DNA of 64,000 bases. Origin: Candidatus Kapaibacterium sp. (GTDB lineage: Bacteria; Bacteroidota; Ignavibacteria; Kapaibacteriales; NICIL-2). Location: NCBI GenBank assembly GCA_025055755.1, contig JANWWF010000001.1, positions 600,670-664,669 of the forward strand. Reading direction: 5' to 3'. This document shows, in pieces, positions 1 to 64,000 of the stretch (the stretch's first letter is position 1; every line of letters begins with the position of its first letter). The notes under the pieces were generated by a model that saw nothing but the letters and a program-made list of their open reading frames with translations, was not told the origin of the DNA and did not search any database. The position numbers and the translations under genes are program-made.

Positions 1-550
1 ACTGATCCTCTTGACCGATGGGAATGTTAATCATCACTGGATCGTGGTGGAGCTTTTCACGTAACTGTTGAACAACCCGATACGCATTCGCTCCGGCACG
101 GTCCAGCTTATTGATAAACGCAATCCGTGGAACATTGTACCGCCGCATTTGGCGGTCAACGGTTATTGACTGGCTTTGCACTCCTGCAACCCCACACAGA
201 ACCAAAATTGCACCGTCAAGTACACGGAGTGCGCGTTCAACCTCAATAGTAAAATCTACGTGCCCTGGTGTATCAATCAAATTGATGTGATATCCTTTCC
301 ATTGGCAATAGGTCGCTGCTGATTGGATGGTAATACCCTTCTCGCGTTCCAGGTCCATAGAATCCATCGTAGGACCTGCTCCATCTTTGGAGCGGACTTC
401 CACGATGCGGTGAATACGACCCGTGTAATAAAGAATCCGCTCACTCAAAGTTGTTTTACCCGAATCAATATGAGCGGAAATTCCTATGTTGCGCAAGCGC
501 GCAATATCTATACCAACCTTTGGCTCAGCAGTATGAGTCAACGTGCTCAT
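1..550 (-). CDS. fusA: Elongation factor G, N-terminal part (runs off the window)
   Basis: The minus strand reads from an ATG at 550 to the window edge without a stop and gives about 183 residues of a translational GTPase. The G motifs are in order: G1 AHIDSGKTT, the switch I segment [10 protein letters not shown]3 DTPGH and G4 NKLD. EF-G is the ribosomal translocase, acting in the cytoplasm. G1 has Ser where canonical bacterial EF-G has AHIDAGKTT; this AHIDSGKTT form is typical of mitochondrial EFG1-like and related bacterial EF-G paralogues. No str-operon neighbours (rpsL, rpsG, tuf) are visible on the sequenced side, because the gene upstream is a divergent pirin. It may therefore be a second EF-G rather than the str-operon copy. 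The C-terminal domains lie outside the window. Confidence 0.93.
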
Positions 551-577
551 AATACAACGAACAATGTACCAAGACTG

Positions 578-585
578 CAAAATTA
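578..585 (-). promoter_or_regulatory. Candidate Bacteroidota-type -7 element for EF-G
   Basis: The minus strand reads TAATTTTG, an exact match to the Bacteroidota -7 consensus TAnnTTTG. It lies 28 bases upstream of the EF-G ATG, in the divergent gap with the pirin gene. I could not find a convincing -33 TTG at the usual spacing. Confidence 0.45.
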
Positions 586-665
586 CGCACGAATGTTACG
601 AAAATTGTACCATACACGTAAACAGCTGGTCAATCGTTGAAAAAACAGTCATCGGATAGAGTAAC

Positions 666-1385
666 ATGATTCGTTTTACTGCACCCTTACGGAATGAGGG
701 CGATGGCGCCCAGGTTCGACGTCCTTTTCCATCTCCCTACTTTCATTGGCCGCTGAGCGACCCCTTCTTGTTCCTTGACGAATTCTTTGTTGACCCAAAT
801 GCTGGATTCCCCGACCATCCTCATCGCGGCTTTGAGATTATCACATACCTTCTTGATGGGGGATTTCACCATCGCGACTCTCTTGGCAACGATATTCAGG
901 CAAAGGAAGGCACCGCAATGCACTTTGTAACTGGCAGTGGAGTTGTGCATTCAGAAATGCCTCTTGGTTACGCCCACGGACTCCAGCTGTGGATCAACCT
1001 TCCCCGTGCACTGAAAAAAATACCTCCCTCGCTCCACGTTTTCTCACCGGAGCAATTGCCAGTGATACCAATTGCTGGTGGAACGATACGTCGGATCGCC
1101 TCTCCCGACGGTCCGATACAGTTGCATACTGAAGTGCACTACGACGATGTCACCTTTGCTGATTCTGGAACCCACCAATGGACCATTCCCCACGATAGTG
1201 TTGGAATGGCATATGTGCTGGCGGGCGAGTTTACCATCAACGGACAACTTACCCGTGCCGGTGAGCTATGCGCAGTAGAGGAAGGAAGTTTAGTTCTTCA
1301 AACGTCGCAGCCGGGACGCGCGGTTGTCCTTTGCGGGAAACGACAACACGAGTCGGTAAAATTTATTGGTCCGTTTGTGGACTAA
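666..1385 (+). CDS. Pirin family protein (bicupin)
   Basis: This 239-residue protein has the pirin N-terminal cupin signature. The metal-binding histidines and glutamate occur in the expected motifs: HPHRGFE, then HHRDS, then HSEMP. The C-terminal cupin follows, with the usual family length of about 230-290 residues. Pirins bind a single iron or other metal; some act as quercetin dioxygenases or redox sensors, but the substrate cannot be deduced here. The ATG at 666 follows a divergent promoter gap shared with EF-G. The 3' end overlaps the convergent alkyltransferase-like gene by 23 bases. Confidence 0.9.
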   Translation: MIRFTAPLRNEGDGAQVRRPFPSPYFHWPLSDPFLFLDEFFVDPNAGFPDHPHRGFEIITYLLDGGFHHRDSLGNDIQAKEGTAMHFVTGSGVVHSEMPLGYAHGLQLWINLPRALKKIPPSLHVFSPEQLPVIPIAGGTIRRIASPDGPIQLHTEVHYDDVTFADSGTHQWTIPHDSVGMAYVLAGEFTINGQLTRAGELCAVEEGSLVLQTSQPGRAVVLCGKRQHESVKFIGPFVD

Positions 1386-1698
1386 GGGGCGGTATCCACA
1401 GATGCCGCTCCAAGCAGACACGCTCGCCATCGAAGGTCACACCCTCCGCCAGTAGTAACTCTCGCATCAATGTGGGAGTTGCAAAGTGCATGCGACCTGT
1501 TAGCTCTCCACGGCGGTTGACAACGCGGTGAGCGGGAATATCATCTCGCCCTACAGCGGCATGCAATGCCCATCCGACTGTTCGTGCCGCTGATTTAGCG
1601 CCCAGTGCTGTTGCTATATGCCCGTAGGTAGTTACCTTCCCCGGAGGAATCATGCGTACTAGTGCCCACACCCGCTCGAAAAAGTCTGTGCTGCTCAT
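1363..1698 (-). CDS. Alkyltransferase-like (ATL) protein, MGMT-related DNA-binding protein
   Basis: This 111-residue protein matches the C-terminal DNA-binding domain of O6-methylguanine-DNA methyltransferase, including IPPGKVTTYG and the helix-turn-helix region. The active-site motif PCHRV is PAHRV, with Ala56 in place of the alkyl-acceptor Cys. Such ATL proteins cannot transfer alkyl groups themselves. In studied cases they bind O6-alkylguanine, flip the base and hand the lesion to nucleotide excision repair. The ATG overlaps the stop codon of the upstream phosphofructokinase gene by one base, so the two are probably co-transcribed. The 3' end overlaps the convergent pirin gene. Confidence 0.88.
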   Translation of the reverse strand: MSSTDFFERVWALVRMIPPGKVTTYGHIATALGAKSAARTVGWALHAAVGRDDIPAHRVVNRRGELTGRMHFATPTLMRELLLAEGVTFDGERVCLERHLWIPPLSPQTDQ

Positions 1699-2705
1699 TA
1701 GCGCAAGGCTAATGTCATTTTGATAAGTTCCTCAGGGATGTCCAAGTGATTGGATCGGCTATCATCGGCAGCAACATCGAGTGGAAGCGGTTCCTGCCAA
1801 TGCCCGGTGTAAAAGGCAGTGTAGAAGCCACTTTCTTTTCGAGCAAAGGCATCGGTCACCATCCGATAGCCAAGCCAGCTTGCGCGAAGAATATCAGTAA
1901 CAGCTGCTTGCCCCCCGCGCTGGAAGTATCCCATGTCCACGGTGCGAATCTCCCGCTTAATGTTCCGCCGCCGGAAGATATCTTCAAGAATCTGGCGTAT
2001 CTCCTCAAGCGATTTGCCGTAGCCCTCGGCTACGACAATCCGTGTGTCGCGATCCCGCTCCTCAATCATTGTGGCAAGCTGCTCGTAATCAACATTCTCG
2101 CGCGGACGGATGATGTACTCTGCTCCCGTTGCAATTCCTGCATAAAATGCCAAATACGCTGAATCGCGCCCCATCGAGCCAATCAGGTACACCCGACGGT
2201 GGGAGCTCGCGGTATTGCGAATCCACTCTAACATCTCTAAGCTCCGATCTAGCGCACTGTAGAAGCCAATCGATGTACCGTAATTGTTAGCAACATCGTT
2301 ATCAATTGAGCCAGGGCATGCCATGATACGCGTGCGCAAGCCCTCCTGCTTGATAATCCGGTCCAATGTTGCACACGCTTTGAGACTACCATTCCCCCCG
2401 CAAACGAACAAGTAGTCGAAGTGGTTATCATCTAAGTTGAATGCTACCTGTCTCTGCAACTCGGGATCGGTAGCTAATTCGGGAACGCGAACGGTCCCAA
2501 GAATGGTCCCACCCTGGAAGGCAATTCCTGCAACGTCGAGTTTACCGAGTCGCCGATATTCATTTGTGATAAGCCCTCGCCAGCCATCAATGACCCCCCA
2601 GACCGACGTTTCTGGACGAATATTCAGCGAACAGCGAACAACACTCCGGATGAAGGCATTCATCCCAGAGCTATCACCGCCACCAGTTAGAATGGCAAAC
2701 TTCAT
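1698..2705 (-). CDS. pfkA: 6-phosphofructokinase family protein, divergent nucleotide site
   Basis: This 335-residue protein has the phosphofructokinase fold signatures: an N-terminal GGGDSSGMN, a substrate motif PGSIDNDV carrying the expected catalytic Asp, and GSMGRDSAYLA in place of the usual MGR motif. The phosphate-donor loop is GGNGS, with Asn105 where most ATP- and PPi-dependent enzymes have the Asp of GGDGS or GGDDS. The family phosphorylates fructose 6-phosphate in glycolysis. The donor here (ATP, PPi or other) is uncertain because of this change. The gene is followed without a gap by the ATL gene and preceded by a T9SS protein 8 bases upstream of its ATG. Confidence 0.88.
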   Translation of the reverse strand: MKFAILTGGGDSSGMNAFIRSVVRCSLNIRPETSVWGVIDGWRGLITNEYRRLGKLDVAGIAFQGGTILGTVRVPELATDPELQRQVAFNLDDNHFDYLFVCGGNGSLKACATLDRIIKQEGLRTRIMACPGSIDNDVANNYGTSIGFYSALDRSLEMLEWIRNTASSHRRVYLIGSMGRDSAYLAFYAGIATGAEYIIRPRENVDYEQLATMIEERDRDTRIVVAEGYGKSLEEIRQILEDIFRRRNIKREIRTVDMGYFQRGGQAAVTDILRASWLGYRMVTDAFARKESGFYTAFYTGHWQEPLPLDVAADDSRSNHLDIPEELIKMTLALR

Positions 2706-2713
2706 AGACAGCG

Positions 2714-3523
2714 CTACCGCACTACCTGGAGAGGAACAATCATCACCTGGGTCTGCTGCCGAACTACGACACGATAGGCACCTGGTGGCAAATCTGCCAC
2801 CGAAAGCATCCCTCTTTCTGCCCCCAGGTGCACTGTGCGCACAACACGTCCTACTACATCCACCACCTCTACTTGCGCCCCAACACTGCCCTGGATGACC
2901 ACCACATCACTGGCAGGATTGGGAGCAATTGTCACTGCAACCCGGGACTGGTCGACCGAAAGTGTCGTGGCATCAAAGGTGACATCGAAGGTGATGTAGT
3001 CACTCAGGTTCGCAACGTTATAGATTACTACTCCAATGACTGATTGCCCACTATGGCCCTGGGGATCGAACTGCAATTTGAACGTGTGGTCAGCCTCTCC
3101 TGGTTGTAGCGTGACATATCCCTCTTCTCCCATGGACTCCACAACAAACGAAGGATAACACGCTTGACCAATGCAGAAATTGACTTTATGCAACAAATTT
3201 TTACGCGTCGTGTCAATACGCACGCCGAATTTGACGGGGCTCGAGGACACATTCTGCACACTAACGTAAGCATCTATTGGCAAATCTGGGGACAGCTGAA
3301 AGTGGAGCCGCTGCCCTTCAACAAGGCGAAATGAGGGATTTTCTTGTTGAGAGTATGCCCAGCGCTGCATACATGGACAACATTTTTTCTTGGGCAAAAT
3401 CCGAACAGTAGCTCCTGCTGTTCCCGCAGTGCTCGAGCTTGGCTGCGGCAAATGCGCTTGGTTGGCAACCAGCTGCATCCCACTAGCTCCGGTCAAAAGG
3501 AGTACAGCGCAAAGTAGTTTCAT
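2714..3523 (-). CDS. Secreted protein with T9SS type A C-terminal sorting domain
   Basis: With the start at ATG 3523, the 269-residue product opens with a clear signal peptide (MKLLCAVLLLTGAS). The last 75 residues form a T9SS sorting domain: PNPASD, a VVDVVGR strand, LPPGAYRVVV, and a basic end VPLQVVR. The middle part is beta-rich with an approximate CCPCM cysteine cluster and no family I recognise. The protein should cross the inner membrane by Sec and the outer membrane by T9SS, ending on the cell surface or outside. An upstream reading-frame extension exists but would put 27 residues before the signal peptide. The gene is divergent from the thioredoxin-like gene, and a consensus -7/-33 pair sits upstream. 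Confidence 0.85.
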   Translation of the reverse strand: MKLLCAVLLLTGASGMQLVANQAHLPQPSSSTAGTAGATVRILPKKKCCPCMQRWAYSQQENPSFRLVEGQRLHFQLSPDLPIDAYVSVQNVSSSPVKFGVRIDTTRKNLLHKVNFCIGQACYPSFVVESMGEEGYVTLQPGEADHTFKLQFDPQGHSGQSVIGVVIYNVANLSDYITFDVTFDATTLSVDQSRVAVTIAPNPASDVVVIQGSVGAQVEVVDVVGRVVRTVHLGAERGMLSVADLPPGAYRVVVRQQTQVMIVPLQVVR

Positions 3524-3530
3524 AAGTTTG
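3523..3530 (+). promoter_or_regulatory. Candidate -7 element for the thioredoxin-like gene
   Basis: TAAGTTTGC on the plus strand matches TAnnTTTGY. It lies 50 bases before the ATG at 3580 and overlaps the start codon of the divergent T9SS gene. No clear -33 TTG was found. Confidence 0.35.
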
Positions 3531-3550
3531 CCTTCGTTGGTAAAGCGGCA

Positions 3551-3580
3551 CAAAACTAACATCCACTTTTCGAAAAACAA
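3551..3580 (-). promoter_or_regulatory. Candidate Bacteroidota-type promoter for the T9SS protein
   Basis: On the minus strand TAGTTTTG (3551-3558) matches the -7 consensus TAnnTTTG. A TTG at 3578-3580 serves as the -33 element with a 19-base spacer. The -7 element is 28 bases upstream of the chosen ATG. Confidence 0.5.
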
Positions 3581-4095
3581 TGGTAGCGCTCCGAACGTTC
3601 GCAATCATTGCACTGATTGTTCAAGCAGCCGACATCCAAGCCCAGGACACAACAAATGGGCAACGGTTGCCGATTGTTACCCTGAAGAAACTCGATGGGA
3701 CACCAGTAACGACCCAGGAGCTCATAGCGAATTCACCCGGACCTATCATCTTGGACTTCTGGGCAACATGGTGCAAGCCCTGTATCCAGGAGCTATCCGT
3801 GTTAGCAGAGGTATATGAGGAGTGGAAAAAACTGACCGGTGTGCGTATCGTGGCGGTCTCCATCGATGATGCACGCAACAGCAAAAAAGTAGCACCCTTT
3901 GTCCGAGGGCGTCGGTGGGAATTCGACGTGTACTTGGATGAAAATGCGGACCTCAAGCGTGCTCTCAATGTCAACGAAATCCCGCATACTTTTGTCCTCA
4001 ATCGTCGCGGAGAAATCGTGTACCAGCATAAGTCCTACGCTCCTGGCGACGAAGAACTGCTATTTGAAGCACTCAAGAAAGCTGCAGCAGAATGA
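3580..4095 (+). CDS. TlpA-like thioredoxin-fold protein
   Basis: This 171-residue protein has an N-terminal hydrophobic signal sequence followed by a thioredoxin fold with the redox motif WCKPC in the context FWATWCKPC. A cis-proline motif NEIPHTFV follows, with the expected C-terminal helix. TlpA/ResA-like proteins work outside the cytoplasm and reduce or exchange disulfides in secreted and outer-membrane proteins. The stop codon overlaps the ATG of the DUF6029 gene (ATGA), so the two are translationally coupled. This fits a periplasmic thiol protein helping an outer-membrane protein, but the substrate is not known. Confidence 0.88.
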   Translation: MVALRTFAIIALIVQAADIQAQDTTNGQRLPIVTLKKLDGTPVTTQELIANSPGPIILDFWATWCKPCIQELSVLAEVYEEWKKLTGVRIVAVSIDDARNSKKVAPFVRGRRWEFDVYLDENADLKRALNVNEIPHTFVLNRRGEIVYQHKSYAPGDEELLFEALKKAAAE

Positions 4096-5714
4096 GATTT
4101 GCCGCTATTGCTGCCCTGATGCTTTTTGCAGCACTTCACTACGGAGGGGTTGCCCAGTTGCCTTCGGGGTGGCGTGCAGACCTGCAAGTTGATGCACAGT
4201 CGTACACTCCCGATTCTGCCATTAATGCCCCCGCAGTCCGCGAAAAAGTCTTAGCCCAAGGTTTTTTCAACGTGCTCTACTCGAGCGAGCGTCTGCGGCT
4301 TGGCTTCCGGTATGAAGCATACTTCAACCCTCTGCTCGGCATAGACCCACGCTATGAGGGCAATGGCTTTCCCTATCGCTTTGTACAGTACGTAGGAGAC
4401 CGTTTTGATGTCACGATTGGGAATTCGTACGAACAATTCGGCAGTGGCATGATCCTCCGCACCTACGAGGAGCGATCACTTGGCTTCGACAACTCGATTG
4501 ATGGGGTCCGCCTGAAGGTGCGACCAATTGATGGTGTCCAGTTGACTGCCCTTTTTGGCAAGCAGCGTGCTTTCTTCGGACTTGGTCCCGGCATCGTCCG
4601 TGCTGCTGATCTCAACATCGAGCTCCACCAGCTCGCCTGGGATGGAGAGCCCCTTTTTGAGCTTCCTTTTGCTCTTGAAGTGGGAGGTAGCGTGGTAAGC
4701 AAATTTCAGCCTGCTGCTGACCCTATCTTGCGTCTTCCAGAAAATGTGTTCGCATATGCAACACGGCTATCTCTGACAACTGAGCGTTGGAATCTCTATG
4801 TCGAATGGGCATACAAAATCAACGACCCCCAGCAAACCAACAACAACAGCTTCAATCCTGGCAATGGGCTGTATTTATCCACTTCGTACAGTGGCGAAGG
4901 ATTTGGTCTTCTTCTTGCCGCAAAGCGGATTGATAACATGGATTTCCGCTCCGATCGAGGAGCAATCGGGAATGTTCTGAACATCAACTTTCTGCCGCCG
5001 TTGACGAAAGTGCACACCTATCGTCTTTTCACCCTGTACCCCTATGCCACCCAGCCCTATGGGGAGTTTGGCGTCCAAGGTGAACTAACATTCACTCTCC
5101 CCCGAGGCACGTGGTTAGGTGGTCCGTATGGAACAACGGTTACCCTCAACTACGCACGTGTCCACGATATTGACTCCAGCCGTATTGACCAATTCACCTA
5201 CCGCTCAACCTGGAAGCCAGGCAGAGTGCTCTTTTACCAAGACTTCAACGTCGAAATCCAGCGAAGCTGGTCACGCCTGTTCAAAACCACCTTCACCATG
5301 GTCGCGCTGGCGTACAACAAGGATGTCATCGAAGTCAAAACAGGATATGGCACACTCTATCCTTTAGCATTTGTACTCGAAGCACAGTACAAGCTCTCTG
5401 CTCGTAGTGCACTTCGCACAGAGCTCTCCCACATGCACGTGCGGGGAGATATGGGAAGCTGGGCATTTGCGCTGCTGGAATACACCCCTATAAGCAACGT
5501 GTACTTGACTGTCTTTGACGAATGGAACTATGGCAATCCAGACCCTGCTAAGCGCTACCATTATCCTGCCGTCTCTGTGACTTATGTGCTTGGCGGCACA
5601 CGGATAACTGCCGGCTATGCCAGACAACGAGCGGGAATCTTATGCGTCGGAGGTGTCTGCCGCGTTGTCCCTGCCTCCAATGGCTTCTCACTAAACATCG
5701 CCAGCACATTCTAA
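4092..5714 (+). CDS. DUF6029-type outer-membrane protein
   Basis: This 540-residue protein starts with a signal peptide ending near AQLPSG. Long alternating beta-strand patterns and aromatic strand ends follow, and the protein closes with a Phe (NIASTF), as many outer-membrane barrels do. The N-terminal part (GFFNVLYSSERLRLGFRYEAYFNP and the segment NSYEQFGSGM) resembles the Bacteroidota DUF6029 family. The function of that family is unknown. The ATG overlaps the stop of the upstream thioredoxin-like gene, and this pairing is the only functional clue. Confidence 0.75.
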   Translation: MRFAAIAALMLFAALHYGGVAQLPSGWRADLQVDAQSYTPDSAINAPAVREKVLAQGFFNVLYSSERLRLGFRYEAYFNPLLGIDPRYEGNGFPYRFVQYVGDRFDVTIGNSYEQFGSGMILRTYEERSLGFDNSIDGVRLKVRPIDGVQLTALFGKQRAFFGLGPGIVRAADLNIELHQLAWDGEPLFELPFALEVGGSVVSKFQPAADPILRLPENVFAYATRLSLTTERWNLYVEWAYKINDPQQTNNNSFNPGNGLYLSTSYSGEGFGLLLAAKRIDNMDFRSDRGAIGNVLNINFLPPLTKVHTYRLFTLYPYATQPYGEFGVQGELTFTLPRGTWLGGPYGTTVTLNYARVHDIDSSRIDQFTYRSTWKPGRVLFYQDFNVEIQRSWSRLFKTTFTMVALAYNKDVIEVKTGYGTLYPLAFVLEAQYKLSARSALRTELSHMHVRGDMGSWAFALLEYTPISNVYLTVFDEWNYGNPDPAKRYHYPAVSVTYVLGGTRITAGYARQRAGILCVGGVCRVVPASNGFSLNIASTF

Positions 5715-5867
5715 TTCCGCTTTCGCTGCGTTGCCATAAAGTGCCGCCCCAGCCGCGCAACCGCTGGCTCTGTGCCCAAGTAGGAAACTTCCTCCTCAAT
5801 CAACCCATGTACACGGAATAGTCGAGAGGAACGTTCTTCCTTTCTGCTCTTGTTGGTTGTTTAAACC
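5715..5867. other. Gap between DUF6029 and LolA-like genes
   Basis: This 153-base gap holds no convincing gene or RNA. It must contain the 3' end of the upstream transcript and possibly a promoter for the next gene, but I found no exact TAnnTTTG element and no clear terminator hairpin with a T-run. Confidence 0.4.
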
Positions 5868-6554
5868 ATGCACACTTACCCGATGGCACTTGCTTTCCTG
5901 TTCCTTTTTCTCTGCAGGCATGCACTCTCTGCTGGCGATGCCAGTGGGCTTGTTGAACAGCTTCGGCAGAAAGCAGCCCGCGTACGGTCCTTTACGGCAG
6001 ATGTCACCGTTGACGTTGCTATTCCGTCTTTTCGCGTGCCGCAGGCGCGGGGCACGCTCACAGCACATCCACCAGACTCGGTAAGCTTTCGCTCCGAACA
6101 GCTTACATTCATTCCCAAAAACGGATGGCAGCTCAATCCTCTTATGCTACTCCAGCGCGAACATTACATTGCAATCGAGGATAGCCGCCCAACACCAAGC
6201 ACTGTGCTTTTGCGCCTGTTTCCTCGTAGCGATACAGGTGAAATTATCGCTGCGAAAATGACCATTGATCTTCGGGACACTACTCCAGTGCGCACAGAAA
6301 TCACAATGCGGAATGCGGGGAGCATTGCGCTGGACTTTCAGTATGGCGTGCATCGATCGCTCCTTTTGCCCGACCGAATCATCATGCACGTAAATATCCC
6401 TGCTACCCCTCTGCCGAAAGCATTTACTGGCGATATTGCTCCTACCACATCTAATGGCGTCAAGCCTAAGCAAAACGAGCCTCTCAAGGGGACTATCACA
6501 GTCACATTTGTCCGGTACACCAGTATTGAACGGCGTAATTTTACGCTGCGATAG
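5868..6554 (+). CDS. Putative periplasmic LolA/LolB-like protein
   Basis: This 228-residue protein has a signal peptide (ALAFLFLFLCRHALSA) followed by a mature part that begins GLVEQLRQKAARVRSFTADVTVDV. That opening is the typical start of outer-membrane lipoprotein-sorting (LolA-fold) proteins. The remainder alternates beta strands, consistent with the half-barrel fold. No lipobox cysteine is obvious. LolA-fold proteins carry lipids or lipoproteins across the periplasm, but overall similarity cannot be established by eye, so the role is inference. An internal ATG at 5883 is an alternative start. The next gene follows after 21 bases. Confidence 0.55.
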   Translation: MHTYPMALAFLFLFLCRHALSAGDASGLVEQLRQKAARVRSFTADVTVDVAIPSFRVPQARGTLTAHPPDSVSFRSEQLTFIPKNGWQLNPLMLLQREHYIAIEDSRPTPSTVLLRLFPRSDTGEIIAAKMTIDLRDTTPVRTEITMRNAGSIALDFQYGVHRSLLLPDRIIMHVNIPATPLPKAFTGDIAPTTSNGVKPKQNEPLKGTITVTFVRYTSIERRNFTLR

Positions 6555-6575
6555 TTTGCGCACAGCAGCTACGCT

Positions 6576-7619
6576 ATGCGTGGAGTAAGTGTCGAGGAAT
6601 TTTTGAGCGCCGCTCAAAGCGGCCAATTAGCTGTTTTCGATGTCCGCAGTCCAGCGGAATTTGCGCGTGGCGCCATTCCTGGTGCCCATGCCCTTCCTCT
6701 CTTTAGCGACGAAGAGCGCCATCAGGTGGGTCTTACCTACCACAATGCAGGCCGACACGAAGCAATAAAGCGAGGGCTTGAAATTGTCGGTCCCAAAATG
6801 CGATGGTACGTCGAGCAGGTTGAACAGATTCTCCAGCCAGGACAGCAGGTCGGACTCTACTGCTGGCGCGGTGGAATGCGTAGTGCAGCGCTGGCATGGC
6901 TGTTGGGGTTCTACGGATTCGAAGTCATCACTCTCCGCGGCGGTTACAAAGCATTTCGGCGTTTTGTCCTGGAAGTAGTCGAGCAGCCGCGGCCATATAT
7001 CATCCTCAGTGGCATGACAGGCGCTGGTAAAACTTCCCTGTTACGCACTATTGCTTCGAAAGGGGAAGCAGTGGTGGATTTAGAGCACCTCGCTTCACAC
7101 CGTGGCTCCGTCTTTGGTGCCCTGGGCATGCCACCCCAGCCAACCCAACAACAATTTGAAAACATGCTTGCAGTAGAGCTGTGGAAACACCGCACTGCTG
7201 AGCGCGTGTGGATAGAGGATGAATCGCGTCAGATTGGCAATCTGTGCATTCCGCAGGGCATGTGGCTCCAGATGCGAGCTGCTCCGATTATCGCGCTCGA
7301 TGTACCTGTGGAGCAACGCCTCGAGCATCTCTGTGCAGAATACGGAAAGTATCCACCAGCACAGCTTGCTGCATGCCTGGACAAAATCCGCGGCCGGCTT
7401 GGTACAGAGCGCTGGTCTCGTGCACGCGCAGCGCTCGAGCAAGGCGATATTCGCGAGGTTGCTCGCATTGCCCTGGAGCACTACGACAAAGCCTACCGAC
7501 ACAGTTTACGCAAGCGCACTCATTTGGTACAGTGGATTTCCGTTTCCTCGGCTGACGATCCAGCATCTGCAGTGCTGGCAGTAGCTTCCGTTGCTGAACA
7601 GAGGTGCTACGCCGAATGA
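6576..7619 (+). CDS. mnmH: tRNA 2-selenouridine synthase MnmH/SelU
   Basis: This 347-residue protein has the two-part MnmH architecture. An N-terminal rhodanese domain carries the catalytic Cys96 in YCWRGGMRS, and a C-terminal P-loop domain carries GMTGAGKTS. The LEHLASHRGSVFG motif after the P-loop is characteristic. The enzyme converts 2-thiouridine at tRNA wobble position 34 to 2-selenouridine through a geranylated intermediate, using selenophosphate. SelD is not present in this window. The TGA overlaps the ATG of the following HAD-UbiA gene (ATGA), so it is probably the first or second gene of the arabinosyl-donor operon, with no obvious functional link. Confidence 0.95.
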   Translation: MRGVSVEEFLSAAQSGQLAVFDVRSPAEFARGAIPGAHALPLFSDEERHQVGLTYHNAGRHEAIKRGLEIVGPKMRWYVEQVEQILQPGQQVGLYCWRGGMRSAALAWLLGFYGFEVITLRGGYKAFRRFVLEVVEQPRPYIILSGMTGAGKTSLLRTIASKGEAVVDLEHLASHRGSVFGALGMPPQPTQQQFENMLAVELWKHRTAERVWIEDESRQIGNLCIPQGMWLQMRAAPIIALDVPVEQRLEHLCAEYGKYPPAQLAACLDKIRGRLGTERWSRARAALEQGDIREVARIALEHYDKAYRHSLRKRTHLVQWISVSSADDPASAVLAVASVAEQRCYAE

Positions 7620-9040
7620 ATTCGCCAGACAAGCAGATTCTGGTTGTTGATCTCGACGAGACCCTACTCCGCACCGATCTTGTCTGGGAAGCACTCACCG
7701 AACTTGCGCGATGTAAGCCCTACCTTCTGCTCCTTGTCCCGCTGGTACTCTTTCGCGGCAGAGCTGCACTTAAACAATGGCTTAGCCGCCAAGTGAGGTT
7801 AGAGCTCCATCAAATGCCGCTCAACGAAAGCGTACGCGCGTTTGTTGCCCATGCAAAAGCACAAGGGCGTACTGTCGTGCTTGCTACGGCAGCACATCGG
7901 TGCTGGGTTGAGCCATGGGCTCGTGAGCTTGGCTACTTTGACCACATCTTTGCAACTGAGCACATCAATCTCCGCGGGCGGGCTAAACTTGAGCGCCTGA
8001 AGCAGGAATTTCCCGCCCAGCATTTTGACTACATCGGCAATAGCGGTGCTGACGTCCCCCTTTGGCGTGCAGCGACAAATGCCTACATTGCAGGTAACCC
8101 GCGCCTGTACCAACACCGCATCGGCAAAGCATTCGCTGGTGTGTTCCCTGTCGAGCGTGCTCGGTTCGGTGATTGGCTCGGCTTGCTCCGCATTGAGCAG
8201 TGGAGCAAAAATTTGCTCGTCTTTGTCCCGCTGGTCTTAGCCCATCGCTTGGGAGAAGCAACGGCGCTAATCAACACAGCAATCGCTGGACTTCTGCTGA
8301 GCATTATAGCTTCTGCACTATACGTTCTCAATGATTTGCTCGACCTTCCCCGCGATCGACTGCATCCGACAAAGTCTGCACGACCTCTCGCCCGCGGAAT
8401 CATCCCTCTCCGCCATGCATGGATTGCCGTTGGAGCGGGCGTTGTTATTGGTGGAGGGTGGTGTGCTGTCCTCCTTCCGCCTGCAGCCGCATTGTTGATT
8501 GCGCTCTATGGCACAACCGCACTTGCCTATTCACTACGTCTCAAGCATCTGGCAGTTGTGGATACGTTTGTCCTTAGCGCGCTTTACACTCTACGGATCC
8601 TCATTGGGGCAGCAGCAAGTAGCACACCCGTTTCGCCCTGGCTAATCGGCTTTGCTCTTACTTTCTTTACTGGACTGGCACTCCTTAAGCGCCACTCTGA
8701 AACGGTGCACCTACGAATGAATAACTATCGCATCGAGGATAACCGACCCTACACTGATCGCGATGAACCATTCTTACTTGCTACTGGCATTGCAACCTCT
8801 ACCATGGCAATCGTGATTTTGACAGTGTACCTGACCAGTGAGCGCGTGCGAACGCTCTACAGCCACCCAGAACGCCTTTGGCTTGTGCTGCCGCTACTAT
8901 TGTTTTGGCTGATGCGTATGTGGCGACTATCTGTCCATGGTCAGCTAACAAGCGACCCCCTTTCTTTTGCTCTCCGCGACCGTATCAGCCTTACAATCGC
9001 TGCAGTGCTGTTTATCCTGGTCGTTGCTGTCGCTCGCTAA
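7616..9040 (+). CDS. HAD phosphatase-UbiA prenyltransferase fusion (polyprenyl-P phosphoribosyltransferase type)
   Basis: This 474-residue fusion has an N-terminal HAD domain with DLDET near residue 13 and the late acidic motif GNSGADVPL. The C-terminal half is a multi-spanning UbiA domain with NDLLDLPRDRLHP, RPLARG, and YSLRLKHLAVVD followed by LRILIGAA. These UbiA motifs resemble decaprenyl-phosphate 5-phosphoribosyltransferase (Rv3806c type) rather than quinone enzymes. The likely reaction joins PRPP to polyprenyl phosphate, with the HAD domain a good candidate for removing the 5-phosphate. The following DprE1- and DprE2-like genes support this. I chose ATG 7616, which overlaps the mnmH stop and has GAGG upstream; a GTG at 7604 is possible. 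Confidence 0.85.
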   Translation: MNSPDKQILVVDLDETLLRTDLVWEALTELARCKPYLLLLVPLVLFRGRAALKQWLSRQVRLELHQMPLNESVRAFVAHAKAQGRTVVLATAAHRCWVEPWARELGYFDHIFATEHINLRGRAKLERLKQEFPAQHFDYIGNSGADVPLWRAATNAYIAGNPRLYQHRIGKAFAGVFPVERARFGDWLGLLRIEQWSKNLLVFVPLVLAHRLGEATALINTAIAGLLLSIIASALYVLNDLLDLPRDRLHPTKSARPLARGIIPLRHAWIAVGAGVVIGGGWCAVLLPPAAALLIALYGTTALAYSLRLKHLAVVDTFVLSALYTLRILIGAAASSTPVSPWLIGFALTFFTGLALLKRHSETVHLRMNNYRIEDNRPYTDRDEPFLLATGIATSTMAIVILTVYLTSERVRTLYSHPERLWLVLPLLLFWLMRMWRLSVHGQLTSDPLSFALRDRISLTIAAVLFILVVAVAR

Positions 9041-9043
9041 TCT

Positions 9044-10324
9044 ATGCGGCTTGAAAGCTGGACGTCTCTTCCTCGATCGCAGGTGCAGGATTATCGGCAC
9101 TACTACTGGACCGACGAAGACCCCTTTCGAAACGCAGGTTCCACCCTTCTTGCTCGCGGCAATGGGCAGAGCTATGGCGATGTATGCTTGCCCTGTCAGC
9201 AAGCAGTAGTATGCACCCCCCTTGACCGCATCCTTGCGTTCGATCGCACCAGCGGCAGAGTGCGTGTCGAATCAGGCATCAAGTTATCCGAGCTGTTGGC
9301 AGTAACTGTCCCTGCTGGATGGACTCTGCCTGTGATTCCAGGAAGTGGTGCTGTTACTGTTGGCGGTGCAATTGCTAATGACGTTCACGGCAAAAACCAT
9401 CACTGGGCAGGGACATTTGGCTGCTGGATTGAACGCATCGAGCTTGTCCGCTCTGATGGCCGCTACCTGTGTACCCCAGAGGAACATCCGGAGCTATTTC
9501 GCGCTACCATCGGCGGTTTAGGATTGACAGGCATCATCACATGGGCAGAGTTGCAGCTGGTGCGGTGTTCCTCCGCATGGCTTACCGTCGAACGCTTCCC
9601 CTTTGCTACCCTGGATGAATTTTTCTGCCTAAGCGAGCAAGTGGAAGAACACGGTAACTACGTTGTTGGATGGTGCGATGTGTCCACTCCTGGCAAGTAT
9701 CGGGGAATTGTCTCTGTAGCACGATTTTGCGACGATGGTGATTTTTCCACGCCACCGCGTCACGTCCCGCTTTCACTTCCTCCAATGCCAGTATCTGTGT
9801 TTACACGCACAACAGTGCAACTAACATCCGCACTATACTACAGCACTATGCGCCGGCGAGTTCGACAGCGCATGCACTACACCGATGTCTTTTTTCCCCT
9901 TGGCAGGCTTCCATGGAATCGCTTGTTCGGACGTCGCGGTTTTTTCCAATTGCATGCAGTTGTCCCTCGAGCACTCGAACGGGAAGCAACCCATGCAATT
10001 TGCTCTCGACTTTGGCGGGCAAAGGTTCCTCTTCCTTTGTGTGTCCTCAAGCGCTTTGGAGCCCGCCCATCACCAGGCTTGCTTTCGTTCCCCATTGAAG
10101 GTACAAGCATTGCGGTGGATCTTCCAAACCATTCTCGGTCCGTCCAAGCTCTTGATGAAATCATCACCATGGTGGCCTCTGTCGGAGGGCGCATTTACCC
10201 TGCAAAGGATGCACACATGGCTTCCCATCACTTCCAGCAGATGTTTCCCCAGTGGCATCAAGTAGAACGCTTACGCGATCCCCGCTGTTGCTCGCAATTT
10301 TGGCGCCGTGTCACTTCATCCTAA
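9044..10324 (+). CDS. dprE1: DprE1-like decaprenylphosphoryl-ribose 2'-oxidase
   Basis: This 426-residue FAD-dependent oxidoreductase shows the FAD_binding_4 and ALO-type features of DprE1. The motifs are GNGQSYGD, TVGGAIANDVHGKNHH, GGLGLTGII and YPAKDAH. The last contains Lys388, which aligns with catalytic Lys418 of the mycobacterial enzyme. DprE1 oxidises polyprenyl-phospho-ribose at C2' as the first half of epimerisation to the arabinose donor. The residue exactly 31 positions before this Lys, equivalent to benzothiazinone-target Cys387, is Ala357. The gene starts 3 bases after the HAD-UbiA gene and is followed within 6 bases by the DprE2-like gene. Confidence 0.9.
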   Translation: MRLESWTSLPRSQVQDYRHYYWTDEDPFRNAGSTLLARGNGQSYGDVCLPCQQAVVCTPLDRILAFDRTSGRVRVESGIKLSELLAVTVPAGWTLPVIPGSGAVTVGGAIANDVHGKNHHWAGTFGCWIERIELVRSDGRYLCTPEEHPELFRATIGGLGLTGIITWAELQLVRCSSAWLTVERFPFATLDEFFCLSEQVEEHGNYVVGWCDVSTPGKYRGIVSVARFCDDGDFSTPPRHVPLSLPPMPVSVFTRTTVQLTSALYYSTMRRRVRQRMHYTDVFFPLGRLPWNRLFGRRGFFQLHAVVPRALEREATHAICSRLWRAKVPLPLCVLKRFGARPSPGLLSFPIEGTSIAVDLPNHSRSVQALDEIITMVASVGGRIYPAKDAHMASHHFQQMFPQWHQVERLRDPRCCSQFWRRVTSS

Positions 10325-10330
10325 CATCCC

Positions 10331-11083
10331 ATGCCTATAGACTCGGTTTTGATTGTTGGTGCTACCTCCGCCATTGCCCATGAAACAGCACGCGCACTTG
10401 TCGGGCGGACTTCACACTTTGTTCTTGCAGCACGCAATGCAGAGCACTTAGCTGTGGTCGCTGCTGACCTTCGCAATCGTGGTGCAAAAACGGTGCACAC
10501 GCTCCACTACGATGCCGAAAGCCACGTCCAGCGCGACCTTCTCGCAGAAGCAGCCGACAGCATCGGCACACTTCCGGATGCAGTGTTGATTGCCCATGGT
10601 GTACTCCCCCGTCACGAAGAAGTCGTGCACGATAGCAACGCGGCACGCTCGGTGTTGCAGATCAATACCGTTTCCGTGCTTGCTCTTTGCACCGACGTCA
10701 GTCGCCACTTTGAGCAGCGCGGCTCTGGATTGCTGGCTGTGATCAGCTCTGTTGCGGCTGACCGCGGACGTATGCAGAACTACCTGTACTCCGCATCAAA
10801 AGCTGCGCTGGACGTTTATCTGGACGGTCTCCGCTTACGATGGAAAACGCTTTCCCCTGCATTACGTGTGCTTACAATCAAGCCAGGATACGTCCGTACA
10901 CCGATGACAGCTCACCTAGAACACATGATTTTGCCTGCATCCCCTGACTCGGTAGGTCGCCGCATTGCTCGCGCTATGCTCCGAAGGAAAGGAGGACGCA
11001 TGTACGTTCCCTGGTGGTGGGCACTTGTCGCTGCAGTGCTCCGCCGCTTACCGGAGCCGTTTATGCTCCTGGTGCGGCAGTAG
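10331..11083 (+). CDS. dprE2: DprE2-like short-chain reductase
   Basis: This 250-residue short-chain dehydrogenase has the NAD(P)-binding motif VGATSAIA, a catalytic Ser (VISSVAAD) and YSASK. The C-terminal part (LRVLTIKPGYVRTPM, then a hydrophobic basic tail) matches decaprenylphospho-erythro-pentofuranosid-2-ulose 2-reductase. It should reduce the keto product of DprE1 to polyprenyl-phospho-arabinose. The gene lies 6 bases after dprE1, as the third member of a compact set. The 3' end is 23 bases from the convergent DUF2723-type gene, with no visible terminator. Confidence 0.88.
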   Translation: MPIDSVLIVGATSAIAHETARALVGRTSHFVLAARNAEHLAVVAADLRNRGAKTVHTLHYDAESHVQRDLLAEAADSIGTLPDAVLIAHGVLPRHEEVVHDSNAARSVLQINTVSVLALCTDVSRHFEQRGSGLLAVISSVAADRGRMQNYLYSASKAALDVYLDGLRLRWKTLSPALRVLTIKPGYVRTPMTAHLEHMILPASPDSVGRRIARAMLRRKGGRMYVPWWWALVAAVLRRLPEPFMLLVRQ

Positions 11084-11106
11084 TTCTCCCGAGCTGCGTT
11101 CGGATG

Positions 11107-12933
11107 TCAGGGCGAGTGCAATAGCCGGACAAGTCGCTCCTGTGCAGCGAAATTTGTACGGTCTAGAGCAAGTGCGGTGCGATAGCATTCGATTGCATCA
11201 GTTGGCTGCCTTGCAGCAAGTGCATCGCCAGTGCGAACGTATGCCCATGCAGCAAGAGCAAGAAGCCCACGGTCAAGGCGCTCGGTTGAATAGTGCAGTG
11301 CACCTTGCCGCAGAAGAGTAGGGTCAACCACCTTAGGTAGCGGCGGCACTGGACGCCCCGGGGATAGCAATGCCACTGTTGCGCCATATGGTGCTGTCGG
11401 ATAAAGTGCGGCAAATTCTGGCTCTGTCTCAAGCACCTCTGGCGTTGCAAAGGAGAAGCGCTCTGGATTTCGCTCCACAAACGCGCGAAGTAACGATACA
11501 AATCTCTGCTGAATGATGCCATAACGCTCTTTGGGCATGTTCCCAGACTCAAATTCCTCCAGCAACGGAAGGTAAGCAGCAATCTCTGTGGAACACCGCC
11601 GGATCGGCTCCCCGTACCAACGCTCCAGTTGCTTGAGATACCATGTCCGCCGCAGTAGCTCTTTTTCCACCAACACTATGTCGCGCCGATATCCTTCGAC
11701 CTGCTGCAGATACCAGAATGCAGAGCAGAAATGGTCCCATTGCTGGGAGAGCAAAATGCTTCCATTGGGCAGAGGATCGACAACCAAACGAACATATGCG
11801 CGCACAAGATGGTGCGCGTGCAGATCATTCGGCTTCCAATTCCACGCCAGGTACACTAAAGGTAAAAGCATCATCGCTACACGGAACAGCCGATATCTCC
11901 AAAGGGCGGCAATGCCTGTTGCTGTTGCAAATGTTGCGGCAATAAATGCCACAAGAAAGTATGGCTCGATATCGTGGATACTGTAGTTGATTACATACCC
12001 CACACACACCACCATTGCAAGCACAAGAAGAAGGGCAATTGCTCGAGCGCGCTTCCAGAGCTTCCATAATCCCCACACCGCAATAGGCACGGCCACATTC
12101 GGCAAAAGAAGCTTGCCGAACACCTCTAACTGTTGTCGTGCAGACCCTTGGAACATCCACACAGAGTACTGCTTACCAAGCACGTGGTAGAAAAACTTTT
12201 CCACGCTACGATGCACTTCCCCCCAGTTGAATACCGGCTCTGCCATGCTCCGGATGGGCAAGTATGCATAAAGTGCGCCACAGGCAATAACAATGCTGGC
12301 GGGAACAAGGAGTTGCCGCAAGCGCTGCCATAACGTTCCGGGAAGCTGAAAAAGAACAAACGCAAGCACACCGGGCACCAGCACAATTGTCGTCAAGTGA
12401 TTTGTAAAGCCCAACCCAAGGAAAAGGGCTGCCAGATGTAACTGATGTGGCAAGCGCTGCTGCCCCCATCGCACAAGCCAAAAAAAGACTGCAGCAACAA
12501 GAAGGAGCTGCAATGCGTGGACTTCCATGCTCAACGCTTGTGCCCACACGGTCCGGGCAACTGCAAACTGCATGGCTGCTACGGCCGCAACACTCCGCAC
12601 CCCTGCAAGGCCAAGCCGGCCTTTTTCTGCCCACACCAAATGCAACACACCACGATGCACCACCGCTACAGCTAGTGCACTTAGCACAGCCATAAGTACA
12701 TTCAGCCGTTCAATTGGTAACATTGGAAGAGGCAATTGCAGCCACAGATGCCCTATAAGCGTCAGAAGTGGGTAGCCCGTTGGATGGGCGACCCCAAGTG
12801 TTGAACACACCCCTGCTAATTCGCCACAGTCCGTGTAATACAAGTCTGGGACTGCTGTAAGCCGGTAAATCACTCCTGCTACACCTGCAACAACAGCAGT
12901 GTCAAGCCAGGTTTGCCAGAAGCGTTCGCGCAT
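11107..12933 (-). CDS. TMEM260/DUF2723-type membrane glycosyltransferase with C-terminal TPR
   Basis: Starting at ATG 12933 the product is 608 residues. The first loop carries the family signature YTDCGELAGVCSTLGVAHPTG, and many hydrophobic spans follow through the first 400 residues. A long soluble C-terminal part ends with a TPR-like repeat (DAIECYRTALALDRTNFAAQERL). The family (DUF2723, related to human TMEM260) contains GT-C protein O-mannosyltransferases that use lipid-phosphate sugars at the outer face of the inner membrane. The acidic pair in the first loop is the expected catalytic site. An upstream extension to 13095 overlaps rfbB and lacks family similarity. Acceptors are unknown. 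The adjacent dprE and distant polyprenyl-P-mannose synthase genes could supply donors. Confidence 0.82.
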   Translation of the reverse strand: MRERFWQTWLDTAVVAGVAGVIYRLTAVPDLYYTDCGELAGVCSTLGVAHPTGYPLLTLIGHLWLQLPLPMLPIERLNVLMAVLSALAVAVVHRGVLHLVWAEKGRLGLAGVRSVAAVAAMQFAVARTVWAQALSMEVHALQLLLVAAVFFWLVRWGQQRLPHQLHLAALFLGLGFTNHLTTIVLVPGVLAFVLFQLPGTLWQRLRQLLVPASIVIACGALYAYLPIRSMAEPVFNWGEVHRSVEKFFYHVLGKQYSVWMFQGSARQQLEVFGKLLLPNVAVPIAVWGLWKLWKRARAIALLLVLAMVVCVGYVINYSIHDIEPYFLVAFIAATFATATGIAALWRYRLFRVAMMLLPLVYLAWNWKPNDLHAHHLVRAYVRLVVDPLPNGSILLSQQWDHFCSAFWYLQQVEGYRRDIVLVEKELLRRTWYLKQLERWYGEPIRRCSTEIAAYLPLLEEFESGNMPKERYGIIQQRFVSLLRAFVERNPERFSFATPEVLETEPEFAALYPTAPYGATVALLSPGRPVPPLPKVVDPTLLRQGALHYSTERLDRGLLALAAWAYVRTGDALAARQPTDAIECYRTALALDRTNFAAQERLVRLLHSP

Positions 12934-12970
12934 CAACACGCAAGGATTGGTCCTACAGCCCAGACCAAAG

Positions 12971-14005
12971 CTACACTTGTGCCCCTTCTTGTAGGCGCCA
13001 ACTGTATTGCTGTTCGTAGTACCTGCGGTATTCTCCCGAACGAACAGACTCGATCCATGCACGATTGTGGAGATACCATTCAACCGTCCACGCAAGCCCT
13101 TCTTCGAAGGTCACCGTTGGTGTCCATCCCAGTTCCCGCTCTGCTTTCGTGCAATCAATTGCATACCGTCGATCATGGCCAGGCCGGTCCGGAACATGTC
13201 GAATAAGAGACTCCGGCTTGCCAAGGAGCTGAAGTATTGCTCGGACGACATCTATATTCCGTCGCTCTGAGCGCCCACCGAAGTTGTATACTTCGCCCAC
13301 CACACCCTGCTCATACGCTGCTACAAGTCCACGGCAATGGTCTTCGACATAAATCCAATCGCGCACTTGGTGTCCATCGCCGTACACAGGCAATGGTTCA
13401 TCCGCCAAGGCATTGGTTATCATAAGCGGGATGAGCTTTTCGGGGAATTGGTATGGACCGTAGTTATTCGAGCATCGAGCAATAATCGCAGGCATGTTAT
13501 AGGTATGCACAAATGCGCGCACCATGCAGTCGGCAGCAGCTTTCGAGGCTGCATACGGCGAATTCGGCTTCAGGGGCGATTCTTCGGTAAAAGGAGGATC
13601 ATCTGGCCCAAGTGAACCATACACTTCGTCTGTTGAAACATGCAGGAACCGCTTAATGCCGTAGGCGCGTGCTGCTTCCAGCAAGACAAGCGTTCCCCGA
13701 ACATTCGTTTCGTAGAACGGTGCCGCCGACAATATTGAGCGATCAACGTGGCTTTCCGCCGCGCAGTGAATGATACCCTCGACGGCATATTCCTCAAGCA
13801 AGCGAGTTACAAGCTGAGCATCCTCGATACGGCCGTGTACAAACACATAGCGGGGGTCTTGTTCGACGTCGCGTAGGTTCTCCAAATTTCCCGCATACGT
13901 GAGGGCATCGAGATTGACCACGCGCCAATCTCGATGGTGCAGTATCCATCGCACAAGATTACTACCGATGAACCCTGCGCCCCCCGTCACCAGCACGGTT
14001 TTCAT
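12971..14005 (-). CDS. rfbB: dTDP-glucose 4,6-dehydratase
   Basis: This 344-residue extended SDR protein has GGAGFIGSNLVR at the N-terminus, the catalytic motif STDEVYGSLG, and YAASKAAAD containing the Tyr-x-x-x-Lys pair. The product RDWIYVEDHCRGL and GGRSERRNID segments are typical of RfbB. It converts dTDP-glucose to dTDP-4-keto-6-deoxyglucose, an early step to dTDP-rhamnose and related sugars. RfbA, RfbC and RfbD are not in the window. The ATG overlaps the stop of the upstream proline dehydrogenase gene (ATGA), and the next gene downstream starts 37 bases later. Confidence 0.95.
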   Translation of the reverse strand: MKTVLVTGGAGFIGSNLVRWILHHRDWRVVNLDALTYAGNLENLRDVEQDPRYVFVHGRIEDAQLVTRLLEEYAVEGIIHCAAESHVDRSILSAAPFYETNVRGTLVLLEAARAYGIKRFLHVSTDEVYGSLGPDDPPFTEESPLKPNSPYAASKAAADCMVRAFVHTYNMPAIIARCSNNYGPYQFPEKLIPLMITNALADEPLPVYGDGHQVRDWIYVEDHCRGLVAAYEQGVVGEVYNFGGRSERRNIDVVRAILQLLGKPESLIRHVPDRPGHDRRYAIDCTKAERELGWTPTVTFEEGLAWTVEWYLHNRAWIESVRSGEYRRYYEQQYSWRLQEGAQV

Positions 14006-14919
14006 TGGATGCGATCTCCGTTCAAGTGGAATAGGGCGCGGAAGACATGCCCCGCAATCTGTGGGTTCTCTTTGAGCCGCCGCAGCGAGTAGCCGTACCA
14101 GTCCTCGCCATACGGAACGTACACGCGAACCGGATAGCCACGGCTGATAAGTTCCTGTCGTTTCTGCTCTCGAACGCCAAGCAGCATTTGAAACTCATAC
14201 TGATCCGGAGAAAGCTTTCGCTCGGCGATTAGACGCTCCGCATCGGTAATGAGAGCATCGTCGTGCGTCGCAATCCGCACACGCATGCCTAAATCCACAA
14301 TCAAACGCAGCAACTTGCGATAGTTCTGGCGAATGCCCTCTCGATCTTTGATTGCGATGGACGCATCTTCGTTGTAAATGCCCTTGCACAGCCGAATATC
14401 CGCACGGTAGAACGCCAAATCACGGATGTCCTGCTCGCTCCGGTAGAGATATGCTTGAATGACAACGCCAATGTTATCAAATCCCTCTTCGCGCATAGTG
14501 CGGTAAAGATCGAGCGTAGCAGTAGTGTACGGAGAATTCTCCATGTCCAGCCGAACAAATAGCCCCAACTGGCGAGCATGCTCGAGTATCCGCTGCAGAT
14601 TCTCCTTTGCCACCTGCCGATCAAACGAAAGACCAATCGAGGTAAGCTTCACCGATAGATACGCAGGCAAGCCATACGTAGCGATGGCATCGAGTGTACG
14701 AAGCGCCTGTTGCGTTTCGCGTTCGGCTTGCTCGAAAGTGGTGACAAACTCTCCCAGAGCGTCTATTGTGGCTGTTGCTCCTTGCTGCTGCAATTGCTGT
14801 ACTGTGCGAACGGCATCGTCGAGAGTCGTCCCTGCAATGTAGCGCCAGGCAACTCTACGCACAATTGGTTTTGGCACAAACGGAAGCGAGCGAGCTATAA
14901 TCGTGTCAAGAAGACTCAT
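14002..14919 (-). CDS. Monofunctional proline dehydrogenase
   Basis: This 305-residue (alpha/beta)8 enzyme has VRLDMENSPYT, RLCKGIYNE, IATHDD, the EFQMLLGVR segment and the C-terminal PYGEDWYGYSLRRLKENP, which carries the substrate-binding Arg pair. It oxidises proline to pyrroline-5-carboxylate with FAD, passing electrons to the quinone pool. No P5C dehydrogenase domain is fused or adjacent. I chose the ATG at 14919, which gives the natural helical N-terminus (MSLLDTIIARSLPFVPKP); an in-frame start at 14952 is possible. The stop overlaps the rfbB start. Confidence 0.92.
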   Translation of the reverse strand: MSLLDTIIARSLPFVPKPIVRRVAWRYIAGTTLDDAVRTVQQLQQQGATATIDALGEFVTTFEQAERETQQALRTLDAIATYGLPAYLSVKLTSIGLSFDRQVAKENLQRILEHARQLGLFVRLDMENSPYTTATLDLYRTMREEGFDNIGVVIQAYLYRSEQDIRDLAFYRADIRLCKGIYNEDASIAIKDREGIRQNYRKLLRLIVDLGMRVRIATHDDALITDAERLIAERKLSPDQYEFQMLLGVREQKRQELISRGYPVRVYVPYGEDWYGYSLRRLKENPQIAGHVFRALFHLNGDRIQ

Positions 14920-14954
14920 CGCTATGTGGTCAACTTCCACACTCTTGCACAAAA

Positions 14955-15593
14955 TTAGCGGACAACAGCAGAGGAAGAAACACGCAAGCGCGCGGTAAGA
15001 ATTCCCCGGATGTGATGCTGAAGGACCTCGACAGGTTGTGTTGCATCAAGTAACACCACGCGCTCAGGATGGCGTTCTGCAATTGCCCGATAGCCAGCAC
15101 GGACACGCTCGAAAAATGCAACCGGAGCATCTTCCATTCGGTCAGCACTGACAGAAGCACGATCCCCTCGCCGCGAAAGTGCCGTATTGACGTCCAGATC
15201 GAGGATGAAGGTCACATCTGGAACAACCTCCTCGATGGCATAGCCAATGACACGCTCAACCATTGCCAAATCGAGCATTCGCCCATAGCCTTGGTATGCG
15301 ATTGTTGAATCAGCATATCGATCGCAGATGACCACTTCTCCCCGCGCCAATGCAGGGCGAAGAGCTTCCTCCACTAACTGCCGCCGTGCAGCACAGAAGA
15401 GAAACAACTCTGCAACAGGAGAAATTCGATGGCGTCCATCGAGCAAAATGCTCCGGATCGCTTCTGACAGGGGCGTTGCACCAGGCTCGCGAAAGACCCG
15501 CACACTCAATCCTTGCTGTTGCAACCACTCCGCAACCAAAGCTACGTGCGTGGATTTGCCCGAGCCATCTATTCCTTCGAACGTGATGAACAT
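14955..15593 (-). CDS. tmk: Thymidylate kinase
   Basis: This 212-residue P-loop kinase has ITFEGIDGSGKST, FREPGATPLSEAIR, the DRY motif in VICDRYADSTIAYQGYGR, and a lid region with RGDRASVSADRMED. It phosphorylates dTMP to dTDP in the cytoplasm. The 5' end overlaps the end of rsmI by 25 bases, placing it in the same transcript as rsmI and the NUDIX-TadA fusion. The gene ends 35 bases before the proline dehydrogenase ATG, so the whole minus-strand series may be one transcript. Confidence 0.96.
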   Translation of the reverse strand: MFITFEGIDGSGKSTHVALVAEWLQQQGLSVRVFREPGATPLSEAIRSILLDGRHRISPVAELFLFCAARRQLVEEALRPALARGEVVICDRYADSTIAYQGYGRMLDLAMVERVIGYAIEEVVPDVTFILDLDVNTALSRRGDRASVSADRMEDAPVAFFERVRAGYRAIAERHPERVVLLDATQPVEVLQHHIRGILTARLRVSSSAVVR

Positions 15594-16306
15594 TCCTCTG
15601 CCAGGGTTGATTGTCCTTGCAAAAGTACCACAAATTCTCCCCGCACTGGGATTGTGCTTCCCAGCTGCTGGGCAATTTCCCCCAGCGTCCCTCGGTAAAA
15701 GGACTCGTGCACCTTAGTGAGCTCGCGTGCGAGGACACAGCGGCGATCGTCACCACATAGCTGGCGGAGCTCTGCGATGAGCCGCTCGATTCGGTGGGGC
15801 GATTCGTAGAGGATTACTGTCTCTTCGCGGTTCGCAGCACGTGCAAGAAATGTACGGCGCCCTTTCTTGTGCGGCGGAAAGCCAAGGAAAGTGAATGCGT
15901 GCACAGCCAAGCCGCTGGCAACAAGCGCTGTCAATGCAGCAGATGCACCAGGAAGAGGAACTATCCGCACGCCTTGGGCAATCGCCTCTTCGACAAGCCG
16001 ATAGCCCGGATCGCTCACCAACGGCATTCCTGCCTCGCTACAATACGCAACAGAATTGCCGCCGACGATTTTCGCAATGAGTTCCTTGCTCTTCTGTCGC
16101 TCGTTATGTTCGTGGTATGAGACAATAGTGCGCACAGGGAGCTTATACATCGCAAGCAATTGCTTGAGGGCACGTGTGTCTTCGGCAGCCAGGATGTCTG
16201 CACTTGCAAGTACACGCAGGGCACGGAGTGTGATGTCTTCACGATTGCCAATTGGTGTTGGCACCAGGTACAGTGCAGGTTCTAACAAATACTGCTCTTT
16301 TGTCAT
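15569..16306 (-). CDS. rsmI: 16S rRNA (cytidine1402-2'-O)-methyltransferase
   Basis: This 245-residue protein has the tetrapyrrole-methylase-like fold with LYLVPTPIGNREDITLRALRVL at the start, AAEDTR, SYHEHNE, the SAM-site CSEAGMPLVSDPGY, and PLPGASAALTALVASG. It methylates the ribose of C1402 in 16S rRNA. The ATG overlaps the stop of the NUDIX-TadA gene (ATGA) and the 3' end overlaps tmk, so it sits in the middle of a tightly coupled group. Confidence 0.95.
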   Translation of the reverse strand: MTKEQYLLEPALYLVPTPIGNREDITLRALRVLASADILAAEDTRALKQLLAMYKLPVRTIVSYHEHNERQKSKELIAKIVGGNSVAYCSEAGMPLVSDPGYRLVEEAIAQGVRIVPLPGASAALTALVASGLAVHAFTFLGFPPHKKGRRTFLARAANREETVILYESPHRIERLIAELRQLCGDDRRCVLARELTKVHESFYRGTLGEIAQQLGSTIPVRGEFVVLLQGQSTLAEECSSRSKE

Positions 16307-17151
16307 CGGTTTTTCTGTCGGTGTGCGTGGAAGAAATCCTGCAAGAGCGCTTGTGCTTCCTCTGCTAACACCCCCCCGCGCACTGTTGCACGGTGGTTAA
16401 GTCGGCGGTCGCTGGTGAGTGTGTACAGTGTTTCACAGGCGCCAGCTTTCGGATCGTGGGCTCCGAAGACAACCCGAGCGATTCGCGCTAAGACTATCGC
16501 CCCTGCACACATTGGACAAGGCTCCAGTGTCACGTAGAGCGTGCAGCCATCGAGCCACTTTGTCCGAAGACGCTCCATCGCCTGACGGAGTGCACAAAGC
16601 TCTGCATGGGCAGTAGCATCCCGCCATTCCTCAGTTCGATTCGATCCTGCACTGATGATTGCCCCATCGCGGACAATAACGCATCCAACTGGTACTTCAC
16701 GCCGACGGGCTGCTTGTGCAGCAATGTCGAGCGCAATGCGCATATAGCGCTCGTCCTCGCTTTCACGAAGGAGACGAATAAGTTCTGGAAGAACACGCCG
16801 GTTTGCTTCGAACATCGGATAGTGATCGAGATGCTCAAGCGGTACCCATTCGGCTTGTTGCCAAAGTGTCAAACGGGGTGTGCCTTGCCACTGGTCAATG
16901 AGGAAAAACCACAGGCGAAATGTACCACCATCGTCATACCGATGCTCGACACTGGTAAGCAACGATGCCGTCGGTGCCTCGATGCCCAGCTCTTCATGGA
17001 CTTCGCGGAGGACAGCATGGAGGGGTGATTCTCCCCTTTCCACCTTGCCGCCTGGAAATTCCCATACACCGCCATAGCGATTCCCCTGGCGTCGCTGTCC
17101 TAAGAGCACCCGTCCGCGTTCAATGATCACTGCTACAGCAACCTCTTGCAT
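16303..17151 (-). CDS. NUDIX hydrolase-TadA tRNA adenosine deaminase fusion
   Basis: This single 282-residue frame carries two complete domains. Residues 1-125 are a MutT-like NUDIX domain with the box GGKVERGES...REVHEELGI. Residues 130-282 are a TadA-type deaminase with the zinc motifs AHAELCAL (His and catalytic Glu) and PCPMCAGAI (two Cys). TadA converts wobble A34 of tRNA-Arg(ACG) to inosine, and MutT domains hydrolyse oxidised nucleotides such as 8-oxo-dGTP. The join is in frame with no stop between them. Each domain is normally a separate protein. The stop overlaps the rsmI start. Single-frame continuity is seen directly; joint function is inference. Confidence 0.9.
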   Translation of the reverse strand: MQEVAVAVIIERGRVLLGQRRQGNRYGGVWEFPGGKVERGESPLHAVLREVHEELGIEAPTASLLTSVEHRYDDGGTFRLWFFLIDQWQGTPRLTLWQQAEWVPLEHLDHYPMFEANRRVLPELIRLLRESEDERYMRIALDIAAQAARRREVPVGCVIVRDGAIISAGSNRTEEWRDATAHAELCALRQAMERLRTKWLDGCTLYVTLEPCPMCAGAIVLARIARVVFGAHDPKAGACETLYTLTSDRRLNHRATVRGGVLAEEAQALLQDFFHAHRQKNR

Positions 17152-17154
17152 TGG

Positions 17155-18534
17155 TCAAAGAGGAATTGTTTCACCCCGCTCAGGACAGTGAATATGCTGC
17201 CAGCCGAAATCTCGGAGACGGTCTGCAAGAAGTGACTGTGCAGGCGGTTCCCCATGCACAAGAAGAAGCTGTCGGGCATCTTGCTGAAGTGGAGCAAGGT
17301 ACTGACATAGCTCCTCCTGGTCAGCATGCGCAGAGAGAGTGTGAAGAGTCTCGATCACTGCTCGCACGCGGAACTCATCGCCAAGAATGCGCACGCGTTC
17401 AGCTCCTTCTGCTAATCGTCTGCCTAAGGTGTGTTCTGCCATAAAACCCAGCAGGAGGATTGTCGTGGTGGGATCTTCGATCGTGTTACGCAGATGATGG
17501 AGCACTCGCCCACTTTCACACATTCCCGACGCAGAAATGATCACCATAGGACCGCGTGCAGTATTAAGCGCTTTCGACTCCTCGACGCTGCGTGTGTAGC
17601 GCAGATTCTCAAACCCGAAAGGATCAGGCTCGGCAAGCATAGCACGACGCACAGGTTCGCTAAAGCACTCTGGATGCATGCGATACACATGGGTTGCGCT
17701 AGCCGAAAGCGGAGAATCAACCACGATCGGTATATCGGGCAGCTTACCCTGAAGATGGAGCTGGTTGAGGTAGTACACCACACTCTGCGTCCTGCCAACG
17801 CTGAACGCAGGGATAATAAGCTTTCCTCGCACGCTAACGGTACGCTGCACGAGCATGCGAAGAACCTCGAGTGTCTTTTCTTGGGGCTCATGAATTTTTC
17901 CCCCATAGGTGGATTCGCTAATGACTACATCGGCAGCAGGGACTGGATCCGGTGGTCGTAAGATAACCGGAACAGGACGCCCAACATCACCAGTAAACAA
18001 GAGGCGAACAGTGCGGCTCCCTTCCTGTAGCCACAGAAGGATTGCAGCAGAACCAAGAATATGCCCGGCGTCATAGAAGGTAGCCTCGATCCCTGGAAGA
18101 ACGACAAAGCGTCGGCGATAGGGTACCGCATGGAAAAGCTCCATTGCAGCTCCCACATCATCGACATCGTACAGGGGCTCAGCAACATCCTTCCCATGCT
18201 TACGGAGAAACAGAGCATCGCTGGCTTGAATGTGTGCACTGTCGGCAAGCATAATAGTGCACAGGTCTCGCGTTGCAGCAGTCGCATAAATCGTGCCGCG
18301 GAAACCTTGCTTTACCAGAGTTGGGAGATTCCCCGAGTGGTCAATGTGCGCATGGGAAAGCAGCACAGCATCAACCGTCCGTGGTTCAAAGGGGAATTGA
18401 CTATTTCGTTCGTAAGCTTCTACACGCCGTCCCTGGTAGAGTCCGCAATCAAGCAAGATGCGATAACCATTGCACTCAACAAGGTGCATCGAACCAGTGA
18501 CTGTCTGGGCAGCGCCCCAGGTGGTAATTGTCAC
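17155..18534 (-). CDS. Beta-CASP metallo-beta-lactamase RNA-processing nuclease
   Basis: This 459-residue protein has the metallo-beta-lactamase motif HAHIDHSG, further metal ligands (DAGHILGSAA, FTGDVGR), and the beta-CASP motifs ending in the C-terminal SAHADQEEL. The C-terminal RNA-specificity segment HTLSAHADQ is conserved with archaeal/bacterial CPSF-like nucleases. The likely activity is endo- or exoribonuclease; substrates cannot be deduced. The start is a GTG at 18534, 5 bases after the PorD gene stop. The next gene, the NUDIX-TadA fusion, has its ATG only 4 bases after this stop, so it belongs to the same transcript. Confidence 0.88.
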   Translation of the reverse strand: MTITTWGAAQTVTGSMHLVECNGYRILLDCGLYQGRRVEAYERNSQFPFEPRTVDAVLLSHAHIDHSGNLPTLVKQGFRGTIYATAATRDLCTIMLADSAHIQASDALFLRKHGKDVAEPLYDVDDVGAAMELFHAVPYRRRFVVLPGIEATFYDAGHILGSAAILLWLQEGSRTVRLLFTGDVGRPVPVILRPPDPVPAADVVISESTYGGKIHEPQEKTLEVLRMLVQRTVSVRGKLIIPAFSVGRTQSVVYYLNQLHLQGKLPDIPIVVDSPLSASATHVYRMHPECFSEPVRRAMLAEPDPFGFENLRYTRSVEESKALNTARGPMVIISASGMCESGRVLHHLRNTIEDPTTTILLLGFMAEHTLGRRLAEGAERVRILGDEFRVRAVIETLHTLSAHADQEELCQYLAPLQQDARQLLLVHGEPPAQSLLADRLRDFGWQHIHCPERGETIPL

Positions 18535-18539
18535 AGCAA

Positions 18540-19439
18540 TTATCTCCCTTCAATCGCAGCTTCGTATACCGAGGCATTGCTCGGATCAAGCAGTCGCAAC
18601 ATATCCAGCACGCGCTTGTTTTGTGTCCCGCGGAACACCTCGCACAGCTCGTTCATCTTTGCATCAAAAAACAGGCGCATCAAGTAGCTTGCTTGCGTGA
18701 GCTGACGCTTGAAGGTAACCATTCGTGCCAGGATAGCTTCCAAGGTGGCACGGGCACTGTCGGGTGCCCATGCAAAACGATTGATGCCATCGTAGTGATA
18801 ATCAAAAATGAGCTTGCGGAATGTCTCAAAACGAGGACTGAGCAGTTCGGTTACCAAGGAAATGCGCGTAAGCTCTCCCGGCTCTTGCACAACTTGGGAA
18901 TAGCCCGGTGCATTATTTGCTGCCCCTAAGATGCAGAGCTCCTGTGCACGTTGGTAGTATGGTGTACCCGCCAAGTATTCGTAAGAATCAGCGTCCAGTC
19001 CTAAAGCGATGAAGTTGTAGAAATCTATCAGCGTCGAGAAAGGATCAAAGCGCAGCGATTGAAATGTGAGCGTCTGATTGAGCGTGTAAGGGAACGACCA
19101 CTGCTGGTCGAGTACTCGCAAGATAGGAGATGTCCGCCCACTGTCGAGATTGATACTCGATGTGTAAAGCAGGCGTGCGGTATAGCGCCGCGTTGCCAAG
19201 TTTCCGCCAGTGAGGTAAATCGTCACATCAATAGGAATCTTTGGTCCTTGCCACTCTTTTCCCGTAAAACTCTGCTGTTGCAGGTAAGCAAGTACGTCGC
19301 TTTGCATTGTAGAGACATCCTGTCGCAATTCGGGCGAGAGCATTGACACATCCACAACAACACGCGGCTGGAATTCCTGGGCTAGGCACACCCGAGCAAC
19401 AGCAATAACGAGTGCAATAAACCACAGTATTTTCGACAT
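18540..19439 (-). CDS. porD: DUF4835/PorD-type protein of the type IX secretion system
   Basis: Starting at ATG 19439 the 299-residue product has a signal peptide (MSKILWFIALVIAVARVCLA). The DUF4835 features follow: FQPRVVVDVSMLSPE, PIDVTIYLTGG, NFIALGLDADSYEYLAGTPYY and FDAKMNELCEVFRG. Bacteroidota members of this family are called PorD and have been linked to T9SS function, though their mechanism is unclear. This fits the three T9SS cargo proteins in the window. An in-frame extension to 19565 would put 42 residues ahead of the signal peptide and overlap the divergent gene, so I do not favour it. Confidence 0.85.
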   Translation of the reverse strand: MSKILWFIALVIAVARVCLAQEFQPRVVVDVSMLSPELRQDVSTMQSDVLAYLQQQSFTGKEWQGPKIPIDVTIYLTGGNLATRRYTARLLYTSSINLDSGRTSPILRVLDQQWSFPYTLNQTLTFQSLRFDPFSTLIDFYNFIALGLDADSYEYLAGTPYYQRAQELCILGAANNAPGYSQVVQEPGELTRISLVTELLSPRFETFRKLIFDYHYDGINRFAWAPDSARATLEAILARMVTFKRQLTQASYLMRLFFDAKMNELCEVFRGTQNKRVLDMLRLLDPSNASVYEAAIEGR

Positions 19440-19453
19440 GGCTTGCGTGGCTG

Positions 19454-20281
19454 ATGGAGATGGAACACGTGCCAAAAATACTCCGCTGCTTGACGATTGT
19501 AACAGCGATAAGCACTGCCACAGGGGAAGCGTATGCACAAACTGTCGTTGGCACTCAACCAGCAATTCCCACCAGTGCTGCGCAGACCATTATTGTTCCG
19601 TTCAACGATGGCATACTTCCGGCAGCGATGACTTGCCAACAAAGCCCTGTCGTTGCTGCGTGGGTTATTCCCTCGCGCTTTGCCGTGCGTGAGCTGCAAA
19701 CAGCATACGCCCAAGCGCGCTACCACGGCACTTTGTGGTCAGCAGCTATTCAAGTCGGCGCACTCAGCATGGAGCAGTACGTCGAGCTTTCTCCCTCCAT
19801 TATTGCTGCGCTGCAGCTTAGCTCTCAACTGATCGTCGGTACAACACTCAGCTACACATTTGCTCAAGCACGTGGCTTTGCAGCAGAGCACCTTATCACA
19901 GCAAACGCCCACATGCGCTTCATGCTTGACAGCGTAACAGTAATCGGCGTCGCAGCAAGGAACATAGCGCAATCCATGCGAGCAGGTTCCACAGCAGGAT
20001 CACAGTCGTTGTTTCAGCTTGGGATGGGTCGTCGCATTGGCAGCTTTGCACTCGATGCGGACCTGGTGCTCCCTCTGCATGCACCACTTGGCATGTATGC
20101 TGCACTACGCTGGGATGTGCTTGGGCCATTCCGCATGCGCATTAGCTATGCGACTGTCCCCCAAAGCATAGAAGCATGCGCTGCATTCGACGCTTACGAT
20201 GGTGTCACTATCGCAACCGCAATCCATTACCATCTTGCACTCGGCATTAGTCCTACTATTGGGCTGTGGTATCAGTGGTAA
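19454..20281 (+). CDS. Putative secreted/outer-membrane beta-rich protein
   Basis: This 275-residue protein has a signal-peptide-like start (a second ATG at 19460 is equally plausible) ending around AYAQTVVG. The remainder is alternating hydrophobic strands, with a Trp-containing last strand (TIGLWYQW) suggestive of a small outer-membrane barrel. I do not recognise the family. The stop overlaps the start of the next gene, an HhH-containing outer-membrane protein, by 16 bases. The two are probably made together and may act together. The 5' end is only 14 bases from the divergent porD start. Confidence 0.6.
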   Translation: MEMEHVPKILRCLTIVTAISTATGEAYAQTVVGTQPAIPTSAAQTIIVPFNDGILPAAMTCQQSPVVAAWVIPSRFAVRELQTAYAQARYHGTLWSAAIQVGALSMEQYVELSPSIIAALQLSSQLIVGTTLSYTFAQARGFAAEHLITANAHMRFMLDSVTVIGVAARNIAQSMRAGSTAGSQSLFQLGMGRRIGSFALDADLVLPLHAPLGMYAALRWDVLGPFRMRISYATVPQSIEACAAFDAYDGVTIATAIHYHLALGISPTIGLWYQW

Positions 20282-22200
20282 GAACCTGGGTAACAATTGG
20301 AGCGGTTGCAGTGCATGTTGCTCTTGCCCAGGATGCCTTCTTAGAGCAGGTCACCGGGGATGCTCTTCCTACACCTGATCTTGACCGAATCGAGTACTAC
20401 AGCGAGAACCGAATACTACTCGATTCTGCAACAAGCGAGGAAATCGCCCGCCTGCCTTACATCAGCCGAGCACTGGCACGACGTATTGCAGCACTTGCTC
20501 GCAAGCGCACATTGCGCAGCATTACAGAGCTATGCGATGCTCTCGAGTGCACAGAGGAACAACGATATGTGCTCGAGCGCTGTACCCAACTTTCTTCTGC
20601 ATCATTTGTGCCAATCCCAATCACTCTGCGCACTCGGGCAATGCTCTGGGCAACTCCCCCCCGAGGCGCACAGGATGGACGCTTCCGCGGAAATCCACAT
20701 GAGCTGTACACAAGAGCAATGTCACGGTTCGGTGCGACTACAATCGCAGCTCTAACAAACAAAGATGCCGGCGAGCCACTACTTGCCGATTTCGTTTCCC
20801 TTTCTGTAGCAACACGTCTTGGGACCACCCGTGCCGTGGTGGGCGATTATTTCCTTGAGCAAGGATTAGGATTAGTGTTGTGGCGACCATTTGGTGCACG
20901 CAAAGGCACCGATGTCATTGGTCCGGTAACTGAGTTCGGACGCGGCATTGAGCAGTACCGCTCTGCTGTCCAGTATCGCTTTTTTCGCGGTGTCGCACTC
21001 GAACAGCCACTTGTGCTCAGTGACTCGACCCAGATACTGCTGCGTGCAGGACTTTCGGCACTTCCTCGGACCGCAACAGTCGACACAAACAGGCAAGCAA
21101 TTACTTCGCTGGCAACCGATGGCTACCATCGCACCTCAACAGAGCTTGCCAAACGCTATCAAATCACCGAACGAGCGGCAGTTGGAGCGGTCGAATATCA
21201 GAGTGCTACAACAACTGTTGGCGTCAGCCTGCTAGCGCTTGATTATCCCCTGCCGGTACGCAGTAGCTCAACGCTTGTTATGCCTGCCCAGCGCGGCATT
21301 TTTTCTTCCATCTACGTCAGCTCAATGGTTGGTAGTACCGTCATTGCAGCAGAGCTGGCACGGGACTATGCCGGGGCTTTTGCAGTACGAGCAGGAATAG
21401 AGCAGCGTGCCCAGCCGATGACCGTTGCTCTGGGAACACGGTGGTATGCTCCTGAATTTCGTGCACCGTATGGCTACAACTTTGGTGAATCTTCCCAACC
21501 GACCAACGAAATGGGGCTGTATGCAAGCATCCGCATTCGACTCAGTCCGACTGTGCAGATTCTCAGCTATGCGGATATGTATCGCCACGTGGCTGCTATT
21601 GGAGCGCTGCCACGCTTGCGGCGAGGTGTGGATTTCTTCACTGAACTCCGTGCTCGCTTCGACCGAAGAACACTCCTGCTTGTGCGTATTCGCCAAGAGC
21701 ATCGAAGCGATGACCAAAGCACCGAGGCAGGAACTGTCGCCGAGGAAATACTCCGCACTACACTGCGATGCGAACTGCAGCATACCAGCGAAAGCGGTCT
21801 GAATGTGCGCTTTCGCGTCGAAAATGGATGGCGTCAGCCAAGCGAGCGCGTTGTCTCTTCAGCAGAGCATGGAGTTGCAGCCTTCGGAGAGTTAGCTGTT
21901 CCCCTAATCGCTACCTTGCGTGTAGGCGGGCGTATAACAGCATACACGACAGCCTCGTTCAACTCAGCAGTTTACACGTTCGAGCAATTAGCACCTGGTT
22001 TACTGGTCAGTGTGCCACTCTACGGAGCAGGCACCCGGTCATTTGTCTTTGTCGAGTGGCACATTACCCCCCGTCTAACGCTGTGGGCGCGTTATGGTTC
22101 GACCGAGCGACTCAATGTTTCCTCTCTGGGAAGTGGTCCCACAGAAGTACCGGGCACACGCGATGCACGAGCTTACATTCAACTGGACATACGGTTATAG
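20266..22200 (+). CDS. Exported ComEA-like HhH domain plus predicted beta-barrel
   Basis: This 644-residue protein begins with a signal-like segment ending near VALAQDA. A helix-hairpin-helix region of the ComEA kind follows at about residues 48-108 (ILLDSATSEEIARLPYISRALARRI, then ITELCDALE). The long C-terminal part is barrel-like with a final aromatic/hydrophobic strand AYIQLDIRL. HhH domains of this kind bind DNA in ComEA, but here the domain sits in an apparent outer-membrane protein, so DNA binding is inference. No ATG is available near the 5' end; the start is a GTG at 20266 or 20275. The gene overlaps the upstream beta-rich gene and its 3' end overlaps the convergent oxidoreductase by 22 bases. 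Confidence 0.7.
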   Translation: MVSVVRTWVTIGAVAVHVALAQDAFLEQVTGDALPTPDLDRIEYYSENRILLDSATSEEIARLPYISRALARRIAALARKRTLRSITELCDALECTEEQRYVLERCTQLSSASFVPIPITLRTRAMLWATPPRGAQDGRFRGNPHELYTRAMSRFGATTIAALTNKDAGEPLLADFVSLSVATRLGTTRAVVGDYFLEQGLGLVLWRPFGARKGTDVIGPVTEFGRGIEQYRSAVQYRFFRGVALEQPLVLSDSTQILLRAGLSALPRTATVDTNRQAITSLATDGYHRTSTELAKRYQITERAAVGAVEYQSATTTVGVSLLALDYPLPVRSSSTLVMPAQRGIFSSIYVSSMVGSTVIAAELARDYAGAFAVRAGIEQRAQPMTVALGTRWYAPEFRAPYGYNFGESSQPTNEMGLYASIRIRLSPTVQILSYADMYRHVAAIGALPRLRRGVDFFTELRARFDRRTLLLVRIRQEHRSDDQSTEAGTVAEEILRTTLRCELQHTSESGLNVRFRVENGWRQPSERVVSSAEHGVAAFGELAVPLIATLRVGGRITAYTTASFNSAVYTFEQLAPGLLVSVPLYGAGTRSFVFVEWHITPRLTLWARYGSTERLNVSSLGSGPTEVPGTRDARAYIQLDIRL

Positions 22201-23087
22201 GCTATCGCTTCTTCCAGCGAAGGCAAGCTAAACACAAATCCCTCTTGCTGAAGTCGAGCAGGGAGAGCACGAATACTATCGGTAATGGTTGTAGCCATTT
22301 CCCCGAGTGCTGCCCACAAGCCGAACTCAGGAATATGGAACCACACACGCCGCCGCCACTGGCGAGCAAGGGTGTGCATAAACTCAGCCATTGTTACGGG
22401 AGTTGGTGCAACAATGTTGATCGCACCGCTAATCGAATCGTGCACGCATAGCCATTCGACCACACGAACAACATCTTGGAGGGCAATCCACGAAAGCCAC
22501 TGACCACCAGTGCCCGGAATTACTGCCCCAATGGTGGAAACAAGAGGACGTAACTTTTTCAGCATACCACCATCGGAACCCAGCACTACCCCAAAGCGCA
22601 TGCGTACAACACGACAAATGCTTTCCGCCTGACGAGCAGTGCGTTCCCACTCCACACAGAGCTCAGCTAAAAACCCGCTTCCTGCAGAGCTTTCTTCGGT
22701 GAGGATTTCATCCCCACGATTGCCATAGTACCCAATCGCTGATGCATTGAGCAATAGGCGCGGAGCAACACCACTTGTTGCAAGAGCATGGACAATCTGT
22801 TTGGTTGGTTCGATACGACTGTCCCACAGCTGCGCTTTCCGGCGCTTCGTCCAGCGCTGATCGGCGATACCAGCACCGCTGAGATTTATTACAACGTCTG
22901 CCTGACGCACGACCGAAGTAAGCTCATTCCACCCGGCAACAGAGACTGTGCTGCCAAGAAGCTGCTGTGCCCGGCGTCGGTCACGCGCTATCGCAATGAC
23001 ACGGTACCCCGTGCCCGCAAAACGCCGGACGAGCGCTCTGCCAATGAAACCTGTTGCGCCTGCTATCGCAATCGTGTTGATGCTCAT
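22179..23087 (-). CDS. TIGR01777 family (YfcH-like) NAD-dependent epimerase/oxidoreductase
   Basis: This 302-residue extended-SDR protein has IAGATGFIGRALVRRF, the characteristic VVINLSGAGIADQRW motif, ASAIGYYGNRG, LRFGVVL-like strand and GGMLKKL. The C-terminal DUF1731-type segment PARLQQEGFVFSLPSLEEAI completes the family pattern. These proteins include YfcH, SulA-like cell-division inhibitors and fungal and plant relatives; the substrate is unknown. The ATG at 23087 has AAGG upstream. The stop overlaps the convergent HhH-barrel gene. Confidence 0.88.
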   Translation of the reverse strand: MSINTIAIAGATGFIGRALVRRFAGTGYRVIAIARDRRRAQQLLGSTVSVAGWNELTSVVRQADVVINLSGAGIADQRWTKRRKAQLWDSRIEPTKQIVHALATSGVAPRLLLNASAIGYYGNRGDEILTEESSAGSGFLAELCVEWERTARQAESICRVVRMRFGVVLGSDGGMLKKLRPLVSTIGAVIPGTGGQWLSWIALQDVVRVVEWLCVHDSISGAINIVAPTPVTMAEFMHTLARQWRRRVWFHIPEFGLWAALGEMATTITDSIRALPARLQQEGFVFSLPSLEEAIAYNRMSS

Positions 23088-23155
23088 AAAGAACGCCTTG
23101 TATTCCGTACAACTTTTACGGAAACACCCCCACTGGGCGCTTAGTTTCGCTCCGC

Positions 23156-23899
23156 TCAACGCGACGAGAGAACAACCCGCTTTCGGACGATATTTTCTGT
23201 GCCAATGCGCACTTCGATAACGTAATCGCCCTCGGGCAGGGAACGTCCCTTGTCATCTCGACCGTCCCATTCAAGGTCATAGACGCCCGGGCGTTGCTCC
23301 CCAGCAAACAAACGGCGAACAATAAGTGCTGTTGTTGAATAGACCACAGCTTGCACATAAGCAGTCTGGCGAACGCGGTAGCTGATCCGAGGAGATACAT
23401 CTTCGGTCAAGCCAAGGAAGGAGCCAATCGCACTGACCGGTATGCTTACCGGCGCACTTTGTCCTGTCCGCCAGATGGGCATTGACGTGGCACTTGCGAT
23501 AGCAACTTGCCGCTGGACAATCTCCCGCGGATCGGGCGTAAACACGCGCTGTGAAAGCGTCATGTTTCGAAGTGCTGCTTGCCAGGGAGACTCCAGTTCG
23601 CTCTTGCGACGAATGAGTTCGAAATCGCTCATCACTCGCTGCACATCCAGTGCAAGGCGTACCGACGGCGGAAGCTCCAGTTGGAGCGCACGCAAGTAGA
23701 ATGTGTCCTGCTCTGGGGAAAATACTCCTCGCTTGCCACCAGGCAAGGTATCTTGCTCGAAAAGCGATGGCGCAGGACGCTGCTGAAGGACCGACGCAGG
23801 CGATTGCTCCGGCGGAACAAGCGGCGGTTGCACTTGCTGCGCGTAGGCAGAGACAGTAAGTGCCACCCCCGCCATTTTCCATGCCGCGGCCCGCACCAT
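23156..23899 (-). CDS. Exported protein with FlgD-Ig-like C-terminal domain
   Basis: With ATG 23899 the product is 247 residues and starts with a signal-like sequence (MVRAAAWKMAGVALTVSAYAQQ). The middle is proline- and leucine-rich. The last 80 residues match the FlgD-type Ig-like fold: RRLFAGEQRPGVYDLEWDGRDDKGRSLPEGDYVIEVRI. This fold in Bacteroidota often appears at the end of secreted proteins, but here no T9SS motif follows. The function is unknown. The gene starts 23 bases after the rpsA stop on the same strand. Confidence 0.72.
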   Translation of the reverse strand: MVRAAAWKMAGVALTVSAYAQQVQPPLVPPEQSPASVLQQRPAPSLFEQDTLPGGKRGVFSPEQDTFYLRALQLELPPSVRLALDVQRVMSDFELIRRKSELESPWQAALRNMTLSQRVFTPDPREIVQRQVAIASATSMPIWRTGQSAPVSIPVSAIGSFLGLTEDVSPRISYRVRQTAYVQAVVYSTTALIVRRLFAGEQRPGVYDLEWDGRDDKGRSLPEGDYVIEVRIGTENIVRKRVVLSSR

Positions 23900-23921
23900 T
23901 TGTCCAACACGGAAAAATGCG

Positions 23922-25466
23922 TTATTCAGTGTTGCCAAATAGACGCCGGCGTTCTTCTTCCGAGAGCAATTCGCCAAGGGTAATCTTAGTAGGATTCGAT
24001 TGCCGCTGTTCCGCTGGCTTATTGCCGGAGCTTTGCTTTGCACTATCTCGGGGCGGGCCGAATAGTTCCTCTTCCGGCTCTACGCGTGGCTCGACAATGA
24101 ATGATTCGTTTTCCGGGTCAACCTCAAACACAGTAATCGCCACAATATCCCCCGGATGATAAGGGATGCGCTTCCCTTTCATCACCGTGCGCATGTGCGA
24201 GCGGGGCATGAATGCATCCACCTCTCCGCCAACCGTCAGGAGGACACCGGCACTACTGATCTGTCGAACAATGCCTGTCGTATGAAAACCAGGAGGATAC
24301 TTTGCAGCAAGACGGGGCCATGGATTATCTGTCGTCTGCCGTAAAGACAGCTCAATGCGCTCCTTCTCCGGCTCGACTGCGAGAACGACAACTTCTACTT
24401 GCTGCCCTTCCTTGAGGATCTCAGCAGGATTAGTGATTCGCCGTGTCCACGAAAGCTCGCGAAGACGCACTAACCCTTCGATTCCTGGCTCAAGCTCAAC
24501 GAAGGCACCGAAGGGAGCAAGACGACGTACAATACCCACATAGCGATTCCCCGGATGGTAACGCTCGGCTACCGTTTGCCATGGCGAGGGCTCGAGTGCT
24601 TTTATGCTCAACGAAATTCTATCCTCCTCCGGTTTGATCTCGACAATTTGAGCGCGAACGACGTCACCCGGCTTATACAATTCAGCAAGATTTGCCGGTG
24701 GCCTGTGAGCGACACGGCTTATGTGGACCAATCCTTCAAAGCCACCGAGATCTACAAAAAGACCAAACTCCTGCACTGCGGTCACTGTACCTTCGACGAT
24801 GTCACCCACTTTGAAACGGCTGTAGAATTCATCGCGCAGAAGCTTCCGCCGAGAGACGATGAACGTAATACGCCCTGCCTCGTCCTTCGTAATCTCAGCA
24901 ATGTGGACTGGGATGTCTTTCCCTTCCAGCTGCTTGAGCTCTTGCTCAGACGGCCTTTTCTTCAGGTAGAATTGAGACGCAGGCAAGAACATCTTGATGC
25001 CTTGGTATTGGACACGCAGACCACCCCGTACGCGTTGCACGACATGAACAGTGATAGCTTCCCCGCGCTCCATGATACCCTGCAACTGTGCCAAGAGCTC
25101 ATCGGTCACAACAACTGGAATCGGTTTGTCTTCCGGTTCAGGAGGTAACTCGATTTTCTCGAAGGGCTTCGGCTCGGAAGTTGTTGCTGGAGGTGGTTGC
25201 ACCCCCGAATCAGGAACGACGGGTTGCTCAAATGATGCTGGTGGTGGAGCTGGCATCTCTTGTGGAGTTAATGCAGCCCCTTCCGATGAAGGAGCATGTT
25301 CTGTGGTTGTCGCCTCGACCGTGGGTTGCTCAGCGGGGGATTGTCCTGATGCCTCGGGGAGTGTTTCTGCTGGTGAAACCTGCTGTTCGGCAACCTCAGG
25401 TGTTGCGTGCGTCAACGCTGATACCTCGGAAGTGCTGACGTTTGGATTGAGACCATGTTCGCTCAT
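23922..25466 (-). CDS. rpsA: 30S ribosomal protein S1 with long N-terminal acidic/proline-rich extension
   Basis: Starting at ATG 25466 the 514-residue protein has four S1 RNA-binding repeats, roughly at residues 135-205, 219-290, 305-377 and 392-458. They show typical cores such as FGLFVDLGGFEGLVHIS and FGAFVELEPGIEGLV. S1 helps 30S subunits bind mRNA. The first 115 residues are low-complexity, rich in Pro, Glu and Ala. Fewer repeats than the six of E. coli are present. In-frame GTG 25508 would add 14 residues. A possible variant -7 element lies upstream at 25526-25533. Confidence 0.88.
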   Translation of the reverse strand: MSEHGLNPNVSTSEVSALTHATPEVAEQQVSPAETLPEASGQSPAEQPTVEATTTEHAPSSEGAALTPQEMPAPPPASFEQPVVPDSGVQPPPATTSEPKPFEKIELPPEPEDKPIPVVVTDELLAQLQGIMERGEAITVHVVQRVRGGLRVQYQGIKMFLPASQFYLKKRPSEQELKQLEGKDIPVHIAEITKDEAGRITFIVSRRKLLRDEFYSRFKVGDIVEGTVTAVQEFGLFVDLGGFEGLVHISRVAHRPPANLAELYKPGDVVRAQIVEIKPEEDRISLSIKALEPSPWQTVAERYHPGNRYVGIVRRLAPFGAFVELEPGIEGLVRLRELSWTRRITNPAEILKEGQQVEVVVLAVEPEKERIELSLRQTTDNPWPRLAAKYPPGFHTTGIVRQISSAGVLLTVGGEVDAFMPRSHMRTVMKGKRIPYHPGDIVAITVFEVDPENESFIVEPRVEPEEELFGPPRDSAKQSSGNKPAEQRQSNPTKITLGELLSEEERRRLFGNTE

Positions 25467-25548
25467 AGGAAACGCTGTGCCGTTAGTGAACCTGTAGTCT
25501 GCAACCACACCACGACGGTGGGCTGCGAATATACAACTGCGCTTGTCG

Positions 25549-26031
25549 CTACCCGCTTAGTGGATTCAACCGGTAGAGTGCTCGGATATGAGGAACATGC
25601 TCCTGCATGATTAGAAGTTTCTCGAACTGGAGTACCCCTTCCCGTTGAGCGGGAACACTAAGCTTTGACGATACTGCATGGGCACTACCCCAGCAGTACT
25701 CTGCGTGCTCGCTGAGCTGAACCGAGCAGTGGGGAGTAACCACTGCTCCAAAGGCGGGCACTATAACAATCGCATCGCTGGTAGGGTCATAAAAAGAGCC
25801 AATGGTGGGCAATGCCCACCATTCGGCTGCTTGCAATCCTGTTTCTTCGGCTAATTCACGCTGTGCGGCATGATACGCACCTTCCCCGGGCAGAATGTGC
25901 CCTGTAATGCATTGCCACATGGAAGGAAGCGTCTCGTCGGTTGGCAAGCGACGCACAATAAGATGCCTCCAACCCAGCTCGGAAGGCTGTGCTACGTGGA
26001 CTTGTACCAGCGTTGATACAACGCGTGCCAC
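25549..26031 (-). CDS. NUDIX hydrolase
   Basis: This 160-residue NUDIX protein has a box beginning GEGAYHAAQRELAEETGL, with the required Glu residues. It starts WQCITGHILPGEGA, as in pyrophosphohydrolases of the dATP/NTP or sugar-nucleotide type. The substrate cannot be assigned. The start is a GTG at 26031. The 5' end overlaps the RluB-like gene stop (25992) by 40 bases, so the two are coupled. This is a separate gene from the NUDIX-TadA fusion. Confidence 0.85.
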   Translation of the reverse strand: MARVVSTLVQVHVAQPSELGWRHLIVRRLPTDETLPSMWQCITGHILPGEGAYHAAQRELAEETGLQAAEWWALPTIGSFYDPTSDAIVIVPAFGAVVTPHCSVQLSEHAEYCWGSAHAVSSKLSVPAQREGVLQFEKLLIMQEHVPHIRALYRLNPLSG

Positions 26032-27176
26032 GTTGAATCAGTGATCAGTGGCTCAATGCGTGCTGCTGGCACCGAAGCAGGGAAAATTTTTTCCAGCTCT
26101 ACCTGCGTTAAGCGTCGCCACGAGCCAGGCGGAATGTCGTCAATTGTCAACGTTCCAATGCGGTAACGGTCCATGGTAATAACTTCCAGCTCGGCATCCT
26201 TTAGGATACGGAAGATGTCGTGCGGCGTAACCTTGATTGCGACGATCGAGAGAACTGCATACCGCTTCGCCTTCCGTATCATCTCTACCTGCACGATTCC
26301 CTGGTTAGCCGGATCGAGGGCTTCTATTTCTGCAAGGATTTTGCTAAGTGCACGCTTCGTTGGAGCTTTGTGCACTTTGACGTGATACTCCTTTTCCATC
26401 AAGTCGAAAAGGCTTTTGCCAGGGACTCGCTGTTCCTGGTCGTTAGTCACAACGACTAATCCCCCGACACTTTTTGCCAAAGGACCAATGGGAATATACC
26501 AGCCACGCTTCTTCATCAAGAAGTTGAACACATGACGGCTGTTTGGCTCGCGGCATCCTGCGAATCGCCGCGGCTTATGGAGCACGATGTAAATGTTCCG
26601 CGGTGTATGGTGAAGAAGTAATCCATCAACCCGGACTGCATCGTAGAGTAGCCGTACAGTATAGACCGGTTCCCGAACAATCCGGTCGTTGACAGTTACA
26701 ACATGTTCAGTAATTGCCCGTTTTGCAAGCTTGCGTGAACAGTAAAGCAGGCGTACCAGCGCGCGAACAACAGTAGTAGGACGTGCAGTAATGCGATTGC
26801 GATCGGCAGGTTCGATGTAGGGCACACGGCGGCGGAAACGCGTCCGCGACCGCCGGTCGAATGGCACATCTCGTCTGCGCCGATTTCCTGCTCCCCACTG
26901 TTGGCGGCGTGCTGGGGAATAGGAGCTATAGCCACTGACCGATGGCTGACGATAGTCCCACGGCGAGCTCCCCCACCGTTCTGATTCCTGCGCGGATAGG
27001 TAGCGGCGTTGATCATCTGCCGTTGATTCTTCAGGCTCATCGGGATTGACACTATAAAGCGACCGCAGGATACGACGTCGCGGTGGACGGTAGGCTGATT
27101 GTTCCTCGGAGTGCTGCCCATTTTCTGGCATATTCATTTGGCTCTGGTCCTCGCCATAGTCTTGGAGATGCTCCAT
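25992..27176 (-). CDS. RsuA/RluB-family pseudouridine synthase homologue without the catalytic Asp
   Basis: This 394-residue protein has a long basic, Arg/Ser/Tyr-rich N-terminal region of about 130 residues. An S4-like RNA-binding segment (RKLAKRAITEHVVTVND) follows, then the RsuA/RluB catalytic domain (IYIVLHKPRRFAG, then VVVTND). In this family the catalytic motif is GRLD followed by xxxxGLL. Here the same position reads GPLAKSVGGL, so the catalytic Asp is Ala234 and the preceding Arg is Pro. Pseudouridine formation is therefore unlikely by the known mechanism; RNA binding could remain. The ATG at 27176 follows the structured gap after accA. The NUDIX gene overlaps the 3' end. Confidence 0.85.
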   Translation of the reverse strand: MEHLQDYGEDQSQMNMPENGQHSEEQSAYRPPRRRILRSLYSVNPDEPEESTADDQRRYLSAQESERWGSSPWDYRQPSVSGYSSYSPARRQQWGAGNRRRRDVPFDRRSRTRFRRRVPYIEPADRNRITARPTTVVRALVRLLYCSRKLAKRAITEHVVTVNDRIVREPVYTVRLLYDAVRVDGLLLHHTPRNIYIVLHKPRRFAGCREPNSRHVFNFLMKKRGWYIPIGPLAKSVGGLVVVTNDQEQRVPGKSLFDLMEKEYHVKVHKAPTKRALSKILAEIEALDPANQGIVQVEMIRKAKRYAVLSIVAIKVTPHDIFRILKDAELEVITMDRYRIGTLTIDDIPPGSWRRLTQVELEKIFPASVPAARIEPLITDSTWHALYQRWYKST

Positions 27177-27439
27177 TGCTCATCCAATCCAATTGTGCAA
27201 CATACCACTAATACCCTCCGCAATTCCCGCACATGATGTGGTACTGCGGCGTGCGAACACCCGTGCATCTTCTGGGAAACCCACCGTCAGCATTCTGCAG
27301 CGCTCCAGTGGATTATCCCCTTCGGTCCCTCTCCCCGCGCTGCTCCACAAACCCATTTAGCAGCGCGAAGATGTGTTACACAACGGGAAGAGCACATGTT
27401 CGCCTCCTTTTGCTGTCAAACAACGATTCTCTGGTGGGA
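27177..27439 (-). other. Structured 263-base gap between accA and the RluB-like gene
   Basis: No tRNA or known RNA family is apparent. On the minus strand (the transcribed strand of both neighbours) there is a perfect 9-bp hairpin at 27336-27367 with a 14-base loop. A second partial hairpin is at 27281-27311 (outer CCAC/GTGG and inner AGC/GCT pairs). A Shine-Dalgarno-preceded 36-codon ORF overlaps both. No T-run follows the hairpins, so a simple terminator is unlikely. Either an untranslated leader or a small RNA or small ORF is possible. Confidence 0.4.
27287..27397 (-). CDS. Possible 36-residue small protein with strong Shine-Dalgarno
   Basis: An ATG at 27397 is preceded by AAAGGAGGCGAAC, one of the best ribosome-binding sites in a window where most genes lack one. 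It opens a 36-codon frame ending in TGA at 27287-27289. The product would have four cysteines (positions 2, 6, 17 and 36), two tryptophans and several basic residues. I recognise no family, and the frame overlaps two predicted hairpins. It could be a leader peptide, a small protein or chance. Confidence 0.25.
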   Translation of the reverse strand: MCSSRCVTHLRAAKWVCGAARGEGPKGIIHWSAAEC

Positions 27440-28402
27440 TTATTGTTGTAACGGTACTTCCTCCCACACCCCCATACGGGCAAATTTTTGATGTCGCTGT
27501 GCTACCAATGCATCCACCGGCACGGATGTAAGTACGGAAAGCTCTTCCAGGAGCACATTGCGCATTGTGGTAAACATTGTAGTTGGATCGCGGTGGGCAC
27601 CCCCAATCGGTTCCTGAATGACACGATCAACGATCCCATGGCGTAGCAGGTCCTGGGCACACAATTGCAGTGCCTCTGCGGCCTGCTCTTTGTAATCCCA
27701 GCTCCGCCACAGGATAGATGAGCACGACTCTGGCGCAATGACCGAGTACCAGGCGTTTTCCAGCATCAGAATGCGATCACCTACTCCAATACCTAACGCA
27801 CCGCCCGATGCACCCTCCCCAATAATGACAACAATGATAGGAACACGCAGCTTTGCCATAATAAAAAGGTTTCGTGCAATCGCTTCAGCTTGTCCTCGCT
27901 CTTCCGCCTCGATGCCAGGGAATGCACCCGGCGTGTCAAGAAAGGTAATCACTGGACGAGAAAACTTTTCCGCCAATGCAAATAGTCGGGCGGCTTTACG
28001 ATATCCTTCTGGATTAGGCATTCCAAAGTTGCGATAGAGATTTGATTTGGTGTCTCGCCCCTTCTGATGTCCAACCACAACCACCTTATACTCTCCAATC
28101 CGCGCAAGTCCTCCGACAACAGCGGGATCATCGCGATAACACCGGTCACCATGAAGTTCAACAAACTCATCGAACGAATTGCCCAGATAATCGAGCGTGT
28201 ACGGTCGTTCTGGATGCCGTGCAAGCTGTACCCGCTGCCACCGCGTCAGGTTTGCATAGATTTCTGCACGGAGTTCTTCAATCCGGCGCTCCAAGTCAGC
28301 AATTTGGTCATTGAGATCGAGCGTCCCTGCTAAGGACCTCATTTCCGCAACCTTCTTTTCCAGCTCTTGGATTGGCTTTTCGAAATCGAGAATGTAGCTC
28401 AT
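27440..28402 (-). CDS. accA: Acetyl-CoA carboxylase carboxyltransferase subunit alpha
   Basis: This 320-residue protein has the AccA pattern: an N-terminal helical segment ([20 protein letters not shown]), then [25 protein letters not shown], the crotonase-fold glycine motif [17 protein letters not shown], and [14 protein letters not shown]. It works with AccD to transfer CO2 from carboxybiotin to acetyl-CoA for fatty-acid synthesis. The ATG overlaps the TGA of the upstream GT2 gene (ATGA), so it is at the end of the exopolysaccharide transcript. accD is not in the window. Confidence 0.96.
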
Positions 28403-30396
28403 TGATGCAGTATCCGTTGTTGAACACTCCGGATGAGAATCTCCATATCCAGCGACGGACTGTATTCGGTCACATAGTACTCGTTGAGCTTTGCAATCAG
28501 CTCAGGGCGACGCAACGATTCTGGCACAAGCGATGCTAAGCTAACCACTCCTTCCCGCACTCCAACATAATGCGAGCACGCGCTGGGATGAAGTCCAACA
28601 ATCGAGCGCCTGCCGACAAGAACCTCGCCCCACTGTTTCCACCAACGGCGGAGGCGTTGCCAATTCAAAATTAGCACCAGCGCTCCTCCCACAAGGAGAA
28701 TTAACGCAACGACACTATCAACAACTCGCTTAAGCAAACGGTATCGCAGCCGAAGAAGGGGCGGTAGAATGAGACGACGCAGCCCAATCTCTGCGACAAT
28801 CCGCTGAGCATGAAGTTCAACATCATCGTAGGCGAAGAAAAATCGTACTCGCCGAGGAGCTAATGCTGCCAGCGTTGCAATAACCTCCCCCCGTGGAATA
28901 CTTCGATCGGTGATGATCACTTCCGACACTGCATAGTCCACCACCAGCCGCTGAACATACTCCCAATGCCCCACAATCGGATACCCTGCAAAGGTTTCAT
29001 CGGCTGTTGGCTCGACGGCAACGATTCCCACAATTGTTATTGGTGCTGCTTGCCCCACTATTGCCTCAACAATCTGATGGGCAGACTCTGTGGTCCCCAC
29101 CACTAATGCACGACGCTGTGTGCTGGCACCGTATCCTCTCTCTCGGTAACGAATAGCAAAGCGTATGCTTCCTGAGCCTACCATACCAAGCCCAATGGTC
29201 ATCAGCACAATACCCCGACTAAAAGCATATTCCTTCCAATAATACGTCAGCGACGAAAGGATAAAAAATGCAGCCATGTACCCCACCACCACATTCCGCA
29301 CACGATACACGAATTCAAAGTATTCCCCCACTGCGATCATGCACACAGCAACCACAGCGCTCAACACAATAAACACCGTGGGGTAGGCATACGACTGAAA
29401 TGCGAATGGCTCGCCAAAGCGAATGGTCGTTGCGATAAGGAGCATTGCGTTGACAATCACTAAATCTGCAGCAAGCAAAAGAACTCCCTTTCGGTACTGG
29501 GCAAGATGAGCAATAAGCTCGCGCAAATGGATGCCGAACCGAAGAATTGCCAATAGCCAGCGGTGTGTCCCATAATGTTTTCGAGCAAAGGTCAGCATTG
29601 CATCGTAGAATACACGAATGTCGTTGATGCGGCTGCGGCGGGTACTTTCTCCCTTGAAGTGAATGATTTGCGTTGTCGGTACATACGCAGTTTTATAGCC
29701 GTGCTGGAGCATGCGATAGCACAAGTCAATATCTTCACCATACATGAAAAAGTCTGGATCAAAACCACCAATAGCTCGCAACTGTGCAGTACGACAGAAC
29801 ATAAAAGCCCCAAGAACGACATCAACGTAATACGTTTGGTCTGGATCGCGAAACGATTGATTGTACCGAGCAAATAGGCGTGAGCGGGGGAAAAGTGCTT
29901 GCAGCCCAAATAACTTGGCAAATGATGCCCATGGCGTTGGGAATCCTCGCCGACATTGCTCTTGAAAAGTACCATCAGCATTCAACAATTTGCAGCCGCA
30001 GATGCCGACTTCTGGATGTTCATCCATGTATGCGAGCATCTTTTCAATTGTGTCTTCGGACAGAATAGTGTCTGGATTCAAGATAAGCGTGTATCGTCCT
30101 TTTGCTCGCTCAATACCGATGTTATTGGCACGCCCAAAGCCAATGTTTTCCTGGAGCGCTATAAACTCGACCCAGGGGAATAAAGGAGCAAGCACATCAA
30201 CGGTGCCATCCTGCGAGGCGTTGTCCACTACGATAACTTGCAGCCGATGGCGGTCGAGCACCCGCTCTATAGATTCCAAGCACTGCCGGAGGTACTGTCG
30301 AACGTTGTAGCTGACGATAACTATCGTGACATCGACAGTCTCCTCCGTCAAAGCTTGCCGATCAATGCTAACAACTTGAGCTTCCACACGATCCAT
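28399..30396 (-). CDS. GT2 glycosyltransferase fused to a degenerate polyprenyl glycosylphosphotransferase
   Basis: This 665-residue protein begins with a GT2 domain (about residues 20-260): [18 protein letters not shown] and [13 protein letters not shown], as in rhamnosyl- and related transferases. Several membrane spans and a Rossmann-like CoA-binding-type region follow. The C-terminus resembles WbaP/WcaJ-type glycosylphosphotransferases but is incomplete: [17 protein letters not shown] and GRRSIVGL are present, while the cytosolic core with FKLYKFRS and the DEIPQ motif is missing. The C-terminal part is therefore unlikely to transfer sugar phosphate. It lies between accA and the polyprenyl-P-mannose synthase gene in the exopolysaccharide operon, and its 5' end overlaps that gene by 49 bases. 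Confidence 0.82.
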
Positions 30397-31094
30397 GCGG
30401 CTTCGTAGATAATTGTCCGACTCATCTTCGAGACGCCGTTGGTCCGGTCAACAAAGACGATACTAAGCTCTTCAATGCGTGCCCCCAGACGCCAGGCACG
30501 GAAGTTCATTTCAATTTGGAATGCGTAACCATTCGAGTGAATTGCCCCCAGGTCGATCTTGCGGAGAATCTCCGCGCGAAATGCTTTGAAACCTCCCGTG
30601 GCATCTTTGATAGGCATACCCGTTACAATGCGCGTGTAGAGATTTGCCATGTAGCTAAGAAGGAGCCGCCGCATGGGCCAATTGACCACATTTACTCCGC
30701 TGACATACCGCGAACCAATCACAACATCAGCATGGTCAAGCGCTGCAATAAGGCGGGGCAAGTCCTCAGGATTATGGGAAAAATCTGCGTCCATTTGGCA
30801 TATGATGTCATAGCCGCGTTCTAATGCCCAGCGGAATCCATCGCAGTAGGCAGTTCCTAATCCCATTTTGCCTGGTCGCTCCAAGAGTGCCAGCTGCGGG
30901 TCCTCTGCCATGCGGGAACGAACAAGCGCTGCTGTACCGTCTGGAGAGTTGTCGTCGACCACAAGGATATCTATCGCCGGCATCACTTGATGGATGGCAC
31001 TGATAAGCGCCGTAATATTCTCGCGCTCGTTATAGGTTGGGATGACTACTATCGCCCGCTGAAGAGGCGACAGCCGTTGTTCACACTGTTCCAT
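30348..31094 (-). CDS. Polyprenyl-phosphate mannose synthase (DPM1-like GT2)
   Basis: From ATG 31094 this is a 248-residue GT2 enzyme matching dolichol/polyprenol-phosphate mannosyltransferases: VVIPTYNERENI, VVDDNSPDGT, CQMDADFSHNPEDLP, VIGSRYV and DATGGFKAF. It should transfer mannose (or another hexose) from GDP-mannose to polyprenyl phosphate at the inner membrane, giving a donor for GT-C enzymes. No multi-spanning C-terminal extension is present. Its 5' end overlaps the stop of the upstream glycosylphosphotransferase (31081) and its 3' part overlaps the next gene. A TTG at 31109 would add five residues. Confidence 0.88.
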   Translation of the reverse strand: MEQCEQRLSPLQRAIVVIPTYNERENITALISAIHQVMPAIDILVVDDNSPDGTAALVRSRMAEDPQLALLERPGKMGLGTAYCDGFRWALERGYDIICQMDADFSHNPEDLPRLIAALDHADVVIGSRYVSGVNVVNWPMRRLLLSYMANLYTRIVTGMPIKDATGGFKAFRAEILRKIDLGAIHSNGYAFQIEMNFRAWRLGARIEELSIVFVDRTNGVSKMSRTIIYEAAWIVWKLKLLALIGKL

Positions 31095-32541
31095 GCCCCC
31101 GCAGCACAACGAACAAAGTACGTATCATGATTTCAAAGTCCAACCGCAGCGATAAGTTTTCGATGTAGTAAAAATCATCGCGCAAACGCAGGCGAATTTC
31201 TTGAAGCATATCGAGAAGCGCTCTTTCTTTGTACTGCAGTTGTCCCCATCCCGTAATTCCTGGTCGGACAATATGCCGGCGAGTGTAGTACGGGATCATC
31301 TGGGCAAACTTTTCCACCAGCACAACCTGTTCCGGGCGGGGTCCTACAAGACTCATGTCACCCTTGAGTACATTCCAGAACTGTGGAATTTCATCAAGGT
31401 AATACCGCCGAATGAACGCTCCCACCCTGGTCACACGGGGATCATTCGGCTGTACCCACGTTCCATCCCACTGCCCACAGGTCAACGAGCGGAACTTGTA
31501 GAGTTTGAATGGACGATTGTTTAACCCTACGCGGTATTGGGTAAACAAAACAGGGCCCGGTGAATCCAGCTTAATAGCCAACGCTATCAACAGCCAAAAA
31601 GGAGCTCCGACGATAAGAACTGTCGCACTCACCACAATGTCAAGCGCACGCTTGACAACCGCCTGCCATGGCTTGAGGAGCTGAGGAGATATTTCAATAA
31701 GCGGGAGCCCATACAACGACAATGTTCGTACTGTTCCCATAACAAGTTGATAAAGGTCCGGTACAATCATCGCCTGGGCGCCATTGGCCGTTGCGATGTT
31801 GGCTAAGTGGAGAATTTGGTCATGGTCAACGCGATGAAACGTGAAGATGCACGCTGCCGGACTTATACGACGGCAGATATGCTCGAAATGTGCTACGTCA
31901 CCTATGACTGGAATAATGCTTCCGGGCAGTTCTTTCCCTTCTGTAACGACAGCACCCATAAGGGCATACCCATATGTTGCATGACGGTCGAATTGCTCGA
32001 TAAATTCACTCATCCCTTGCTGATCTCCAACCAGCAGAGTTGGCAGCGTTATCACCCCTTTTGCTCGAAGAGAACGTTGTACTCGCCGTGCACCGTAGCG
32101 CATGGCGATTACGACTGTTGCCAGCAAAATCGTGTACACAATCAGCTTATAGCTGAACCAGCCACTATCGAGCACAATCGCAACCGTAGGTATTGCCCCT
32201 CCGACAGCAGCCGCTTTGATAATTGTGTATGCTTCGTCAAAGGGGGAACGGATGAACCAATTCTGGTATAATCCTGCCAGCCAGAAGAGCCCTATCCAAT
32301 ACACAACAGCAGCAAAAACAACGGTACCGACAAACTCTGTCGACTGCAAGAGGGGATAGCTGGAGCCTTCACGCAATCGGAGCAGGTAAAAAATGAGCGT
32401 CGTTCCAGTAACAGCGAGAGTATCCGCAACGAGCTGGAAGACAACAGGACTTGAGCGCGCCCACCGTTTCCACCGTAGGCGCAAACTCACACCAGGAGCC
32501 TTTGCGACCGACGACAATGCCGGTTGTTGCACTGGCGTCAT
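31081..32541 (-). CDS. Exopolysaccharide polyprenyl glycosylphosphotransferase
   Basis: This 486-residue protein has the full WbaP/WcaJ architecture. Four or so N-terminal membrane spans are followed by a Rossmann-like CoA-binding domain. The catalytic domain reads LDIVVSATVLIV, SPGPVLFTQYRVG, FKLYKFRSL, DEIPQFWNVLKGDMSLVGPRPE and RPGITGWGQL. It starts repeat-unit assembly by moving a sugar-1-phosphate onto undecaprenyl phosphate at the inner membrane. The ATG is 3 bases from the stop of the upstream SLBB export gene, and the stop overlaps the mannose synthase gene. Confidence 0.93.
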   Translation of the reverse strand: MTPVQQPALSSVAKAPGVSLRLRWKRWARSSPVVFQLVADTLAVTGTTLIFYLLRLREGSSYPLLQSTEFVGTVVFAAVVYWIGLFWLAGLYQNWFIRSPFDEAYTIIKAAAVGGAIPTVAIVLDSGWFSYKLIVYTILLATVVIAMRYGARRVQRSLRAKGVITLPTLLVGDQQGMSEFIEQFDRHATYGYALMGAVVTEGKELPGSIIPVIGDVAHFEHICRRISPAACIFTFHRVDHDQILHLANIATANGAQAMIVPDLYQLVMGTVRTLSLYGLPLIEISPQLLKPWQAVVKRALDIVVSATVLIVGAPFWLLIALAIKLDSPGPVLFTQYRVGLNNRPFKLYKFRSLTCGQWDGTWVQPNDPRVTRVGAFIRRYYLDEIPQFWNVLKGDMSLVGPRPEQVVLVEKFAQMIPYYTRRHIVRPGITGWGQLQYKERALLDMLQEIRLRLRDDFYYIENLSLRLDFEIMIRTLFVVLRGHGTV

Positions 32542-32543
32542 CG

Positions 32544-34286
32544 TTACCTGTTACGCAGAAAGTTGACAAGCGAGACAATGGAAAACACCAAACCCGAAAG
32601 CCCACCCGCAATGCCAATATATGCGCTGAGTCGCTGGAGCTGTGCTCCTAATGGCTCATCGGGTGGGTGCGGAACATAAATCCGATCACCTGGCTCTGGC
32701 ACTGTTGCATCCGGCTCCATCCAGACGCCAGTTCGCCCCTTAATGATGCGCTCGCGACCGCGGTCAGCTAAATCGGTGCGTCCTCCTGCCTGAGCAATGT
32801 AGTACTCGGCATCCTTGCCGGGTTGATACTCGACGTAACCAGCCTTCGCCACTTGTCCGTACACGAACACCATTCGCGGCGAGGGAGGCACAACGATAAC
32901 ATCGCCATCAGCAAGAGGCACATTATCCTGCTGACTCCCTTGCTCAAAGCAAGCGCGGAAATCGCATGCTACAACCGGTCGACGAGCAACTTCATCAACG
33001 AAATATCGGAGCGTATCCTCTAACAGCAGGTTAGTATACTGCAACCGCCGTAGCCGTTCAGTGTAGGGGTTCGGGGGAATGAGACTACTTCCCTGCATGT
33101 CTGGATCACGACGAAGAATGTATGCCAGGGACAATGCTGCACGCTCGGTAAATCCTCCCGCTTCCGCGATCACATCCCGAAGCCGTGTTGCCCAGGGCAC
33201 AATAGGATACACACCAGGGCGCTGCACTTCACCAATAATTCGTACGCTGCCAGTTCCTGATAGCTCCGGTCGTTTCCGCTCCACAACAACCACCGCCCCT
33301 GGTAGCAAAGGAACATCCTCGGAAAGAAGATTCAATTGTGCATCGGCTTGCACGGGAATTTTTTGTCCTCCCTGGATAAGCCAGATTGCCCCACTTTCGG
33401 GCAGCAATGCCCCACCTAATTTGAGGAGAAATGACAAACGGTCCCCTGGCCGATATACCGTCGTGCGTGGGCGGGCAACTGCGCCTTGAATTGCAAGTCG
33501 GGGCTGCTCAATCCGCTCATCCCGAGGAACGACAACGACATCACCCTCGTTCAGATACGGATTTGTCGTGCTATCGGGATAAAGGAGGGCGTATTCTCCA
33601 TCTACGAGCGTTGTTGTTCCATCGGCATGACGTAAGACTATTGAACGGAGCGATGCCGGGGAAAGAATATCGTAGTCCTGCCACAGTATCTGTTCATCGC
33701 GCGATAGATCGCTTACTTGCCCGAAGGAACGCTGAATCGCTCTTTGGAGTTCGGGTTCCTGACGCTGTTGGGGATTGCCTTGCATAGCAAGCCGGAGAAG
33801 TGTTGCCAGCCGCATCGAGGCAGGAACTGTGTACACACCAGGGAAAAGAACGTTCCCCTGCACAGTGACGTAAATCGTCCGTACCCGCCGTAGCCCTACG
33901 TACACTGGCACTGTGGGATTGCGCTGTCGGTAGAGGGCTATCACAGTGTCACGTAGCTGCGCCAGCGTCATATTACCAACCGACAGCATGCCAATTCGAG
34001 GAACAACAAGCATGTTTTCCGGCGTGACGACTGCGTACTCTTCTTGTGCTGCCGCATCGAGCCTCTGGATGACCAGAACATCGCCTGGTCCGACCCGATA
34101 TTGCTGCGCACGGACAACATTATCCGCCGGTGTTTGTTCTCCCCGCAACAATGCTTCCTGCTGTTGCCGTTGCATTTGCGGAGAGAGAACAGAAGATAGT
34201 TCCGTCACGGGTGGAAATCCCGCCACCTGAGCGTAGGTTGTCGCTGCTATCAATCCACCAAGCAGCGTTGTGAAAACAAAGTGCAC
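32544..34286 (-). CDS. Polysaccharide export protein with SLBB domains
   Basis: This 580-residue protein starts at a GTG (34286) with a signal sequence (FVFTTLLGGLIAATTYAQ). A polysaccharide export (Wza-type) N-terminal domain follows (YRVGPGDVLVIQ), then several SLBB repeats (VQGNVLFPGVYTVP, AIQGAVARPRTTVYR, IIGEVQRPGVYPIV, VYGQVAKAGYVEYQ). The C-terminus has one hydrophobic span (IGIAGGLSGLVFSIVSLV). Such proteins form the outer-membrane or periplasmic channel for capsule or exopolysaccharide. It heads the exopolysaccharide operon, and a promoter with consensus -7/-33 elements lies 32 bases upstream. Confidence 0.9.
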   Translation of the reverse strand: MHFVFTTLLGGLIAATTYAQVAGFPPVTELSSVLSPQMQRQQQEALLRGEQTPADNVVRAQQYRVGPGDVLVIQRLDAAAQEEYAVVTPENMLVVPRIGMLSVGNMTLAQLRDTVIALYRQRNPTVPVYVGLRRVRTIYVTVQGNVLFPGVYTVPASMRLATLLRLAMQGNPQQRQEPELQRAIQRSFGQVSDLSRDEQILWQDYDILSPASLRSIVLRHADGTTTLVDGEYALLYPDSTTNPYLNEGDVVVVPRDERIEQPRLAIQGAVARPRTTVYRPGDRLSFLLKLGGALLPESGAIWLIQGGQKIPVQADAQLNLLSEDVPLLPGAVVVVERKRPELSGTGSVRIIGEVQRPGVYPIVPWATRLRDVIAEAGGFTERAALSLAYILRRDPDMQGSSLIPPNPYTERLRRLQYTNLLLEDTLRYFVDEVARRPVVACDFRACFEQGSQQDNVPLADGDVIVVPPSPRMVFVYGQVAKAGYVEYQPGKDAEYYIAQAGGRTDLADRGRERIIKGRTGVWMEPDATVPEPGDRIYVPHPPDEPLGAQLQRLSAYIGIAGGLSGLVFSIVSLVNFLRNR

Positions 34287-34317
34287 GACTGGAGTCGTTT
34301 TTGTGAAACAAAGCGCA

Positions 34318-34346
34318 CAAAAATACCTGCCTTCTTAGCCGCACAA
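34318..34346 (-). promoter_or_regulatory. Candidate promoter of the exopolysaccharide operon
   Basis: On the minus strand TATTTTTG (34318-34325) matches the TAnnTTTG -7 consensus. TTG at 34344-34346 fits the -33 element with an 18-base spacer. It lies 32 bases upstream of the SLBB protein GTG start. A short 6-bp hairpin just upstream may also end the wecB transcript. Confidence 0.5.
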
Positions 34347-34364
34347 TAAGGCAAAGGCAGCTTG

Positions 34365-35498
34365 TTATGCGATGCAGTTAATACCAAGACACCGTTCCGC
34401 GATGATCCGGACAATACGTTCAGCAGCGTGGCCATCCCACAGCGGCGGAATCTGGTGGGAACGGGGAGAAGCTGCCAGTACCTCCTCGATTGCGGCAGTG
34501 ATTCGTTCCCGCTTTGGGGGCACCAGGACATTTGTTCCATACTCAATTGTCGAGGGGCGTTCTGTTGTGGTACGTAGTGTAATGCAGGGAACACCAAGAA
34601 CAGTTGTCTCCTCTTGGATTCCACCAGAATCCGTAAGGACAAGTGCAGCATCACGTACTAAGGCGACAAAGTGCACATACCGCTGCGGTGGAATGAGCAA
34701 CAACTGCTTGGCTTTTGTTACGCGGGCACTCAGTCCGAACTGCTCGATGTTGGATTGCGTGCGAGGATGAACGGGGAATACAACCGGCATGCGTTGCGAC
34801 AGGTCCGATAGCACCTCGAGCAACTCGGCAAGCTGGATGGGATCATCAACATTACTGGGGCGGTGCAGAGTGACAACTGCATAGCCACCGCGGGAGAGCC
34901 CCAGTTCCTGACGAATGGTACATGCCTCCACTTTTGGCATAGCAGCCAGAAGCGAATCAATCATCGTGTTACCCACAAAGAACACACGATCAGGCGAAGC
35001 ACCTTCCCGCAGGAGATTGTCAACTCCGCTCTGTTCCGTACAGAAAAGCCAATCGCATAGGGCATCGGTGGCAACGCGATTGATTTCTTCAGGCATGGTG
35101 CGATCGAAACTCCGCAGTCCTGCTTCTACATGCGCGGTTTGAATCCCCAGCTTGACTGCAACCAAAGTGCACGCAATCGTGGAATTGACATCGCCGACTA
35201 CAATCACCAGGTCTGGTTTCCATTCCGTGCAGATGGGCTCAAATGCCAGCATAATGCGTGCAGTTTGTTCTGCATGGGAGCCACTTCCGACACCCAGATA
35301 GAAAAGTGGCTCTGGTAGGTCCAGGTCCTCAAAAAATGCTTGGCTCATCGTGTAGTCGTAGTGTTGGCCCGTATGGCAGATGGCATGCTCAATGTACTCA
35401 GCATATGCAGTGCATGCTCGGGCAATAGGTGCAACCTTCATAAAGTTTGGTCGTGCGCCGACCACCGAAAGGATACGCCGCTTCACTCGGTGCCCCAT
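34365..35498 (-). CDS. wecB: Non-hydrolysing UDP-GlcNAc 2-epimerase
   Basis: This 377-residue protein has the epimerase motifs VVGARPNFMKVAPIA, VVGDVNSTIA, HVEAGLRSFDRTMPEEINR, and the C-terminal LTDSGGIQEE. It interconverts UDP-GlcNAc and UDP-ManNAc for surface polysaccharides. The ATG at 35498 overlaps the stop of the upstream small beta-rich gene, so it is transcribed with it. It sits beside the exopolysaccharide operon on the same strand. Confidence 0.95.
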   Translation of the reverse strand: MGHRVKRRILSVVGARPNFMKVAPIARACTAYAEYIEHAICHTGQHYDYTMSQAFFEDLDLPEPLFYLGVGSGSHAEQTARIMLAFEPICTEWKPDLVIVVGDVNSTIACTLVAVKLGIQTAHVEAGLRSFDRTMPEEINRVATDALCDWLFCTEQSGVDNLLREGASPDRVFFVGNTMIDSLLAAMPKVEACTIRQELGLSRGGYAVVTLHRPSNVDDPIQLAELLEVLSDLSQRMPVVFPVHPRTQSNIEQFGLSARVTKAKQLLLIPPQRYVHFVALVRDAALVLTDSGGIQEETTVLGVPCITLRTTTERPSTIEYGTNVLVPPKRERITAAIEEVLAASPRSHQIPPLWDGHAAERIVRIIAERCLGINCIA

Positions 35499-36043
35499 CG
35501 GTAGTGAATGCCAATTCGCAAGGGCAACAGTAGCCCTAGCTCATCGCCGGTAAGTATCTCAGCTTCTGCATTCCAGCCCAGGTGCCGCGTAATTTTCCCC
35601 TGTATGCCCATTCCCCAGCTGGCAACAAACGACCGCGCAGGAAACCAGCGATATGCCGAAGCAGAATCCCACGCAACCTCTCGTCGGTACCGCTCCCCCA
35701 CCGAAACACCACCCCCCAGTCGGAGGTAGACTCCCACTGGGTTTGCTGCTTGCCATACCAATGCACCGCGAATAATCCAGCCGCGGTAATCATCGGCAAG
35801 CGCAACAGTGGACGCTGTCGGTCGAAAGTAATCCACTGTGGCTGAGATCTCCAGTGGCAGGGAAAAGAGAACCGATTGATGTGGTATAACTGTACGAACC
35901 TCCACTCCCGCAAGCATTCCTCGCCACAGACCCTCATTGAACAGCCAGGCAACAGCAGGGGCAGTAGCACCATTGATACTGAGCGTTGTTTGCCCCCATG
36001 CTGCAACCGCCCCACTCATCAGTACTGCAAGCACTCCTCTCAC
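35483..36043 (-). CDS. Small exported beta-rich protein, family not recognised
   Basis: This 186-residue protein starts at a GTG (36043) with a signal peptide (LAVLMSGAVAAWGQ). A run of short beta strands follows, ending HYRWGTE, as in small outer-membrane barrels. I do not recognise a family. Its 3' end overlaps wecB by 16 bases and its start is 6 bases after the DUF4175 gene stop, so it probably belongs to one long minus-strand transcript. Confidence 0.6.
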   Translation of the reverse strand: MRGVLAVLMSGAVAAWGQTTLSINGATAPAVAWLFNEGLWRGMLAGVEVRTVIPHQSVLFSLPLEISATVDYFRPTASTVALADDYRGWIIRGALVWQAANPVGVYLRLGGGVSVGERYRREVAWDSASAYRWFPARSFVASWGMGIQGKITRHLGWNAEAEILTGDELGLLLPLRIGIHYRWGTE

Positions 36044-36049
36044 GTGGTG

Positions 36050-39000
36050 CTATTCTCCATTGTCGGTTGAACGCACATTCCGCAGACGCTCCACGTAACG
36101 CTCGATGAGCTGCTCATAGTCTTTTGTGTAGCCTAGCTGCATTTGGCGGAGCACGTCCCGAAAGCGTTGCAATTGCTCCAGCGTCTTCAAGCGCAATTCG
36201 GAGGGACTCTGGCGGGCAACATCTTCGCCCGGTCTTGATTGCCGTGTTTTCTCGTAATCGCGTTCATGGAGAGAACGAGACGCATCGAGCAAGCGCGAGA
36301 GAATACGGTCCATCTTTCGCCGCGTCTCGGGCGTCACTGTGCCGCTTTGCATATCGGTCATTACCTCGCGCATGTCCTCTGCGATACGCTCAAGGTCCCC
36401 CAGGGCTTTCCGCTTACCGCCGACTTCTTTCTCTTCGCGGGCAAGCTCTTCGATAGACTTCATCACACGTCCCTGCTGCGCTGCAATACGGCCGAGCTGC
36501 TCGCGCTGGTCTTGCGAAAGCTGCCCCTGACCGAGCTGTTCCATAGCGGCATTGATCTGCTGCTGCATGCCGGCAGCTTCCATCAAACGTTGCATAAAGC
36601 TCGCCCCCGGTTGCATGCCACCAGGACGCATCTGATTAGAATCGCCCTCGCCCTCGCCTTCGCCGGGATTGTTGCCATTCATCTGTTCGAGCATTGCTTG
36701 CATCTGGTTCATAGCACTATTCATCGAGCTCATCGCCGACTGCTGCATTTGACAGGCACCGTAGGAATTGCGTTGTTCGAGTGTGCGCTGGGCTTCCTGC
36801 ATTTGTCGCAGTGCTTGCCCCAGCTGGCGCGCCATTTCCGGGGTGACGGCAGTCGTCCGCTGGGATAGTTGATCGAGACGTCGAGCAAGATTCATCAGCT
36901 GTTCGCGGAGTTGCTGCTGACGCTGCATCAAGCGGTTCATCATCGCTGAATTTGGATCGAGCCGCTGGGTTTCATTTGCCAACTGTTCTTGCTCCTTCGA
37001 TAGCTCCGCCAAATCCTGGAAGGATTGCTGCATCTGACGAGCAACTTCCCGCATTTCATTTTTTCGCATCTCTTGCTTGGCACGTTTCATTGCCTGTGCA
37101 AAGCGTTGCATGCGTTCGGCAGCACGTTGCATCTGTTGGCGTGCCCGCTGGAATTCTCCCTGCTCGAGCGCTTCCTGACTTTGCTCCATCGAACGCTCGG
37201 TTAGCTCTTGCTGAAGCTGCTCGGATGCCTGGCGCAGCTGCTCCTGCACGTTCTTGCGCTGATCGAGTCGTGCCTCTTGCGAAAGTTGCTCAAGCGCACG
37301 GAATTCTTGCTGCAGTTGCTCCATCTCGCGGCGGAGTTGCTCTTGCTGGCGCGCAAGCTCATCGCGAAGCGCCTTGTCATATGGATTCGCATTCTCGGCA
37401 CGCTTTTCCACATCGCGTTGCTGCTCCGCAAGCTGCTCTGCTCGGCGCTGGAGCTCATCCATCTTCTGCTGTGCTTGCAGACGTTTGAGCAGTTCGATCG
37501 CTCGTTCAATGCCTTTGCGAAACTGCTCTTCGTCAAAGCGGAAATTGCGCATTGCACGCTCGATATCTTGTGGTGTGAGCTGTTTGAGCGCCTGCTGCAT
37601 TTCTTCGATAGCACGGCGCAGTTCTTCGGAATTGACCTGTTGGAGAAGCTTTTGCAGCTCGAGATACTTCTGGAGTGTCTCTGGGGAAATTGCTTTGTGC
37701 TCGTTGAGCAGCTTGGTCATTTCCTCAAGCTTGCGCTGAGCCTCTTGAAGCTTTTGCTGCAGCTGTTCCTGCTGGCGCAGAGCATTTTCCAGCGATTTTT
37801 CCGTCTGCCAGCTGGGTTGCTGTTGGCGAAGGAGATCACGCTGAATTTCCTCCATCGTGCGGGCAAGCTCTTCCGCTTTACGCTTGACTTCTTCGAGTTG
37901 CTGTTGAGTGGAACGCTGCGCTACCTGTGCCTGGCGGAACACCTCCTCCAGCGACGGTAAGCGCACTCGAAGTACGCTTGTCCGTGCACTCTTGGGACCA
38001 GAGACGACGTCGTTGTCGAACACCTCCAGATAGAATTCGTACTTATCCTGCGGCGAGATACCGAGCAGGTTCAAATTCCACGTGTAGGGTACTTCCAGCG
38101 TCGTTGCATCGCGTGTTGGCAGAGGAATGTCTGTCGTGCGCCATTGCTGCTCCGGTTCTGCATAGCGAGATTCCACCAAGCGGCTACGCAACACAAGACG
38201 CGAAAAGCCAAAGTCGTCGCTGATAGCAACACGAAGCGGAAGAAGCGCATCGCGACCTACTGTTACATCAGCTGTTGGCTCAAGCAGTGTGATAGTCGGT
38301 GCTGCATCATTTTCGATGCGCAACGTGTAGCGAAGAGGGTCGGGCGTTGTGCGGCCGGCTGCATCTCGAAGCTCGATCCACCACAGCCCACTCCGCTGGA
38401 GCACAAAGCTTCCCTCTGCGAGCTCTCCGCTTGTCCGAAGCGGTATGCGTAGGGTGTCTCCCTGTCGCAACGTATCTGCCACCGGAACAATGACGGCGAA
38501 AGCTGCAGCAATTTCCTTATTTGCCGTCAGCCGAAGCATCGCCCGCGAACCACGCAGCGCGACAATATCAGCATCGCTTTCGGTGTATTCGACCGGCAAG
38601 CGCCGCGCATAGCTGGGTTGCTCCACGCGCAATCGGAAGGAGCGTACCATTGGATAGTCGCTCACCACAATGCGCCCGTGGTTCGATTGCACCTGTTCAT
38701 CATACCACGGCGCTGCGGCGTAGAACTCAATCGTGCTCTTGAGCGCTGAAATTTCAACTGCAAAGCGATTGCTGCTATCCTGGCGCAACGGAAGGCGATC
38801 GGGCTGTTGCTGTTGCTCTTCACGAACGTAAAGTGCAAGATCTGCCGGCAGTACTCCTTGTACATACACTCGAAGCTGCACCGATGTGTTCCGTAATACC
38901 TCTGCGTGCGTAGGCTCTACGCGGAGCGTAAAGGGAGGCGGTGGAACAAATCGCTCGTACCAATGCGACACTCGATATGCTGCCTGTCGAAGGGGTGCAA

Positions 39001-39526
39001 CTCCTCCCACCAGTCCACTTGCCCCTAGCAACACGCCAAGCCACAAGAGAATGCGGCGGCGATGAGCACGATCAATAATGACATCGAAGCGACGACCGGA
39101 AACCTGCTGATACACCTGTTCGAATGCTGCATGCGCCAGCTCAGAGGAACCGCTTGGCGCCTTCCCCGGTGCAACAAGTTGGAGGGCATTGAGCAAGCGG
39201 TCACGCACATCGGGATAGGCATCCCCAACACGGCGTGCAATGGCTTGAAGTGTCGGCCTGGAAGAAGACCATACACGTTGCCAAAGTGTTCGAAGGGGCA
39301 GAGCAACAAGCATGCTCACGGCGCCGATGCCCCATCCTATTGCCAACCCTGTACGCAAGGGGATACCTCCATGCGCAAATGCCTCGATAGCTGCAATAAC
39401 CAGCGTCAAGAGCCCTATTGCTGCACCAGCAGTAATGCTATCGCGCAATAGGAAAAGGAGTGTTTCCTTCCGCCGGACAGCCTGCAATCGGGCTATGATT
39501 GTCTGGTACGCGTTTATTGTGTTCAC
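36050..39526 (-). CDS. DUF4175 family protein, large coiled-coil membrane protein
   Basis: This 1158-residue protein has three hydrophobic segments near the N-terminus (about residues 25-60, 65-90 and 155-180). An Ig-like extracellular region of about 350 residues comes next. From about residue 525 to the end there are hundreds of residues rich in Gln, Glu, Arg, Leu and Met in coiled-coil style, such as LEEVKRKAEELARTMEE. This matches the DUF4175 family found beside DUF4159, DUF58 and MoxR genes in Bacteroidota. The function is unknown. The start is a GTG that overlaps the DUF4159 stop (GTGA), so the two are coupled. Confidence 0.85.
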   Translation of the reverse strand: MNTINAYQTIIARLQAVRRKETLLFLLRDSITAGAAIGLLTLVIAAIEAFAHGGIPLRTGLAIGWGIGAVSMLVALPLRTLWQRVWSSSRPTLQAIARRVGDAYPDVRDRLLNALQLVAPGKAPSGSSELAHAAFEQVYQQVSGRRFDVIIDRAHRRRILLWLGVLLGASGLVGGVAPLRQAAYRVSHWYERFVPPPPFTLRVEPTHAEVLRNTSVQLRVYVQGVLPADLALYVREEQQQQPDRLPLRQDSSNRFAVEISALKSTIEFYAAAPWYDEQVQSNHGRIVVSDYPMVRSFRLRVEQPSYARRLPVEYTESDADIVALRGSRAMLRLTANKEIAAAFAVIVPVADTLRQGDTLRIPLRTSGELAEGSFVLQRSGLWWIELRDAAGRTTPDPLRYTLRIENDAAPTITLLEPTADVTVGRDALLPLRVAISDDFGFSRLVLRSRLVESRYAEPEQQWRTTDIPLPTRDATTLEVPYTWNLNLLGISPQDKYEFYLEVFDNDVVSGPKSARTSVLRVRLPSLEEVFRQAQVAQRSTQQQLEEVKRKAEELARTMEEIQRDLLRQQQPSWQTEKSLENALRQQEQLQQKLQEAQRKLEEMTKLLNEHKAISPETLQKYLELQKLLQQVNSEELRRAIEEMQQALKQLTPQDIERAMRNFRFDEEQFRKGIERAIELLKRLQAQQKMDELQRRAEQLAEQQRDVEKRAENANPYDKALRDELARQQEQLRREMEQLQQEFRALEQLSQEARLDQRKNVQEQLRQASEQLQQELTERSMEQSQEALEQGEFQRARQQMQRAAERMQRFAQAMKRAKQEMRKNEMREVARQMQQSFQDLAELSKEQEQLANETQRLDPNSAMMNRLMQRQQQLREQLMNLARRLDQLSQRTTAVTPEMARQLGQALRQMQEAQRTLEQRNSYGACQMQQSAMSSMNSAMNQMQAMLEQMNGNNPGEGEGEGDSNQMRPGGMQPGASFMQRLMEAAGMQQQINAAMEQLGQGQLSQDQREQLGRIAAQQGRVMKSIEELAREEKEVGGKRKALGDLERIAEDMREVMTDMQSGTVTPETRRKMDRILSRLLDASRSLHERDYEKTRQSRPGEDVARQSPSELRLKTLEQLQRFRDVLRQMQLGYTKDYEQLIERYVERLRNVRSTDNGE

Positions 39527-40230
39527 GGCACTGCGTTCTGTTGACCAAGCACATACACGACAATGTTTGTTCCCATTTTCAGCGCTGCCTCCCGGCGATC
39601 TGGGGGATCACCATGGACCTCAGGATCAGCCCATCCATCGCTGGGGTTGGACTCGTACGTGTAGAACACACATAGCCGAGTGCCGCAAAAAAGCCCGAAT
39701 CCTTGGGGAGGTTTGCCATCATGCTCGTGAATTTTTGGTGGACCATATTGGAAGTGAAAATGGCAATGATAGATGGGATGGGAAAAGGGCAGCTCGATAA
39801 ACTCCTGTTCCGGGAATACTTTCTTCATTTCCCGGCGGATGTACTGGTCCATTCCGTAGTCGTCGTCAATGTAAAGGAAGCCTCCGCTTTCCAAGTATGC
39901 CCGTAAGCGCCGCGCTTCGGATTCAGTAAAGGTAACGTTCCCATGCCCTGTCATAAACAGCATGGGGTAAAGGAAGATGTTGTCGCTGCTTATATCCACG
40001 TACTCATAGCGTGGCTCTACAGGAATGTTTGTGTGCTGCCGGATGTACTGCAACAGGTTAATCTCGGCGGATGGATCATTGTACCAATCGCCTCCGCCGC
40101 TGTATTTGAGCCGCGCAATGCGGAAACTGCTCTGCGAAAGAGATTCTTTCGAGGACAGCCCCGGCACCTGCCCCCAAACCGAGGCAGCGGAAAAACCGAG
40201 ACTAACGCAGATTAGGAATGCGACACGCAT
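39523..40230 (-). CDS. DUF4159 domain-containing exported protein
   Basis: With ATG 40230 this is a 235-residue protein with a signal peptide (MRVAFLICVSLGFSAASVWG). The DUF4159 pattern follows: FRIARLKYSGGGDWYNDPSAE, LFMTGHGNV, the flavodoxin-like GGFLYIDDDYGMD and LPFSHPIYHCHF. The family is predicted to be exported and is often beside DUF4175 and MoxR/DUF58 genes. Its function is unknown. The start overlaps the rsmG stop by 19 bases and its own stop overlaps the DUF4175 start. Confidence 0.88.
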   Translation of the reverse strand: MRVAFLICVSLGFSAASVWGQVPGLSSKESLSQSSFRIARLKYSGGGDWYNDPSAEINLLQYIRQHTNIPVEPRYEYVDISSDNIFLYPMLFMTGHGNVTFTESEARRLRAYLESGGFLYIDDDYGMDQYIRREMKKVFPEQEFIELPFSHPIYHCHFHFQYGPPKIHEHDGKPPQGFGLFCGTRLCVFYTYESNPSDGWADPEVHGDPPDRREAALKMGTNIVVYVLGQQNAVP

Positions 40231-40961
40231 TCGGATGCCGGTGCAGTAGTAGCACAAGTTGGACTGCTTTGCCATGTAACGATGAGCACCTTCTTTTGTT
40301 GCTCTTCCAGCCAGGGAGCACCGCGAAGACGAAGGGGATGTTCCATAATCAACGCCTCGGGAAAGGCAGCACGCGCTTGGGCAATTTCTGCACTCAAGTC
40401 TCCGCCCTTGAGCAGGATGTGCATCCCCGATGGCTTGACAAGTTCACGGGTCCAGCTCAGCAGAGTGCGCGTGTCTGCCACTGCCCGAGCAAGAATCACA
40501 TCGAAGGCGGCGCGAAACGACGGCTTCTGCTTAGCAAGCTCCTCAACTCGAATGCAGTACGCTTCGGTAAAGCGATGCCCTGTATGCTTGGCAAGCATTT
40601 CGGCAGTACGAAGTTTTTTCCGTATAGAATCGACCAGCACCATTCGGAGATCAGGACGCGCGATAATCAGCGGAATCCCTGGCAGCCCTCCTCCCGTACC
40701 AACGTCCAAACAGCGTGCTTTCTGCGGTATGTCCACAACTGTCAAAATTGCCAGCGAGTGGAGAATATGTCGCTCCAGCACGTGATCAATATCCTTGCGC
40801 GAGACGAGATTGATGCGTTCATTCCAATAGCGGAGCTCACGCTCAAACCGCTCGATAGCCCGAAGCTGATCGCGATCGAGGACGATACCATTGGCTGAGC
40901 AAATCGTCCAGAACGCGGCAAGGTCCACAGGAGGTGATGGTAAGTTTGCACTGAAAAACAA
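40212..40961 (-). CDS. rsmG: 16S rRNA (guanine527-N7)-methyltransferase
   Basis: This 249-residue SAM-dependent methyltransferase has NERINLVSRKDIDHVLERHILHSL, the SAM motif CLDVGTGGGLPGIPLIIARP, LVDSIRKKLRT and FDVILARAVAD. It methylates G527 of 16S rRNA. The start is uncertain: the TTG at 40961 gives the extra N-terminal residues, and a downstream GTG is possible. No ATG lies ahead of the conserved region. It is divergent from the GT2 gene by 14 bases and its 3' end overlaps the DUF4159 gene. Confidence 0.92.
   Translation of the reverse strand: MFFSANLPSPPVDLAAFWTICSANGIVLDRDQLRAIERFERELRYWNERINLVSRKDIDHVLERHILHSLAILTVVDIPQKARCLDVGTGGGLPGIPLIIARPDLRMVLVDSIRKKLRTAEMLAKHTGHRFTEAYCIRVEELAKQKPSFRAAFDVILARAVADTRTLLSWTRELVKPSGMHILLKGGDLSAEIAQARAAFPEALIMEHPLRLRGAPWLEEQQKKVLIVTWQSSPTCATTAPASECVSHS
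40941..40948 (+). promoter_or_regulatory. Candidate -7 element for the GT2 gene at 40976
   Basis: TAAGTTTGC on the plus strand matches TAnnTTTGY and lies 28 bases upstream of the ATG at 40976, inside the start of the divergent rsmG gene. A matching -33 TTG was not found. Confidence 0.35.
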
Positions 40962-40975
40962 AAATACACGACCAT

Positions 40976-41653
40976 ATGGACGAGCAACACTCGCCCCTGT
41001 TTTCGGTAATTATTGCCACTTACAACCGCTCCTGGGCTATTGAGCGGGCAATTGAGTCCGTCTTTGCACAAACTGAGCGATCGTGGGAGCTCATTATCGT
41101 GGACGATGGCAGCACCGACGATACCTTAGTGCGCATTCAGCCGTATGTCCTTGCTGCTCAGAATGTGTACGTAGTGGTCCAAGCAAACCACGGCACAGGT
41201 GCTGCCCGTGCTACAGGTATCCGCTTGGCACGTGGAGAATTCATCACCTTTCTCGACTCGGACGACACATATCTGCCGGAGCATTTGGCTGTCCGGAAGC
41301 AGTACATTGCCGATTATCCCACGTGTGACTTCTTCCATGGTGGTGTGATTGTCATCGGTGATCGCTTCGTTCCCGATCGCTTCGATCCCCAACGTCGGAT
41401 TCCTATCGAAGAATGCGCAGTAGGTGGAACGTTTGTCATTCGGCGGCAGGTAGCGCTCCAATTAGGCTTTGCACCGCTCCGCTATGCGGACGATGCAGAC
41501 TTTTTCGACCGTGCACGTCGTGCCGGAATCGAGCCAGTGTACGTTCCCGTTCCCACCTACTGCTACAACCGCACCAGCCCCGATTCGCTATGTACACAAT
41601 TAGCACTATCTGCCTACAAGACAAGTAGCACTTCTCCCTCGACATACCAATGA
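40976..41653 (+). CDS. Glycosyltransferase family 2 protein
   Basis: This 225-residue GT2 enzyme has VIIATYNRSWAIERAIESV, IIVDDGSTDDT, the NHGTGAARATGIRLA segment and the metal-binding LDSDD. No membrane span is obvious, so it is probably cytosolic or peripheral. The sugar donor and acceptor are unknown. The TGA overlaps the ATG of the malic enzyme gene (ATGA). This coupling gives no functional clue. Confidence 0.88.
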   Translation: MDEQHSPLFSVIIATYNRSWAIERAIESVFAQTERSWELIIVDDGSTDDTLVRIQPYVLAAQNVYVVVQANHGTGAARATGIRLARGEFITFLDSDDTYLPEHLAVRKQYIADYPTCDFFHGGVIVIGDRFVPDRFDPQRRIPIEECAVGGTFVIRRQVALQLGFAPLRYADDADFFDRARRAGIEPVYVPVPTYCYNRTSPDSLCTQLALSAYKTSSTSPSTYQ

Positions 41654-42990
41654 ACGAAAAGAATACCTCTGTGCGTCCTCGTCTGCCCGATAACGACGTA
41701 GTGTTTGTAGTCAAAAACCCTCACCGGCCTGGCATGCTGGGCAGACTATGCACGGTAATTGGAGAAGAGGGCGGGCTAATTGGCGACACACAAGCAGTGT
41801 TTATTGGGCATGATCACATTATCCGCCAGATGACAATTGCCGTCTATGACGGAGAGCATTTGGGCGCAATCGAACGGGCAATCCGCGAACGTACCCAAGC
41901 GGAAATTCTTGCCATCAAGGATGTTGTCTTCGAGCAACACCGTGGAGGCAAGATCGCAGTGACGCGGACAAAATCCGCCACCTCGGTCGGGGAGTTACGA
42001 AATCTCTACACCCCTGGTGTTGCTCGCGTATGTAAGGCAATTGAGCAAAATCCCGAGCTCGCTTATGAGTACACCATGCTGGGCAACACAATTGGCATTT
42101 TTACTAACGGCTCGCGCGTCCTTGGCTTAGGCGACATTGGTCCTTTAGCTTCGCTGCCCGTCATGGAAGGCAAAGCAATGCTCTACCATCAGTTTGTTGG
42201 ACTGGGAGCGATGCCGATTCTGGTTGACTCACGCGATCCAGAAGAATTCGTTCACATCGTCGAAAAGACCTCTGTCGGATTTGCAGGCATCCATTTGGAA
42301 GACATTCGAACGCCGGACTGTTTCTACATTGAGGAAGAACTCATCCGCCGGCTCAAAAAACCGGTGATGCATGACGATCAACACGGGACAGCCACTGTAT
42401 TACTTGCTGCTGTTCTGAATGCGTTGAAAAAAGTTGGCCGGCTGGGAGATGACCGCCTGACCTTTGCGCAAATAGGACTTGGTGCCGCAGGCTATGCAAT
42501 CGCAAAGTTGCTCTGCGAGTATGGCTTTCGTGTGGTTGCCTATGACCCAGACCCCACTGCGCCGCAGCGTGCGCAGCGTGCAGGAGCAGAGTTTGTCTCG
42601 TTCCGCGATGCAGTTGCTGCCGATGTTGTTATCGCAACAACAGGCAAAGTTGGGCTCATTACACCCGAGATGGTTCAGCGGGGGCAAATCATTTTTGCGC
42701 TTTCCAACCCGGTGCCTGAGATTTTCCCGGAAGATGCTATCGAAGCAGGCGCCGCCTTTGCCGCCGATGGTAAATCCGTCAACAATGCATTGGCATTTCC
42801 TGGGCTGTTCAAAGCTGCTGTTGAACTGCGCGCTGATTCCATAACAAGTGCAATGAAAATCGCTGCAGCAGAGGCGATCGCCGCCCTTGCTGAACCAGAT
42901 GAGCTTGTCCCGAGTCCTTTCAACCCCGCAGTCCACGCAAACGTTGTCGCTCGCGTCAAAGCAGTTGCACAAGCTACCTCCCCCGGCTAA
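41650..42990 (+). CDS. Malic enzyme with N-terminal ACT domain
   Basis: This 446-residue protein opens with an ACT-type ligand-binding domain (residues 15-85, VVKNPHRPGMLGRLC). The malic enzyme core follows: LYTPGVARVC with the catalytic Tyr, LPVMEGKAMLYHQF with the catalytic Lys, IHLEDIRTPDCF, DDQHGTATV, the Rossmann motif FAQIGLGAAGYAIA and ALSNPVPEI. It oxidatively decarboxylates malate to pyruvate with NAD(P). The ACT domain suggests allosteric control by an amino acid or small ligand, which I infer from family knowledge. There is no C-terminal phosphotransacetylase-like domain. Confidence 0.93.
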   Translation: MNEKNTSVRPRLPDNDVVFVVKNPHRPGMLGRLCTVIGEEGGLIGDTQAVFIGHDHIIRQMTIAVYDGEHLGAIERAIRERTQAEILAIKDVVFEQHRGGKIAVTRTKSATSVGELRNLYTPGVARVCKAIEQNPELAYEYTMLGNTIGIFTNGSRVLGLGDIGPLASLPVMEGKAMLYHQFVGLGAMPILVDSRDPEEFVHIVEKTSVGFAGIHLEDIRTPDCFYIEEELIRRLKKPVMHDDQHGTATVLLAAVLNALKKVGRLGDDRLTFAQIGLGAAGYAIAKLLCEYGFRVVAYDPDPTAPQRAQRAGAEFVSFRDAVAADVVIATTGKVGLITPEMVQRGQIIFALSNPVPEIFPEDAIEAGAAFAADGKSVNNALAFPGLFKAAVELRADSITSAMKIAAAEAIAALAEPDELVPSPFNPAVHANVVARVKAVAQATSPG

Positions 42991-43057
42991 ATACCAACGC
43001 TGCCGGTATGAGCTGTGCTGTATCTGTTTTCCTTTGCACCTTCCGCTTGAGTCTGCG

Positions 43058-43717
43058 CTAATCCACCAGATGCCACACTAACACTGCAGCAAACACCAGC
43101 ACAACAGCTGCCCCTATCCGACGAAGGAGCATAAAGTGGCGAAGCGAAAAGCGCTTCCGATTACGCACAATAAGAGCAACGATGATGCTTAGCCAGCCAA
43201 ATGTGCCAATGCAAAAGCCAAGGGCGAGCAGCGCCTTTTCCCTTATTCCAACCGCTACTGAACGGGATAAAAGCGCTACCGCTGCGGTAAAGGTTGCCGC
43301 CAGCGACGGCAGAAACGTAGGATTGACGATGTTGGTCGCTGCCGTGGCTGCAGCAGAAAGGACCGTAGCAGGGACGGATTGTCCTAACTCTTGCCGCAGT
43401 TCAGCAGAGCGCTCATAGATGCTTGTGCGCGCTAATCGAATGGCATACGTTACCAGCGCAGCAATGATGGCAATTTCTCCCACCAGTGCAATCGTCGGGT
43501 GATAAGTCACCAGGTCGTTGATAAGCTGCATAATTGCCGACGACGCAAAGAGTACTGCCAGGGCAATAATCCCATCTGCAAGCGCAGCACCAGCGGCAGC
43601 CCACAGCCCATGCTTCCACTGCCCCCGCAGAGCACTTGCCATGACGGTCACTGCTACTGGTCCTGGAGGAACCGCAAGGATGAACCCAATAGCTGCACCA
43701 ATGAAAAGGGCAAACAC
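43058..43717 (-). CDS. LysE family amino-acid or metabolite exporter
   Basis: This 219-residue protein has about six membrane spans and the LysE signature GFILAVPPGPVAVTVMASALRG near the N-terminus. The family exports basic amino acids, homoserine lactones or other small molecules; the substrate is not deducible. The start is a GTG at 43717, and an internal start cannot be excluded. A near-match -7 element (GATTTTTG, minus 43746-43753) lies 29 bases upstream. The gene is convergent with malic enzyme, 67 bases away. Confidence 0.85.
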   Translation of the reverse strand: MFALFIGAAIGFILAVPPGPVAVTVMASALRGQWKHGLWAAAGAALADGIIALAVLFASSAIMQLINDLVTYHPTIALVGEIAIIAALVTYAIRLARTSIYERSAELRQELGQSVPATVLSAAATAATNIVNPTFLPSLAATFTAAVALLSRSVAVGIREKALLALGFCIGTFGWLSIIVALIVRNRKRFSLRHFMLLRRIGAAVVLVFAAVLVWHLVD

Positions 43718-43824
43718 GCTGTGACCGTAGGCGATGGAACAAGCACAAAAATCGCCATGTGCGCCAGGGAAGCATGTGTCGGAAAAATTCCGATATTTGT
43801 GCAGCTTCAGTAAAAATAGCTGCT

Positions 43825-45072
43825 ATGGAGCAAGCGCCGCCGATAGAACAACAGCAGGCAGCGATACAACCAAGTTATCACATTCCTATCGCAACGCTGA
43901 TTGTCGAACCTGATCCGCTCGTGTGCGAAGCACTCGCAATGCACTTTCGCACCCACCCCCATATTGGCATTGCAACGACGGCAACCGCTGCCGGTGCCCT
44001 CTCTGCACTTACTCGTTCCGTGTACGACATCGTCGTTCTCGATGGAAGCCAGGAGGATGCCGCCGAGGTTGCTACAAGCATTCACGAACGCTACCCTTCA
44101 ACCGTAATCATCGGACTTGTTCCTCTTGCGACACCAAATGCACTGGAGCACTTACCCGTCTCGATCGTGTCGCTGGTACTGACAAAGCCGATACCTCCAG
44201 CACTACTGGAACGAGCTATCCTCCATGCAGCATTGTACCGCTCCTTGCAGGAACAACTTAGCTCGCTTAAGGAGCAGCATCAGCAGCTTACCTCGGATGC
44301 TCTCGCACAGCTGCAGCAAGAGTATAAGCATCTCAAGCGTGCGCACCAAGAGCAGCAGGATCGCTTTCGCATTGCAATCCACGATCTTCAAAATCCTCTT
44401 GCGAATCTTGCCACTCTTTGCAAGGAACTGCAGCAGCGCCAGCATGAGCTTCTTCCCATGGCTCGTGAAGCAGTGGAGCTTGGTCTGCAGTCTATCGAAA
44501 TGATGCAAACACTCATCGAGGACCTGCTCAATACTACCCAGTTGGATAACGATCCACGCCTTTCTATCGCCCCTGTTGACGTTGCATCTTTCGTACGCAA
44601 TACTGCCCGCCGCTTTGCTTACCGCGCGGACAAAAAGAACATTTGGATCAACCTCCTTTTGCCCTCTGAGCTACCAGTAGTTTACGCCGACGAGCACCAA
44701 TTGAGCAAGGCTCTGGACAATTTGGTTAGCAATGCCATCAAGTACACTCCCAGCGGAGGCTCAGTAACTATCCAGGTCGAACCCACCAGCGATCGTATTC
44801 GCTTTCACGTGCGAGATACTGGTCAAGGAATGACTCCTGACGACATTGCTCAGGCATTTACACCCTTTCGTCGTCTTTCAGCGGTACCGACTGGTGGCGA
44901 GCCGAGCACTGGACTGGGATTGTATATCGTCCGTCGGATTGCAGAACTCCACGGGGGCACCGTTACCGCTACCAGTGAAGGGAAAGGAAAGGGCTCGACC
45001 TTTACACTTGAAATCCCGATTGCTCCTGGTTTGAGCACTTCTGTAATTGTGTCAGAGCAATGCCCCAGCTAA
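43825..45072 (+). CDS. Receiver-histidine kinase hybrid (REC-HisKA-HATPase)
   Basis: From ATG 43825 this is a 415-residue cytosolic protein with three domains. The receiver domain (about residues 20-130) has phospho-acceptor Asp73 in VVLDGSQ and Lys in VLTKPIPP. A HisKA domain carries His186 in HDLQNPLANL, and a HATPase_c domain has DNLVSNAIKYTP, DTGQGM and GLGLYIVRRIAELHGG. A coiled coil links the first two. No sensor or membrane segment is visible and no separate regulator is adjacent, so the input and output partners are unknown. An upstream frame extension adds 22 residues without similarity. Confidence 0.9.
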   Translation: MEQAPPIEQQQAAIQPSYHIPIATLIVEPDPLVCEALAMHFRTHPHIGIATTATAAGALSALTRSVYDIVVLDGSQEDAAEVATSIHERYPSTVIIGLVPLATPNALEHLPVSIVSLVLTKPIPPALLERAILHAALYRSLQEQLSSLKEQHQQLTSDALAQLQQEYKHLKRAHQEQQDRFRIAIHDLQNPLANLATLCKELQQRQHELLPMAREAVELGLQSIEMMQTLIEDLLNTTQLDNDPRLSIAPVDVASFVRNTARRFAYRADKKNIWINLLLPSELPVVYADEHQLSKALDNLVSNAIKYTPSGGSVTIQVEPTSDRIRFHVRDTGQGMTPDDIAQAFTPFRRLSAVPTGGEPSTGLGLYIVRRIAELHGGTVTATSEGKGKGSTFTLEIPIAPGLSTSVIVSEQCPS

Positions 45073-45734
45073 TTATTCCCCTCCATCCTCTCACACCCGA
45101 ACAGAGACTACTTGCCATCATCGCCAATGAGATTCGGAGCGGTAAGCTCCTGCTCTACCCATCGGACACAAGCATGGCGTTAGGCTGCGCCCTGCGGAAT
45201 AAACACGCTATCGAACGCATCCGCCGCATTCGACGGGATGAAGATACCAAGTTTATGACCTTCCTGTGTCCCTCTTTGTCGAACCTTGCTGACTATGCTC
45301 ATGTCAGCAATCGGGCATATCGAATAATGCGACGGTTGGTCCCTGGTCCATTCACCTTCATTTTACCCGCTACGAAAGCAGTTCCCAGCTACGCACACGA
45401 CCCCAAACGTCGCACTGTCGGCATTCGTATTCCCGCTGCGCTCATCCCTCGCAGCATATTGGAGGTAGTTGGCGAGCCGATTATTTCCATTAGTGCAAAG
45501 TCCGCCGATGGCACCGAGCTTCTTTCCCCCGACGACGCAGTAGAAGAGCTCGGCTCGTATGTGGACTGTGCAGTAACAATTCAGCATTACTCTTGGCACA
45601 CTGAGCCACTGTTTGCGGGACCTTCGACTGTGCTGGACTTGACCGACGAAGAGCCCCATATCGTCCGCCGCGGTGCAGAGATAGAACGCGTCGAGCAGTT
45701 ACTCCGTGCTGAGTATCCTTCGCTTGAGTTTTAG
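45060..45734 (+). CDS. yciO: YciO-type Sua5/YrdC family protein
   Basis: This 224-residue protein has the Sua5/YciO/YrdC fold: LLLYPSDTSMALGCALRNKHAIERIRRIRR, then VPGPFTFILPATKAVP and VGIRIPAALIPRSILEVVGEPIIS. The pattern is closer to E. coli YciO than to TsaC/Sua5, with YPSDT and RRTVGIRIP at matching places. Sua5/TsaC makes threonylcarbamoyl-AMP for tRNA t6A; YciO has been linked to related but less clear chemistry. The ATG at 45060 overlaps the end of the histidine kinase gene. Its stop overlaps the convergent T9SS protein gene by 4 bases. Confidence 0.9.
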   Translation: MPQLIIPLHPLTPEQRLLAIIANEIRSGKLLLYPSDTSMALGCALRNKHAIERIRRIRRDEDTKFMTFLCPSLSNLADYAHVSNRAYRIMRRLVPGPFTFILPATKAVPSYAHDPKRRTVGIRIPAALIPRSILEVVGEPIISISAKSADGTELLSPDDAVEELGSYVDCAVTIQHYSWHTEPLFAGPSTVLDLTDEEPHIVRRGAEIERVEQLLRAEYPSLEF

Positions 45735-48700
45735 CGGACTATCTGCAGCGGAAGAACCTCAATTATGTTTGCTGCATGGTAACGACACCAGTATATACCG
45801 GCGGGAAGATCCCCCACATCAGTGTGGAGCTGATAGCTACCGGCTGGCAGAGTACCCTCAACCAGAACACGGCGGAGACGACCAACGACATCGGATAGTT
45901 CTATCCGAACAGGGGCTTCAAATCCAACTTCATAGCTAATGACCACCGTGCCCGAGGAAGGATTAGGGACAAGGGAGCGAAGTCCGAAACCGGTGCCTTG
46001 GACGATTACAAAGCGCAAACTCCCCGCACAGGTATGCAAATTGATTGGTGCAGCTGTTGTGGTAACCTGGACGCATCGAGCGATAGAATCTGGGAGCACA
46101 AGCTCCACGGTAGGCTCTACGCGATAAGACATTCCCAGCAGTGTGCCGAATTTCACCTGCATCACTTCCCCATTCTGCAGAAGAGGGCTGCTTCCTCGGA
46201 GAATGCAAGTCAGTAGCGTCTGTCCATCGCTCAGATGACTTTCTTCGGTGGTGCATTGCCACTTTCCCTCCGCCAGATCAGGACGCTGGGCAATCGTGCA
46301 CAAGTTGTCGTAGTACATGCGATCGCTGGGATAGCGCATCCGCAGCTCGAATTCTCGAAGATCAAGAAGGTCCCACCGATCTGCATCGAGTACCAGAGAA
46401 AGAGTAATCGGCTGCCCCGGAAACATTGCCTGATCTTTATCCCCTTGAGGGACTAAACGCACTTGAAGTAGCTGGGGAGTGCTTACCACATTCATCACAA
46501 GAGTTGTATCTCCTGCATCCGAGCGAATGCGCACAAGCACCCGAACAGTAGAACTAAACAACCGCATCTTGCATTCAAACACCCAGCGCTCACCTTCCAA
46601 CAGGGGAAGGGGTAGCTGGTTTCGGAGGTCTGAACTTTGCGGGTCACCATCTCGAAATAGCCGTGCCTGCACTACTGTCCCTATGCCGTCATCGAAGACA
46701 ACCTCGACTGCCCGAACAATGTATGCCTGGTCACTCTCTTCTGCTGGATTCTCAATGGTGCACCGGACAGTAGCGTAATCGCATTGCACTCCACTGGTAA
46801 CAGCCGACACTAATGATGCAAGGAGCTTCTTTCGGCAAGGGACAACATCCACCAGCACTGTATCAACATCGAGGCAGCCATCGGCAGTAACTGTGGTAAG
46901 CGTATAGCGTGTCGTGATGTAAGGGGTTGCAACTGGCTCTGCACAATCGCTACAGGAAAGTCCCTCCCTGGGCTGCCACTGGTAGCGGTAGCCAGGCTGC
47001 ACCCCAATCGGTTTTAGCTGTACTGATCGTCCCACACATATGCGCACGCTGTCGGGTAGGTCCACCACAGGTATTGGATACACTGTTAGCAGAGCGGTCT
47101 TGCGCGTGCTACAGCCTTCCGCATTGATACTTTCAACCGTGATGGAACGCGTTGCCTGGGCAACCAGCTCGATTTCCTCGCAATCGTAGCAGTGAATCGG
47201 CAACTGGGGATCCCAGCGCAGACTTCCATCGGTTATTGCTCGGAATCGCACAATCTCTCCCTGACACACTGCAGTATCTGTTGGCATAAGCATGAGTATG
47301 GGACGCGGGTGAACTGTCACGTTTACCGTTGCCTGGGCGAAACATCCTGCTGCCGTACTGCCAATGACCGTATAGGTGCGGCTTGTTGTTGCCACAATTG
47401 CCGTAGAATCACACGTAGGGCAGAGAATTCCATCTGTTGGCTCCCAGCGAATGTTATCTGCACCCTCAACACGTACGACAACCTGCATTGTATCCCCTGC
47501 ACACAGGACAACTGAACCGGGTGCTTCGATACGGGGACGCGGAAGAACTGAAATGGTGAATGTATCACGCACGATGCACTCTCCTGTCCCCCTTCCCGCA
47601 GAAACGGTTATCGTGTACGTCCGCGTAACAGTCGGCGTAAATGTAGGTGTAGGGCAGTTTGTACACGAGACATCTTCTGGAGGGCTAATCGAAATGTGCT
47701 CTGCTCCTGTCGAGACAAGCTGGAGCTGCACACTTTCCCCAGCGCAAATGCTTGTATCCGCAACTGGTGCAAGAGTTGGACGAGGCACTACTCGCACTTC
47801 AACGACTGCTTGCGTTACACATCCTGCCGAGTCCCCGTAAACCGTGTATCGCGTTGTGCGCTGGGGACGGAAAGTTACCGTTTTGCAATCAGTACAGCTG
47901 ATACCTTGCGAGGGTACCCACCGCACTGTGCCTCCATAGTCAAGAGTGAACACAATACTATCGCCCTGACACAGGGTGATCACCGCGGGTACTTTTCCTG
48001 TCAATCCGGGGGCATATCGCACTCGAATGCTATCACGGGCTTCGCAATGGGGGGAATTTCCATTCCTTGCTATCGCGGTATACACTATTTCTCTCCCCGC
48101 CTGTGGCGTAACCGTTGTTTGGGCACAGACGCTACAGCCTAAGCCTTCGGTTGGGGTCCATTGGATGCTCTGGAAGCTACCTTCAGCTATGAGCGTTATG
48201 GGTATATCGCCGCAGAGCACACTGTCAGGACGAATGCGCAATTGTGGTGGACCATACACAGTAATGAGCACTTCGTCGCTAATGGAGCAGCCAAGGGAAT
48301 CATAACCCGTCAAAAGGAGCTTCGTTGTCGCTCGTGGAGCAATTCTAATCTGGCGGCACGTATCGCACGGGATGACCACCTGCGGATATCCTGCTGCTAC
48401 CATCCATCGTACAGCTGATGCATTTCCCTGCACGCTTATAGTTACACTGTCTCCCTGGCAGAGCTCACGATCAGGACCCGCAGTGACATCCATGTCAGGA
48501 ACATCAGGAATAAATGCCATACCCCCCACATACCCATACGAATCTGCGTAGCCGTAGCCATAAACGTATAACCCGAACAGCCGCGGACTTTCGATGGTGT
48601 GCGGTCCCTCGGTAGTTCTCACATTTGCATATACGTAACAGGTGTTGGGTACCTGCCTGAACTCTGCCCGCAGGCGTGTACCATCCAGCCAAATGCTATC

Positions 48701-49942
48701 AACGTTGTTCGGCGTAGTGACAATGGTAATGTAGTGCTCGTAGTAGGTAATCCCCCCCGAGGGATGAGCAACTTGGCATGACTGAAACCGATACCGTGAC
48801 AAATACTGGCGTCGTGGGGGAATTATCATCATAAATGGATCGCCGAGTGTCAGATTCGAGCTTGCAGAAAATGACCGCTTGAATAATGCAACCATTACCG
48901 GTTGGCTCGATTCAAGTAGCGCTGCTTGCTGGAGAGGAGCTTGGTAGAATTGTCCTCGCTGGAGCACAGCAACAACACGCCCATTGACCCTGACTTCCGT
49001 GCCGTTCTCTGCGGCAAGCACTCTGTATAAGTCCGTAGCGCCCCCTGAGGGGGTTCCTAAGCCTTGAGGCTCTGCAAGTGGAGTCAGGATGTACGTAGTT
49101 CCCCACATAGATCGAGGGATCAATTGCTCATAGAGCTGATCGCGGGAGGAAAGAATACCGCGCGATTGAACTGGAACAAGCGCCCGCTGATGTCCTGCAA
49201 AGACAGCGATCTTTTTGTTCGCGACAATTCGTGTGCCCGTAAGATCATGGTTAAGTGTTTGCCGCGAGAATTCTGCCTGAAAAAGCATTGCCTGCGCACG
49301 ATTGAGGCGAACAGTCTTTACCTGCATCCCCGTCTCAGTAGTCGGCGCAGTGGGATAGATGGTGACATCAGTTCCATCCTCAATAGCGACGATTGCAAAC
49401 TGGGACGGCGTGTATTGGCTGTTCAGTGTTCCATTAGAGTTGAGAACCCCATCGCTGTTGTAACTCATCACGTAATATTCTGTCCCAAGAGTCGTGGTAG
49501 GAAGCACCAGCGTCGCATCACTGGTTGTGAGTGCTTGATTGAGGGCATAGACGGCAACATCTCTATCGGCAGTCACGCGAAAGACTCGTGGACTAATGCG
49601 CTCGTTCTCGTTTGGTGTTGTGAACACACCGTTGTTATTGTAGCCAAAAAGCTCATAGGGGCGATACTGAACACGGTGAACATAGATCTGTTGCGGATTA
49701 GAAATCGTAAATGGCACTGACTGGGTCTGCCCAAGATTGTTTGTGAAGGTAATGGTCCCCGTCGTCGGCTCTTCTGCAACGATGAAAATGTACAGGCTAT
49801 CTGGAGCAGTATCCCCTCCGTTATGGTAATTCGGCAAGAAAACAATGGAGAACTCTCGTCCCCGTGTTGTAAGCTGAGCAGCGGTCTCGGTCGCAAGTGC
49901 GTAAAGGGTAATAGCGCAGAGGATAAGCAGTCGGCAGCCCAT
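45731..49942 (-). CDS. Large T9SS-exported protein: IgGFc-binding-like domain, CxxC Ig-like repeats, sorting domain
   Basis: From ATG 49942 the 1403-residue protein has a signal peptide (MGCRLLILCAITLYALATETAAQ). An N-terminal IgGFc-binding-type domain (EFSIVFLPNYHNGGD) covers roughly residues 25-460. Between about 490 and 1025 there are seven Ig/PKD-like repeats, each with a Cys-x-x-Cys pair, for example ISCTDCKTVTF, VSCTNCPTPTF and LSCSDCAEPVA. A C-terminal beta domain and a T9SS sorting domain follow (LVPNPSSGTVVISY, then GIYWCRYHAANIIEVLPLQIVR). It is probably a surface adhesin or matrix protein. A near-match -7 element (TAATTTTC) lies 31 bases upstream. Confidence 0.85.
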   Translation of the reverse strand: MGCRLLILCAITLYALATETAAQLTTRGREFSIVFLPNYHNGGDTAPDSLYIFIVAEEPTTGTITFTNNLGQTQSVPFTISNPQQIYVHRVQYRPYELFGYNNNGVFTTPNENERISPRVFRVTADRDVAVYALNQALTTSDATLVLPTTTLGTEYYVMSYNSDGVLNSNGTLNSQYTPSQFAIVAIEDGTDVTIYPTAPTTETGMQVKTVRLNRAQAMLFQAEFSRQTLNHDLTGTRIVANKKIAVFAGHQRALVPVQSRGILSSRDQLYEQLIPRSMWGTTYILTPLAEPQGLGTPSGGATDLYRVLAAENGTEVRVNGRVVAVLQRGQFYQAPLQQAALLESSQPVMVALFKRSFSASSNLTLGDPFMMIIPPRRQYLSRYRFQSCQVAHPSGGITYYEHYITIVTTPNNVDSIWLDGTRLRAEFRQVPNTCYVYANVRTTEGPHTIESPRLFGLYVYGYGYADSYGYVGGMAFIPDVPDMDVTAGPDRELCQGDSVTISVQGNASAVRWMVAAGYPQVVIPCDTCRQIRIAPRATTKLLLTGYDSLGCSISDEVLITVYGPPQLRIRPDSVLCGDIPITLIAEGSFQSIQWTPTEGLGCSVCAQTTVTPQAGREIVYTAIARNGNSPHCEARDSIRVRYAPGLTGKVPAVITLCQGDSIVFTLDYGGTVRWVPSQGISCTDCKTVTFRPQRTTRYTVYGDSAGCVTQAVVEVRVVPRPTLAPVADTSICAGESVQLQLVSTGAEHISISPPEDVSCTNCPTPTFTPTVTRTYTITVSAGRGTGECIVRDTFTISVLPRPRIEAPGSVVLCAGDTMQVVVRVEGADNIRWEPTDGILCPTCDSTAIVATTSRTYTVIGSTAAGCFAQATVNVTVHPRPILMLMPTDTAVCQGEIVRFRAITDGSLRWDPQLPIHCYDCEEIELVAQATRSITVESINAEGCSTRKTALLTVYPIPVVDLPDSVRICVGRSVQLKPIGVQPGYRYQWQPREGLSCSDCAEPVATPYITTRYTLTTVTADGCLDVDTVLVDVVPCRKKLLASLVSAVTSGVQCDYATVRCTIENPAEESDQAYIVRAVEVVFDDGIGTVVQARLFRDGDPQSSDLRNQLPLPLLEGERWVFECKMRLFSSTVRVLVRIRSDAGDTTLVMNVVSTPQLLQVRLVPQGDKDQAMFPGQPITLSLVLDADRWDLLDLREFELRMRYPSDRMYYDNLCTIAQRPDLAEGKWQCTTEESHLSDGQTLLTCILRGSSPLLQNGEVMQVKFGTLLGMSYRVEPTVELVLPDSIARCVQVTTTAAPINLHTCAGSLRFVIVQGTGFGLRSLVPNPSSGTVVISYEVGFEAPVRIELSDVVGRLRRVLVEGTLPAGSYQLHTDVGDLPAGIYWCRYHAANIIEVLPLQIVR

Positions 49943-50042
49943 GGCTACCTCCCAACGACAATAACACCATTCGAAAATTACGCAGAAGGATAGCTCCAAT
50001 AAAAACGCCCCCTTCTTGCGATTCCTGCTCTCCATGGCGCAG

Positions 50043-50050
50043 TATCTTTG
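50043..50050 (+). promoter_or_regulatory. Candidate -7 element for the leucine dehydrogenase gene
   Basis: TATCTTTGC on the plus strand matches TAnnTTTGY, 47 bases before the ATG at 50097. A TTG at 50016-50018 is 24 bases away, slightly longer than the usual spacing. Confidence 0.4.
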
Positions 50051-50096
50051 CGCCCTCAGAATATTGACGCTGCCATATTCACCACGAGGTTCGACG

Positions 50097-51179
50097 ATGT
50101 TTACAGAGCTTGAACATTATGGCCATGAGCAAGTAATCCTCTGCAGTGACCCGCAGGTCGGTTTGCGAGCTATTATCGCAATCCATGATACAACGCTTGG
50201 TCCAGCCCTGGGAGGAACACGGATGTGGCAGTATGCCAGCGATGCCGATGCCCTTACTGATGTGCTACGGCTCTCCCGGGGAATGACTTACAAAGCAGCA
50301 GTCGCAGGACTGAACTTAGGAGGAGGCAAGGCAGTAATCCTGGGCGATCCGCACACCCAGAAAACTGAAATGCTTTTCCGTAGCTACGGACGATTCATCG
50401 AATCTCTCCGCGGTCGGTATATCACCGCAGAAGATGTGGGAACAACCGTCCGTGATATGGAGTGGATTCGGATGGAAACTCAGTACGTCACCGGGGTTGG
50501 TGGTGAGCATGGGAGTGGGGACCCATCGCCTTACACTGCATTGGGCGTGTTTGTCGGCATGAAAGCGGCGGCGAAGATTACTTTCGGCACTGAGTCACTT
50601 AGTGGCAAACGTATTGCTGTCCAAGGTGCAGGAAACGTTGCGCGCCACCTTGTCGGGCATTTAGTCAAGGATGGAGCACAGGTAACTGTCACTGACATAT
50701 TCGAAGATAAAGCACGTGCACTCTGCGAGGAATACGGTGTTGCTTACGTGGAACCTGAGAAAATTTTCGACGTTGAGTGTGACATTTTCTCACCGAACGC
50801 TCTTGGAGCTGTGCTCAACGATGCCACAATCCCCCGTCTGCGGTGTACTATTGTTGCTGGTGGAGCAAACAATCAACTCGCCGATGAAGAACGCCACGCC
50901 CGCATGCTTGCAGAACGTGGCATTCTCTATGCTCCCGACTATGTCATCAACGCTGGTGGACTAATCAACGTTACCAGCGAGATCGAGCAATGGAGCCGTG
51001 AGCAAGTCCTCCGAAAAGTGGAAAGCATCTATGATACCTTGCTCCGCATCTTTCGCATTGCCAGTGAAAACGGCATTCTCACCATCGAAGCATCCAACAA
51101 GATAGCAGAGGAGCGCATAGCGCAAGCACGCCATATTCATCGCACCTTTATTGGCAGCCCGACAATTCGGAATAGGTAA
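50097..51179 (+). CDS. Leucine/branched-chain amino-acid dehydrogenase
   Basis: From ATG 50097 (GAGG 8 bases upstream) the 360-residue protein matches Glu/Leu/Phe/Val dehydrogenases: GPALGGTRMW, the catalytic-Lys region LSRGMTYKAAVAGLNLGGGKAVI, the NAD-binding VQGAGNVARHL, and AGGANNQLADE. Leucine and valine dehydrogenases deaminate branched-chain amino acids reversibly with NAD. I cannot say which substrate. A start at 50016 would add residues without family similarity. The nusB gene begins 49 bases after its stop. Confidence 0.88.
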   Translation: MFTELEHYGHEQVILCSDPQVGLRAIIAIHDTTLGPALGGTRMWQYASDADALTDVLRLSRGMTYKAAVAGLNLGGGKAVILGDPHTQKTEMLFRSYGRFIESLRGRYITAEDVGTTVRDMEWIRMETQYVTGVGGEHGSGDPSPYTALGVFVGMKAAAKITFGTESLSGKRIAVQGAGNVARHLVGHLVKDGAQVTVTDIFEDKARALCEEYGVAYVEPEKIFDVECDIFSPNALGAVLNDATIPRLRCTIVAGGANNQLADEERHARMLAERGILYAPDYVINAGGLINVTSEIEQWSREQVLRKVESIYDTLLRIFRIASENGILTIEASNKIAEERIAQARHIHRTFIGSPTIRNR

Positions 51180-51228
51180 GTTTTTGTCGGTTGTCTATAT
51201 TCGCAGTAGACAATGCGCTCTTTTACTA

Positions 51229-51822
51229 ATGAAGCGAACCACGGACCTGACGATAAGTGTCTTTCCTCTACGGACAACGCAAAGCGTAGAGGGCAGTCGC
51301 CGTCTTGCACGGGAAAAGGTTTTGCAAGTGCTCGCGGCGTATGACATCGCAGCGTCCCACCAGGAGCTTCATTTTGCCCACATTTTCTACCGCATCTTCG
51401 CCGACGAGGAGGCTCAACCAGAAATTCCGCATCGTATGCTTCGCCCGGAGGAAATCGCTGAACTTGAAAGTGACATTCCCATCCGGTGGCGCCAAAGCGA
51501 CATCAATTATGCTCATCGTCTTTTTCAGGAGACCGTTCGTCTTCGCCCCTTCTGCGATGAACAAATCGAACGTCACGCCCTCAATTGGGAAATCGAGCGG
51601 ATTGCGCATCTCGACCGCCAAATAATGCGACTGGCAATAGCAGAAATTCTGTGCTTCCCCGATATCCCAGTTAAGGTTAGTATCAACGAGGCACTCGAAT
51701 TGGCAAAGCGGTATTCGACCGACAAAAGTAATGCTTTCATCAATGGCATTCTCGACGCCACTGCTCACGATTTACGTTCCAGCGGTATGATAACAAAACC
51801 GCTTGAGCACAGTTCTCCATAG
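51229..51822 (+). CDS. nusB: Transcription antitermination factor NusB
   Basis: From ATG 51229 this 197-residue protein ends with the NusB core: IERIAHLDRQIMRLAIAEILCFPDIPVKVSINEALELAKRYSTDKSNAFINGILD. The N-terminal half contains REKVLQVLAAYDIA. It is somewhat longer than the usual 140-residue form, with an N-terminal extension and an insert. NusB with NusE binds boxA of rRNA leader transcripts. A 9-residue-equivalent variant -7 element (TATATTCG) sits 26 bases upstream. The downstream gene starts after 56 bases. Confidence 0.92.
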   Translation: MKRTTDLTISVFPLRTTQSVEGSRRLAREKVLQVLAAYDIAASHQELHFAHIFYRIFADEEAQPEIPHRMLRPEEIAELESDIPIRWRQSDINYAHRLFQETVRLRPFCDEQIERHALNWEIERIAHLDRQIMRLAIAEILCFPDIPVKVSINEALELAKRYSTDKSNAFINGILDATAHDLRSSGMITKPLEHSSP

Positions 51823-51878
51823 TGCTGGCATAACATTTGTCGCTCAGCGAAGGGATACCTTCATTGCAGGTGCATACT

Positions 51879-53267
51879 ATGCGCAAAGTAATTCTTGGTA
51901 TTGCGATTGTCGCTGCTGTCACCACCGCGAATAGCCAAGTGCTTCGTTTGGTGCGAACTGATCCTGTGACCTATCCAACGATAGTCACTGCAACACGGCT
52001 TTTTGGTTTCGATATTCTTGCCGATAGCATCACTGGACTAACAACAGTGAGTTTTGAGCTGCGGTACACCGGTGCTCAGTATGTCCGCTTGGCTGCGTGG
52101 AAACCACGTCAACTAAGTCGTAACAATGTATACGTTCTCGACCGTTCTGACACTGCCACAGGAGTAGGAAGCATTCACATTGCAGTGTTCGCCGATGACC
52201 CTTCCGCACAGCAAAACGTAGCGAATCGCACTGTTGTGCACCTGGATTTTGTTGTCCTTCCCCATACACCGCACAAGACAGCTCTTCAATTCGACGCTAT
52301 CAACCCCGAAGCAGTCATCGCAGGACCTCCACCGCGTCTTGTTCCTCTGCGTGCCCAATCAGTCGGTATTGTTGTCCACAGCTTTGTAACCGTCTTTCCC
52401 GGTGATGCAAATAATGACGGCCGCGTAACCCAGAGAGATTTCAGCACAGTAGCTCTTTACTTAGGGCAGGGCACTACCAGCGGACAGGTCCGCGGTTTTC
52501 GGCGGGATATTCCCAGCACACTCTGGCAGCCGCAGCGTGCGCTTGCGTGGGAGGACGAAGCTGCAACGTATGCAGACTGTGACGGCAGCGGCGACATCAC
52601 ACTTGCTGATGCCTTGGTCGTGAAAATCAATTTCGATAGCACCCATGCACTAATCGGTCCACTGTCTGACCCTCTTCCGTCCCAGCAAAAAGCAGAAAAA
52701 ACTCATACAGGTCCGACTGCAACGATAGCCTTTTCAGAACAGGCGGTCCGTGCACTTGCACTTGAGTGCCTTTTGCCTACTGATTGCAGTGAGCTGGAGC
52801 TTTGTTCACCAGATGAGCAGTGGAACATTGACTTTTTTACTTCTGCTCCCCAGTGTCGCCGAGCATGGGCAATCCTGAGCAGCTCAGTGCCTCGCGATGC
52901 CCCCACCATATCACTCCAATGGAGAAGCTCAACGGAGGTCAGGGTGCCGCCACCAACAATCGTAAATGCATACGCACTACTCGATGGAACCAACTCGATT
53001 GTCCCCGTACAACCAACCCTTCTTTCAGTTCCCGTCCAGGAATATGAGCAAAGGTGCCTGTGGTACTATCCGCATCCTGCAAGTGCAACCGTAGCTATCG
53101 TCACAGAAAGCGCCGAGGAGGCAACACTCTATGCTTGCAATGGACGCGCAATCCATACCTACTCGCTTGCAGCTGGTACGACTGTCCTTGATGTTAGCGA
53201 TCTTGAGAGCGGCACATACTGGCTGCACACAGCTCGTTGTAATGTTCCGGTGATGATCATTCGGTAG
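51879..53267 (+). CDS. T9SS-exported protein with cohesin-like and dockerin-like modules
   Basis: From ATG 51879 the 462-residue product has a signal peptide (MRKVILGIAIVAAVTTANS). A cohesin-like beta domain spans about residues 20-150 (GFDILADSITGLTTVSFELRYTG). A dockerin-like pair of calcium loops follows: DANNDGRVTQRD at residues 176-187 and DCDGSGDITLAD at about 233-244. The C-terminal segment ends WLHTARCNVPVMIIR with a WYYPHPAS motif, like a T9SS sorting domain. Cohesin and dockerin normally pair between proteins, and both here in one chain suggests self-binding or a surface network, which I infer. Confidence 0.78.
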   Translation: MRKVILGIAIVAAVTTANSQVLRLVRTDPVTYPTIVTATRLFGFDILADSITGLTTVSFELRYTGAQYVRLAAWKPRQLSRNNVYVLDRSDTATGVGSIHIAVFADDPSAQQNVANRTVVHLDFVVLPHTPHKTALQFDAINPEAVIAGPPPRLVPLRAQSVGIVVHSFVTVFPGDANNDGRVTQRDFSTVALYLGQGTTSGQVRGFRRDIPSTLWQPQRALAWEDEAATYADCDGSGDITLADALVVKINFDSTHALIGPLSDPLPSQQKAEKTHTGPTATIAFSEQAVRALALECLLPTDCSELELCSPDEQWNIDFFTSAPQCRRAWAILSSSVPRDAPTISLQWRSSTEVRVPPPTIVNAYALLDGTNSIVPVQPTLLSVPVQEYEQRCLWYYPHPASATVAIVTESAEEATLYACNGRAIHTYSLAAGTTVLDVSDLESGTYWLHTARCNVPVMIIR

Positions 53268-53269
53268 TC

Positions 53270-54034
53270 ATGCGAATTGCTCTTATTAGCGACATTCACG
53301 CCAATCTCCCAGCGCTGGAAGCATGTTTGGAAGATGTTGCCCAACAGCAGATTGATGCTGTTTATTGCCTGGGAGACTTAGTGGGATACAACGTCTGGCC
53401 CAATGAGGTAATCGAACGTATGCAACGCGAACGTATACCCACTATTGCTGGCAACTACGACGTCGGCATTGGCACAGCAAGTGATGATTGCGGCTGTGCC
53501 TATAAAACTGACCATGAGCGCGCTCTCGGCAAGAAGTCGATAGCATACACAAACGCAACTATCACCGAAAGCAATCGCGCATACTTGCGGAGACTTCCCT
53601 CTCATTTTGTGCTCGAGTATCGCCTGGCAACTGATCAACTGTACCGTGTGTACTTGGTCCATGGCAGTCCTCGTCGCGTCAACGAATACCTATACGAAGA
53701 CCGAAGCGAGGAGAGTCTGCGACGCATAGTCGAGGGAATCGAAGCAGATATTCTGGTATGTGGGCACACGCATATCCCGTACCATCGCACTATTACAGCC
53801 TTTGGGGGGCGGAATGTCCACATTATCAATGCTGGCGCTGTCGGCAAGCCAAAAGATGGTGATCCTCGTGCCTGTTATTGTGTGCTGACACTGACCCTAT
53901 CACCCGATGGAACAGCAATTGAGCCCCAGGTCGAATTTCGTCGTGTCCCCTATGACATCGAGCGGGCAGCCAGTGCCATTATAGCCAGCCCACTGCCGGA
54001 TGAATACGCAGAAATGCTGCGGTATGCCCGATAG
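53270..54034 (+). CDS. Calcineurin-like metallophosphoesterase (YfcE/diadenosine tetraphosphatase-like)
   Basis: This 254-residue protein has the metal-binding motifs of the family: DIHANLPAL, GDLVGYN, GNYDVG (usually GNHD or GNHE), VHGSPRR and GHTHIPY. It could be a phosphodiesterase, phosphatase or dinucleoside polyphosphate hydrolase; the substrate is unknown. The ATG at 53270 is 2 bases after the stop of the cohesin/dockerin gene. Its stop is followed by the rpoC terminator of the convergent operon. Confidence 0.88.
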   Translation: MRIALISDIHANLPALEACLEDVAQQQIDAVYCLGDLVGYNVWPNEVIERMQRERIPTIAGNYDVGIGTASDDCGCAYKTDHERALGKKSIAYTNATITESNRAYLRRLPSHFVLEYRLATDQLYRVYLVHGSPRRVNEYLYEDRSEESLRRIVEGIEADILVCGHTHIPYHRTITAFGGRNVHIINAGAVGKPKDGDPRACYCVLTLTLSPDGTAIEPQVEFRRVPYDIERAASAIIASPLPDEYAEMLRYAR

Positions 54035-54048
54035 GGTCCTTCTCTCCT

Positions 54049-54089
54049 AAAAAATTCGAACGCGCTCCCCGACTGGCAGAGCGCGTTCG
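54049..54089 (-). terminator. Intrinsic terminator of the rpoBC operon
   Basis: A perfect 11-bp stem (54057-54067 with 54079-54089) encloses an 11-base loop. On the minus strand it is followed by a run of six T at 54049-54054. It lies 37 bases beyond the rpoC stop in the direction of transcription and thus fits the end of the ribosomal-RNA polymerase operon. The plus strand has no T-run after it. Confidence 0.82.
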
Positions 54090-54126
54090 TTGCTTACAAC
54101 AACGACAGCGAGATTTCGCCGTCTGC

Positions 54127-57100
54127 CTACGTCGTTTGTCGACGGAGTTGCGGCAGACCGTTTGTTGTCGTCTCGGGCATTGCCTCAGGTGCCGAGGGTA
54201 CCTCTTCTTCTCCGTACACGTCACCAACCTTGCTTTCTACGAGCAAGTTATTGTACACGCGTAGTCCTGTTCCTGCAGGAATAGCCTGTCCAAGGATGAT
54301 GTTCTCTTTGAGTCCGCGGAGGAAGTCCACTTTTGCTTGCGCTGCTGCATCGGAGAGTACCCGAGTTGTTTCCTGGAAGGATGCCGCCGACAGCCACGAC
54401 TCGGTTTGGAGTGCTTGGTCGGTGATTCCCATCAAGATTGGCCGTGCTGTTGCAGGCTCAGCGCGGCGCGCTTTGACTGGCTCTCTACCTTTGCGCTTAA
54501 GCTCAGCATTGATTTCCCGCAAACGGGCACGAGTAATGACCTCGCCAACCTTGACCTGACGAGAGTCACCACGGTCAGTGACAACCACACACTCTTTGAG
54601 GCGATTGTTTTCGTCGAGGAAGGTCACGCGATCAACATGATCTCCCTCCAAGAAGTCGCTATCGCCAGGATCGAGGATTTCAACCTTCTGCAGCATCTGC
54701 CGCACGATGATTTCGATGTGTTTGTCACTAATCTTGACCCCCTGCATTCGATAGACCTCCTGGATTTCATTGACCAAGTACTCGGCAACCGCCGTGATAC
54801 CCTTGATTGCCAGAATACTGTGTGGATCGATCGGACCGTCGGTGAGACGATCTCCTGCTCGAACAAGATCACCATCTTGGACGAGAATATAGCGCCCAAC
54901 AGGCACCAGATACTCTTTCCGCGTGTTCCCGTCAAGACTGGTGACGTAGAGCACAATGTTACCCCGGCGTGGTTTTGGGTCCTTTGTGACGATACCATCA
55001 ATTTCGGTCACAATTGCTGCGTTGCGAGGTGTGCGTGCTTCAAAGAGCTCCGTCACACGAGGCAGACCACCAGTGATATCTCCGGTCGTCCGTCCTAAGT
55101 CACGAGGCATTTTCACAAGGCGTGTGCCAACACTCACACTTTCGCCATCCTCGACAAGAATTTGAGCACGCACAGGCACATCGTAGCGGGCAAGCACGTT
55201 ATCGTTGTCGTCCACAATTTCAATGGCAGGAAGCTTTGTTTTGTCAGTGGACTGGATGGCAATCTTGGTAATATGCCCTGTTTGTTCGTCGTTTTCTTCT
55301 TTGTAGGTCACGTTCAGGATTAAGTCGCGGTAGCGCACACGCCCAGCTTTCTCCGTGAGAATAACCGCATTGTAAGGATCCCACTCGAACAGGAGCTGAC
55401 CTTTCTCAACTTGCTGACCATCGTGCACCCGCAGTACTGCGCCGTAGGTAACATCGTGGTATGCCAGCTCGCGATTAGCATATGGCTCGATGATTTTGAT
55501 GATTCCTGCCCGACTAACTACGAGTTCAACCTCGTTTTCTTCCTGGTCAATGGAGCGAATTGTGCGAATGTTTTCGAACTTGACAATCCCACTTGCCTTT
55601 GCACCGACAGTAGATTGGGAGGTTATCAGCAATGCCGTTCCACCGGTGTGGAATGTACGGAGGGTCAGCTGTGTTCCTGGTTCACCGATAGACTGGGAAG
55701 CAATTGTCCCGACCGCTTCCCCAACGTCCACCAATTTCCCAGTGGCAAGATTACGTCCATAGCATTTTGCGCATACGCCATGCCGTGCCTCGCATGTGAG
55801 CACGGTTCGAATCAGGACCGACTCGATAGATGCTTCTTCGACTGCAGCTGCCTTATCCTCGTCAATGAGTTCTCCTTTTTTGATGATAACGGCTCCGGTA
55901 ATTGGATGCACCACATCCTGCAGTGCTACCCGTCCAAGGATGCGTTCGCTGAGTGGTTCCTTGACGTCCTCCCCATCCTTGAGGGCGCGCATTTCAATAC
56001 CTCGAATAGTTCCGCAGTCTTCCATGGTCACTACCACATCCTGCGCTACGTCGTGGAGGCGGCGTGTTAGATAGCCAGCGTCTGCTGTCTTGAGCGCAGT
56101 ATCCGCAAGACCTTTCCGCGCCCCGTGGGTGGAGATGAAATACTCAAGTATTGTCAAGCCATCGCGGAAGTTCGAAATAATCGGCGTTTCGATAAGTTCT
56201 CCTGTCGAACCGGTTAGCGAACGCTGCGGTTTTGCCATCAAGCCGCGCATTCCAGCAAGCTGACGGATTTGCTCTTTTGAGCCCCGTGCTTGGGAATCGA
56301 GCATCATCCAGAAGGTGTTGAATCCGTCTTGGTCCTGGGCTAACTCGGTGTACAATTTATCGGCGATACGGTTAGTAGCATTACTCCACTGGTCAATTGT
56401 CTTGTTGTATCGCTCCCCGTTGGAGATAATCCCGTTTTCGTAATACCACCGAATTTTATCCACTTCCTCTTGAGTTTTGGCAACAATTTCATCTTTGATG
56501 GACGGAACCACCAGATCTGCAATTGAAACCGACAAGCCTCCCTTCATTGCGTAGTAGAAGCCAATGTCCTTGAGGCGGTCCAAGAATTCTGTCGTGCGCG
56601 CTAAGCCAACTTTGCGGAAGCATTGTCCAATGAGCTGCTTGAGACGCTTTTTCGTGAGCAGCTCGTTGATAAAGCCAAGCTCAGGCGGCACAATTTGGTT
56701 GAAAATGACCCGCCCGGTCGAAGTCTCGATCATTTCCCCATGAATGCGCACTTTGATGAGTGCATGCAGATCGAGCCGGTTAGAATTGTACGCGATGATA
56801 ACTTCGTCCGGGGAAGAGAAAAGATTCCCTTCGCCCCGTGCACCGCGCCGAATCTTGGTCAGATAGTACACCCCAAGCACCATGTCTTGCGATGGCACCG
56901 CGATCGGCTCGCCGTTTTGTGTATGCATGATGTTGTGTGGAGCAAGCATGAGAAGCAAGGCTTCCAGTTGCGCTTCGTGGCTTAAGGGAACGTGTACTGC
57001 CATCTGGTCACCATCGAAGTCTGCGTTGAAGGCGGTGCATACCAGAGGATGCAACTGAATTGCCTTCCCCTCGATCAATCGCGGCTGGAATGCCTGAATC

Positions 57101-58428
57101 CCAAGACGGTGGAGCGTTGGTGCGCGGTTGAGTAATACGGGGTGCCCATCAATGACCTTCTCCAGGATGTCCCACACGATATCGGTCTTACGATCGACGA
57201 TGCGCTTACCAGTTTTGACAGTCTTTGTATAGCCGCGTTCAATCAGCTTGCGGACAATGAAGGGCTTGAACAGCTCAACTGCCATATCCTTTGGTAAGCC
57301 GCACTCATGGAGCTTCAATTCAGGACCGACGACAATCACCGAGCGCCCGGAGTAATCAACTCGTTTTCCTAAAAGATTTTGGCGGAAGCGACCAGTCTTT
57401 CCTCGCAGCGCATCCGCAAGGGACTTGAGGGGACGCTGAGCATCGGTGCGCGCCGTCCGACGAGAGTTGTCAAAAAGCGAATCAACCGCTTCCTGCATCA
57501 TCCGCTTCTCGTTGCGTAGGATTACGTCCGGTGCTTTGATGTCAACAAGTCTCTTGAGACGGTTGTTGCGGATGATGATGCGGCGGTAGAGATCGTTGAT
57601 GTCGCTGGAAGCAAAGCGTCCGCCATCGAGAGGAAGCAAGGGACGAAGTTCCGGGGGAATTACCGGCAGGATGTCAATAACCATCCACTGAGGATTGTTT
57701 GGTTGTCGCCCCGGTTTTGTGCGGAACATGTCCAAAATGCGGAGCCGCTTACTGAGTTCCTTGCGTCGCTGCTGGGATGTCTCCTCGCGCAATTCATTGC
57801 GCAGCTGGAGATACTCTTTGTCTGGATTGACCCGGCGCAATAACTCTTTGATTGCTTCTCCCCCAGTGAGCGCGATAAACTTGCGGGGATCGTCGTCGTC
57901 CAGCTCAAGCTCGCTTTTTGGCAAGCGCTCTTTGACTTCCTGCAACTGTTCTTCCGTCAGGAGAGTAAGGGGCTGCAAGCCAGTCGAGCCAGGTTGAACC
58001 ACCACATACGATTCATAGTACACAATTCGCTCCACATCCTTCAATGGCATGCCAAGAAGCCCTGCAATCTTGGAAGGATGCGAGCGGAGGAACCACACGT
58101 GCACAATCGGCACCGCCAGCGTAATGTGACCAAACCGTTCGCGCCGAACGGTTTTTTCCGTGACCTCCACGCCACAGCGGTCACACACAATGCCCTTGTA
58201 TCGAATGCGCTTGTACTTACCACAGGCGCATTCCCAATCTCGGATTGGACCGAAGATCTTCTCGCAGAACAGGCCATCTCGCTCTGGCCGGAAGGAACGG
58301 TAGTTGATCGTCTCCGGTTTAGTTACTTCGCCATGGGAGCGCCGGAGAATGTCATCAGGCGATGCAAGACGGATCTCGAGCGCTCGAAAACCGCCACGGG
58401 GAATTTGAATTGTTTGGACTCGTGCCAT
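54127..58428 (-). CDS. rpoC: DNA-directed RNA polymerase subunit beta-prime
   Basis: From ATG 58428 this is a 1433-residue RNA polymerase subunit. The N-terminus has the zinc ribbon [23 protein letters not shown], then the catalytic [12 protein letters not shown], a bridge-helix region ([20 protein letters not shown]) and a C-terminal beta-strand domain. A strong Shine-Dalgarno, AAGGAGGT, sits a few bases before the ATG, and this decides the start over 58479. The gene is preceded by rpoB with a 19-base gap. The end is followed by the strong hairpin terminator. Confidence 0.97.
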
Positions 58429-58431
58429 AGG

Positions 58432-58441
58432 AATACCTCCT
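58432..58441 (-). promoter_or_regulatory. Strong ribosome-binding site for rpoC
   Basis: The minus strand reads AAGGAGGT just before the rpoC ATG (58428). Most genes in this window have no such motif, so this is unusual, and it also fixes the rpoC start. Confidence 0.6.
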
Positions 58442-58447
58442 TCGTTG

Positions 58448-61400
58448 TTAGCTAACTCGTTCTTCAATTGGATGACCATCGAGCCGCACGTCTAAGCATA
58501 GACCTTGCAGCTCACGAACAAGCACCATGAATGCCTCAGGGAGATTGGGTTGTGGTGCATTGAAGCCTTTGACGATTGCTTCGTAGATTTTGGCGCGCCC
58601 GTTGACATCATCCGATTTGACTGTCAACATTTCTTGGAGCGTCGCCGATGCACCGTACGCTTCCAGTGCCCAGACCTCCATTTCGCCAAGGCGCTGACCA
58701 CCAAATTGGGCTTTCCCTCCAAGAGGCTGTTGTGTAATAAGCGAGTAAGGACCAATCGAGCGGGCATGAATCTTATCTTCCACCATATGCGACAGCTTCA
58801 TCATGTAGATGACCCCCACGGTTACCTTGTGTTCAAATGGTTCGCCCGTTCGACCATCGTAGAGGATAGTTTTTCCGTCGCGGGGTAATCCAGCCTTTTC
58901 CAGATAATCACCCACCTGTTCCCAGCTTGCCCCATCAAAGACGGGAGAGGCAAAGTATATCCCCAGTTTTGATGCCGCCCATCCAAGTGCTGTTTCGTAG
59001 AGCTGTCCTAAGTTCATCCGGGAGGGCACACCAAGTGGGTTGAGAATGATGTCCACGGGAGTTCCATCTGGCAAAAAGGGCATGTCCTCGATAGGAACGA
59101 TTTTTGAAACAATCCCCTTGTTGCCATGTCGCCCCGCCATCTTATCTCCCACTTGCAGTTTGCGTTTCTTGGCAATGAAAACCTTCGCCATCGAGAGCAC
59201 ACCAGTTTGTAATTCGTCCCCCATGCTCGCACGATTCCGCATAATACGGGCGTGCGCATGAATTTCATTGCGCCGGATGCGATAGTTTTCCATCAACCGT
59301 CGCACAAGAGCCATCGTATGCTCATCGGCAACCCACGAGTGCGTCAAATCAAGCTCGTGAAGAGGAAGGTCTCCTTTTTCGTATTTATCGCGCAAGTTTT
59401 GTCGCGTGATCTTTGTGCCGCTCATGTACACGCGCTTGCCATCGATGGTTGAGACGCCAGTGCTTTGCTTCCCGTCAAGAAGCACTGCCAAGCGATCAAT
59501 GCATTGGAGATCTAATGCGCGAAGTTGCTCTTGCTCCTCTCGGTCAATTGCATCGCGACGGCGTTTTTCTTCTGCCCGAAACTCGGCATCACTGATGATA
59601 AAGCGGCGCTGGAAGAGCTTTGTATTGATAACTGTACCGCGCAGTCCTGGTGGTGCTTTGAGCGAGGCATCTTTGACTTCCCCTGCGCGATCGCCAAAGA
59701 TTGCTCGCAGAAGTTTCTCTTCCGGTGTGGGATCGACTTCTCCTTTTGGCGTTACCTTACCGATGAGGATATCTCCCTCCTTGACCTTCGTGCCCACACG
59801 GACGATACCATGTTCATCAAGATCGCGCACCATCTCCTCGCTCATGCTAGGAATATCCCGCGTAAACTCTTCTTCTCCCCGCTTAGTATCCCGCACTACT
59901 GCAGTGAATTCCTCGATGTGCACCGAGGTGAAAATATCCTCAGCTACCAATCGCTCGCTTATGATAATCGCATCCTCGAAGTTATAGCCCCGCCACGGCA
60001 TGAATGCCACCAGCACGTTGCGGCCAAGCGCCAACTCACCGCGGTCAGTACACGCTCCATCGGCGATAGGCATCCCACGATACACTCGGTCGCCCACACG
60101 AACTATCGGGCGCTGGCAAATGCAGGTATCTTGATTTGTCCGATAAAAGCTCAGCAGGGGATAAGTAACAACCCGATCACCTTCGAACGAGACAAGTTTT
60201 TCCTCTTCACTACGCGGGTCATCATACCGAATACGGATGTAATCAGCCGAGACGTATTCGACAACACCATCATCTTCTGCAAGCAGGAGTGCTCGAGCAT
60301 CCCGTGCGATGCGTGCCTCCATACCCGTGCCAACGTAGGGAGCCTCCGGACGAAGCAAGGGCACTGCCTGACGCTGCATGTTCGAACCCATCAGTGCGCG
60401 GTTTGCATCGTCATGCTCCAGAAATGGGATAAGAGAAGCAGCTGGCGAAAGAATTTGGTCAGTTGTAACGTCCATGTATTCGACCTCTTCAGGGCGAACC
60501 GTCACGTAGTCCCCACTTTGGCGAGCACGAACCCGTGGTCCGATGATAGCACCCTTTTCATCCACCGGCGTGGAAGCCGGCGCGATAACCTTCCCTTCCT
60601 CATCTTCCGCTGAAAGGTACTCGATGGTGTTTGTAACGACACCATTGACCACTTTGCGATAAGGTGTCTCAATGAAGCCGAACTGATTGATCCGCGCATG
60701 CATTGCCAGCGACGAGATCAAGCCAATGTTTGGACCTTCTGGCGTTTCGATAGGACACAACCGTCCATAGTGCGTATAGTGCACGTCACGCACTTCGAAG
60801 CCAGCACGTTCTCGCGTCAGACCGCCTGGACCAAGAGCAGATACCCGGCGTTTATGTGTGAGCTCTGCGAGAGGATTTGTTTGGTCCATGAATTGAGACA
60901 ACTGGTTAGTCCCAAAAAACTGATTGACAACGCTCGTCACTGCTCGAGCGTTCGTCAATGCAGAAGGGGAGAGCTCGTCCAGATCTTGGACAGTCAATTT
61001 GTCTTTCATCCCTCGCGCAAGCCGCGTAATGCCAGTCATGTAGATCGCCGAGAGCTGCTCTCCAACGGTCCGGACACGGCGGTTGGACAGGTGATCAACA
61101 TCATCGATCGGATACTTCCCTTGGTGCACGCCCAACAGGTAACGTACTGTTGCAACTAAATCTTCGTTGGTCAAAATAGTCGTTGTCAAGGGAGGCGGTT
61201 CTACCCCCAGCTCGTTGAAGATTGGTTCGAGCTTCCGATTGATACGGAAGCGTCCCACTTCACCAATATCGTAGCGTTTGTCATCAAAGCAAATGCGGAA
61301 AATGACGTGCCAAGCCGCTTCCATATCCGGTGGCTCGCTTGCCCGGATCTGCCGGTAAATGGTTTCAAGCGCATCCTCGTGCGAGCGCGTTGTGTCCTTA

Positions 61401-62347
61401 TCAAGTGTTCGCTTGATGAGAGGCTCGTCGTTAGGATCAGTGTAGGTGTAAAGCACTACTTTTTCAATACTCGACTGCCGCAGTTTGGCAATCGTCTCTT
61501 CGTCGAGCACAGTGTTACGCGTTGCGATAACCTCCCCCGTAGCAAAGTCAATGGTATCAGTTGCAACAATTCTCCCAATGTGCCGCTCACCTAACTCGCG
61601 TACTGCAACTTTTTCGGTTACATCGAACAGTGCAAGAATTTCTTCGTCGGTCGAGCAGAAGGGGGTACCATCAGGTCTGCGCAGAGCACGAAGGAAGGTT
61701 GTTGCCAAAAATTTCTTTTTGCGATCGATGTAGGCGTAGAGCAGATTATTGATGTCGGTTGTGAACTCCACCCATGATCCCTTGAAGGGTATAATTCGTG
61801 CCGAGTGGAGTTTCATGCCGTTAGCGTGAATAGTTTCATCGAAGAACACCCCTGGAGAACGATGTATCTGGGAAACGACCACCCGTTCAGCACCATTGAT
61901 GATGAAGGTACCGCGGGGGGTCATTGCGGGGATTGTTCCCATGTATACTTCCTGCTCAATCGCCTCGATGTAGTCCTCGGAGCTTGGATCAGCTTTACTC
62001 GATAGCCGCAATTTCGCTTTAAGCGTTTTCGCATAGGTTAGCTCGCGCTCGCGGCATTCTTCTTCGGTGTACCGCGGACGCTCAATTGTGTATCCGAGGA
62101 AATCTACTTGAAGAATGCCCTGGTTATCCTCAACAGGAAAGTTGGCAAGAAATGCCTTTTGCAAGCCAACAGGCTTCCGCTGCTCGTGCGGAACATCTTC
62201 TTGGAGAAACTCTTCATACGAGCGCAGTTGAACATCCAGGAGGTCATCATAAAGTTGTTGGCTGGGTACGCGTGCAAACGAGACACGCTCCCGCAACCGG
62301 AATGGCTCGTTGCCATGCACAGGAGAAGTAGGTTTTGCTTTTTTCAT
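58448..62347 (-). CDS. rpoB: DNA-directed RNA polymerase subunit beta
   Basis: From ATG 62347 the 1299-residue RpoB carries the rifampicin-region sequence [28 protein letters not shown], with sensitive-type residues at the usual D516, H526 and S531 positions. The RPGERAGFEV-type and [17 protein letters not shown] motifs follow, and the C-terminal [24 protein letters not shown] is present. The length is typical for Bacteroidota. It follows rplL across a structured 300-base gap. No Shine-Dalgarno is apparent before the ATG. Confidence 0.97.
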
Positions 62348-62647
62348 GGGAGTGCAATAGCAGACGTGAAACACGAAAGGGTTCCTTGACTACTGCCGCT
62401 TAGAGCAACCAGATAACGGCAGCGATCAAGAAACCCTCGGACTACGTGCCAGACACACGGATATAGACCGTCAACACGAAACTCTACGTGCATTTGTTCC
62501 GAGGGGAAGCATTGTCATAAGAAGATGACAATGCAACCAGTCTCGATTGTTGACGGTTTCGCGCGATTGATATCCACCGTCGCGAAACCCACTGTGCGGT
62601 GCACGCCCCTTGCTGTCTGGGGACGTGCACCGCAAGCGAGCCGTTCG
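62348..62647 (-). promoter_or_regulatory. Structured rplL-rpoB intergenic leader with several hairpins
   Basis: This 300-base gap inside the operon contains at least four inverted repeats on the transcribed strand. 62595-62634 is a 15-bp stem with one bulge and a 9-base loop, just after rplL. 62555-62589 is a perfect 9-bp stem, which competes with an overlapping GACGGT/ACCGTC pair. 62509-62534 is a perfect 10-bp stem with a 6-base loop. 62379-62436 is a long imperfect hairpin ending 31 bases before the rpoB ATG. No T-run follows any of them. In E. coli this gap holds an attenuator and an RNase III site. Confidence 0.6.
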
Positions 62648-63034
62648 TTACTTGAGGGTAACTTTTGCGCCAGCTTCTTCGAGCTTTTTCTTGATAGATT
62701 CGGCTTCTTCCTTCGAAACGCCTTCCTTGACCATTTTGGGAGCGCCTTCGACTAAATCCTTTGCTTCCTTTAGGCCAAGACCGGTGATCTCACGGACTAC
62801 TTTGATGACGTTGAGCTTTTGCGCGCCTGCTTCCGTCAGTTCAACATCGAAAGTGGTCTTTTCTTCTTCCGCCGGTGCGGCTGCAGCGCCCGCTGCTGCT
62901 GGCATCGCTGCCATCATCATTGGTGCTGCTGCAGTGACACCAAACTTTTCTTCAAGCGCTTTTTTCAGCTCTGCCGCTTCCGCAAGCGTAAGATTGCTGA
63001 TTTTCTCGACCAGTTCTTCAACAATAGCAGACAT
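62648..63034 (-). CDS. rplL: 50S ribosomal protein L7/L12
   Basis: This 128-residue protein has the short N-terminal dimerisation helix ([19 protein letters not shown]), an Ala/Pro-rich hinge and the C-terminal domain ([38 protein letters not shown]). It forms the multimeric stalk with L10, recruiting elongation and release factors. The ATG at 63034 lies 29 bases after the L10 stop (63064). A strong hairpin lies 14 bases beyond its stop. Confidence 0.98.
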
Positions 63035-63063
63035 GACTATTCACACAATAGGTTCAACATTCA

Positions 63064-63594
63064 CTATGCAGCTTTTTTCTTTGCGACTTCCTCGATCACC
63101 GAGGCTAAGCCGCCAATTACCGAATTGATCGTGCCGACGATGCCAGAAGCGGGAGCAGTCAACGAGCCAAGGATGCCAGCAATGATTTCTTCCCGCGTCG
63201 GGAGCGATGCAATCACCGATAACTGGGAGCCATCGAATACCGTTCCTTCGACGATTGCCAGTTTCAAGCGAGGCTTTCCCTCGTGCTTGCTGGAGTACTC
63301 CTTTAGTACTTTCGCTGGAGAGATGGGATCTGCCAGCGAGGCGAAAACCACCGCCGTCTGGCCAAACAGTTTCCGCTCGTCGAATTGCGGCTGATTGGTT
63401 TGCTCCAGTGCTCGGAGGAGCAACGTATTTTTCACCACGCGGTAGCGTGCTCCTTTGCTCTTGAGCATACGCCGTAGTTCCCAATCCTCGGCAACGGTCA
63501 TTGTGGCAAAGTCCACAAAGTACAGCGCCGATGATTGAGTAATCGCTTCGGCAACTTCGGCAACGATCTGTGCTTTTTGTTCACGTGTTGCCAT
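63064..63594 (-). CDS. rplJ: 50S ribosomal protein L10
   Basis: From ATG 63594 the 176-residue L10 has MATREQKAQIVAEV, the RNA-binding N-terminal domain (KGARYRVVKNTLLLRAL, GQTAVVFASLADPISPAKV) and a C-terminal helix that carries L12 dimers. The start at 63594 is favoured over 63654 because the added segment lacks similarity. The upstream 109-base gap contains a possible L10 leader. Confidence 0.97.
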   Translation of the reverse strand: MATREQKAQIVAEVAEAITQSSALYFVDFATMTVAEDWELRRMLKSKGARYRVVKNTLLLRALEQTNQPQFDERKLFGQTAVVFASLADPISPAKVLKEYSSKHEGKPRLKLAIVEGTVFDGSQLSVIASLPTREEIIAGILGSLTAPASGIVGTINSVIGGLASVIEEVAKKKAA

Positions 63595-63703
63595 GGAATA
63601 GCGTTCCACTGTGGTACTGGTATGTGCTCTGTCCTCCTCGGGTGTCCACATCACCGTCGGTCAGAAGAGCACGGCGTTGAGTGCGTAATAGCATTCACTG
63701 GTT
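63595..63703 (-). promoter_or_regulatory. Candidate L10 leader between rplA and rplJ
   Basis: The gap carries a perfect 7-bp inverted repeat, GTGCTCT/AGAGCAC (63624-63630 with 63666-63672), and an inner GGTG/CACC hairpin (63641-63655). In other bacteria L10(L12)4 binds a kinked stem at this place to repress its own translation. The position fits, but I cannot confirm the kink-turn. Confidence 0.4.
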
Positions 63704-64000
63704 TTAGCTTGACGATCCAAGCGCGGGCATACTTGTTTCGCTAACCCGCACGCTTGGACCCATCGTCGAACTGAAAGCGATACTTTTGATGTATTTGCCT
63801 TTTGCTGTCGCTGGTTTTGCGCGGAGTATGCTGTGATACAGAGCTGTGATATTTTCAACAAGCTTTTCTGCCGGGAATGAACATTTCCCAATAGCTGCAT
63901 GCACAATCCCCGCTTTATCTACGCGGTATTCAATTTTTCCCGCTTTGACTTCTGCAACTGCTTTCGCAACGTCGAACGTAACAGTACCGCTCTTCGGATT
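63704..64000 (-). CDS. rplA: 50S ribosomal protein L1, C-terminal part (runs off the window)
   Basis: The last 99 codons of L1 are present: [15 protein letters not shown] at the window edge, then [39 protein letters not shown] and SSTMGP near the end. The TAA is at 63704-63706. L1 forms the L1 stalk near the tRNA exit site. The N-terminal part is outside the window. Confidence 0.97.

Follow-up and report, generated by a model that had tools for sequence, protein, structure and literature searches.

A three-gene cassette in a Kapabacteria/Chlorobiota-type bacterium, a host that already looked Bacteroidota-type in the initial annotation, is highly likely to make undecaprenyl-phosphate-D-arabinofuranose, a lipid-linked D-arabinofuranose (D-Araf) donor that would be flipped and transferred to an envelope glycan. 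Within the window (the whole stretch of DNA analysed, 64,000 nucleotides), the three genes lie on the plus strand and encode a HAD-UbiA fusion, predicted to combine a polyprenyl-phosphate 5-phosphoribosyltransferase with an N-terminal phosphoribose 5-phosphatase domain (positions 7616..9040), a DprE1-like protein, predicted to be an FAD-dependent polyprenyl-phospho-ribose 2'-oxidase (9044..10324), and a DprE2-like SDR reductase, predicted to take the 2'-keto form to the arabino epimer (10331..11083). The open reading frames agree exactly with the initial annotation in their adjacency and in their gaps of 3 bases (HAD-UbiA to DprE1-like) and 6 bases (DprE1-like to DprE2-like). Upstream, mnmH (tRNA 2-selenouridine synthase; 6576..7619, plus strand; NF008750, 365.9 bits, cut-off 241) ends in a stop codon (7617-7619) that overlaps the start of the fusion (7616) as ATGA. 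This overlap is found again in other members of the genus, and the cassette is therefore probably translationally coupled to mnmH, which is probably an operon neighbour only, outside the pathway. Taken as a whole, the locus is very probably a well-supported further example of a route already shown or predicted in Gram-negatives, and its new aspect is the near-universal chromosomal retention of the cassette in a Kapabacteria-type order, in some members beside LPS or galactofuranose genes.

Donor synthesis would take place on the cytoplasmic face of the inner membrane, where the UbiA half would join PRPP and polyprenyl phosphate to give polyprenyl-phospho-ribose-5-phosphate, the fused HAD domain would strip the 5-phosphate to leave polyprenyl-phospho-ribofuranose, the DprE1-like protein with FAD would oxidise C2 to a 2-keto intermediate, and the DprE2-like protein would reduce the ketone to the arabino epimer, polyprenyl-phospho-arabinofuranose. 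The lipid carrier is presumably undecaprenyl. Outward flipping would follow, and a GT-C glycosyltransferase would then place D-Araf on an envelope glycan, by which arabinose would reach the envelope of the host; flipping, transfer and acceptor are here proposed without an assigned gene. For the first two steps the predicted chemistry follows the homologous HAD-UbiA fusion of Citrobacter, which has been biochemically proven to make polyprenyl-phosphate-ribofuranose (Kelly et al. 2024, PMC11127046), and for the last two it follows the mycobacterial enzymes. Homology, active-site motifs, fold, tree, co-occurrence and gene context all lend good support to the assignment to this pathway (a ribose synthase with its own HAD phosphatase, followed by DprE1/DprE2 epimerisation).

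The UbiA domain of the fusion occupies positions 8186..9037 of the plus strand (residues ~191-474; Pfam PF01040 at 206-444) and bears NDLLDLPRDRLHPTK and KRHSE, both retained in nearly all relatives. Loop II (NDLLDLPRD, with N239, D240, D243 and D247) and loop IV (KRHSE, with K358, R359 and E362) carry the catalytic ND..D...D and R..E residues, and the motifs NDxxDxxxDxxHPxKxxRP and KRxxE are conserved among relatives; PMC11127046 names these loop residues as conserved in the polyprenyl phosphoribosyltransferase class. The closest solved structure by sequence is Rv3806c of M. tuberculosis (PDB 8j8j, 2.4e-25), which is also the top PDB match by fold (1.9e-9) of the AlphaFold model of the fusion (mean pLDDT 86.8, built with 8 sequences). 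The NCBIfam HAD-UbiA fusion model NF006088, whose existence marks the fusion as an established protein family, scores the window protein at 491 bits (cut-off 351). A quinone, heme or other aromatic prenyltransferase with unrelated neighbours, a reading that could draw on membership of the UbiA superfamily and on weak matches to CtaB/UbiA models, is extremely improbable against this score, as CtaB reaches 28 bits, and also because the genome already holds four further UbiA-family proteins, one CtaB-like and three MenA-like. A maximum-likelihood tree (IQ-TREE) splits these four paralogues, with support of 96/92, from a side that holds Rv3806c, the window protein and every HAD-UbiA relative; the paralogues have long branches, and the bootstrap was not yet fully settled. 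The position on the Rv3806c side and the 8j8j fold match show that the UbiA half does not group with quinone or heme O enzymes, and family scores, tree and own paralogues together speak strongly against such an identity; the fold, too, is closest to Rv3806c rather than to those enzymes. At 1e-20, NF006088 matches only one of 14 control genomes, that of Corynebacterium glutamicum, a bacterium with cell-wall arabinan. On these motifs and models, the UbiA half is well supported as a predicted PRPP-dependent polyprenyl-phosphate phosphoribosyltransferase.

The HAD domain, which the initial annotation had correctly placed at the N-terminus of the first gene, spans positions 7640..8062 of the plus strand (residues ~9-149; PF12710 at 10-149). 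Motif I (VVDLDET, with D12 and D14 as the DxD nucleophile) and motif II (LATAA, T91) are invariant in the family alignment, and motif IV reads GNSGAD (D146), with GN and GD alternating across the family and the second Asp always kept. The Asn that replaces the first Asp of motif IV, widespread as it is in the family, means that phosphatase activity is not guaranteed. In the AlphaFold model the HAD half resembles phosphoserine phosphatases. When the HAD nucleophile D18 of the Citrobacter fusion is mutated, most of the product retains its 5-phosphate (PMC11127046). Among the evidence from gene context, a role of the domain in the same pathway is best supported by two distant Bacteroidota (L084, L085), in which the operon runs UbiA, DprE1, DprE2 and then a free-standing HAD-IB phosphatase. 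Five members of the order with UbiA-DprE1-DprE2 have no fused HAD, and there the phosphatase must be elsewhere. The suggestion that this domain supplies the step proposed for Rv3807c in mycobacteria probably holds as regards function, but the two are not homologous, Rv3807c being described as unrelated to the HAD phosphatase in PMC11127046.

The best solved relatives of the three proteins are Rv3806c, DprE1 and DprE2, in the pathway order originally proposed. The second protein is an FAD-binding oxidase with DprE1 as its best relative (3.3e-52 against DprE1 crystal structures over residues 32-414), with the active-site motifs GxSYGD, HGKNHH and AKD conserved, and the third has DprE2 as its best PDB match (21gq_C, 6.9e-21) and a conserved SDR triad (SS..Y...K, S-Y-K). 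The scores against the NCBIfam equivalogs stay below the cut-offs, at 264.7 bits against 500 for DprE1 (NF053785) and 140.5 bits against 250 for DprE2 (NF053786), which makes the wording "-like" correct for both; the third protein also scores 222.8 with NF005489. These missed cut-offs could be taken to mean that, after the same first two steps, the redox pair yields another pentofuranose (e.g., the xylo epimer) or a ribose derivative, a reading that is also compatible with Ala or Thr throughout the order (Ala here) in the column of Cys387 of M. tuberculosis DprE1, and with UbiA-type genes lacking DprE1 in the stretch examined at four betaproteobacterial loci and one zixibacterial locus. A xylofuranose is indeed made in Citrobacter, with a different, single SDR epimerase (PMC11127046), but the known systems divide accordingly, ORF13-type epimerases serving Xylf and DprE1/E2 serving Araf. 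Since the three DprE1 motifs and the DprE1-DprE2 pairing are retained and DprE2 is the best solved match of the third protein, a product other than arabinose appears unlikely, and D-Araf remains the preferred product.

Mapping of the neighbourhood in relatives bore out the association of the genes. Across 41 genomes (the own genome and 40 relatives of the order), the UbiA query matches 30 and a strong DprE1 (E < 1e-40) is present in 31, with both in 30, neither in 10, and a partial DprE1 only in the remaining one, which is 86% complete. When homologous loci of the order were inspected in full, DprE1 was nearby in 27 of 29 and DprE2 in 18 of 29, several members having no DprE2-like gene beside the cassette. 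Where the pathway is absent, all of it is missing; this is so in families f4 and f7 of the sample and in a few single genomes. The agreement between the UbiA and DprE1 lists and the conservation of the loci indicate that the order keeps the pathway stably on the chromosome, and the UbiA-DprE1 pair, kept across it in a near-identical compact arrangement, is not due to chance. In a phylum-wide sample of 296 genomes, fused HAD-UbiA proteins above the cut-off are all but confined to this order and a single other family (f28), where DprE1 and DprE2 follow HAD-UbiA in 6 of the 8 loci inspected. Two loci of that family (L069, L071) include a GtrA-family protein within the cassette; in a second lineage of it (L072) HAD-UbiA precedes a small ArnF-like protein and a protein of 612 residues with ~11 TM segments.

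Comparison with known systems places the locus among several Gram-negative precedents. The closest is ORF15 of Citrobacter youngae, which likewise joins an N-terminal HAD phosphoribose phosphatase to a UbiA-type phosphoribosyltransferase with N/D/D/D and R/E motifs in a Gram-negative, as part of a three-component pentofuranose system that makes Ribf or, with the ORF13 epimerase, Xylf for a variable O-antigen side chain; its cluster also holds a flippase and a GT136, neither of which adjoins the cassette of the window (PMC11127046). Unlike in Citrobacter, DprE1 and DprE2 follow in the window, and the cassette is retained across the order. The mycobacterial DPA pathway (Rv3806c, Rv3807c, DprE1, DprE2) shares the same four predicted steps and homologous UbiA, DprE1 and DprE2 proteins, but has a separate Rv3807c where the window has HAD fused to UbiA, and in the window no arabinogalactan machinery was found and an Ala is aligned with DprE1 Cys387. 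The D-Araf of Pseudomonas paraeruginosa pilin is another product of a Gram-negative donor pathway with a UbiA-type enzyme, but this pathway is encoded on a genomic island and its acceptor is pilin, via TfpW (PMC12369383), and the P. aeruginosa UbiA-type enzyme is without the fused HAD of the window protein (PMC11127046). Burkholderia stagnalis carries HAD-UbiA, DprE1-like and DprE2-like (SDR) genes, arranged as compactly and in the same sequence, and has GtrA further downstream, and Rhizobium sp. K102 carries HAD-UbiA, GtrA, DprE1, DprE2 and then two multi-TM proteins; both of these cassettes are plasmid-borne, whereas that of the order is chromosomal. A HAD-UbiA relative occurs in 89 plasmid records, none of them actinobacterial among the matches listed. 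The novelty outside Actinobacteria implied at the outset is thus pre-empted by the Citrobacter fusion, which came with predicted DprE1/E2 versions in other bacteria (PMC11127046), by Pseudomonas pili, whose D-Araf was known from earlier work cited in PMC12369383, and by the Burkholderia, Rhizobium and other Bacteroidota cassettes, although the main text of PMC11127046 does not mention Bacteroidota.

No flippase or specific GT-C was found within the cassette at the locus. In mycobacteria, the candidate flippase Rv3789 belongs to the GtrA kind, so that the GtrA proteins inside the cassettes of f28 and Rhizobium speak for the proposed pathway. In the order, GtrA is rejected as the flippase by its absence from all 41 genomes sampled (7 of 14 control genomes gave a match). 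The next gene downstream, convergent with the cassette, encodes a TMEM260-like GT-C (11107-13095, minus strand) and holds the same place at another locus of the order (L030). Human TMEM260 is an O-mannosyltransferase, and together with this proximity it could suggest that the donor is made as proposed and used by the TMEM260-like protein, with the cassette serving protein O-glycosylation. This is very unlikely, because PF11028 occurs in 41/41 genomes regardless of the cassette, including the 10 without it, which rejects the TMEM260-like protein as a specific partner transferase, and because the neighbours differ in other members of the genus. The preferred reading remains transfer of D-Araf by a GT-C; among the GT-C families GT87 and PMT_2, no pattern across the order tracks the cassette, and the own genome encodes a pair of PMT_2 proteins but lacks GT87. 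Searches with such proteins encoded next to cassettes at other loci, run without a positive control, gave no match in relatives for the GT-C-like protein of L068, one weak match in relatives for that of A2, and no own-genome match for the SMR-like protein of L072.

Single cases suggest LPS or a glycan with galactofuranose as the destination: at one locus of the order (L050) the cassette is flanked by lpxB and a Kdo cytidylyltransferase-like gene, and at two others (L037, L043) HAD-UbiA adjoins a UDP-galactopyranose mutase and a Wzx-like flippase. We tentatively suggest that polyprenyl-phospho-D-arabinofuranose synthesis may be a conserved house-keeping trait of the whole order, not a serotype module that varies, and may supply a widely shared glycan of the envelope (perhaps LPS core or an arabino-galactofuranan) via a flippase and a GT-C that are not of the GtrA type. 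If D-Araf were constant in the envelope of the order, this would revise the view of it as a mainly mycobacterial or variable Gram-negative decoration, and would imply that further families of flippase and transferase are yet to be found.

The reach of the lipid-linked arabinofuranose pathway, the target of DprE1-directed tuberculosis drugs, very probably includes a Gram-negative order as well, where it is a near-universal trait. Since Cys387 of M. tuberculosis DprE1 is the benzothiazinone target, the Ala or Thr in its place suggests that the order's DprE1-like enzymes should escape covalent trapping by this class.

At the position aligned to Cys387 of Mycobacterium tuberculosis DprE1, the target of benzothiazinones, the DprE1-like protein (9044-10324) and its aligned relatives carry Ala throughout the Kapabacteria-type order, with Thr in two, and this substitution predicts from sequence that the order's DprE1-like enzymes are insensitive to covalent benzothiazinone-type inhibitors. 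The HAD-UbiA fusion (7616-9040) has GNxxxD in place of GDxxxD as HAD motif IV, a variant common to many such fusions, including those accompanied by DprE1/E2, and present also at the relatives' loci L030, L038, L066, L067, L069, L072, L092 and L093.

No DprE2-like gene was found nearby in eight loci of the order having HAD-UbiA and DprE1 (L034, L035, L037, L039, L046, L050, L051 and L055), for which the reductase may be located elsewhere or be a different SDR. At L050 (8317-12926), the HAD-UbiA-DprE1 pair has a Kdo cytidylyltransferase-like gene (PF02348) on one side and lpxB (PF02684) on the other, i.e., a lipid A/LPS context. At L037 (6515-9045) and L043 (10592-13106), the genes for UDP-galactopyranose mutase (Glf) and for a Wzx-like flippase lie immediately beside the HAD-UbiA gene, which suggests a glycan carrying both galactofuranose and arabinofuranose.

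Multi-transmembrane proteins of ~510-550 aa with a GT-C-like layout adjoin the arabinofuranose-donor cassettes of a Rhizobium plasmid (L093, 9150-12272) and a distant Bacteroidota genome (L084, 10147-11799). Weakly related to each other and having no Pfam match, they are candidate arabinosyltransferases of an unnamed family.

In the window, no GH57/branching-enzyme-like gene adjoins the cassette. Such a protein (PF03065 and PF09210, ~550 aa) is encoded directly 5' of the cassette in 13 relatives (L036, L038, L041, L042, L044, L046, L048, L049, L052, L054, L056, L057 and L058), often accompanied by a TPR protein together with a small protein that is DUF3467-like.
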